Source of the DNA: Methanolobus sp.
Lineage (GTDB): Archaea; Halobacteriota; Methanosarcinia; Methanosarcinales; Methanosarcinaceae
DNA: 36,370 nucleotides
Direction: 5' to 3'
Assembly: GCA_029762595.1 (NCBI GenBank)
Contig: JARVGJ010000023.1
Location: 1 to 36,370, forward strand
Both the position numbers and the translations under genes were made by a program. Shown piece by piece: positions 1 through 36,370 of this stretch. Numbering within the stretch: the first letter of the stretch is position 1; each line of letters opens with the position of its first letter. The notes under the pieces were generated by a model. The model worked only from the letters and a program-made list of their open reading frames with translations. It was not told the origin of the DNA and made no database searches.

Positions 1-61
1 TAAGTAATACTCAGGGGATTTATCCTTTTTAATTTATTTGGTCAAAATAATATATGAAGTG

Positions 62-189
62 GGTTTTCTACAGAGCCGAAATCCTTTTTTTATTAATAGA
101 CCATAGATAAATACGGATAAACTCACCTTCTATGGAGTTGAGTGTATCTGCGGTTCACAAATTATTGATAATAGGTTTTCTAAAGAGCC
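62..189 (+). repeat. MITE-like palindromic repeat, copy 1
   Basis: Positions 78-189 match the reverse complement of the repeat at 17351-17473, with about ten differences over roughly 112 bases counted by eye. The centre holds a hairpin, with arms near 116-125 and 139-148 (one arm mismatched here, perfect in copy 2). The end motif TTTTCTACAGAGCC, characteristic of the element, occurs at 64-77 and again in near-identical form at 176-189. Here the two are in direct rather than inverted orientation, as if the left end had been replaced by the right end of a related element outside the window. No coding capacity is seen. Non-autonomous mobilisation by an IS transposase is inferred from the terminal repeats only. 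Confidence 0.75.
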
Positions 190-282
190 ATAAGAATAAG
201 AATCATGACCCAAGGTTCAGATGATATAACTTAATTAAACTCTCAGACGCAAGACGAAACAGCTCGCTATTCACACCTGTAA

Positions 283-300
283 ACCCTGCCTGTCCAGGGT
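283..300 (-). terminator. Possible weak terminator hairpin after the HD hydrolase gene
   Basis: Arms ACCCTG (283-288) and CAGGGT (295-300) flank a six-base loop, 38 bases after the minus-strand stop at 338. The following T-run is poor (TTATTTA is on the stop-codon side), so a role in termination is uncertain. The rest of 190-337 shows nothing recognisable. Confidence 0.3.
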
Positions 301-337
301 AGGGTAAATAAAGTGCAAGATGACCCAGAACTATAAT

Positions 338-1201
338 TCAAAATAGCTCTTCCACACATTCCTTGAGATTACGGTACACACGGGTTTCTGCAATGTTCTC
401 TGTACCCATAGCGAAGGATTCCAGCATTGAGCGGTAGTACCATTCCTGTTCTTCCTTAGGTGCATTGAAGTTATCCCAGAAGCCTTCTCCTTGCATTCTT
501 ACATCGCTTATAAGGTCCCTGATATTTGCAAGCTTGTCTGCACATGAGAGGAGTTTGATTTCGCGCTTAGCACCTGGCATCTCTTTTATGGTGTGTTCCT
601 TCCGTTCTTTCCAGGTTTGTTTCTTGTCACCATGCAAAGGCTTTCTAAGTATTTCAGGTTCAGTAACAGCGTATACATAATCAGCAACTTGTTGGCCATA
701 TTTTTCTAATATTGTTTCAATATGAATGTCAGTGTCTTCAACAACGTCATGAAGCAAACCTGCAAAAACAAGTTCAATAGGTACGTCCTCTTTGAGAAGG
801 ATGGATGCTACATCCATTGGATGCGATATATATGGAATACCTGACTTCCTCTTACCGTTCTTGTGACAATCAACGGCAAACGCAAACACATCAGCAATTT
901 CTGTCAGATTTGTCTCCTTTTGTTCTTCATACTTTTCCTGGAGATCATTTAACTGTATCCTGTAATTTGCCATCCTCACGTGTTCGTGAATTGTTAATTT
1001 GCCATCAATCTCTATTGCTATCATCCTGTAAGCGTCACTGACCCAAATCCTCCTGTGAGGTTCCTCAGACAGGAAGTCCAGATAACTGAATAATGCAGGT
1101 GTTTCTATAGGTTCGGGAACATTGATTGTGTAGATGGTAATCCCGTTTCCTTTTTTTTCAGTACTGCTACAATACTGGTTGATAAGCTCTCGTATTTTCA
1201 T
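338..1201 (-). CDS. HD-domain hydrolase, SpoT/MESH1-like
   Basis: This 287-residue protein carries a metal-dependent HD phosphohydrolase domain of the RelA/SpoT hydrolase type at about residues 100-235. Visible metal-ligand motifs are SHPMDVA (His127), GLLHDVVEDT (His151-Asp152) and CADKLANIRDL (Asp222), the pattern of SpoT and MESH1 hydrolases. There is no synthetase, TGS or ACT domain. The N-terminal 95 residues are not recognised. Family knowledge suggests hydrolysis of (p)ppGpp-like nucleotides or of NADPH, but the substrate cannot be read from the sequence. The ATG at 1201 is supported by GGGAG about eight bases upstream. The gene is monocistronic. Confidence 0.85.
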   Translation of the reverse strand: MKIRELINQYCSSTEKKGNGITIYTINVPEPIETPALFSYLDFLSEEPHRRIWVSDAYRMIAIEIDGKLTIHEHVRMANYRIQLNDLQEKYEEQKETNLTEIADVFAFAVDCHKNGKRKSGIPYISHPMDVASILLKEDVPIELVFAGLLHDVVEDTDIHIETILEKYGQQVADYVYAVTEPEILRKPLHGDKKQTWKERKEHTIKEMPGAKREIKLLSCADKLANIRDLISDVRMQGEGFWDNFNAPKEEQEWYYRSMLESFAMGTENIAETRVYRNLKECVEELF

Positions 1202-1475
1202 GATGCAACTCCCTTATTTATCTAAAGAGTAAATGATTCGCTGATACTTTCTTCATCCTTTGGAATCAATTCCTGTATATAGCCCTTACTATATAGTGAA
1301 AGCATAATAAGAAATGTTCAGCAAGTTTAAATCAATTCAATTCCCAGATACAAGATATGGATAATTCATTTATTGTCCAAGAAGATTTTAGTAACCCCTC
1401 AAGCAACGAAAATATCACCTAAAAACAGCAAAACATGAAACTTAAAAAGCCATCAACAACACTAAAATTTGTAAG

Positions 1476-1505
1476 TGGCGGGCCCGGTGAGATTCACAAC
1501 CCCGA
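1476..1505 (-). pseudogene. Decayed tRNA 3' end (tRNA remnant)
   Basis: Read on the minus strand, this ends in CGGGCCC-G-CCA, a normal acceptor 3' strand with discriminator and encoded CCA, preceded by a T-arm that seems to have lost six bases (GTGA joined to ATCTCAC). No matching 5' acceptor strand GGGCCCG follows, so it cannot fold as a tRNA. It lies about 110 bases 3' of tRNA-Val on the same strand. The T-stem (CTCAC, expecting GTGAG) differs from that of tRNA-Val (CTCAT/ATGAG) as a compensated pair would. This favours a decayed separate tRNA over a simple copy of the Val 3' end. Confidence 0.5.
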
Positions 1506-1529
1506 TGACGCTTCGGGAGCGCGGAGCGA

Positions 1530-1552
1530 GGTGCTAAGCTTCGTTCAGCACC
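1530..1552. repeat. Small inverted repeat beside the tRNA remnant
   Basis: GGTGCT (1530-1535) and AGCACC (1547-1552) form a six-base-pair hairpin with an 11-base loop in GC-rich sequence unlike the AT-rich flanks. It may be part of the degraded tRNA locus or a transcription end signal. Confidence 0.35.
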
Positions 1553-1616
1553 GCAATGAGAATAATACAACTTCAATCGATCAAGAGAAAAAAGTATCAA
1601 AATAAGCAGTTGATCA

Positions 1617-1693
1617 TGGTGGGCCCGATGAGATTCGAACTCATGACCCCCGCCGTGTAAAGGCGATGTCATAACCGGCTAGACCACGGGCCC
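1617..1693 (-). tRNA. tRNA-Val (anticodon TAC)
   Basis: The minus strand folds as a full tRNA. The acceptor GGGCCCG (1693-1687) pairs perfectly with CGGGCCC (1627-1621), followed by discriminator A (1620) and a genomically encoded CCA (1619-1617). The anticodon arm has stem TCGCC/GGCGG and loop TTTACAC, giving anticodon UAC. The T-arm is ATGAG-TTCGAAT-CTCAT. There is no intron. A TATA-like element (TTATATAC) lies on the minus strand near 1755-1765. Confidence 0.95.
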
Positions 1694-1846
1694 ATTGGTG
1701 TACAATATGTGCATCGGTGGCGCTTTTGCCCTCGAGCAACTCCATAATGTAACTAGTTGTATATAACCTTTTTCTCCAAATGGCTTCGGATGGCAATTTG
1801 GATGGGAGTAAAAGGGATTGCTAAGGAAATTGGATTTGATTGAATT

Positions 1847-1876
1847 GAATTGAAGGGAGCTGAATTGAAAGGAGCT
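1847..1876. repeat. Tandem 15-bp direct repeat
   Basis: GAATTGAAGGGAGCT (1847-1861) is followed at once by GAATTGAAAGGAGCT (1862-1876), with one mismatch. It sits between the Dabb gene stop and the tRNA-Val promoter. Function unknown; possibly slippage. Confidence 0.6.
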
Positions 1877-1894
1877 GTATGGCAAAGGGATTGC

Positions 1895-2197
1895 TCATAC
1901 AAGATAATCCACTACGCTTCGATGAGAGCTTATCTTCTTTACAAACTCAGCAACTTCCAGATGATCGGGGTGCTTCTGGTATACTATAAATCTGGCCTTG
2001 TCTTTAAACTCTGAGTAAAGGGAGACGTCATAGGCAGCGCCTGATGGATTGATGTTGATGCCCACTTCCATGGTCTCTATCTCAGGTATCATGTCTTTGA
2101 GAGCTTCAAGCATTCCTTTCATGATCAATGCATTCTCTGTTTTACTGCTACCTTCAGCATGGTCCAGCAACTTCCACATCACAATATGCTTTAACAT
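1895..2197 (-). CDS. Dabb (stress-responsive A/B barrel) domain protein
   Basis: About 100 residues from Met at 2197. The protein begins with the family hallmark KHIVMWKL and carries the conserved tail ISSHRSVVDYLV of Dabb proteins, small dimeric ferredoxin-like barrels. Some members are stress-induced and others are enzymes, so no reaction can be assigned. A frame upstream of 2197 is open to 2224, but the ATG at 2197 is preceded by GAGGT at proper spacing and matches the usual family N-terminus, so it is preferred. The gene stands alone. Confidence 0.85.
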   Translation of the reverse strand: MLKHIVMWKLLDHAEGSSKTENALIMKGMLEALKDMIPEIETMEVGININPSGAAYDVSLYSEFKDKARFIVYQKHPDHLEVAEFVKKISSHRSVVDYLV

Positions 2198-2358
2198 CGA
2201 ATTTACCTCACTCTTCAAATGCATACATCTCTTTTATGCTTAACCATGGTTAACGGAAATACATAAATTGACCATGGGAATGAATTAAAGAGCCAAATGA
2301 AACTAAAGATAAGCGATATAAGGACCATAATAGTGAAGTGAAGTAACAGGAGTAAACT

Positions 2359-2385
2359 TCTGACACTGTCAGAGATGTATTTAAG
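2359..2385 (+). promoter_or_regulatory. Palindromic operator and TATA box of the mgtE-like operon
   Basis: TCTGACA-C-TGTCAGA (2359-2373) is a perfect 7-1-7 palindrome directly upstream of the TATA-like stretch TATTTAAGTA (about 2378-2387). The start codon is at 2411, so the leader would be very short. A palindrome next to TATA/BRE is a typical archaeal regulator site. The cognate regulator is unknown. Confidence 0.55.
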
Positions 2386-2410
2386 TATTAATAAACTGAA
2401 ATAGGGCACA

Positions 2411-3034
2411 ATGCCTCATGATACAAGTGATGAGGACGAGGACTACGAAATAGAGGTCGTCGAGGAGTACATTGGAGATTACGGAAGTGTCCGCTCCATA
2501 GTGCGTGAGGCGTTGCCATTTGAGCTCATGGCCACAATAGGAGGAGTAATGGCAGGACTGATCCTCTCCGGCATGAGCCAGGAACTGGAAATGATACCGG
2601 GGCTCATAGTCATAACACCCGCTGTACTGGGCATGCGCGGGAACATATCCTGCACACTGGGCTCACGTCTTGGAAGTGCCATCCACATGGGTCTTATCAC
2701 AAAGATAGACAACAATCCCGAACTTGTGAACAACGTTTCCGGGTCCCTGCTGCTCAGCCTTATAATGTCCTTCATACTGGGCATTATGGGCCATCTCATA
2801 ACCGTGGGCCTGGGGCTTGAAAGTGCAGGTGTGCTTGCCCTTACATCCATAGCGGTCCTTGCGGGAGTATCCTCAGGAGTCATTCTCTCTGTCGTTGCTG
2901 TCCTCCTGGCACTTGGAATGTTCCGTTTCGGATTCGATCCCGACAATGTAGTTACTCCTGCAATTGCGACCATTGGTGACATCGTATCCATGATGATGCT
3001 CTTTTTGGCAGCAAAGGTGGTGCTTATGATATGA
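2411..3034 (+). CDS. MgtE/SLC41-like divalent cation transporter half-subunit 1
   Basis: This 207-residue protein has an acidic, soluble N-terminus of about 35 residues followed by four or five hydrophobic segments. The segment ITPAVLGMRGNISCTLGSRLG, followed by AIHMG, and the motif FGFDPDNVVTPAIATIGD match the MgtE/SLC41 integral membrane domain, known for Mg2+ and other divalent cation transport. It is only half the length of a tandem SLC41 protein and lacks the N-terminal MgtE and CBS domains of bacterial MgtE. Its stop overlaps the next start (ATGA at 3031-3034), so co-translation with the second half is likely. Cation specificity is not determinable. Confidence 0.85.
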   Translation: MPHDTSDEDEDYEIEVVEEYIGDYGSVRSIVREALPFELMATIGGVMAGLILSGMSQELEMIPGLIVITPAVLGMRGNISCTLGSRLGSAIHMGLITKIDNNPELVNNVSGSLLLSLIMSFILGIMGHLITVGLGLESAGVLALTSIAVLAGVSSGVILSVVAVLLALGMFRFGFDPDNVVTPAIATIGDIVSMMMLFLAAKVVLMI

Positions 3035-3588
3035 GCTACTACACAGTGAGAGGCATCATAACAAGAAGCTTCCCTATTCTCCTTTTCACAACGGTAATAG
3101 GCATATTCTCAGGCCAGATACTTAACCTGGAGATAGAGAAACTTGTCTCCATGCCCATCATACTTGTACTGATACCGGCACTGATCAAGATCGGAGGAGA
3201 TACCGGAAGCATGCTCGGGGCCAGACTCTCATCATCATTTCACATGGGTCTTGGAAGCCATCTTCATCGCAACCCCGTTGTCCGCAATAGTGTCATTGCA
3301 GCCCTGATAGTCGGACTTAGTGCCTGCACCTTTGTGGGTATCATAGTATGGATCCTGGGGAATGTACTTGGCATGGGGATTCCCTTCACAAAAATCATGG
3401 CCCTGTGCCTGATAGCCGGCAGCTTTGAATTGCTGGTCGTCTTTTCAGCCACAATAGCTATTGCATTTGCATCCCACAGGTTTGGATTGGACCCCGATGA
3501 CACAGTGATCCCGCTTATAGCCACCCTGGGGGACCTTATAGGCGTCATCGGGATATTTGTGACGATGCATATCCTGAACCTAACCTAA
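3031..3588 (+). CDS. MgtE/SLC41-like divalent cation transporter half-subunit 2
   Basis: This 185-residue membrane protein is a paralogue of its upstream neighbour. It repeats the same signature (IPALIKIGGDTGSMLGARLS, then SFHMGLGS) and the C-terminal FGLDPDDTVIPLIATLGDLIG motif. Tandem copies of this domain in one chain form the pore in SLC41 proteins; here the two halves are separate genes that overlap by four bases. A heterodimeric transporter is the natural inference. It lacks the acidic N-terminal tail of the first subunit. Confidence 0.85.
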   Translation: MSYYTVRGIITRSFPILLFTTVIGIFSGQILNLEIEKLVSMPIILVLIPALIKIGGDTGSMLGARLSSSFHMGLGSHLHRNPVVRNSVIAALIVGLSACTFVGIIVWILGNVLGMGIPFTKIMALCLIAGSFELLVVFSATIAIAFASHRFGLDPDDTVIPLIATLGDLIGVIGIFVTMHILNLT

Positions 3589-3645
3589 AACATAATATAG
3601 TCAAAGACAAAATACTCAATAAGAATACATGAACGGTAGGAATTT

Positions 3646-4857
3646 ATGAGTCCAAAGGAAATAAAGTATATCCCGCACAATCTCAAAGATCTTCTGATCG
3701 AGATGAAAGACACATCCGAACTCATGGTTGACCTGGCATATTCAGCCATGGTCTACGATGACGAGGACATTGCCGAAGAGGTAATCCGGCTTGAAGAGAA
3801 GATGGACACACTGGATTATCACATGAAGATAGCTGCCATGCTCAGCACAAGACGTGTTGAGGAAGCTGAGGCCATGTCCGGTGTGCTTCAGGTTGCACGT
3901 GCATCTGAGAACATAGCCAACGCCGCCGGAGACATTGCCAAGATCGTCTTAATGGACATGGGTATCCCCATGGAACTGAAACTTGCAATGAGAGAGGCCG
4001 AGGAGACGATCACCAGGGCCAAGGTCAGCGCAGACTCATCTATTGCCGGCAGGAACCTGGAAGACATTGAGTTCGACACTGAGGCAGGCATGTGGATCAT
4101 TGCCATCCGCAGGAATGATGAGTGGATATATGATCCAAATCATGCGACGCGTATAAGACCGGATGATGTACTATTCTCAAGGGGTCACGACGAAGGTGTT
4201 CACCTGTTCATAGAACTGGTTACAAACCGCAAATACGTTCCCAGAGAGGTCCAGCATGAGAGATTCCTTATAGACCTGGAAAGGGCCGTTGATATTATTG
4301 TGGAGATGAAGAACATGGGCGAACTTTCAGTAGGACTTGCCTATTCCGCCCTGCTCTTTAACAATGAGGATATAGCCCATGAAGTGAAGGCCCTTGAGGT
4401 TGAGATGGACTCCATGAAACATGAGCTCCAGCACTGGGTGCTTGAGACTGCAAAACATGTCCCCGACGTCAACATCCTGAGAGGCCTCCTGCAACTTGCA
4501 AACTCCGCTGAAGCCATATCAGATGCTGCCTACACCATTGCAGATACTGTTCTCAGGGATATCGACCTGCACCCGATCATCACAATAGCTGTGAGGGAAT
4601 CCGATGAGGTAATAACAAAACTGGTAGTCCAGGACTGCTCCCCTATAGTCGGGAAGACATTCGGGCAGCTTAAACTGGAAACCGAGACCGGTGTACATGT
4701 AATGGCTATAAAGAGGGAAGAAAGATGGGTCTACAGGCCCAATAAGAAGACCATTGTGCAGCCAGGGGATATTCTAATAGCCAGAGGTTCACACACCGGA
4801 GAAGAAGCATTGTTTGAGCTATGTGCCTGTCCGCTTGACGATAAAAACGATTCCTGA
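3646..4857 (+). CDS. Tandem PhoU-like/TrkA-C (RCK-C) regulatory protein
   Basis: This 403-residue soluble protein is built as two copies of the same module. Each has a PhoU-like helical segment (residues about 10-115 and 205-305; compare GELSVGLAYSALLFNNEDIA with SELMVDLAYSAMVYDDEDIA) and then a TrkA-C domain (about 120-195 and 315-395; IRPDDVLFSRG and VQPGDILIARG). TrkA-C domains bind ions or ligands and gate transporters. It lies 57 bases after the second half-transporter, with AGGAATTTATG as ribosome-binding site and start, so it is probably the cytoplasmic regulator of that transporter. Its two-fold build matches the two-subunit transporter. Confidence 0.85.
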   Translation: MSPKEIKYIPHNLKDLLIEMKDTSELMVDLAYSAMVYDDEDIAEEVIRLEEKMDTLDYHMKIAAMLSTRRVEEAEAMSGVLQVARASENIANAAGDIAKIVLMDMGIPMELKLAMREAEETITRAKVSADSSIAGRNLEDIEFDTEAGMWIIAIRRNDEWIYDPNHATRIRPDDVLFSRGHDEGVHLFIELVTNRKYVPREVQHERFLIDLERAVDIIVEMKNMGELSVGLAYSALLFNNEDIAHEVKALEVEMDSMKHELQHWVLETAKHVPDVNILRGLLQLANSAEAISDAAYTIADTVLRDIDLHPIITIAVRESDEVITKLVVQDCSPIVGKTFGQLKLETETGVHVMAIKREERWVYRPNKKTIVQPGDILIARGSHTGEEALFELCACPLDDKNDS

Positions 4858-4928
4858 CCAAATGGTCAGGATATTTAACCGATACAAGATTTTAAACATT
4901 TGTAAATAAATAACTTGTATATATACAT

Positions 4929-4972
4929 ATTTATTTATTTATTTATTTATTTATTTATCTATTTATTTATTT
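4929..4972. repeat. (ATTT)n tetranucleotide microsatellite
   Basis: About eleven ATTT units with one C interruption at 4959 lie between the convergent ends of the TrkA-C gene and rpiA, and run over the rpiA stop codon (TAG at 4961-4959). If the interruption reverted, the frame would still end at TAA, so length change would only alter the last residue or two of RpiA. A T-rich 3' end on one strand may assist termination. Confidence 0.85.
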
Positions 4973-5654
4973 TATCCACTGAGCCGTCTTTCCTGCCGAT
5001 GTAGACCTCATCAACATTACTGAAGATACCATGTTCTACAATACCGGTCACCTGGGAAAGCATCTCAGCCATCTGCAGGGGATTTTCAATTACACCGAAA
5101 CTGGCATCGATTATGAAATTACCGTTATCGGATATAACAGGTCCGTCCTTCCTTGCAGCAAGACGAAGCACAGGATCCCCGCCTATCTTTCTGACTTTAC
5201 CCAAGACCAGTTCCCTGGCATAAGGAAGTACTTCCAGCGGAACATAGTGGTTCAGCTGTTCACTTATCTTAGACTCATCTGCAACTATCACAAAACGCTT
5301 TGCTGAACATGAAACGACCTTCTCACGGGTATGGGCCGCACCGCCACCTTTAATAGTGTTCAGGTCTGCATCCACCTGGTCGGCACCATCAATGGCAATA
5401 TCAAGTTCCGGGTGTTCAGCCAGCGATGTGAGGGTGATACCTGCCTGTATGGCAAGCATCTCAGACTGGTATGATGTTACAACTGCAATCATGTCCAGCC
5501 CTGCATCCACACGCCTGCCAAGCTCTGCTATCGTATAAGCTGTGGTGGAGCCGGTGCCAAGACCAACTACCATCCCATCTTTTACAAGGTCTGCGGCTGC
5601 ATATCCTGCAGCCTTTTTCTCAGGACTTTCACCTGCAGGATTTCTCTCTTTCAT
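4959..5654 (-). CDS. rpiA: Ribose-5-phosphate isomerase A
   Basis: RpiA interconverts ribose 5-phosphate and ribulose 5-phosphate in the cytoplasm, supplying ribose for nucleotides. The 231-residue length is normal. Family motifs are [13 protein letters not shown] (phosphate loop, residues about 30-42), [17 protein letters not shown] (catalytic region with Asp and Lys, about 90-106) and FVIVADESK. It lies 18 bases downstream of aspS on the same strand, so the two are probably co-transcribed. The C-terminal codons run into the ATTT microsatellite, which gives the tail DKINK. Confidence 0.95.
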
Positions 5655-5672
5655 CAGTATCCATCCTTTGGA

Positions 5673-7004
5673 TCAGGGGGAAAGTCTGCGTCTGTCCCTT
5701 GGGAAGAGGACAACGTCACGGATATTCTCAACGCCCAGCATGGTCATTACCAGCCTTTCGCATCCGATACCCCAGCCGGCATGAGGAGGCATTCCGTACC
5801 TGAATGCCTTGAGATAGAATTCAAAGCCTTCAGGATCCAGTCCCTGGGACTCTATTCTGCTTATAAGAAGCTCAGGGATGTGGACACGCTGTGCACCCGA
5901 GGATAGCTCCATGGTCCTGTGCATCATATCGAATGCCTTGGACAACACCTGGTTGTCCTCATAGGGCATTGCGTAGAAAGGCTTGATCTCGGTTGGCCAG
6001 TCGATGATGAAATAATGGGATTCTCCTGTCTCTTTGAACACATGCTCACCGATGGTGTGCTCGGCCACAGTACCAAGATCATCGCCCCAGTTGAGCATCT
6101 CATCACTGTTGGCATTTACGATCTCGATCGCCTCATCATAGGTGAGCTTCAGGAATGGCAGCTTTGGTACTTTCAGCTCAACACCAAGAACTGCAAGTGA
6201 ATCAGATGCATTCCCTATGACCTGCTCATAGATATGGGCCACCATGTTCTCAAGGACCTCCATCACATCGAAGTGATCGCAGAAACTCGCCTCTATATCA
6301 ATGGATGTTGCCTCGTTAAGATGCCTGCGGGTGTCATGTTCCTCTGCCCTGAAGATAGGACCGATCTCAAACACCCTGTCAAGTCCTCCTGACATAAGGA
6401 TCTGCTTGAAGAGCTGGGGACTCTGGTTCAGGAAAGCCTCCCTGTCAAAGTAGGTTATGGGGAAAAGGGATGTCCCACCTTCTGTTGCAGTTGCTACAAC
6501 CTTTGGACTGGATGTCTCAATGAAACCGTTATCCGTGAGGAAGCTCCTGACAGCCCTGAGCACTTCATGTCTTATCCTGAATATGGCTGTTGTTCTTTCC
6601 CTGCGAAGGTCGATGAACCTCGAATCAAGGCGGGTGTCAAGTTCTGCTTCAACCTTACCCGTTGTGTCCATTGGAAGGGGTGAATCCGCTTCATTAAGAA
6701 CTGTTATCTCCTCGGGGATGAGCTCATAACCGTTGGGTGCCTTACCTTCTGGTTTCACAGTTCCGCTTATGGATACAACTGATTCCCTTACAAGCTTCCT
6801 GGCATTTTCCAGGAGCTGTGGATCGGTCTTCTTCTTCACCAGTGTGACCTGGGCCCGTCCCTCACGGTCCCTGAGCACAACAAAACAAATTCCACCGAGG
6901 TCACGTACCTCGTGTACCCATCCGGCAACTGTAACCTTCTGGTCGCCCAGTTCCTCCGGGTTTATCTGTGACGTATAATGCGTCCTGAGATTTGCTAATG
7001 ACAT
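5673..7004 (-). CDS. aspS: Aspartyl-tRNA synthetase (archaeal type)
   Basis: This class II synthetase charges tRNA-Asp with aspartate. It has an N-terminal OB-fold anticodon-binding domain ([15 protein letters not shown]) followed by the catalytic core, with motif 2 [21 protein letters not shown]-like and motif 3 [13 protein letters not shown] near the C-terminus. It lacks the bacterial GAD insertion, as expected for archaeal AspRS. The frame is open to 7028, but the ATG at 7004 is preceded by AGGTGA (7014-7009) at good spacing and gives the usual N-terminus, about 443 residues. Whether it also charges tRNA-Asn cannot be settled here. It heads the aspS-rpiA unit. Confidence 0.95.
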
Positions 7005-7200
7005 ATATTCACCTGATCTGACTGACATTATTATGATTACATATGGATCATACAGGACTTTTCAAAGCCATATATGATAACTGACAATAACTGATATTTG
7101 CATCAATACCGAACTAATTCGTAATAAACCTAATTATAACGTAAACTGTGACATATCCGTCTTTAACCTTAATCAGCCTTTGACCTCATTTGCCCTGAGT

Positions 7201-8454
7201 CTATTTCAGGCTCCTTTCATTGACTTCACACCGGATATTCCCTTTCAGTATATCCAGCACTGCATCGTAGTTCACAGACTGCCCCAGTGCCCACATCATC
7301 TTCACAAGAGCTACCTCGGGAAGCATATCCTCACCTTCAATGGCCCCGGCTTTCAGTATGTCCCTGCCGGTGTCATATACCCTGTCACATACCCTGCCAT
7401 TGAGACACTGGGAAGTGATCATCACCGGTATCCTGTAGGATGTGGCCCTCTCTATCTGGGGTATCCATTCAGTTGACACATGACCAAGGCCTGTACCTTC
7501 GATCACTATACCCTTATAACCTGCATCAATGAACCAGCCGAGTATGTCCGGGCTTGCACCAGGAGTGAACTTCACAAGGGCACATTTGGGTTCAAGGGAA
7601 CTTTTTAGTGTCAGTATTTTCTCGTTCCTTCTGATATAAGGCAGGGATGTGCATATCTCTCCTGTTGCATAGTCCACATAACCTATCGGCCCGGAGTTGA
7701 CAGAAGTGAAGGCATCCCTTCTGGACGTGTGCATCTTGCGCACCCTGGTTGCACGGTGAATAGCACACCTGTCATCAGAGCTGTCGCTGTGCATGACCAC
7801 ACTGACCTCAGCAATATCACTTACAGCTACCCTTGCAGCACATATAGCGTTCATGGCATTGTCACTGCTTGGACGGTCGGCACTTCTCTGAGAACCCACA
7901 AAAACAATCGGTACAGGTGTATCTATCATGAAGGATAATGCAGCTGCTGAGTACATCATGGTGTCCGTACCATGGGCTATTATGATACCATCAGCACCCT
8001 TCTGGACCTCTTCCACAACAGCCTTTGAGAGTTCCTGCCAGTAAGCTGCCTTCATGTTCTCGGAAAGTATATTATAGATAGCTCGTCCGCTGAAGTTGGC
8101 TATTTCAGTAAGCTCGGGTATTGCCTGCAGGATATCATCAGCCGAGAACTGGGAAGTGACTGCACCTGTCCTGTAGTCTATCTTGCTGGCAATAGTTCCC
8201 CCGGTAGACAATATAGATACTTTTGGAAGCCCGGGCCTTTCTGTTATCTCCGGTTTTACCGCGGTCTTTGCAGAGGCCTCAATGTCCTCTTTTTTCTGCA
8301 ATAATGTTACCGTAGCTCCCTCCGGCCTGATGCCTGCATTATATCCACTGTTCATCTTAATGACAATATGACCTGTAGTGCTTGGCATAACGATGCCTTC
8401 ATATTCAACGCCGCTCTTGCTGACCCTTAATCTGTCACCCTCTTTAAATTCCAT
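7201..8454 (-). CDS. gatD: Glutamyl-tRNA(Gln) amidotransferase subunit D
   Basis: GatD is the asparaginase-like subunit of the archaeal GatDE complex. It releases ammonia from an amide donor for conversion of Glu-tRNA(Gln) to Gln-tRNA(Gln). The N-terminal SH3-like domain (about 1-55) is followed by a short linker and the asparaginase fold, with STGGTIASK (about 83-91) and [13 protein letters not shown] (about 161-173) carrying catalytic Thr and Thr-Asp. An in-frame ATG at 8460 overlaps the argH stop as ATGA. The ATG at 8454 has AGGGG at better spacing and gives the MEFKEGD start usual for the family, so it is preferred. gatE is not in the window. Confidence 0.95.
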
Positions 8455-8456
8455 GT

Positions 8457-9959
8457 TCATCCCCTGGTTACCTGTGAATCTGGTGTATTTCCAATATATC
8501 CTTCAACAACACTGAAAAGCTGTTTCAGTGAATCCTCGATATCGCGGTTCATCTCTGTGAGGATTTCCTGTACTTTTCCGATCTCCTCTCTGCGTGCCTT
8601 TATTCCCCTTTTCACCTCAACAGGTGCAGGTCCGCCTGTAATATCCCTTTTACTGATGTTCATAACAGGGTCCAAAGCTTCCTTTATCATCGCATCGGTC
8701 AGTCCCCGGCTACTCAGATCCTCACCAAGTATACTGCATGCTATAGCATCTATCCGGCCAAGTGTCGGTTTTTCGTTATCCCTTGCAAGCACGCCCACTA
8801 TCTGGTGTGCAGTCCTGAATGGAATACCGGCACATCTTACAAGCGTATCTGCAAGTTCAGTAGCTGTAGTAAAACCAAGCACAGACTTTTGGGCCATTGA
8901 ATCTGAGTTCACTTTCATGCCCGACATCATGCCCTTTGTGATACGAACAGCACCCCTGGTAGTCTCAACTGCACGCCACATATTGGGTGTAGCCTCCTGA
9001 AGATCACGGTTATAACTCAGGGGAAGGGCCTTGCAAAGTGACAACAGGGACATCAATGCACCTATGACCGTACCTGTCTTGCCCCTGACAAGCTCGGCTG
9101 AGTCCGGATTCTTCTTCTGTGGCATGATGGAGGATGTGGAGGCATACATGTCATCAAGCTCTATGAAAGAGAATTCCGTGCTGGACCAGATGATTATCTC
9201 TTCTGCCATCCTGCTTAAGTTGACCATTATATTTCCCATTGCAGATGCAGATTCAATGAGAAAGTCGCGTGTACTGACCGCATCCATGGAATTGCCAAGC
9301 AAGCTGTCAAATCCAAGAAGGGAGCATGTCCTGTTGCGGTCCAGGTCAAAACCTGTTGAAGCAAAAGCTGCAGAACCCAGCGGACATCTGTTCACCCTGG
9401 AAAAAGCGGCTATCACGCGTTCTATATCTCTGCCAATGGCATCGGAATGTGCAACCAGGTGGTGTGCAAAGGTGGTCGGCTGTGCATGTTGCAGGTGCGT
9501 GAAGCCCGGCATCAGGGTCTCAGTATTCCCGGCAGCCCTCTCAAGCAGCGTGGTTTGAAGCTCAAGCAACTCCTCTGCAAGGGACAGAAGCTCATCCCTC
9601 AATCTTATCCTGATGCAGGTCGCAACCTCGTCATTACGGGAGCGTCCGGAATGCATCCTGCCTCCGGTATCCTCCCCTACTATATCTATAAGCCGGGATT
9701 CCAGGGATATATGGATATCCTCATAGCTGTGGTCAAGCTTTCCGATACCTTCTTCCCTGATAATGGAAAGGCCTTTCAGAATGCCGGTGCAGTCCTTTTC
9801 TTTAATGATGCCCTGTTCATGCAGCATGACAGTGTGAGCCATGTCTACCAGTACATCAGCCTCAAATATCCATTTGTCAGCGGACATCGATGAAGTGAAA
9901 CGGATAATATCCTCATCAGGAGTTGAAGATAATCGTCCTCTACGTAAAATATCGCTCAT
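8457..9959 (-). CDS. argH: Argininosuccinate lyase
   Basis: ArgH splits argininosuccinate into arginine and fumarate, the last step of arginine synthesis. Fumarase/aspartase superfamily motifs are clear: [13 protein letters not shown] (about 102-114), [15 protein letters not shown] (about 153-167) and the signature [10 protein letters not shown] (about 277-286), which carries the catalytic Ser loop. At 500 residues it is slightly longer than usual, with a C-terminal tail of about 30 residues. The start ATG has GAGGTTAAAT immediately upstream. Its end is translationally coupled to gatD. Confidence 0.95.
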
Positions 9960-10117
9960 ATTTAACCTCGTGATAAATTTGTTTGTGATAAAGTGTGATA
10001 GTAAAACAATTGAAAATGGTCCTGATATTAGCGTGGTATTGGTGTAAATAGTTAAATAGGAATCGGTTTTTTGGATTTTGTCATTTCAAATACAACAGAA
10101 CAGGCGGAGGGCATATA

Positions 10118-10258
10118 CTGGATTACACCATAAGTTATGGTACAATAGAGATAGACAGCACTAACAAACTCTATCTGGAACTAACCGCAAACCAGGATTA
10201 TCTTAACATGGGCTTTTCACCTGATCTGGGTCCAGAACTGGAAGAAGCTGAGAACTGA
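10118..10258 (+). CDS. Candidate small ORF with non-ATG start (unverified)
   Basis: An open frame with no upstream in-frame ATG, GTG or TTG runs to the stop at 10256-10258. If CTG at 10118 served as start it would encode 46 residues (LDYTISYGTIEI..., ending ELEEAEN). GGCGGAGGG (10103-10111) lies six bases upstream of that codon, and a TATA-like GTTAAATAG near 10051-10059 could drive it. The last 20 codons overlap the histidine kinase 3' end on the opposite strand. CTG starts are rare, so this is a candidate only. No family is recognised. Confidence 0.25.
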   Translation: MDYTISYGTIEIDSTNKLYLELTANQDYLNMGFSPDLGPELEEAEN

Positions 10259-12159
10259 ACCTGTCTCATAGGAATACATACATGGACATCTGTTCCCACA
10301 CCTTCCTGACTCTCTACCCATATATTCCCTTTATGGCTTTCCACTATCACTTTACTGATATAGAGCCCAAGGCCATTGCCACCGTAATTCCTTGTTGAGG
10401 AACTGTCTATCTGATGGAACTTGCGGAAAAGGACGTGGATATCCCTCTCAGAAACACCGATACCAGTATCACCTATTACTACATGCACACTTTCATCTTC
10501 AATATGTGCAGAAACGGTGATGGTACCATTTATGGCTGTGAATTTGACCGCATTATCCATCAGGTTAAGGAAGACCTGTTGCAGATATGTCCTGTCCCCT
10601 TCAATTGAACAGGAATCAAAGCTAATATCCATACAAATGTGCATGTTCTTTTCTTGTATAATATCAAAGAAGAGGTTCACAACGTCATTAAGAAGAGAAA
10701 ACAATTCGATCCGTTCAAAATTATACGTTATGTTCCCGTTCTGGTTTGTGCTCACAAAAAGCAGAGAGTCAATAAGATTCTGCAGTTTGCGTGATTTTGC
10801 TACCACACGTTCTATGGCATCCATCTGACCCTGGTTCAAACTGCCTAAAGTACCATCATATAATAGCTCACTGAAACCTTTTATGGACGTAAGGGGAGTA
10901 TTCAGCTCATGCCTCAGGTTTGCCAGGAATTCATCCTTGAGCCTGTCAAGGGATTTCAACTCTTCATATGCGCTTTCCAGCTTACGTGTTGAATTCTTTA
11001 AAGCTTGCTCTGTCTGCTTGCGCTCGGTGATATCACGTATATGACCTACAGCCATGATCACGTCACCTTTTGTATCATATACAGGGAATATACGGAAATC
11101 CCTTACCCTGTGGTCAAAAGGATCTGTGTGCTCTAACTCTTTCATGCAACCTGTTGAAAAAACATCCTTTATAGGACAAGGGTCACGTGGCATAAGATCA
11201 TGTGTAAAACAATCACATAGCAGTGGATGCGGGTCATCTTCCTGCGGAGGAGATATCATATCGCTTTTCCAGTTACTGGTAACTATCCTCATTTCCCGGT
11301 CCACGACAATAATAAGATCCTGGAGGGCATTGAAAGTGCTTGTAAGCAGTTCTTTCTGGTTCTGCAGTTCTTCACGGGAATTCTTATTCTCTGTTATATC
11401 AGCTATAAGACCTATGCCTCCTTCAATGCTGTTATCCTTTGACCTCAGGGGCACATAGTATGAGCGAAGGAAGATCTCCCTCCCGGATATCCTTGCAGAA
11501 TATTCGTTCTCATAGAAGGGAAGGGTTTTGCTGCGGGGATCGGCAAATAGATGGTTTAGACGATCATCATTTACATAGTCAAATAACTCTGCACCAACAA
11601 CATCTTTCTTATGGGTATGGAATATATTGAGAAAACTTCTGTTGCAATGGGTTATAGTCCCCATGTGGTCTACAAAGATTCCCAGGGGAGATGCATCGAA
11701 TATCAACCTGTAACGTTTTTCAGAATCAAGAAGTGCATCTTCTACGTGTCTCCTTTCTATCACTTTACACAGTCGTGATGTGATAACATCCAGAAGACGC
11801 TGCTCGTCTTTGAGGAAAGGACCCATATCGTGCAAAGGACGCTCTTCCCGATATGATACATTAAGTGAACCGTGTTTTATTCCATTTATCAGAATATCAC
11901 TGGACAATGATGTGTCACTCTTCTCAAAGCCATTGGTCCTGTAAACTTCCCCATCCAGTACTATACATGCCTCTGCAACCTCTGGATAGAGAAAAGCTGC
12001 AGGCAGTTTTTGCAGGATGCCCCTGAGAAGGGAATTGAGAGGTATATACAGATCAAAAAGATCGGATACACTGTAGATGCATTCAAGTTCCCGTTCTCTT
12101 TTTTCCAGGAAATCTATTTTTTGTACAATGTTTTGGTTTAAGTTAATGATCCACACCAC
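10198..12159 (-). CDS. Soluble PAS-domain sensor histidine kinase
   Basis: This 653-residue protein has no membrane segment, so the signal is cytoplasmic. Order: coiled N-terminus and a GAF-like region (about 25-135), PAS 1 (about 145-258), PAS 2 (about 272-378), coiled linker, HisKA (LRHELNTPLTSIKGFSELL, phospho-acceptor His417), then HATPase_c with N box LNLMDNAVKF, G1 IGDTGIGVS and G2 GGNGLGLYISK. PAS 2 contains Cys315, Cys317, Cys328 and Cys338. No response regulator is adjacent. The start is GTG at 12159 with no clear Shine-Dalgarno sequence; an in-frame stop lies four codons further up, so the N-terminus cannot extend far. Confidence 0.9.
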   Translation of the reverse strand: MVWIINLNQNIVQKIDFLEKRERELECIYSVSDLFDLYIPLNSLLRGILQKLPAAFLYPEVAEACIVLDGEVYRTNGFEKSDTSLSSDILINGIKHGSLNVSYREERPLHDMGPFLKDEQRLLDVITSRLCKVIERRHVEDALLDSEKRYRLIFDASPLGIFVDHMGTITHCNRSFLNIFHTHKKDVVGAELFDYVNDDRLNHLFADPRSKTLPFYENEYSARISGREIFLRSYYVPLRSKDNSIEGGIGLIADITENKNSREELQNQKELLTSTFNALQDLIIVVDREMRIVTSNWKSDMISPPQEDDPHPLLCDCFTHDLMPRDPCPIKDVFSTGCMKELEHTDPFDHRVRDFRIFPVYDTKGDVIMAVGHIRDITERKQTEQALKNSTRKLESAYEELKSLDRLKDEFLANLRHELNTPLTSIKGFSELLYDGTLGSLNQGQMDAIERVVAKSRKLQNLIDSLLFVSTNQNGNITYNFERIELFSLLNDVVNLFFDIIQEKNMHICMDISFDSCSIEGDRTYLQQVFLNLMDNAVKFTAINGTITVSAHIEDESVHVVIGDTGIGVSERDIHVLFRKFHQIDSSSTRNYGGNGLGLYISKVIVESHKGNIWVESQEGVGTDVHVCIPMRQVQFSASSSSGPRSGEKPMLR

Positions 12160-12258
12160 ATTCTGGAGAGATTAATATATAATTATAATTTATATTTTTA
12201 ATATTAATAGATTTTGTTGCTAATGGATGTTATTGCAAATTTCGCTGAAAAGCTGCAG

Positions 12259-12300
12259 GAAACAACTTAACTGCTTACAGAAACAATTTAACCGCTTACA
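12259..12300 (+). promoter_or_regulatory. Tandem 21-bp direct repeats in the dapL promoter
   Basis: Two abutting 21-base units (12259-12279 and 12280-12300) differ at two positions. Both begin GAAACAA and end GCTTACA. They lie just upstream of the TATA-like ATATTAAATAG (12303-12314), and the start codon is at 12383. A 21-base period places both units on the same DNA face, as expected for cooperative regulator binding. Confidence 0.6.
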
Positions 12301-12382
12301 ATGATATTAAATAGGTGTGATTCATTAGAATAGATGCATAGATGCCTCACGGCAAAGAAAAATTCATAATTTAGGTGAATAA

Positions 12383-13540
12383 ATGTATTCTGACAGGATA
12401 AACTCATTGCCCCCGTATTTGTTTGCAACTATAGACGAATCGAAAGCAGCGATGAAAGCAAAAGGTGTAGATGTTATAGATCTTGGTGTGGGAGATCCGG
12501 ACCAGCCTACCCCAAACCACATTGTGGAGTCGATGTGTGAAGCTGTACGTGATCCGCAAACCCACAAATACCCTTCCTACACAGGGATGCTTTCTTTCAG
12601 GAAAGCTGCTGCTGACTGGTGCAGGGAAAGCAGGGGACTGGACATAGATCCTGCATCTGAGACCCTGACAATGATCGGTTCAAAGGAAGGTATCGCTCAT
12701 ATCCCCCTGGCTTTTATCAATCCAGGTGATGTAGCACTTTGCCCCGACCCGGCCTATCCGGTCTACAAGATAGGGACCCAGTTTGCAGGCGGAGAGCCAT
12801 ACATAATGCCCTTGCTGAACGAAAATGATTTCCTGCCCGATCTGGATGCAATACCAAAGGATAAGCTGGAAAAGGCAAAGATCATGTTCCTCAACTACCC
12901 GAACAATCCCACATCAGCCATTGCAGATGAGAAGTTCTTTGAAGAGGTGGTCCAGTTTGCCCGTGACAATGATATAATCGTCATACATGACAATGCCTAT
13001 TCCGAAATGACCTATGACAATTACAAGGCACCAAGCTTTTTGAGCGTTGACGGTGCAATGGACGTTGGTATAGAGTTATATTCACTGTCAAAGACCTATA
13101 ATATGACAGGATGGAGACTTGCCTTTGCTGTTGGTAACAAGGATGTAATATCCGGTTTCGGTAAGGTCAAGTCCAACGTTGACTCAGGTGCCTTCGATGC
13201 CATACAGAGGGCAGGGATAACCGCACTTTCAGATTCCCAGCAATGTGTTGCTGACATGAACCGCATCTACGTCAAAAGAAGGGATGCACTGCTTAAAGGA
13301 TTGCAAGAGATCGGTCTTGATGTAAAGCCACCAAAGGCGACATTCTACGTATGGGCACCGGTGCCCGATGGATACGATTCCGTTGGATTTGCCAAATTGC
13401 TGCTTGAGAACGCAGGTATTGTGGCAACACCCGGTGTAGGCTTTGGAACCTACGGTGAGGGCTACATAAGGTTCGCACTCACCCGCCCGGTAGAAAGGAT
13501 CAATGAAGCAGTAGAAAGAATGAGCAAACTCAATATCTGA
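12383..13540 (+). CDS. dapL: LL-diaminopimelate aminotransferase (DapL type)
   Basis: A PLP fold-type I class I/II aminotransferase of 385 residues. Visible motifs are [12 protein letters not shown] (substrate loop, 33-44), [10 protein letters not shown] (170-179), [11 protein letters not shown] (202-212, PLP Asp203 region) and [12 protein letters not shown] (Schiff-base Lys237). The sequence resembles methanogen DapL, which converts tetrahydrodipicolinate directly to LL-diaminopimelate for lysine synthesis. The neighbours are unrelated, so another aminotransferase specificity is possible. ATG is preceded by AGGTGA at four bases. T-rich tracts after the stop (13548-13590) probably terminate transcription. 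Confidence 0.88.
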
Positions 13541-13915
13541 TGCTCAATTCTTTTTAATTCATAAGGTTCTTTTTTCTTTTTCCAATTTTTAGTCGTTTTA
13601 GTTTTACTCTCATTTATCTATTCTCCGGATAAAGACGACAGATAAAAATAAAAGCAGAGAGATCCAAAAACAAAAAAACGATCTTGCTTCAGACGACACA
13701 TATTTCATTACCGGTTTATAATTTACTGTTCATCAATTTAAGCTACTGGAATACGATGATCGACCTTAACGTATAGGGAAGTAAATAGTGGCATATAAAG
13801 ATAATAAATAATATATATTTTAATATTATTTACTTTAGATTAATTAAATATATGGACATAAGTTCCAAAAATAACTACATCCCGGCAATATAGGTGAGCA
13901 TACTTCCATACATCT
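13541..13915. other. Intergenic, dapL terminator and AT-rich promoter region
   Basis: T-rich tracts at 13548-13590 fit archaeal termination of dapL. A strongly AT-rich stretch (13797-13855) with several TATA-like runs probably holds the promoter of the next gene. No ORF or RNA fold is recognised. Confidence 0.5.
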
Positions 13916-14311
13916 ATGCTCACTAAAAATATCAATAAGAGTTTTGTCAACACAGAAGAGATATACAGGTTCCTGCATGATGCCAGGTATATAATCCTGC
14001 TTTACATTGTAGGAGATTTCCTGACCACATTCCATGCGCTTAACAATGGATACGGGTTTGAGGAGAATGGGTTCCTTGCGGGCATAATGGCTGAGCACGG
14101 CCTGTGGTCGTTGCTTGTGGTCAAATTGCTGATATTGCTTGTTATCTACTGGAGCTACAGGTCAATAAAAGCATCAGTTCACTCATATGCAGGGAAACTC
14201 TGGGATATCTCAAGACTGGGAATCGGCCTGTTTGGCCTTGTGCTTGTGATCAACAACCTGATGGTGATATTTGTGAGCTTAAGCCTGTTCGAGTACCTGG
14301 GCCTCTCCTGA
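13916..14311 (+). CDS. DUF5658-like small membrane protein
   Basis: This 131-residue protein has three or four hydrophobic segments (about 22-42, 60-85, 103-127). The pattern GDFLTTFHALNNGYGFEENGFLA, an Asp and Thr in the first helix followed by a Glu-x-Asn-like motif, resembles the DUF5658 family of small prokaryotic membrane proteins of unknown function. No strong ribosome-binding site lies at the ATG. The last 33 bases overlap the 3' end of the convergent phoU-like gene. Confidence 0.6.
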   Translation: MLTKNINKSFVNTEEIYRFLHDARYIILLYIVGDFLTTFHALNNGYGFEENGFLAGIMAEHGLWSLLVVKLLILLVIYWSYRSIKASVHSYAGKLWDISRLGIGLFGLVLVINNLMVIFVSLSLFEYLGLS

Positions 14312-15361
14312 AAGAGAATCCTTTATCTCTGTTGCCTTCATGTTTATGACCATCTCGGCGATATCGGCACTGTATTCAGCTATGCGCTGGAAACTTTCAA
14401 CTATTTTCCTCTGCCTCTCATGGTAAAGATAAAAAGTATTATCTGAAAGATCGCATTTGCGCGTGATCCTGTTGCCAAGTACAGAGGCCATACCTGATGC
14501 CTTTATAACCTGATTGGCAAGTTCAGTATTGATCTCCAGCACAGACCTGAAAGAATCCTTGAACAGCTTTTGTGCAAGCACTCCCATCTCAATGATATCC
14601 CCGTTCTCCTCTTTGTTACCATCCATCTGGGTAACAACATGAGCTATCCCATTAACATGGTCACCTATACGTTCCATGAGCTTTATGATAAGGCGATATC
14701 CAAGGCAATCCTTGGAGTTCTTTATGCCCAGTTTCTGCGAGAGGGAAGAGTCCTCAAGGGCGGCTTTGATCTGCCGGACACTTAACAGGTAGAACTTGTC
14801 AACATCATTGTCCCGATGAATTACATCCCTGGCAAGTTCGGAATCAGCTTCACGCAAAGCAACTATGGAGTCTTCTATCATGGAGTATATGATACGGAAC
14901 ATGCTCTGAAGGGATTTTTCCAGGGATATGTCCTGGAAGTTCAGAAGGTTTTGAAGTATAATCTCGGTCCGGGACTCTTCCACTATCTCGATACCTATGA
15001 GGCGCTTGCGGGCAGATTCCTTGAGATATTTTCTTTCAGAGGCCGCAAAACCCCCGGGGCAGACTATGCGTATGATATCGTAACCCACAAGATAATTTGC
15101 AACAAGCTGCCTGAAGTTCTCTTCCTGGTCCCCGGAGACAAGCATTTCAACCTTTGAATGTGTATTCTTTCTCTGGCCACCCTGGTCAGGGGCTACTATC
15201 AGTGAGCGGTCCGGCCTTACTGTGAGGATCACTGCATCGCCTGCACTTAGCCCATTGCTCCTTACCCATTCAATAGGAAGCGAAACTATGTAAGTAGAAC
15301 CGCCTGTCAACTGGATCTTTCTTTTATCTGATATGTGCATCCTTCCTTTATAGTAGATCAT
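14279..15361 (-). CDS. phoU: AbrB-PhoU fusion, phosphate uptake regulator
   Basis: The 360-residue chain begins with a SpoVT/AbrB-like DNA-binding domain (about residues 8-58, MHISDKRKIQLTGGSTYIVSLP) and continues with two PhoU-type helical bundles (about 105-345). In archaea this fusion is thought to tie transcription control to Pst transport. The gene starts one base after the stop of the prepilin-like gene (TAA-G-ATG at 15365-15359), implying translational coupling. An alternative ATG at 15340 would still keep the AbrB domain. The pst genes themselves lie 7 kb upstream on the same strand, with pilus genes between. The 3' end overlaps the convergent membrane gene. Confidence 0.85.
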   Translation of the reverse strand: MIYYKGRMHISDKRKIQLTGGSTYIVSLPIEWVRSNGLSAGDAVILTVRPDRSLIVAPDQGGQRKNTHSKVEMLVSGDQEENFRQLVANYLVGYDIIRIVCPGGFAASERKYLKESARKRLIGIEIVEESRTEIILQNLLNFQDISLEKSLQSMFRIIYSMIEDSIVALREADSELARDVIHRDNDVDKFYLLSVRQIKAALEDSSLSQKLGIKNSKDCLGYRLIIKLMERIGDHVNGIAHVVTQMDGNKEENGDIIEMGVLAQKLFKDSFRSVLEINTELANQVIKASGMASVLGNRITRKCDLSDNTFYLYHERQRKIVESFQRIAEYSADIAEMVINMKATEIKDSLSGEAQVLEQA

Positions 15362-15362
15362 C

Positions 15363-16499
15363 TTAAAGGATTTCCAGGTAACCGGAAACCTGGCTGAGCC
15401 TTGATGTCATGCCGTCATCATCGGTTATCTCAAGGTCTATAGTGACGTTTTTGTCATTGTAAGGATCAATTCCAATTGGCCTTACAACCATGCCTGAAAG
15501 GTTGTAGTCATACAGTGCTTCCGTGCCGTTGCCGGAGTCCCTCGATACGGCCCACCTGTAGCCGGTAATGAAACCGTCGGTGTCCTGCGAACCTGATGCA
15601 TCCAGTATAATATAACTACGAGGGCTTTGGGTACCGTTGGCACTCTGAAGGTATTCCACTTTGAAATTAACTTCGGCTATTGGCATAGGCGGGGTGAAAA
15701 GTTCCCTGAATACGTTGATATAGGAGCTGATGATCTCCACCTTTAACGGGTCGCTTGCTGCAGGGGGAATCCCTGCAAATGAAGTGAAATCTACCTGGTA
15801 GCTTATATCGTAATTGGTAGTGTTGGTGAGATTGCCTCCGGAGCCGTTCCCAAAGAAAGTGATCTTTCTGCTATCATTGCCTATTGAGAAGTTACCCGTT
15901 TTAATGCACATGGTGGAATTGGACGAGTAATTCACCTGGTAATCATAAGGCACTGCACCATAGGCATCCCAGGGATGTTTTTTGAGGGAATAGGTGAAAT
16001 CAAGGCTGTTATTGGTCCATCCTGAAGTGTATATGGTCTCTGTGCCCGCAACAGTGATGTCCGAATAGTTCAGATGAATAGTCTTGCTTTTAGTTGCAGG
16101 GATCTTCAGCCGTCGGTTTGCATTGTAGACAGCAGGATAATTGTTGTAGGCATCCAGCGAACCCGAACTGTCATATGCCCTGAAATTGAGGAAGTAACCA
16201 TTGTTTATGCTTATTGCAGAGATATAGGAATCCTCAATGTTGTTATTGAAGACCAGCAGATCAACAGACTGCCATGAGCTGCCGTCACCTATGGGTTTGA
16301 TGGAGACTATCTTCAGGTTCTCATTCTCCACGGACGACTGGAAACTTTCACGTTCCATGGCATCCTTCTGCATTGTAGAGATCATGAAAGCCACGCTTGA
16401 GGCAGCTATCACCGTAATGAGTATCAAGAGCAGTGTACCGAATATAACGGAAACCCCGCGATCATCCCGCAGGAATGTATGCATATCCTTGCCAGCCAT
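15363..16499 (-). CDS. Large prepilin-like surface protein with PKD-like domain
   Basis: 378 residues. RDDRGVSVIFGTLLLILITVIAAS (given here only as the N-terminal class III signal, residues about 11-34) is the archaeal type IV pilin N-terminal motif, cleaved by an EppA/PibD-like peptidase. The ectodomain holds about ten N-glycosylation sequons. A PKD-like C-terminal part follows (DASGSQDTDGFITGYRW, then ITDDDG; about 300-378). It is much longer than major pilins, so a minor or adhesive subunit is inferred. A TATA box at about 16521-16530, some 27 bases from the ATG, predicts a leaderless transcript. It is coupled to phoU and lies near the secretion ATPase genes. Confidence 0.85.
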   Translation of the reverse strand: MAGKDMHTFLRDDRGVSVIFGTLLLILITVIAASSVAFMISTMQKDAMERESFQSSVENENLKIVSIKPIGDGSSWQSVDLLVFNNNIEDSYISAISINNGYFLNFRAYDSSGSLDAYNNYPAVYNANRRLKIPATKSKTIHLNYSDITVAGTETIYTSGWTNNSLDFTYSLKKHPWDAYGAVPYDYQVNYSSNSTMCIKTGNFSIGNDSRKITFFGNGSGGNLTNTTNYDISYQVDFTSFAGIPPAASDPLKVEIISSYINVFRELFTPPMPIAEVNFKVEYLQSANGTQSPRSYIILDASGSQDTDGFITGYRWAVSRDSGNGTEALYDYNLSGMVVRPIGIDPYNDKNVTIDLEITDDDGMTSRLSQVSGYLEIL

Positions 16500-16603
16500 C
16501 TGTGATGAGAAGTGTATTACTTATTATATACTTTGTTTCCATAATATATATAGCCCAACATATTCTATTTAGATGGCTGATTTATTCCAAAACGATTTAA
16601 ACA
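16500..16603. promoter_or_regulatory. Divergent promoter region, prepilin / FlaH-like gene
   Basis: This 104-base AT-rich spacer serves two divergent genes. TTATTATATA (16521-16530) fits the minus-strand prepilin gene; ATATATATAG (about 16543-16552) or CTATTTAG (about 16565) could serve the plus-strand gene. Shared promoter space suggests joint regulation. Confidence 0.5.
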
Positions 16604-17299
16604 ATGATTACTTTTAGGGATTTGATGGTGTTAACTAGCTTCGGTTTGAAAAACGTACCTGTAAATGTGGTACTGCTGGTAGAGGAAGACATAGGAGATG
16701 TGAAGGGTGTCTTTTTCCGCAAGATCAGTTCCGATGCACTGTCCATGGGAAAGCGGGTATATTATATATCCACACGAAGCTCTGAGAAGGACATCATAGA
16801 AGAATTGAAGGTTTTTGGCATCAAGGAAATACCGGAGAATTTCATCATCATCGGAAATTTCTCAGATCATGTAGCCTTGCTTGATATGTGCTACCGGCGG
16901 CATAAACTGAGCAACAGGCTTTACGGCGATGTCAATGGCCCGCTGCACAACATAACCGATGCTGATGTGTGTATCATAGATATGTTCTCCTCACTGCTGA
17001 TACATGAGGATATAGAGGTTATCTCCGAGACCATCGAAGCACTTATCAGCATCAGCAGACAGGAGGATATTACGTTCCTGCTTTCTGCCGACACGGGCAT
17101 CCTCCCCGAGAGGGCCGAGAAGATAGTCCGCTCCATGGTTGACGGCGTGATCCAGTTCAGGACCGAATACATCGGCGGTAAGATCAACAGGTACATAAAT
17201 ATCCCAAAGATGAAAGGCAGCCTCCCTCTCACAAAAATGATAGCTTACAATGTCACAAACCAGGGTATCACCATGGATACAAGGGAAAGGGTAGGTTAG
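16604..17299 (+). CDS. RecA/KaiC/FlaH-like protein lacking Walker A
   Basis: A 231-residue protein with the alternating beta-alpha layout of RecA-fold KaiC/FlaH proteins. Where a P-loop (GxxxxGKS/T) is expected after the first strand, the chain reads LLVEEDIGDVKGVFFRK (24-40), with no GK[ST]. The strand DVCIIDMFSSLL (121-132) looks like Walker B and TFLLSADTG (157-165) like the following strand. A non-hydrolysing FlaH relative acting with the nearby pilus ATPase is inferred; alternatively it is a distant signal-transduction ATPase. It is transcribed divergently from the prepilin gene. No Shine-Dalgarno sequence is seen, so it may be leaderless. Confidence 0.65.
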   Translation: MITFRDLMVLTSFGLKNVPVNVVLLVEEDIGDVKGVFFRKISSDALSMGKRVYYISTRSSEKDIIEELKVFGIKEIPENFIIIGNFSDHVALLDMCYRRHKLSNRLYGDVNGPLHNITDADVCIIDMFSSLLIHEDIEVISETIEALISISRQEDITFLLSADTGILPERAEKIVRSMVDGVIQFRTEYIGGKINRYINIPKMKGSLPLTKMIAYNVTNQGITMDTRERVG

Positions 17300-17310
17300 T
17301 CCCAAAGATG

Positions 17311-17352
17311 CTGTATTGATGCTGATTTGATACTGTACTGATGCTGATTTGA
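17311..17352. repeat. Degenerate direct repeats flanking MITE copy 2
   Basis: CTGTATTGATGCTGATTTGA is followed by ACTGTACTGATGCTGATTTGA, two near-identical 20-base units. Similar CTGATG/GATACTGTACT fragments recur after the MITE up to about 17575, so the element appears to sit in a decayed repeat tract. Confidence 0.6.
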
Positions 17353-17473
17353 GCTCTGTAGAAAAGCTATTATCAATAATTTGTGAACCTCAGATACACT
17401 CAACTCCGTAGAAGGTGAGTGTATCCGTATTTATCTGTGGGTTATTAATAAAGAAAGGATTTCTACAGAGCCC
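17351..17473 (-). repeat. MITE-like palindromic repeat, copy 2
   Basis: A 123-base element with near-perfect terminal inverted repeats (GAGCTCTGTAGAAA at 17351 and, on the other strand, GGGCTCTGTAGAAA from 17473). A perfect central hairpin has arms GATACACTCA (17393-17402) and TGAGTGTATC (17416-17425). Outer parts are also loosely self-complementary, so the whole element can fold. It matches 78-189 in inverted orientation. No clear target-site duplication and no ORF. Confidence 0.8.
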
Positions 17474-17779
17474 TGATCTGATGTTGTTCTAATAGTGGTC
17501 TGATGTTTTTTTAATACTGTTTTAATACATTTTGATACTGTACTTATGTTGTTCTGATGCTGCATTCGCAGAATGGGTTCATGAATTCGGTTCATGAAGT
17601 CTATGCTGTCTTTTTGTGAAAGGGATCAGAAACAATAGATATGTTGTTTAAGGCTACGGTCCTGTTGTGCAGTGATGATGGACTGCGCCACCTGCAGCGG
17701 GGTGGTTTTCTGTCTTTGCGATATGAGGACCTGGATTCGTTTTTCATCCATATGGATCTTCCTGTTTTCAAAAGAGGGG

Positions 17780-19153
17780 TCATTCGCCCCCTCCACCCAC
17801 TATTATCGTTGCGGTGGCAGATGATTCTCCGGCGGTGGCGGTGACCAGGTATGTGCCTGTTTGCGAGCCGGGTACAGGGGATACGGCAACGGTGCCGTCC
17901 TCAGCTGTCATGGAGCTGGATATCACCCCTTCGGGAGAGATGGACATTTTTACAAAGGCGTTTGCAGCAGGATTGCCGTCCATGTCGGTGACGTTGAAGA
18001 TGATGGGTTGCTGGAGGGGAATACCTCCGAAGGCTTCCTGGCTGTCGCCTGAGAACACTGTTATCATGTAGGTGGTCCCTGCACCGGCGGGCAAAAGCAG
18101 GGTCACACAGGCAATATAGCTTAGTATTATCAATATTGCTGAATGCTTGAATCCATGCTTTATCTCGCCCTCTGTTATCTGGCCGATGATGAGCCCCCCG
18201 AACAGGGCGTTCAGTATGATCATGTGGAAGAAGCCACGTTCAAAATCGATGTCTGACAGGCCTGAGCCACCCAGCATTTCCATGCCCACACCCTGTATAA
18301 GGGGGAGGAGGGAGGTGGAGAGGATATATGTGAGCATTATGATGATACCCTGGGCAAGGTAGAAGATGACGATGTACTGCTTCAGGTTCGCCTCTTTTTC
18401 CCTCTGGATGTTTATTACCGACCTCATGTCCTCGGATGTGCGAAAGAGCAGGTCTGCAACGTTACCGCCCGTGTAGGCGGCTTGGACCACCACGTCGATA
18501 TACCTGGCAACAAGACGGCTCTTCATGGAAGCGGACATCCTGTGCATGGATTCCTCAAAGGATTTGCCAAGTACCATTGAAGAGGCTGCATCCTGGGCAT
18601 TGCTGCTTATGACACCCAGATTCGTCTTTGAGAGGTTAATGAAACCTTTTACAGGATCGATACCTCCTCTCATGAGTTCTGATAGTTTGTAGAGGAACTC
18701 ACTGAAGGCTACTTCCCTTTTCTGCAGGAGCCTTTTCTGGAGGAATGAATCTATTGAGTAGGGGATGATAGCCAAAAGTACGGCAAAGACCATAATGTGG
18801 TCCAGATCGTCCTTGGGCTTTTCTTTTGAAGTTTCAGGTTCGGCTTCCTCAGCTTCGGCCTCCACGACCTCTCCTCTTTCTGCTGCCTCTGCCACCTCCA
18901 TTTCTGCTACCAGGGCTTCATATGCGGCTTTCTTTGCAGCGGCTTCATCGTTCACAGATTCTCCACTGCCTGTGGGATCATCGGTCACAAAGGTATGGCC
19001 GGCCATGACAGCCATGACCAGTATCATCAGTGCGATAAATACAGGAATACCCAGTGTCAGGTACTCGCGCTTGATATCGTAACGCAAGGTCAGTATCTGG
19101 AAATAACGCTGTAATATCATGCGGTATTTTGTGATATTCGTGGCAAGGTTCAT
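17780..19153 (-). CDS. TadC/FlaJ-like pilus platform protein with C-terminal Ig-like domain
   Basis: About 457 residues from Met at 19153 (ATGA overlap with the upstream stop; AAGGAG at good spacing; the open frame to 19180 is ignored). Order: TM1 (about 35-52), a long acidic, helix-prone loop (about 60-118, rich in Glu/Ala), TM2, the type II secretion F domain (about 145-250, with FLYKLSELMRGGIDPVKGF), further TM helices to about 355, and an extracytoplasmic Ig-like/invasin-like domain (about 375-452, VTDMDGNPAANAFVKMSI, then AEDGTVAV). T2SF proteins anchor the assembly ATPase. The Ig-like tail is not part of the standard fold and could contact pilins or the S-layer. Confidence 0.85.
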   Translation of the reverse strand: MNLATNITKYRMILQRYFQILTLRYDIKREYLTLGIPVFIALMILVMAVMAGHTFVTDDPTGSGESVNDEAAAKKAAYEALVAEMEVAEAAERGEVVEAEAEEAEPETSKEKPKDDLDHIMVFAVLLAIIPYSIDSFLQKRLLQKREVAFSEFLYKLSELMRGGIDPVKGFINLSKTNLGVISSNAQDAASSMVLGKSFEESMHRMSASMKSRLVARYIDVVVQAAYTGGNVADLLFRTSEDMRSVINIQREKEANLKQYIVIFYLAQGIIIMLTYILSTSLLPLIQGVGMEMLGGSGLSDIDFERGFFHMIILNALFGGLIIGQITEGEIKHGFKHSAILIILSYIACVTLLLPAGAGTTYMITVFSGDSQEAFGGIPLQQPIIFNVTDMDGNPAANAFVKMSISPEGVISSSMTAEDGTVAVSPVPGSQTGTYLVTATAGESSATATIIVGGGGE

Positions 19154-20067
19154 AGGGTGCTCCTTGAATATTTCATCCACAATAGAAGGAGGAAGACGAT
19201 GTTAATGAAGGGAAGCATGAAGTATACGAAGAACTGGAACAGCTGTTTGGCAGTGAACGGACCCAGTTCGATACCAAGGGCACTTGCAACTACTATCATC
19301 AGTACCACAAGCACCACACTCATAACCACACCGCTCAGGTAGCCTTCACCGTAGACGCCCAGGGACTCCACGAATTCCTGCTGCATCTTCCGCCTCATGT
19401 CCATGAGCTCCCTGGACTTCATTTCAAGATAGGTGCGCAGTCCTCCGCCTGACTGCATGGAATTGGCAAGGTCTATGCATATGGCCCTGAAGGATTCCGA
19501 GGAGGTGTTACGTATGAGATTGTTCATGGCACTGACACCATCCTCCCCGAGGACATCCACGCGGTACATGACCTTTCCGAATTCCGTTGATACGTCCCCG
19601 TAATCCTCTATGGCGACCTGCCTGATGACGTCCATGGGAGAAGAGCCTCCGCTTGCAAGGATTGTCATGTAGCCCAGGGCAAAGGGCAGTTCGTGCTCTA
19701 TGTTCATGTTCTTACCGGATATCTTATTGTAGAGCATGAATGGGAAGCTGCTCACGGAAAGACCAAAAGTGAGCACGGTAAGCATGGATATGTAGACAAG
19801 AGGAGAAGCGGAATTACGGAAGAATATAAGAGAGAAGATCAGGACCACAAGCGATGCCATTGCTGCTGTTACCAGAGCAAGGGAAATGAACATACCTGGT
19901 GTGAGCACCAGATCTGCCTGGTAAAGGGATCTTGAGATGTCATTCTGGGGTTTTTTGTCTATGTACTTCCCGAATACGTAGCAGAACATCTTGTACTTCT
20001 CGATGTACTTGTTGGTGGGCTCCTCATTGAAAGCCTGGTGGATATCAGAAGCCTTTGTCCCGGCCAT
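19150..20067 (-). CDS. TadB/FlaJ-like pilus platform protein
   Basis: A 305-residue type II secretion F-family membrane protein. It has an N-terminal soluble region, two hydrophobic segments (about 55-85 and 92-112), the T2SF domain (about 120-235; HELPFALGYMTILASGGSSPMDVIRQV and ANSMQSGGGLRTYL-like segments, cited in part) and two C-terminal TM helices (about 243-267 and 275-298). Paired with the following TadC-like gene it would form the inner-membrane platform. The start lies directly after the ATPase stop (TAAATG), and the end overlaps the next gene by four bases, so the three genes form one operon. Confidence 0.88.
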   Translation of the reverse strand: MAGTKASDIHQAFNEEPTNKYIEKYKMFCYVFGKYIDKKPQNDISRSLYQADLVLTPGMFISLALVTAAMASLVVLIFSLIFFRNSASPLVYISMLTVLTFGLSVSSFPFMLYNKISGKNMNIEHELPFALGYMTILASGGSSPMDVIRQVAIEDYGDVSTEFGKVMYRVDVLGEDGVSAMNNLIRNTSSESFRAICIDLANSMQSGGGLRTYLEMKSRELMDMRRKMQQEFVESLGVYGEGYLSGVVMSVVLVVLMIVVASALGIELGPFTAKQLFQFFVYFMLPFINIVFLLLLWMKYSRSTL

Positions 20068-22293
20068 TTAATGCATCAGCTCCATAAGCTCATCCTTCTG
20101 TCTTGAGTATTTCCTGATGGCCCTGGCAACTGCTTCATATTCGTGGATACCTTCCTGTGCAAGGTTTTCCAGATACCTGGCACGCATCTCCATCTCCTGC
20201 ACAAGTTCTGCCTGCTCCACACCGAACTCTTCATAGATGTCGTCAAAGAGGGCACTTGTGCCGCTGAACTCGTATTCGTCGGTCACAGGGTTCCACCTGA
20301 ACACGGGGTTTGTTATGAGGTCTCCACGCTCCGGGTCAAGCTCGACTATCTCTACTACCCTCAGGGCACGCCTGAGGAAGTGTTCCCCGACCTTTATCAT
20401 GGAGTTGAAGATGACCATGTCCACACTGGAAAAGAGGTTACGTGGCACGTTCATGGGTTCGGATTCAACCCTGGAGAGCAGTTCATGTATGGAGCCGGCG
20501 TGTATGGTGCCCATACAGGGGTGACCCACGGAGATAGCCTGGAAAAGGGTACCTGCTTCAGCTCCACGGACCTCACCAACCACTATGTATTCCGGCCTCT
20601 GCCTCAGTGCGGCTTTGAGAAGGTCGTAGAGTTCGATGTCACCTGCGGATCTGCCACCTTCTGCGCTGCTTCCCCCAAAGCCTGCCCTTGTGATGGACTG
20701 GGTCCAGTTGGGGTGCATGAGGTTCATCTCAGCAGTATCCTCAATGGATACTATCTTGTATTCCGGGGGAATGAAGGCACCAAGGGCGTTTAGGGTGGTG
20801 GTCTTACCGGATGCAGTACCGCCGGCTGCCAGTATGGAGCGTTTGTACTCCACCATGAGCCAGAAATAGGCAAGTACTGTTGAATCGTAGGTCTTGTAGT
20901 TCATCAGGTCGATGCATGAGACAGGATTTGACTTAAAACGCCTGATAGTGAAGGTGGAGCCTCTTTTTGTGACCTCTTTTCCAAGGGTGAGGTTGGCACG
21001 GCTGCCGTCGGTGAGGGTGGCATCCCTGATGGGCTCCAGTACGGAGATGTGCCTGCCGGCTGCCTGTGCCATTCTCATGACAAAGTTGTTAAGCTCTATC
21101 TCTTCGTAGACAACGTCAGTGGCCACAGAGCCATATACCCTGTGGTTGACGTAGAGGGCAGAGTACGGACCATTGCAGGTGATGTCCTCAAGGTAAGGAT
21201 CCTTCATGAGCAGGTCCATCCTGTCAAAGCCCATGTACTTTTTGTGGAGGTAGTAGAAGAATTTGTCTTTCTGGCTGTCGCTGAGCTTAAGCCGGTAGAT
21301 GTCCACTATAAGGTTGAACCTGTCCCTGAGGGCATCCACGCGGTCCTCTTCTGCGACCACCAGGATCTCTGAGTGCGCCATTTTGTCAAAGGCATTCTGT
21401 ATGATGTAAAGTGCCTCCTTCTCAGTCTCACTTAAAGGAGGTTCAAGACATGTGTACTGGAGTGCATCCTCTTTAAACCCGATGTGCACATACTGGCACC
21501 CCGGGGTCACTTCATAGGTTATATCCACTTCCTTCTGTGGAACTCCGGGAGCAGGAACAGACAGTTCTCCAACAACAAACTCCAGCTCTTGGATAGTTTC
21601 AGGTTTTGGGGTTATTATCTGTTCTATCTTTTCCAAAAGCGAAGAATATGCCTTTTTTGAATTCTCATGTCCCTGCGTATCCCCGGAAGTGGTATCATCG
21701 TTATCCGTTATTTCCTGTATTTTCTGTACTTCCTGTACTTCCGCAATTCCCGGACTGTCCTTCTTTTTCCGCCTCAGGCCAAGCCCCAGCCTGAATCCCT
21801 TTTTCCCTTTCTCCCTGTCTTTTGTTTTTCCTTTTCCTTTTTTACCTTTGCCTTTCCCCTTCCCTTTGCCTTTCTTCCCCTTACCTGCAATGTCTTCATC
21901 ACCCACTCCTTCATTGTCATCATCAAGGGATATCACATCACCCGCAATGGCATCAGGCATAGTATCAGAAATGACATCAGGGATATCGTCCGCAATAGCA
22001 TCCGCAACCTCACTATTCTTCTTCCTGCCAAATCCAGGGAACCTGCGTTTCTTCCCCACCTTACCGTTGCCGGAAAGCTCAGGAATATCCTCCACTTCAG
22101 GATCCTCCTGCCCGCCTTCCCCCTCCGTCACCTGCAAAACATCCTGAGCCTCTGCATCCTCATCAGAAGAAGCATACCCCCCTCCATACCCCGGAGAAGC
22201 CAGCTCCCCCTCATGGAACGAGCTATCATGCTCAAGAACGGATTCCGTGTTTGTACCAGCCATCTGTTGATAAGTAAAAGGATATGCAGACAT
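20068..22293 (-). CDS. TadA/GspE-like secretion ATPase with Lys/Gly-rich N-terminal extension
   Basis: 741 residues. The C-terminal 500 form a type II/IV secretion ATPase of archaeal type: N-terminal domain (about 290-470), Walker A GGTASGKTTT (491-500), Asp box near SIEDTAEM (516-523), Walker B region YIVVGEVRGAEA (569-580) and His box HPCMGTIHAGS (591-601). The first about 215 residues are an unusual low-complexity extension: acidic, then a run of alternating Lys and Gly (about 137-166), then acidic or polar again. It powers pilus assembly or protein export at the membrane. The start at 22293 lies a short distance after TATA-like CTATATTTTATTG (minus strand, about 22337-22325), separate from the pst genes. 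Met at residue 11 is an alternative start. Confidence 0.88.
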   Translation of the reverse strand: MSAYPFTYQQMAGTNTESVLEHDSSFHEGELASPGYGGGYASSDEDAEAQDVLQVTEGEGGQEDPEVEDIPELSGNGKVGKKRRFPGFGRKKNSEVADAIADDIPDVISDTMPDAIAGDVISLDDDNEGVGDEDIAGKGKKGKGKGKGKGKKGKGKTKDREKGKKGFRLGLGLRRKKKDSPGIAEVQEVQKIQEITDNDDTTSGDTQGHENSKKAYSSLLEKIEQIITPKPETIQELEFVVGELSVPAPGVPQKEVDITYEVTPGCQYVHIGFKEDALQYTCLEPPLSETEKEALYIIQNAFDKMAHSEILVVAEEDRVDALRDRFNLIVDIYRLKLSDSQKDKFFYYLHKKYMGFDRMDLLMKDPYLEDITCNGPYSALYVNHRVYGSVATDVVYEEIELNNFVMRMAQAAGRHISVLEPIRDATLTDGSRANLTLGKEVTKRGSTFTIRRFKSNPVSCIDLMNYKTYDSTVLAYFWLMVEYKRSILAAGGTASGKTTTLNALGAFIPPEYKIVSIEDTAEMNLMHPNWTQSITRAGFGGSSAEGGRSAGDIELYDLLKAALRQRPEYIVVGEVRGAEAGTLFQAISVGHPCMGTIHAGSIHELLSRVESEPMNVPRNLFSSVDMVIFNSMIKVGEHFLRRALRVVEIVELDPERGDLITNPVFRWNPVTDEYEFSGTSALFDDIYEEFGVEQAELVQEMEMRARYLENLAQEGIHEYEAVARAIRKYSRQKDELMELMH

Positions 22294-22324
22294 ATACTTA
22301 ATCTCAATGATTTATGTAGATGAC

Positions 22325-22337
22325 AATAAAATATAGA
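22325..22337 (-). promoter_or_regulatory. TATA-like promoter of the pilus operon
   Basis: CTATATTTTATTG on the minus strand lies 32-44 bases before the ATPase start codon. This predicts a transcript with a leader of about ten bases and a pilus operon independent of pstSCA. Confidence 0.45.
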
Positions 22338-22383
22338 GATAGGTCGGGAAATGTGTGTGGTTTGAGGGGAGTTTTGGTGGTGT

Positions 22384-22406
22384 GGGAGGGGAGGGGGGAT
22401 AGGGGG
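22384..22406 (+). other. G-quadruplex-type motif directly after pstA
   Basis: Four G-tracts (22384-22386, 22388-22391, 22393-22398, 22402-22406) separated by one to three bases fit the standard G4 pattern on the plus strand. On the pst mRNA this is a C-rich tract starting at the base after the pstA stop codon. It could block or end transcription of the pst unit or form an i-motif in DNA. Confidence 0.6.
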
Positions 22407-23300
22407 TCAGCCTATCCGGCGTTTCCATAGAAGCAGTCTTGTGGTTGCGTTTATCAGCATTACTATAACTATCAGCACAAAGGCAGCAGCAAAACCTTCT
22501 GAAGGTGAGACGAAATGAGGAAATTCATATGCATGGTACACTGTTATTGGCAGTGCAGCAACTAAGTCCTGAAAAGGATATATTTTGATTCCAAAAAGAA
22601 GTCTTTCATTTGCCAATACCTTAAATTCCGGTAAGAACTGTGTATAACCTGCAGTCAAAATAATAACTGCTGATGCTTCGGCAGCCCTTCCAATACTAAG
22701 GACGATGCCTGTTACAATTCCTGTAAGTGCATATGGTAAAGTGATCAGCCTTAATGTATCCCATCTCGTAGCTCCCATCGCATAGCTTGCTTCTTCGATA
22801 TCATGCGGAACTCTTTCGATCGCTTTTTCTGCAGCCCTTTCTATCACAGGAATAATAAGGATTGCAAGTGCAATTGAACCGGAGATCAGGGAAAAGCCAC
22901 CGGTAATGGGACGCAGATAGAATACAAGAACCAGAAGTCCGAACAATCCTATCACGATCGTGGGAGTGCCTGCAAGCACGTCTATTACAAAGCCTATCAT
23001 GCGAGCAAAATGGCTATCTTTTGCATATCGTTTTAGATATATCGCTGTGCCCACAGCAGCCGGGGTTGCCATGGCAGTAGAAAGAACAGATAAGAACACG
23101 GTTCCTACTATTGCATTTGCTATTGCTCCACCGAAACGAGGAGAATCAGACTCCGGGGTTAAAATATAGTACAGGCTCAGACTGGGCATTGCTTCAATGG
23201 TGATCTTACCCAGGATCCCAAAAAGGATTAAAACGGTGGTTATTCCGGCAAGATATGAAATAAGTTTGAATATGTGCTCATGTATCTTTCTTTTATTCAT
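22407..23300 (-). CDS. pstA: Phosphate ABC transporter permease PstA
   Basis: A 297-residue permease with six hydrophobic segments. The ABC permease EAA motif is EEASYAMGATRWDTLRLITLPYA (about 182-204), with the typical GTPTIVIGLFGLLV segment. With PstC it forms the channel for high-affinity phosphate import. Its ATG overlaps the pstC stop by four bases. The expected downstream pstB ATPase gene is absent: the stop is followed by a G/C-rich tract and then the pilus operon. Confidence 0.93.
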   Translation of the reverse strand: MNKRKIHEHIFKLISYLAGITTVLILFGILGKITIEAMPSLSLYYILTPESDSPRFGGAIANAIVGTVFLSVLSTAMATPAAVGTAIYLKRYAKDSHFARMIGFVIDVLAGTPTIVIGLFGLLVLVFYLRPITGGFSLISGSIALAILIIPVIERAAEKAIERVPHDIEEASYAMGATRWDTLRLITLPYALTGIVTGIVLSIGRAAEASAVIILTAGYTQFLPEFKVLANERLLFGIKIYPFQDLVAALPITVYHAYEFPHFVSPSEGFAAAFVLIVIVMLINATTRLLLWKRRIG

Positions 23301-24205
23301 ATCCTACCACCCAATTTCCTGGCAATGGCAACGAATACCATCTCCATGGTAAAGAGAACTGCAGCTATACCAAAAAGAGCACTTCTTGGAGTTGCCTGTT
23401 CAATATAGAACCCTGCATCATTCAGGATCTTTGATGTCATTGCATAACCCGTATCAAATATAGAAGAAGGTATGTTGAAAGAGTTGCCCAGTAACATCAC
23501 AATAGCCATTGTCTCTCCCATGGCACGCATCATGCCCAGGATCACAGCAGCAATAATCCCAGCAGATGCTGCCGGCAGAATTACTTTACTTATGGTTTCC
23601 CAATGTGTTGCCCCCAGTGCATAAGAAGCTTCCTTGTAATCGTTGGGGACAGAGCTAATGGCATCTTCTGAGAATGCGGTTATTGTAGGCAGGATCATAA
23701 CCGTAAGTATAGTGGAAGCAAGCAACAGACCTATACCAAGCTGAGGTGAAGAATCATAGAAGAAAGGAATAAAGCCCAGAGCACCGCTTATTAAAGGGTT
23801 TAGATGATCCCTGAATATGGGCGCTAACACAAAAAGGCCAAATATTCCATAGACAACGGATGGGATTCCCACAAGAAGCTCGATCATAGGACGCATGGTC
23901 GAAGCTACTGAGCGCGGTGCAAATTCCGAAAGGAATATAGCAGTAAATATACTCAGAGGAACAGCAAGAACTAAAGTAAGACCCGTCATTACAAGTGTGC
24001 CGGCCAGAAAGAGACGGACCCCATATACGTTATCAGAATAGCTCCATGTTTTTCCTGTTATAAAGCTTAGACCTTCGCTCTTTAAAACAGGATATGCAGT
24101 ATAGAACACGAATGTTATGAAGATGAGAGCCACAAGTACTGTCACAAACGTACAGGCAAAAAAGGTCATTTGAGGTAAAGAGGATTCTCTGTTTTTTGTA
24201 TTCAT
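23297..24205 (-). CDS. pstC: Phosphate ABC transporter permease PstC
   Basis: A 302-residue permease with six hydrophobic segments. EAA-loop motif YKEASYALGATHWETISKVILP (about 190-211); GIPSVVYGIFGLFVL is typical of PstC. The ATG has AAGGG eight bases upstream. It is separated from pstS by 78 bases containing a stem-loop and coupled to pstA by a four-base overlap. Confidence 0.93.
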   Translation of the reverse strand: MNTKNRESSLPQMTFFACTFVTVLVALIFITFVFYTAYPVLKSEGLSFITGKTWSYSDNVYGVRLFLAGTLVMTGLTLVLAVPLSIFTAIFLSEFAPRSVASTMRPMIELLVGIPSVVYGIFGLFVLAPIFRDHLNPLISGALGFIPFFYDSSPQLGIGLLLASTILTVMILPTITAFSEDAISSVPNDYKEASYALGATHWETISKVILPAASAGIIAAVILGMMRAMGETMAIVMLLGNSFNIPSSIFDTGYAMTSKILNDAGFYIEQATPRSALFGIAAVLFTMEMVFVAIARKLGGRI

Positions 24206-24230
24206 TTCTTAACCCTTAAAAGAATAAAAA

Positions 24231-24264
24231 GAGAGGACCCTAAAAAAAGAAGTTAAATCCTCTC
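24231..24264 (-). terminator. Stem-loop between pstS and pstC (attenuator or processing site)
   Basis: GAGAGGA (24231-24237) and TCCTCTC (24258-24264) form a seven-base-pair stem with a 20-base loop. On the minus strand it is followed by TTTTTATTCTTTT. It follows the pstS stop by about 20 bases. Such an element could give partial termination or stabilise the pstS 3' end, raising binding protein over permease. Confidence 0.55.
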
Positions 24265-24283
24265 ATTTGTGTTTATGTCAGTT

Positions 24284-25261
24284 TTAAGCTGCAATCTTCA
24301 CTGCAGAGTAGTAACCAACTTTCTCAAAGTACTCCATTGCTCCAGGAGCCATCATAAAGTCTATGAATGACTTCTGAACAGATGTTGGTTCACCCTTTAC
24401 TAACATGTTCAATGGACGGGTCAGACCTGTTGGATAGTTATCTCCATCCATATTCTTCAACTCAGCGAGTACCTTCTTCTCATCTACCTCGTAGAGTTTA
24501 CCGTCAATGATATCGAGTATTATTACACCATCTGCCTTTACAGCAAGACCGAAGTCTGCAAATCCAATTGCATTAGGAGTGCTAGCTACAGAAGCTATTA
24601 CACCTGCATTTCCATTAGATGCGACAAAATCGACACCGGCAGCACTGCCATCTGCGCCTGCATTGTCAACATCTTTATTACCAGTTGCATATTTAGCAAA
24701 AGTTTCTTCAGTTCCGGATGCATCTGCCCTCTGAACAACAGTTGTTACAGTTGAAGTATTACCCGATATTGAGCTTGTTGCGTTGTATAATGCTGTTATC
24801 TCATCCTTAGTAATAGTATCTACTGCGAATCCCTCGTGTGCTATGATAGCGATTGCGCTGCCACCTACTGTGTATTTTGTGAGACCTTTCTCGGTAAGTT
24901 CAGTCTGTGGTACGGTCTTTGATGCCTGACCGATGTCAATGACACCCATTGCAGCACCTGCAACACCAGAGCCAGAGCCGCCGCCCTGTACAGTTACCCT
25001 GATTCCTGGGTTCTGTGCCATGTATGCTTTTGCAACAAGGTCTGTTACAGGCTGTACAGTTGTGCTGCCTGCAATGAGAAGTTCAGTTGAGGCAGATGAT
25101 GCCACGCTAGCGGAATTTGCCTGGTCGGAAACGTCGCCTGAGAATGATCCTAAGATCGTACCGACTGCTGCTGCACCGGCGATTGCAACTACCACGAGGA
25201 CGAGGGTTGCAACGATGGGTGAAACACCAGCTTCGTTGTTAAAGAGTTTCTTAAAGTTCAT
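24284..25261 (-). CDS. pstS: Phosphate-binding protein PstS with prepilin-type N-terminus
   Basis: About 325 residues from Met at 25261, preceded by GGTG; the open frame to 25336 is ignored. The mature part is a PBP-like phosphate-binding protein: LLIAGSTTVQPV, GGGSGSGVAGAAMG and ADASGTEETFAKY are the phosphate-contacting loops of PstS. The N-terminus is unusual: basic MNFKKLF, then AGVSPIVATLVLVVVAIAG (about 11-29), which matches the archaeal type IV pilin class III signal rather than a Sec or lipoprotein signal. It would be membrane-anchored or pilus-incorporated after processing. It is the first gene of pstSCA. Confidence 0.9.
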   Translation of the reverse strand: MNFKKLFNNEAGVSPIVATLVLVVVAIAGAAAVGTILGSFSGDVSDQANSASVASSASTELLIAGSTTVQPVTDLVAKAYMAQNPGIRVTVQGGGSGSGVAGAAMGVIDIGQASKTVPQTELTEKGLTKYTVGGSAIAIIAHEGFAVDTITKDEITALYNATSSISGNTSTVTTVVQRADASGTEETFAKYATGNKDVDNAGADGSAAGVDFVASNGNAGVIASVASTPNAIGFADFGLAVKADGVIILDIIDGKLYEVDEKKVLAELKNMDGDNYPTGLTRPLNMLVKGEPTSVQKSFIDFMMAPGAMEYFEKVGYYSAVKIAA

Positions 25262-25339
25262 ATTTATCGTACACCAATTTTGTTTATGTTCCAATTTGTG
25301 AGCGGGTTTTAATCGCTCTGAGGCGTACATTGTCAAGAC

Positions 25340-25419
25340 GAATATATAATTGTTCTACAAGTGATGTATATAGCCCTTTTACATACATATTTTGGTAGTA
25401 TATCTATATATTTGTAAAA
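25340..25419 (-). promoter_or_regulatory. pstS promoter with upstream inverted repeat
   Basis: On the minus strand GGCTATATAC (about 25366-25375) is a good TATA box, placing the transcription start near 25345 and the leader at about 80 bases. Upstream lies an imperfect 14-base inverted repeat, TTTTACATACATAT (25377-25390) and ATATATTTGTAAAA (25406-25419), 12 of 14 positions complementary. It is a candidate phosphate-regulator site, for example for the AbrB-PhoU protein. Confidence 0.5.
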
Positions 25420-25737
25420 AATATCATAAGATATTGGTGTTAAACATAATTTGCAGTAAGTACAGAGTATATTCAGATCAGGTTTTATGCCTTATAAGTT
25501 CTAATGACAATCTGTGTAACAATAGTGCAAGAAACCTGATAGCAAGGAATATTTGAGAAGCATTAGCAGATGGATTCGAGGCATAAAGTATTGAATTTAG
25601 GCATTCAGGCATCAATCCTCTGATAAGTAAGTTCATGAAGCGAGGTGTCTTTGATCTGAGCAGGAAAAAGTTCGAGACGGTCCGGGATCCCTTCAGATCC
25701 TGTCAAAAGAATAATGAAAATAATCACTTATTCAGGA
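25420..25737. other. Intergenic, no gene recognised
   Basis: AT-rich spacer between pstS and the surface-protein gene, which both read leftward; the surface-protein gene ends at 25738. An open frame at 25635-25829 on the plus strand runs into the 3' end of that gene, lacks a ribosome-binding site and resembles no family. The region may also hold the transcription end of the surface-protein gene. Confidence 0.4.
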
Positions 25738-27804
25738 TTATTTGTAAACAAGAGTATACGCAAGAGAGAAAACTGTCAGTGCGATGGCTACAATTATCAG
25801 ATATAAGTATTTCTCAACAGCATTTATAGCAGCATTCTCAATTAGACTAAATAAGGCAAATATGCCTTCTAACATGCCCTCGAAAGGGTCAGTAACAACC
25901 CGCTGTATCTTATCGAATCCTTTACCAATGCTCTTTGTTCTTTCTAAGAAAGATAACTCCTTTGCCGGCTCTTGCTGCACTTCCATGGAGATCTCAGAAG
26001 GCCTTTCATACATGGCATAGAGCTCTTCCTCATCATATTCCTCCTCCTCCTCATCTTCGGAGGAGGGGAGGGGCTCAGCGGGGGTTGCGGGTGCATCATC
26101 TGACGTACCCTGGGTTTCGGGTAGCCAGCCGCCGTTGAAGGGGTCCCAGTACTGCTTAACCTCCCTGCCGGCTACATAGAAGGAGGATTGGGCCTGTCCC
26201 TTGTAATCTCCGATGCCACGGAACGAGCATACGGCAGGGGGGAGGTCGGGTGCTGAAGAGGAGCTGATATCGTAACTGAAGCTAAGGTCAGTACCGGGGG
26301 GGAGGAGCACACCCTTTACTGAGACAACATGAGAGCCATTGTACTGCGATATTGAGTGGTCCCACTCGCTCAGGGGCAGGTCGCCTCCCTTAAGGCTCTC
26401 CTCAATGCTGCCGTCCACATAGCCTGCAGCAGCGGGAATGGTGTCGGTCAGGTTCACCCAGGCTGCACGGTCCCCGGTGTTGGACACTTTAAGGGTCACA
26501 GAGCGGGCGTCCTCAGAAGCCGAAAGGGTCTTTGCCAGCACTATATAGGGACCGTGGACCTTGATGCCCGATGTCCCGGACTTCCAGCTTAGCTCCTTGC
26601 CGAAAAAGTTCGCAGTGACCACCACACTGGCAAAGGAGTATGTGCCCTGTCTCATGGGCACAAGCTTCTGGCCAAGATAATACTGCCCGTCAGGGTCCAT
26701 GGAAGCATGGCTGCCTGACTCGTATGTCTCAGAAATTACAAACTCATCCGCAACCGGGGAAAAAGTGATATTCAGGTCACTGATAGTGTACAGTCCGGTA
26801 TTGAAGATATGTGTCCTGAGCAAAGAATACTCCCAGGCATCCCGGATCTCATAATCCTTTGAACTGTAGGTTTTGCTGCCGCTCTGAAGATGCCGGACAT
26901 ACCATGAAGTCATGTTGATATCATCATTTATCACTTCCAGGATGACCTTCATATCGGGTTCTGTGCATTCAAATGAAGTGTAAGCTGAAGTGTCGTGGTA
27001 TCCTTTCTTTATATCATATCCGCCGGCTGTGGCATTGATGGAATACACCAGCTCGTAGGGTGAGGTCCTGCCGTCCCACTGCGGGGCTATCACCGTGAAA
27101 TTAATGGCCGCGGTGTCACCTTTCTCAAGGCAGCCAAGCTCTTTTTTAATGATCTGGTCCCTGAACTGGAAATCCCCCTTACCTTTAAGGCTGAAATCGA
27201 CAAGATCGACCATCAGGACGACATTCTCCGCCCATGCATCCCCTGTGTTCTTAACCGTAACCTCTATCTTCTTCTCCTCGCCGGGAGCATACTGCTTGGC
27301 TGAAACGGAAACCCCATCCACTGTTTCAGAACTTGCAGCAAAGCCTATCTCAAGCTTTGGCCTGCCCCTGGAATAGAGCTTTATCTGTGCAGAAGGGGTT
27401 TTCTGCCCGTCCACCGAAATACCGCTCAGCTCCACCTTGATCTCATCATCCCACACAAAGGACTTCCGGTCATCTGCACCTTCCAGGAAAAGGAATTCCT
27501 TTTTAACGATACCTTCCTTCTCGGCAGAGATCAGCGCCGCCTTCATGCTGTCGTCAAAGTCATCTGCTCGGAAGGTATACTTTATACCATTTACCTCCTT
27601 GACCGCCGTACGTCCCCACTGGATACTGAGGGAACCTTCACTCACCCACTCCACACAGGTATCAAGATCAGCACAGGGACAGAACGTAGCTGCCGCAGAT
27701 GCTGCGGGCAGCATTGAAGCAAAGAGGATCAGCATTGCTGCTATGCAGGACAGGGTAAGCACATACACGACCGTTTTTTTCACAGATTCCACTCCAGCCC
27801 TCAT
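25738..27804 (-). CDS. Large anchored surface protein with CARDB/DUF11-like repeats
   Basis: About 688 residues from Met at 27804; a GTG at 27849 is in frame but would add residues before the signal peptide. Order: Sec signal peptide (about 8-36), a Cys-rich start (CPCADLDTC), a region with KVELSGISVDG, then CARDB-like beta domains with VTVKNTGDAWAENV (about 180) and VSNTGDRAAWVNLTDTIP (about 440), typical of COG1361 S-layer-associated proteins. An acidic linker (EDEEEEEYDEEEL), an amphipathic helical part and a C-terminal TM helix (about 662-686) follow. It is thus anchored with a very short cytoplasmic tail. Function unknown; S-layer or surface architecture is inferred. Confidence 0.8.
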   Translation of the reverse strand: MRAGVESVKKTVVYVLTLSCIAAMLILFASMLPAASAAATFCPCADLDTCVEWVSEGSLSIQWGRTAVKEVNGIKYTFRADDFDDSMKAALISAEKEGIVKKEFLFLEGADDRKSFVWDDEIKVELSGISVDGQKTPSAQIKLYSRGRPKLEIGFAASSETVDGVSVSAKQYAPGEEKKIEVTVKNTGDAWAENVVLMVDLVDFSLKGKGDFQFRDQIIKKELGCLEKGDTAAINFTVIAPQWDGRTSPYELVYSINATAGGYDIKKGYHDTSAYTSFECTEPDMKVILEVINDDINMTSWYVRHLQSGSKTYSSKDYEIRDAWEYSLLRTHIFNTGLYTISDLNITFSPVADEFVISETYESGSHASMDPDGQYYLGQKLVPMRQGTYSFASVVVTANFFGKELSWKSGTSGIKVHGPYIVLAKTLSASEDARSVTLKVSNTGDRAAWVNLTDTIPAAAGYVDGSIEESLKGGDLPLSEWDHSISQYNGSHVVSVKGVLLPPGTDLSFSYDISSSSAPDLPPAVCSFRGIGDYKGQAQSSFYVAGREVKQYWDPFNGGWLPETQGTSDDAPATPAEPLPSSEDEEEEEYDEEELYAMYERPSEISMEVQQEPAKELSFLERTKSIGKGFDKIQRVVTDPFEGMLEGIFALFSLIENAAINAVEKYLYLIIVAIALTVFSLAYTLVYK

Positions 27805-28284
27805 TTCATTTTTCTTGTATACTCTCAGGTAACGTGTCCGGTAAAACACAGACCGGCAGGATTACAGGAATGAAGAGAGAACATGGCATGCTTAGAAGTA
27901 TAAACGGCGATATATAAAAAACCGGGGAAGGTTCAGTAAGACCATGTAATCTCTTCATAAAGGCAAAAAAGGATTTTTCTGTTATAATTCTTGCACAAGT
28001 GAAATAAATAGAAGGGATTTTTTTCTGGACACTATAGGATATATATAGAACCGATAAGGAACACAGGAACATCGATCTTGCAAATGCTCTTCTATAAAAT
28101 ATTCAACATATATTCAACTTGTATTACTTGAGTTTATCTGTACTATAATCACCATCAATAGTATTCATACGTACCATACTTAACAAAATAATTTATAGCC
28201 AATGGAACCAGACAATACTTGAACAATTATTATATTTTGTTTAGCCGATAACGATATTTATTCCGCCTGTGACCAATCGATAAG
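27805..28284. other. Intergenic, no gene recognised
   Basis: AT-rich DNA upstream of the surface-protein gene. TATA-like runs on the minus strand (for example near 28035-28045 and 28010-28015) may be its promoter. No convincing ORF. Confidence 0.4.
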
Positions 28285-28300
28285 GCAAATTATATATATT
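28285..28300 (+). promoter_or_regulatory. TATA box of the candidate small RNA
   Basis: GGCAAATTATATATATTATA-like sequence at about 28283-28302, with TATATATA at 28291-28298, is the strongest TATA/BRE-like element in this spacer. Initiation about 25 bases downstream would fall at the base of the stem-loop at 28317. Confidence 0.55.
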
Positions 28301-28316
28301 ATAATTCCATTGAAGG

Positions 28317-28388
28317 AAGAAGTGAGCGGGTCTGTTTTTAACCCCACTCCCACACTAACCCCCACTCCCCAACCCGCTCACTTTTTGA
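28317..28388 (+). ncRNA. Candidate small RNA: 15-bp stem with C-rich loop
   Basis: AGTGAGCGGGT (28321-28331) pairs perfectly with ACCCGCTCACT (28372-28382). Four further pairs at the base (28317-28320 with 28383-28386, one G-U) extend the stem to 15. The 40-base loop contains CCCCACTCCC twice in exact copies (28342-28351 and, starting inside a longer C-run, 28360-28369). A TATA box lies at the right distance upstream and a T-run (28382-28386) at the end. No ORF explains it. Unpaired CACUCCC-type sequence could pair with G-rich ribosome-binding sites, so a trans-acting regulatory RNA is inferred. Confidence 0.55.
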
Positions 28389-28560
28389 TGGGTTATGTCC
28401 AGGGATTGCCGGTAAAGAGGATGCTGTAAAGCAAATGAATTTGAGATTTGTGATCTTGATAGTGATTTAGATAGTGATCTTGATACTTGTGACCTGTACC
28501 GCGTAATACTATGATACAGGACTCTAATAGACATACAGATACAATTTTACAGGTAATGTT

Positions 28561-30159
28561 TCAGTTCCTTGAGAACCAGTCCCATATCTTCATTGCTTTT
28601 TGGTCATCAACATTTTCCACATGAAATGTCTTTCCTGATGGTGATGATAGAACAGATGCACTTATAGTGCTCAGATCACTTCGTCGCTGGAAAGGATTGG
28701 AGCTGATCCTAAGGGACTGGACATGGCTCCTCATCATGAGGATATTATATCGCCCTATCTTGCGAAAACGAAAGTTCAGTTGCGTATCATCTATAGATGT
28801 AGCAGCCATCCTGTAACGTGAGAGCCCCAACATGAACACAGGAGGCAAGACCAGTAATCCCAGCCAGCCATATGGTAATAACTGCAAAGGTAAGATGAGT
28901 ATAATTGCAATTCCCAGTGTACGGAAAAGATAACGTTTTCTGGCTCGCTTTGGCACCGATTCCATAGATGTTGGCATTTTGTACTCAGGTATTATCCTTT
29001 CCAGAAAGTTGACAACTTCCCTTTTGTACAAAATAGGACAGATTATGGTCACATTGTCCTGGTCCCGGAAACCTCCCCCCGCAACCTCAGAGTTGATAGC
29101 ACACAGGCCAAAAGGCTGCCTGAGTATTCCTTCCTGTATTGATAAAGCCTGTATCCTGTTGATCTTTAAAGTGAATTCCTTCTGCTCGATTAGCCCCCAT
29201 GAGACCCTCAGGTATTCGTTCTGCCTTATTATGGTAAAGCTGGCATATTTTACCATGTAAACAATAATTGATGTCAACCATGAAAGCAGCAGCAATGATA
29301 ATAATATTACCACGATCAAAAAGATGTTAGTGTCACTTTTAGGTAGCAGTTGTTCAATAAGGAGATCCGTAACATTTTCCGGTATATATGGATAGAACTG
29401 GGAAAATATGGCTGCTATAAATGAAAATAGCAACATGAACCTTCCGGAGGTAGCCCCGGCCAAAAAAGTGTTCCACAAAGGTACAACATAGCTGGCTGTT
29501 ATTTTTTGTTCTGTGTTATTCCCTGTGTTATTTTGGGTTTTATTCCCTGTTTTATTTTGGGTTTCATTTTCTGCTTTATTTTCAGTTTCATATCCTGTTT
29601 CATATATTTTTTCATATCCTGCATTATTTGCTGATCCGCCTTCATCCACCTGATCCTTTGTTTGCTGATATGTGCTTCCCTTATCAGAAAGGGAAGATAT
29701 GTCCTGTCTGCTCTCCAGATATGATCTGATCCTGTGGGTTTCTTCCATTTTCACGGCCTTAAGGACCAGCTCGGATTCCATTCCACCGCCGGCGGTCTCT
29801 ATCTGGACTGTTGCAACACCAAGTAAACGCTGCAGCAGGCCGGTACGGATATTTACGGTCTGTACCCTTTCTTTTTTTATGGACCGTTCCTTTTTGAATA
29901 CCAGACCTTGTTTTATGTGCAGGTAGCCATCTTCATATCTGTAAGTATAGAGATACCATCTTAATGCTGATAGTGCAAACGAGGCAATGAAAATAACAGC
30001 TAATAACCAGACATATGGGCGCAGATCACCCAAGCCTGTATCCCCGTTTACCGACAGCAGGAATACGAACACAGGTGGAAGCATATAGACAGAACTTCTT
30101 ACTGCTTCCAGTATTATCATTACAGGATGCTGGCGTTTTATATCAGACATCTTCATCAC
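28561..30159 (-). CDS. YdbT-like bPH2-domain membrane protein
   Basis: A 532-residue membrane protein with three bacterial PH (bPH2, DUF304) repeats: about 70-150 (GLVFKKERSIKKERVQTVNI), 315-390 (GLIEQKEFTLKINRIQALSI) and 440-520 (KIGRYNILMMRSHVQSLRI). These are interleaved with paired TM helices near 20-65, 235-305 and 410-432. A hydrophilic insert (about 155-220) is rich in Asn, Thr, Lys and Glu with repeated N-K-T/N-N-T triplets. Family members occur as YdbS-YdbT pairs; their function is unknown, with resistance or membrane roles reported for a few. It overlaps the ydbS-like gene by 17 bases. Confidence 0.85.
   Translation of the reverse strand: MMKMSDIKRQHPVMIILEAVRSSVYMLPPVFVFLLSVNGDTGLGDLRPYVWLLAVIFIASFALSALRWYLYTYRYEDGYLHIKQGLVFKKERSIKKERVQTVNIRTGLLQRLLGVATVQIETAGGGMESELVLKAVKMEETHRIRSYLESRQDISSLSDKGSTYQQTKDQVDEGGSANNAGYEKIYETGYETENKAENETQNKTGNKTQNNTGNNTEQKITASYVVPLWNTFLAGATSGRFMLLFSFIAAIFSQFYPYIPENVTDLLIEQLLPKSDTNIFLIVVILLSLLLLSWLTSIIVYMVKYASFTIIRQNEYLRVSWGLIEQKEFTLKINRIQALSIQEGILRQPFGLCAINSEVAGGGFRDQDNVTIICPILYKREVVNFLERIIPEYKMPTSMESVPKRARKRYLFRTLGIAIILILPLQLLPYGWLGLLVLPPVFMLGLSRYRMAATSIDDTQLNFRFRKIGRYNILMMRSHVQSLRISSNPFQRRSDLSTISASVLSSPSGKTFHVENVDDQKAMKIWDWFSRN
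29505..29605 (-). repeat. Degenerate tandem repeats inside the ydbT-like gene
   Basis: Repeats of units such as TTTTATTTTGGGTT and ATTCCCTGT (plus strand) encode the Asn/Thr/Glu-rich linker (about residues 190-217). The repeat pattern suggests slippage-driven length variation. Confidence 0.6.
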
Positions 30160-30670
30160 TCACTCTGGCCAGAGCGGCTATCTCTCCCATAAGTTGTGAA
30201 GACCTTTCTTTTGAAAGTGCAGGGATCCGGTGATCTGTGGCAGCTGTTGATATCCTTAATGTCGCCAGGCCAAAATATCGCATCAGAGGCCCATATTCAG
30301 TATCCACATGCTGGACCCTGATCATTGGTATGAGAGTGCGCTTTATTATGAAGATACCGTGTTGGATATCTATCTCATCTTCCCGGATCTCATAGCGCCA
30401 GAACCTTATCCGCAGCTGAGGTGCGATTATTGCATCCCACGTGGTGTAAAGCACAATAAGCCCGATACCTATCCATCCCCATGCAGCAGGCAGGTGTGGG
30501 AAGATATCTCTTATAGTTACAAGATACACTAAAGGGATCAAAAGTAGAACAAGTCCTTTGAGTATTCCGCCAAAGAACCAGGCTTTCAATGCCCGTGGAT
30601 CTATCCGTTCAGAAGGTTCATTTGCGATCAATTTATTTATTCCCTTTCTCTTTCTTATTCTGTTGCTCAA
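30143..30670 (-). CDS. YdbS-like bPH2-domain membrane protein
   Basis: A 175-residue protein with two TM helices (about 33-52 and 58-78) followed by one bPH2 domain (about 90-165; HGIFIIKRTLIPMIRVQHVD, then YGPLMRYFGLATLRI). It is the small partner of the YdbT-like protein encoded downstream with overlap. The longest frame starts at TTG (30670) without a clear ribosome-binding site. A TTG 13 codons further in (30631) has AAAGGGA upstream and is an alternative start. Either leaves the domain complete. Confidence 0.82.
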   Translation of the reverse strand: MSNRIRKRKGINKLIANEPSERIDPRALKAWFFGGILKGLVLLLIPLVYLVTIRDIFPHLPAAWGWIGIGLIVLYTTWDAIIAPQLRIRFWRYEIREDEIDIQHGIFIIKRTLIPMIRVQHVDTEYGPLMRYFGLATLRISTAATDHRIPALSKERSSQLMGEIAALARVSDEDV

Positions 30671-30966
30671 AGAGCTATTTTAAGGGAATGAATGTATATG
30701 TTTACATATATGCTTTTTTCATGTTAACTATTCAGTATCTGCATCAACCCATACAAGCCAGGATGTGTCAGATACATTGCATTGATGCAAAGTGACAATT
30801 GAGAAGTGATATTTAAGAATAGATAGTTGAGAATTGACAATTGAAAAGTACAGTGGGGAAGTGATGGTTGAGTGAGGAACTGGATTTGCCCTTAAAGAAG
30901 CAATCTCAAAGTAACAGGGTTTGATTTTTAAGAAAAAGACACCTATCCTTATGGGGAACACTATCC

Positions 30967-31905
30967 ATGATCGGAAAAATAATCTTTGTTCTTGTGACTG
31001 TCATTTTTCTTGTGCTCTTCAGCGCGTGTGTTGAAAGACAGGTAGCCGGACCGGAAGCACAGGGAAGGGACCTTGTCCCGGATGAGCATGAGAACAGGAT
31101 CTTTGGGAATGTCAGCGATAGTCCAGCTGTCATGTCCGGAAAGATAGGTATCCAGGGACTGGGAACGTTTTCCTTTGATCCGCAAGAGGTCAGGACCGTA
31201 CGGGAGGATATTTTCAGGGAAGGGCATTTCTCTATCTTTGATATCCTGGTCCATCTGGAGGAAAAGGGAGAGATAGAGATCGACTATTATTTTGATGAGA
31301 ATATGAACACCTATGTGATCAGCGATCTTAATGGTCATGAAAACTGGTGGTATGATGCCTACTACGATGGCGGCTGGCGGGAAAGAAGTGTTTTCCGCAT
31401 GGATCACTACCCATACAAGGACAAAATGACAATTAACATGGTAAGGCAATCAGGGAGTTACCTTGATCCGATATATGAGACCTATCTGGATGAAATAAGA
31501 CGTAAGGAAGAGAACGGCGGTAAGACAATCATTCCTGAAGTGATAATTAAAGGCCAGCATGAGACCCTTGTCTTTGAAAACTTAGAGGTTAAGGCCTATA
31601 ACCTGAGGTCAGATATGTTCCAGGATGGTGTGATAACAGCCATTGATACCATACTCACCCTTGGCGAAGATGAAAAGATAAGTTATGACCTGCAGTGGTA
31701 TGAGTCCATAGGTTCTGCAGGTCTTGTCAAAAGCTACTGGGTCGATCGTATAAACAATGATGTGAGTTACAGGCGCTGTGGTTTTGTATATGAGGCCGGG
31801 AACTGGGAATTCGAATTTTTCAGAGGTAACCACGTCCATATACCTTCGGACATAAGAGCGATAAACTCCCCGGAGTATCTGACATATTTCTGGATATGCA
31901 TCTGA
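30967..31905 (+). CDS. Secreted lipoprotein with two DUF4430-like repeats
   Basis: 312 residues. The N-terminal hydrophobic segment ends in a lipobox (LFSAC, Cys21), so it is probably lipid-anchored outside the cell. Two similar segments follow: about 80-160 (HFSIFDILVHLEEKGEIEIDY, then WWYDAYYDGGW) and about 215-290 (VITAIDTILTLGEDEKISYDL, then YWVDRINND). They resemble the DUF4430/transcobalamin-C-like beta-grasp domain found in cobalamin-binding and surface proteins. GGGG lies about ten bases before the ATG. The ligand is unknown; a cobamide or surface-binding role is only an inference. Confidence 0.65.
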   Translation: MIGKIIFVLVTVIFLVLFSACVERQVAGPEAQGRDLVPDEHENRIFGNVSDSPAVMSGKIGIQGLGTFSFDPQEVRTVREDIFREGHFSIFDILVHLEEKGEIEIDYYFDENMNTYVISDLNGHENWWYDAYYDGGWRERSVFRMDHYPYKDKMTINMVRQSGSYLDPIYETYLDEIRRKEENGGKTIIPEVIIKGQHETLVFENLEVKAYNLRSDMFQDGVITAIDTILTLGEDEKISYDLQWYESIGSAGLVKSYWVDRINNDVSYRRCGFVYEAGNWEFEFFRGNHVHIPSDIRAINSPEYLTYFWICI

Positions 31906-32055
31906 ATAAGTATTTAAGACCCCGGAAAAAGAAGGCAGGCATCTTCCGGAGAAGTGCTGACATTGTAAACTATATGCCCACATGCTCCAGATAAGTGTTT
32001 TATAGCATAAACCTTGAAAATCCGCATCTTTGGGTGTGAACATAAGTAAGAATAA

Positions 32056-32083
32056 AAAAGAATGGTACCCGGGGGTACCGGGT
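32056..32083 (-). terminator. Terminator of the subtilase gene
   Basis: GGTACCC-GG-GGGTACC (32064-32079), with overlapping ACCCGG/CCGGGT arms (32067-32083), is a very GC-rich stem. On the minus strand it is followed by ATTCTTTTTTATTC, an intrinsic-terminator layout 12 bases after the stop at 32095. Confidence 0.65.
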
Positions 32084-32094
32084 CTTTAGAGGTA

Positions 32095-33753
32095 TCAGCT
32101 AAAGCTGATGCTTACACTGCTTGGGCAGGTGTTTGAGGAGGAATCGTATTCATAGCCATCCAGGGTTACACCGGTGACTGTAAATATGAAGTTTCCTGAA
32201 GGCATTTTTACCTGGCCGGAACCTACTGTGATCTCACCATTTGCATCTGTAAGTTCAGACACGGTGCCTGATACTATTCCACTCCACTGGCCATGTACTG
32301 TTGCACCCTGAACCGGATTTCCGTCGGTATCAAGGATCCTGGCCGTTGATATCGCCCAGGCGAAAATGTTCCTCTGACCCCTAAGGACGTGTTCTGTGCT
32401 GATGCTAAGGTCGCTAAGGTACATTTGTTTGTCAAGATTGTCTGTAGGATCCTCAGGTGAACTGTCATCTGAAGGTTCATCTAAAGCAGGAGATTCATCT
32501 GTGGGACTCTCTGATGTAGGATCCTCCACTGTGGTATCATCTGCGGTATCATCTGCGGTATCATCTGTGGCGTTATCCTCTGTTTCGTCTGATGCAGGCG
32601 GGACAGGGTCAAGGTCTGAGACTGCTGCCAGGGCATTGACAAGACCGTAGCCGTAATAGTCATCCTTTCCGGTTTCACCAAGGTCTGTGGCTGTGCTATG
32701 CAGTCTTGCACGCAGCTCTGCAGGGTCCCACTGTCCATTGTTGTTAAGGTCATAGCTTGTGCCTGAAACGTCTGTGCTCAGCAAAAGGGCAGCAACTCCG
32801 GCAACATGAGGCGTGGCCATGCTTGTGCCACTCTTAAAAGCATATGAAGAGCCTGGCATGGTGGAATATATGGACACACCTGGCGCTGCCAGCTCGACCT
32901 GCGGACCGTATGATGACCATGATGTTCTGACATTGTTTGAATCCGTGGCAGAGACCGCTATGACAGAATCATATGCTGCAGGGAAGAGCACAGAACCGCC
33001 ACTGTTACCGGCTGCAGCAACAAGGACTACACCGCTATCATATGCATTGTCACATGCTGATCTGAGAGTGGAGGAGGATGAACCACCAAGGCTCATACTG
33101 ATGATATCAGCATCGTTCTTAACAGCCCAGTCTATGGATGCTATGACATTGCTCCATGAACAACTTCCACTGCTGTCTGCAGCTTTGAGGGCATAGAAAC
33201 CTGCCAGGGGAGCAACACCAAGCACACCTATATCATTATTAAGTGCTGCTATTGTCCCTGCAACATGTGTCCCGTGGCTGTGATCATCCATCGGGTCTGC
33301 ATCCATGTTAACAAAATCATATCCACCAAGGTAATTCGCTGCAAGGTCGGAATGTCTGTGATCAACACCTGTATCGATTATGGCCACTTTTATCCCATCA
33401 CCGGTAAATCCCAGTGCATGTGTTTCAGGTGCATTTACCCTGTCAACACCCCATGGAGTGGTCTCACTCACAATGCTGGCTATCCCGTCAGGTTCAATGA
33501 ACTCGATGTTAGGGTTCCTTGAAAGGGCAGCTATTGCCTTTGGGGGAAGGTTTGCAGCAATTGCAGGCACAATATCATACTGATAATTTATTTCCCCCCC
33601 AAAGGCCTTCACGATATCTGCATTCGGATTTGCCTTGAACATTATAAGAACAGGCACTTTCTCATTGTCTGCAGGCATGGCAGTTGCCGGTGCCGCTAAA
33701 AAGAAAAGTAATACAGACAAGGTAATTAGTAAGATTATTGGTATTTTACTCAT
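32095..33753 (-). CDS. Secreted subtilisin-like serine protease with Ig-like C-terminal domain
   Basis: 552 residues. Order: Sec signal peptide (1-25), I9 propeptide (about 33-95, ending before TPWGVDRVNAPE), S8 peptidase domain (about 100-380) with Asp127 (VAIIDTGVD), His160 (HGTHVAGT), oxyanion Asn250 (AAAGNSG) and Ser311 (SGTSMATPH), and a calcium-loop-like insert DLNNNGQWDP (335-344). An Asp/Thr/Ser/Pro-rich linker (about 385-442) leads to a beta-rich Ig-like domain (about 443-552, with DTDGNPVQGATVHGQW). All catalytic residues are present. The start has GGTGATCC at close spacing. Autoprocessing and surface protein turnover are inferred. Confidence 0.93.
   Translation of the reverse strand: MSKIPIILLITLSVLLFFLAAPATAMPADNEKVPVLIMFKANPNADIVKAFGGEINYQYDIVPAIAANLPPKAIAALSRNPNIEFIEPDGIASIVSETTPWGVDRVNAPETHALGFTGDGIKVAIIDTGVDHRHSDLAANYLGGYDFVNMDADPMDDHSHGTHVAGTIAALNNDIGVLGVAPLAGFYALKAADSSGSCSWSNVIASIDWAVKNDADIISMSLGGSSSSTLRSACDNAYDSGVVLVAAAGNSGGSVLFPAAYDSVIAVSATDSNNVRTSWSSYGPQVELAAPGVSIYSTMPGSSYAFKSGTSMATPHVAGVAALLLSTDVSGTSYDLNNNGQWDPAELRARLHSTATDLGETGKDDYYGYGLVNALAAVSDLDPVPPASDETEDNATDDTADDTADDTTVEDPTSESPTDESPALDEPSDDSSPEDPTDNLDKQMYLSDLSISTEHVLRGQRNIFAWAISTARILDTDGNPVQGATVHGQWSGIVSGTVSELTDANGEITVGSGQVKMPSGNFIFTVTGVTLDGYEYDSSSNTCPSSVSISFS
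32530..32570 (-). repeat. 12-bp tandem repeats in the subtilase linker
   Basis: GGTATCATCTGC/T occurs three times in a row on the plus strand, encoding repeated Asp-Asp-Thr-Ala in the linker. It is likely to vary in length by slippage without frameshift. Confidence 0.7.
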
Positions 33754-34134
33754 CGGATCACCATTTTTTAAAATGTTGAATAGGCAATGTTACAAAACTA
33801 AATGACCACGTATAAGTATGTTATGAAAAACTGCTGTCAAAACTTGAGCATAATGCTGAAATCATCTAATTGGATATTTGATTGAAAAGGTATCATTTAT
33901 TCAATAAGAGCTAAATTATTTGATGAATACGGATAATCCCGGATTCTCAAATGCTTGAAAAAATTCAAGTACCTTGATCATGAGCACGAGTATCCATTCT
34001 CTTGTAAGATCAAATATATTCAAAAGAATTAAGAGTGCTCATTTAAGATTATTGAACAGTACACCGTTGACTTGCTTAATAAAGATCTAGCAGATAATAT
34101 TGGCTTTAATGTTTCTCTGTAGAGGCTAAAAATA
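33754..34134. other. AT-rich intergenic region, no gene supported
   Basis: A plus-strand frame from 33886 to 34159 gives protein-like fragments (for example KKFKYLDHEHEYPFSCKIKY) but carries four in-frame stops. In DNA this AT-rich, open runs of 20-30 codons occur by chance. The minus-strand promoter of the subtilase gene probably lies within the first 80 bases. Confidence 0.35.
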
Positions 34135-34880
34135 TTAAAAGATTTCAATGTCTTGGCATTTTTTTAATACAGAACGGTAGTTGACAATGTAGGACACATA
34201 GCGTGCAATTTTTACTGAATTATTATAAAAAGTATTTATAAAATAGTTTTCAAAACTTTTGTATTTGGGTATTCTTATGAATATGCCAAATACATGTTTA
34301 ATGCATAAAACCATTTTTTTCTTTCTATTAAGTTGGTTTTTAAACAGGTCGTTAGCAATGTCTCCTTTCCCGTATTTCCAGTGTTTTTTGATTAAAACAA
34401 AAAAGTTTGTGGAAAACTCTCTGTATACTTTTTGTTTTTCATTGAACTTAACATTATATCCCAAATATTGCAATTTATATAAAATCAATGAATCGCTTCC
34501 AGTAAAATATGTAGGAAATCCTCCTACTTCTATGAATACACTCTTAAGCATTGCAATATTTTTACCATCTCCCAAAATGCATCTTCGGTCATTTTAATCC
34601 GATTAGATTCTGCCCTGGGGAGAAGATCTTCTTGTTTGGTCAGATGCCCCGGACCCTGTGATACTTCAATTCCTTTGTTAATGTATCCATTTATAGATGA
34701 AAGCCAGCAGATATCAGCTTCGCAATTAGAATCGATGAAAGCTAATATTTTTCCAGTAGAACAATTAGCACCTGTATTCCTTGCTATATACGGGTTTTTA
34801 GAATACTCCTGTATTAGTTTAACAGGATATTGATTTATTATATCAACGGTTTTATCATCTGATCCATTGAGATTATCAAA
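34135..34880 (-). pseudogene. Glycosyltransferase family 2 pseudogene
   Basis: Two frames together give one GT2-like protein. The upstream frame (34880 to about 34577) reads FDNLNGSDDKTVDIINQYP, then ARNTGANCSTGKILAFIDSN, the GT-A nucleotide-sugar region. The downstream frame (34575-34135) continues with GDGKNIAMLKSVFIEVGGFP and YFTGSDSLILYKLQYLGY, the acceptor-side region. A one-base frameshift near 34575-34590 joins them. A stop codon (34883-34881) immediately precedes the N-terminal fragment, so the first strand and start are lost. The expected DxD reads DSN. The gene is very AT-rich compared with the housekeeping genes, suggesting transferred and decaying glycan-synthesis DNA. Confidence 0.75.
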
Positions 34881-34918
34881 TTAGGTCATAATTCACCCCA
34901 TTCTAATTTGATAATCTC
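34869..34918. repeat. 16-bp perfect inverted repeat at the pseudogene breakpoint
   Basis: GAGATTATCAAATTAG (34869-34884) and CTAATTTGATAATCTC (34903-34918) flank an 18-base loop. The left arm is part of the glycosyltransferase coding sequence, the right arm an inverted copy of it. The truncation point of the gene coincides with the repeat, consistent with a rearrangement that left an inverted duplication. It could also act as a hairpin terminator. Confidence 0.75.
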
Positions 34919-35053
34919 CAATTAACTATTCCATTCAAGGAACAGTTACTTATAGCATATCAACATTAGTAGGAATGCTTTTAGAGCTTGATACTGATTT
35001 GCTGAATAATAAGTTTAGATGGTTTTTTAACAATTACTGTTTTTTCGTATTTT

Positions 35054-35067
35054 CAACCAAATGGTTG
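35054..35067 (+). promoter_or_regulatory. Palindrome in the TRAM gene promoter
   Basis: CAACCA-AA-TGGTTG is a perfect 6-2-6 palindrome upstream of the TATA-like TTTTTAAG (about 35073-35081), about 40 bases before the start codon. Candidate regulator site. Confidence 0.4.
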
Positions 35068-35105
35068 TATTTCTTTTTAAGCTAATTAATTAGGACGTGA
35101 AATAT

Positions 35106-35309
35106 TTGTTTAGTAACATGGATTCAACTGCTCCGGTAGAAGCCGGAAATAATTATGATGTGACAATTGAAGATATTGCAAGAGAAGGAGACGGAATCGC
35201 AAGAGTAAGCGGATTTGTGGTCTTTGTCCCTAACACCAAAGTCGGTGACGAAGTAACTATCACCGTTAACAAAGTTATGAGCAAATTCGCATTTGGCGAA
35301 CTTGTTTGA
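35106..35309 (+). CDS. TRAM-domain mini-protein, probably TTG start
   Basis: About 67 residues forming a single TRAM RNA-binding beta-barrel: YDVTIEDIAREGDGIARVSG, then FVVFVPNTKVGDEV and SKFAFGE. Such stand-alone TRAM proteins are abundant in methanogens and act as cold-shock-like RNA chaperones in Methanococcoides. The frame is also open from a GTG at 35097. A TTG at 35106 is preceded by GGACGTGA (35093-35100), nearly the full anti-Shine-Dalgarno complement, at five bases, giving the N-terminus MFSNMDSTAPVEAG, which matches the family. The ATG at 35118 is a third option. Confidence 0.88.
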   Translation: MFSNMDSTAPVEAGNNYDVTIEDIAREGDGIARVSGFVVFVPNTKVGDEVTITVNKVMSKFAFGELV

Positions 35310-36207
35310 TCTTGCTATCAACATAACATCCGGAAAATCAAATATTTGCTTTTCCATTTCTTCTTTTTAGACCTGTTTTTTAACTACATCTTACACTTTT
35401 AACCTGACCTTGGCATTTTCACTCTAATGTAATAGAATGTCTTATCTTTCACTCCGAAATTTTGTTTTTTATACCATGAAAAGCTTTTGAAAACGGTGGA
35501 TCTTTACGTCGGACCCGGAAGATAGCATTAAAATGCGTGAAGACTTGCGGAACTGAGATCTGTGTCCTTTTTTGGAAGTGGAACGTGCCGTCTGCGGCGG
35601 GGTGGTTGTATTGTTATCAAAAATCCTTCAAGAGCATGCAGCAAAGCTCAGCAGACCGATCAGCGGACCCAAGGATGCATTCATTGCAAAAACGAGTGCT
35701 AAACATTCAACCTAAAAACCAATCTTCAAATATATCCCCGCAAACTGAGACCAAAACAGGATCATTAACATCATCCGGATCATGGTCAATTGTTAAAGCA
35801 ATATCTTATTTTTCTAACACTAAAAAAAGAGTTTTAAAACAAAATAAATGGTCTTAACTGTTTTCACCGCTCCAAATACACGCTGTGGATTTTTATATCA
35901 ACTTCAAAATAAACACCAAAATATTGTGATCATTATAGTTGATCCAACCATTAATTAAAAATTAATGATATTAATAAAATATTTTATACACTATTTGCTT
36001 ATTGCGACATTCATAGTGAACAAGCAGAATATATATGTATATATCTGATTATATAAAATAGCAGCATCAAGCAAAATTATGAGCTTTAATTGTCTGCCTG
36101 CGGAATGTGAGTTACGCAAAAAGTTGCAGATGAAAAAATGTCAAAGTATTATTTACTATAATTAATTTGCCAGGACACCAGGCTGAATAGTTACAATTGT
36201 TTTTATA
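35310..36207. other. Long intergenic region with possible gene remnants
   Basis: About 900 bases, mostly AT-rich. The exception is 35490-35700, which is GC-richer and reads in one plus-strand frame KRWIFTSDPEDSIKMREDLRN, stop (TGA 35548-35550), DLCPFLEVERAVCGGVVVLL, on to a TAA near 35700. This looks like a decayed gene of unknown family. A plus-strand ATG frame at 35537-35857 overlaps it but is less protein-like. On the minus strand near 35705-35810 another short open stretch (DIALTIDHDPDDVNDPVLVS) appears. The rest (35860-36207) holds TATA-like runs and nothing recognised. Confidence 0.35.
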
Positions 36208-36370
36208 TTAACTATCCTTGAAAACATATCCTATAACATCATCTATTTCACGTACATACTCTACCTGTATCCCTATCACTTCCTCAATATAGGATTTTGC
36301 ATCAACAGTTTCTGTTTCGCTCTGGGATATGATAACATTGCCAAGTGGACGCTGAGTAACCATTCTTACT
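36208..36370 (-). CDS. 3' end of an unidentified gene (truncated by window edge)
   Basis: The last 54 codons of a minus-strand gene: VRMVTQRPLGNVIISQSETE, then VDAKSYIEEVIGIQVEYVRE, ending GYVFKDS with TAA at 36210-36208. The start lies beyond the window. The composition looks like a soluble alpha/beta protein; no family is recognised. Confidence 0.6.
   Translation of the reverse strand, partial: VRMVTQRPLGNVIISQSETETVDAKSYIEEVIGIQVEYVREIDDVIGYVFKDS

Follow-up and report, generated by a model that had tools for sequence, protein, structure and literature searches.

A hairpin with a C-rich loop in Methanolobus, very probably one copy of an uncatalogued small-RNA family of the Methanosarcinia

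Comparative sequence analysis makes it very probable that a hairpin within a 36,370-nt stretch of Methanolobus DNA (the whole of which is referred to here as the window) is a genuine gene for a small RNA and represents one copy of a family uncatalogued in Rfam 15. The first-pass annotation had proposed an unannotated small RNA at this site, and the proposal is strongly supported by class-wide conservation, stem covariation, a fixed promoter distance, frame-breaking indels and conservation independent of the neighbouring genes. Conservation, structure, promoter position, non-coding nature and multiplicity were all computed here. As to function, we give roughly an even chance to a trans-acting non-coding sRNA that presents a C-rich element to short G-rich sites in mRNAs; its expression, pairing, targets and Lsm binding we infer only. 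Such an RNA would be independently transcribed, approximately 60-70 nt long and one of several siblings per genome. Its stem would seal both ends and act as an exchangeable scaffold that keeps the single-stranded loop open. The loop would hold two functional pieces, a U-run that may bind an Sm-like (Lsm) protein, and the C-rich element CCCCCACUCCCC, doubled in the window copy, which would be the part that base-pairs with the mRNA sites. Placed under differing promoters, siblings would deploy one and the same recognition element in differing conditions.

All features of the gene lie on the plus strand of the window. A TATA-like box, TTATATATAT, was found by sequence inspection at 28290-28299 and would serve as the sRNA promoter. 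It precedes a 15-bp stem (AAGAAGTGAGCGGGT/ACCCGCTCACTTTTT, 28317-28331/28372-28386, one G-U pair included) that closes a 40-nt loop (28332-28371). Within the loop, a U-run in the 5' half (28335-28339), the possible Sm-like protein site, is followed by two copies of CCCCACTCCC at 28342-28351 and 28360-28369, the second falling within the stretch of the loop that varies least between genera (CCCCCACTCCCC, 28359-28370). The box, the stem and the repeat-bearing loop had all been reported in the first-pass annotation and are confirmed here. The predicted hairpin has a minimum free energy of -25.4 kcal/mol, compared to -12.2 +/- 2.9 kcal/mol for dinucleotide shuffles (z -4.66; 0 of 200 shuffles as stable), and its reverse strand folds with a z of only -1.7. 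Only the inner 10 bp of the stem are conserved (28322-28331/28372-28381; GTGAGCGGGT in the 5' arm and ACCCGCTCAC in the 3' arm). A T-run, also described earlier, is present at 28382-28386, but it is the outer portion of the 3' arm rather than a separate tail and is not kept in relatives; this TTTTT may aid the end of transcription in this species only. The hairpin is flanked by two minus-strand genes, one for a CARDB/DUF11-type protein (25738-27849) and the other for a bPH_2 protein (28561-30159).

A scan for motif plus stem yielded 179 members, in which the promoter and the lack of a reading frame were assessed. Measured to the stem, the start of the best TATA-like box lies mostly 29-32 nt upstream, and in 85% of members it falls within 22-40 nt. 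Because this distance is fixed, the RNA probably starts at its stem, with transcription beginning at or within a few bases of it; in the window this would be at 28320-28322, the first bases of the conserved stem. A TATA box at fixed distance in most members, together with an intergenic position between opposite-strand neighbours in the window, points to an independent transcription unit with its own promoter. T-runs after the stem are not conserved (TTTT occurs within 30 nt in 40% of members) and so do not define the 3' end. Upstream of the type C TATA box (type C being one of the stem types described below; loci L002, L055, L067 and L068) lies an operator-like palindrome, similar to CTCATTATAATGAG / ATCATTATTATAATGAT, that is shared by different genera.

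The GTG at the predicted start also suggests a short leaderless mRNA that begins at the stem and encodes a small protein, and M. mazei sRNA154 does have a leaderless sORF (PMC11456600). However, single-nucleotide indels in the U- and C-runs separate close species and change hairpin length and frame, and the lengths of the 179 members are spread over all three mod-3 classes (55/57/67), so the hairpin does not appear to be coding and holds no conserved reading frame. Many members, moreover, have ATGAGC, ACGAGC or TTGCGC at the start in place of GTG. We therefore consider a leaderless mRNA very improbable.

Stem covariation, which had been put forward as a check on the original proposal, was assessed in two alignments. 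Among 35 members aligned without a model, 89.9% of cells were paired, compared to 82.4% after shuffling, and six pairs had changed on both sides (0 of 500 shuffles did as well). When 39 class-wide matches were aligned to the covariance model, 92.1% of cells were paired vs. 80.2% for shuffles (again 0 of 500), with 9 of 11 pairs changed on both sides and 51 double-changed cells; slid controls reached at most 54%. This second alignment leans towards structure by construction, a bias of which the first is free. In both, the stem compensates, as is expected of a conserved RNA secondary structure. The stem has also been swapped wholesale while the loop motif was retained, as seen with the TTGCGCGGGTGG, AGGTGTGTG and GAACGAGCGAG stems. 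We distinguish type A (GTGAGCGGG), type B (TTGCGCGGGTGG/CCACCCGTGCAA), type C (ATGAGCGGG), the AGGTGTGTG type of a M. psychrophilus-like genome and the GAACGAGCGAG type of Methanosarcina; the loops of all five hold CCCCCACUCCC-like motifs.

The constant content of the loop across members is a U-run plus CCCCCACUCCCC, the U-run standing ahead of the C-tracts in 97% of the 179 members. The doubled motif noted in the first-pass annotation holds for types A and B and the main Methanosarcina member, but type C and the Methanothrix copies lack the first motif and carry a single one. One locus (L033, 1471-1548, genome G064) has an 18-nt tandem duplication in the loop that produces a three-motif version, from which it follows that loop length is tolerated. 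The second motif is kept in Methanolobus, Methanomethylovorans, ANME-2, Methanoperedens and Methanothrix and is more degenerate in some Methanosarcina paralogues; paralogues from Methanosarcina and a related genus (L094 and L096) have longer degenerate loops, e.g., CCCCAACUAUUCCCCAACUAUUCCCCC, in which C4-5 tracts are kept and the exact motif is lost. An alignment of 29 type A loci shows almost no change in the 60-64-nt hairpin, which is exactly the same in 13 of them, whereas the 60 nt downstream show 25% ungapped identity to the window, which is the chance level, and the 35 nt upstream that bear the promoter show 53%. Since the loop stays fixed while the stem is exchangeable, the loop is, on this comparative evidence, the working part of the RNA.

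These comparisons also bear on a DNA-level element, i.e., a G-quadruplex or i-motif, a REP-like repeat or a terminator hairpin, with no RNA gene at all. The sequence forms a palindrome and recurs in the genome, and the opposite strand does fit the four-tract G-quadruplex pattern described earlier. However, the quadruplex is not conserved and is best regarded as a by-product, because many relatives carry one C-rich motif only and so lack four G-tracts. A TATA box also stands at fixed distance upstream of the C-rich strand, the asymmetry of the loop (U-run, then C-run) is conserved, the stem covaries, and positions are conserved across genera. There is thus only a slight chance that the hairpin acts as DNA.

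The family is distributed throughout the class. A BLAST search with 131 nt (E ≤ 1) matched 108 of the 112 genomes of the source organism's taxonomic family, many of the same genus over 60-62 nt at 100% identity. A covariance model with an 11-bp stem (R1), used for searches within the class Methanosarcinia, found the sRNA in 102 of those 112 genomes and in 224 of 238 genomes class-wide (36 of 39 genera), among them Methanolobus, Methanosarcina, Methanothrix, ANME-2 and Methanoperedens. Copies per genome number 1-15 at E ≤ 0.01 and up to 20 at E ≤ 1. Two Methanoperedenaceae genomes, G181 and G154, have 20 and 12 copies, respectively, some of them closely spaced. Specificity beyond the class was judged by scanning a collection of 84,980 species for the exact core plus 3' arm, which returned at least 118 stretches; among the 80 loci listed, 72 bear Methanosarcinia names, 5 are labelled "uncultured archaeon" and 3 are bacterial by name. 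The predicted fold around the three bacterial-named matches does not contain the family hairpin. Viral carriage of the family was looked for and none was found.

In most Methanolobus and relatives, type A members are found where the mrp antiporter operon (mrpF, mrpG) ends, with sua5 on their other side (mrpFG/sua5 at 28 loci); type C members, across genera, have an RFC-like AAA ATPase gene on one side and a topoisomerase VI B-like gene on the other. The genome from which the window comes has an intact type A copy with other neighbours, and the one mrpG found in it has no adjacent hairpin. Conservation away from the usual neighbours argues for action in trans and against a cis element. An H+-pyrophosphatase neighbour is common to the main Methanosarcina member and Methanolobus type B, which may therefore be one orthologous gene whose stem has been exchanged. 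The window's genome also holds a type C member with the ATGAGCGGG stem and one motif (L002/L088; G000:C58:59448-59504) and a type B member with a TTGCACGGGTGG stem and two motifs (L003/L102; G000:C55:56886-56976). Two further C-rich-loop hairpins with unrelated stems, L152 (G000:C55:108474-108530; AGGTGTGCGG stem) and L133 (G000:C1:69850; long GAACGTTAACGGACCCT stem), may be divergent siblings.

The first-pass annotation had suggested that the loop could pair with ribosome-binding sites, and had named target prediction as a check. One explanation of this kind is an anti-SD-type RNA that masks ribosome-binding sites generally, or those of the ACDS (cdh) genes as reported for M. mazei sRNA41. 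The C-rich loop is in keeping with it, and in duplex energy cdhE start sites take the first and fifth places among 116. The start regions of mrpE and mrpG in the neighbouring operon are also G-rich, with GGAGUGG or GGGGUGG in many species. However, the anti-SD core CCUCC occurs in only 2 of 179 loops. Target prediction covered selected genome stretches, and start-site pairing was judged by permutation control alone; at the 116 Methanolobus start sites, permuted loops bound as well or better in 59 of 60 cases for the whole loop and 32 of 60 for the core. Nor, in the four genomes examined, did the real loops match cdhA-E start sites better than permuted ones. Among ACDS sites the exception was a cooC-like one in Methanosarcina, at which the real loops exceeded most permutations (for three loops, 9, 13 and 49 of 300), within a set of 38 loop-site comparisons. 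Of 549 start windows, 4 contained GGAGUGG, as did 4 of 549 internal windows; as these windows span 20 and 100 nt, respectively, it is about fivefold denser per base at starts, as expected of an SD-like sequence. The mrp operon was rejected as a target because its G-rich start regions vary and partly reflect the end of the mrpF frame, which the mrpG signal overlaps, and ordinary SD function. Ribosome-binding-site pairing thus found no backing. With CCUCC rare and permuted loops equal or better, the family does not bear the marks of an anti-SD-type sRNA, general anti-SD function and ACDS targeting were both set aside, and we regard this explanation as improbable.

In four genomes, near-perfect 12-nt complements of the loop outside the sRNA loci were about as frequent as in controls. 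The idea of one conserved mRNA target with a near-perfect match was rejected on the same ground; several of the matches were further sRNA-like hairpins. Because there is no excess of such complements and start-site pairing is no better than that of permuted loops, nothing here speaks positively for the base-pairing step in our preferred reading, and a protein partner agrees with the results almost equally well. The main rival is accordingly a protein-binding or sponge RNA, in which no base-pairing occurs and the loop is a fixed landing site through which a protein is titrated or guided. CsrB-type RNAs titrate or guide CsrA in this manner. The loop motif is steadier than pairing with varied mRNAs would need, the stem being a mere scaffold, and enriched complementary sites were not detected. 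C4-5 tracts with short A/U linkers persist in the degenerate paralogues, and many copies per genome suit a sponge. However, the partner protein is still hypothetical, and short pairing seeds may be lost among chance matches, which makes pairing compatible with missing perfect complements. We consider this rival a serious candidate, albeit on the unlikely side, and retain the trans-acting, base-pairing sRNA as the preferred reading.

Apart from a tRNA gene, no Rfam 15 family scored above its gathering threshold in the window or in ten loci bearing relatives, which rules out Rfam membership; the best sub-threshold match was Plastid-psbJ-1 (28.4 vs. 62 bits), alike on both strands. The tRNA gene, at 1620-1693 on the minus strand, is the only Rfam match in the window. 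M. mazei sRNA41, compared here by description only, is likewise an intergenic trans-acting sRNA from the same archaeal family and is reported to cover the ribosome-binding sites of polycistronic ACDS mRNAs (Buddeweg et al. 2018, as reviewed in PMC5867862), whereas the loops described here have no extra complementarity to cdhA-E start sites over permuted loops. M. mazei sRNA154 and sRNA162 are also archaeal intergenic regulatory RNAs with structured stem-loops, and one loop of sRNA154 contains an anti-RBS sequence; sRNA162, at 191 nt with three stem-loops, is reported from three Methanosarcina species only, in contrast to the single short hairpin, class-wide and in many copies, seen here (PMC5867862, PMC3510493). 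Stems also present unpaired C-rich regions in staphylococcal IsrR (PMC9410917) and in rhizobial RNAs with CCUCCUCCC (PMC3927594), but these belong to another domain of life and homology is not expected. The C-rich regions of IsrR, moreover, act on Shine-Dalgarno sites (PMC9410917), while the loops here mostly lack CCUCC and have no start-site preference.

Several cold-induced conserved sRNAs with a common upstream "cold box" are reported for M. psychrophilus R15, of the same genus (PMC5378194). The M. psychrophilus-like genome G044 has at least five members of the family, and four of its hairpins (C1:69774, 351377, 561375 and 2877686), with AGGTGTGTG-like stems and a common TACCACCAACCCC loop, could be those sRNAs. 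The upstream motif GTGGCTCTTCNTTCATAATTTTCG was rejected as the nine-copy cold box, since it occurs once in G044. Literature searches, which extended to text outside the M. mazei and M. psychrophilus sRNA tables, found no description of the family. Individual members could well figure in those tables, which cover 208 sRNAs for M. mazei and 195 for M. psychrophilus, and sRNA41 might itself be a member; this is the main caveat to novelty.

Most of the archaeal sRNAs studied so far have a narrow distribution. A multi-copy family that spans a whole class and keeps its recognition loop fixed suggests that methane-cycling archaea possess a regulatory layer both old and general, and the constancy of the C-rich loop points to a common binding partner, a candidate protein or RNA. 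More tentatively, and as something we hold possible rather than probable, this could be a near-universal regulatory RNA of the Methanosarcinia, methanogens and methane-oxidising ANME alike, with a replaceable stem and a C-rich loop kept since the class ancestor through binding one conserved protein or RNA; it would then be an archaeal global regulator without a described counterpart. Since Methanosarcina strains are genetically tractable, the idea of such a regulatory layer is testable.
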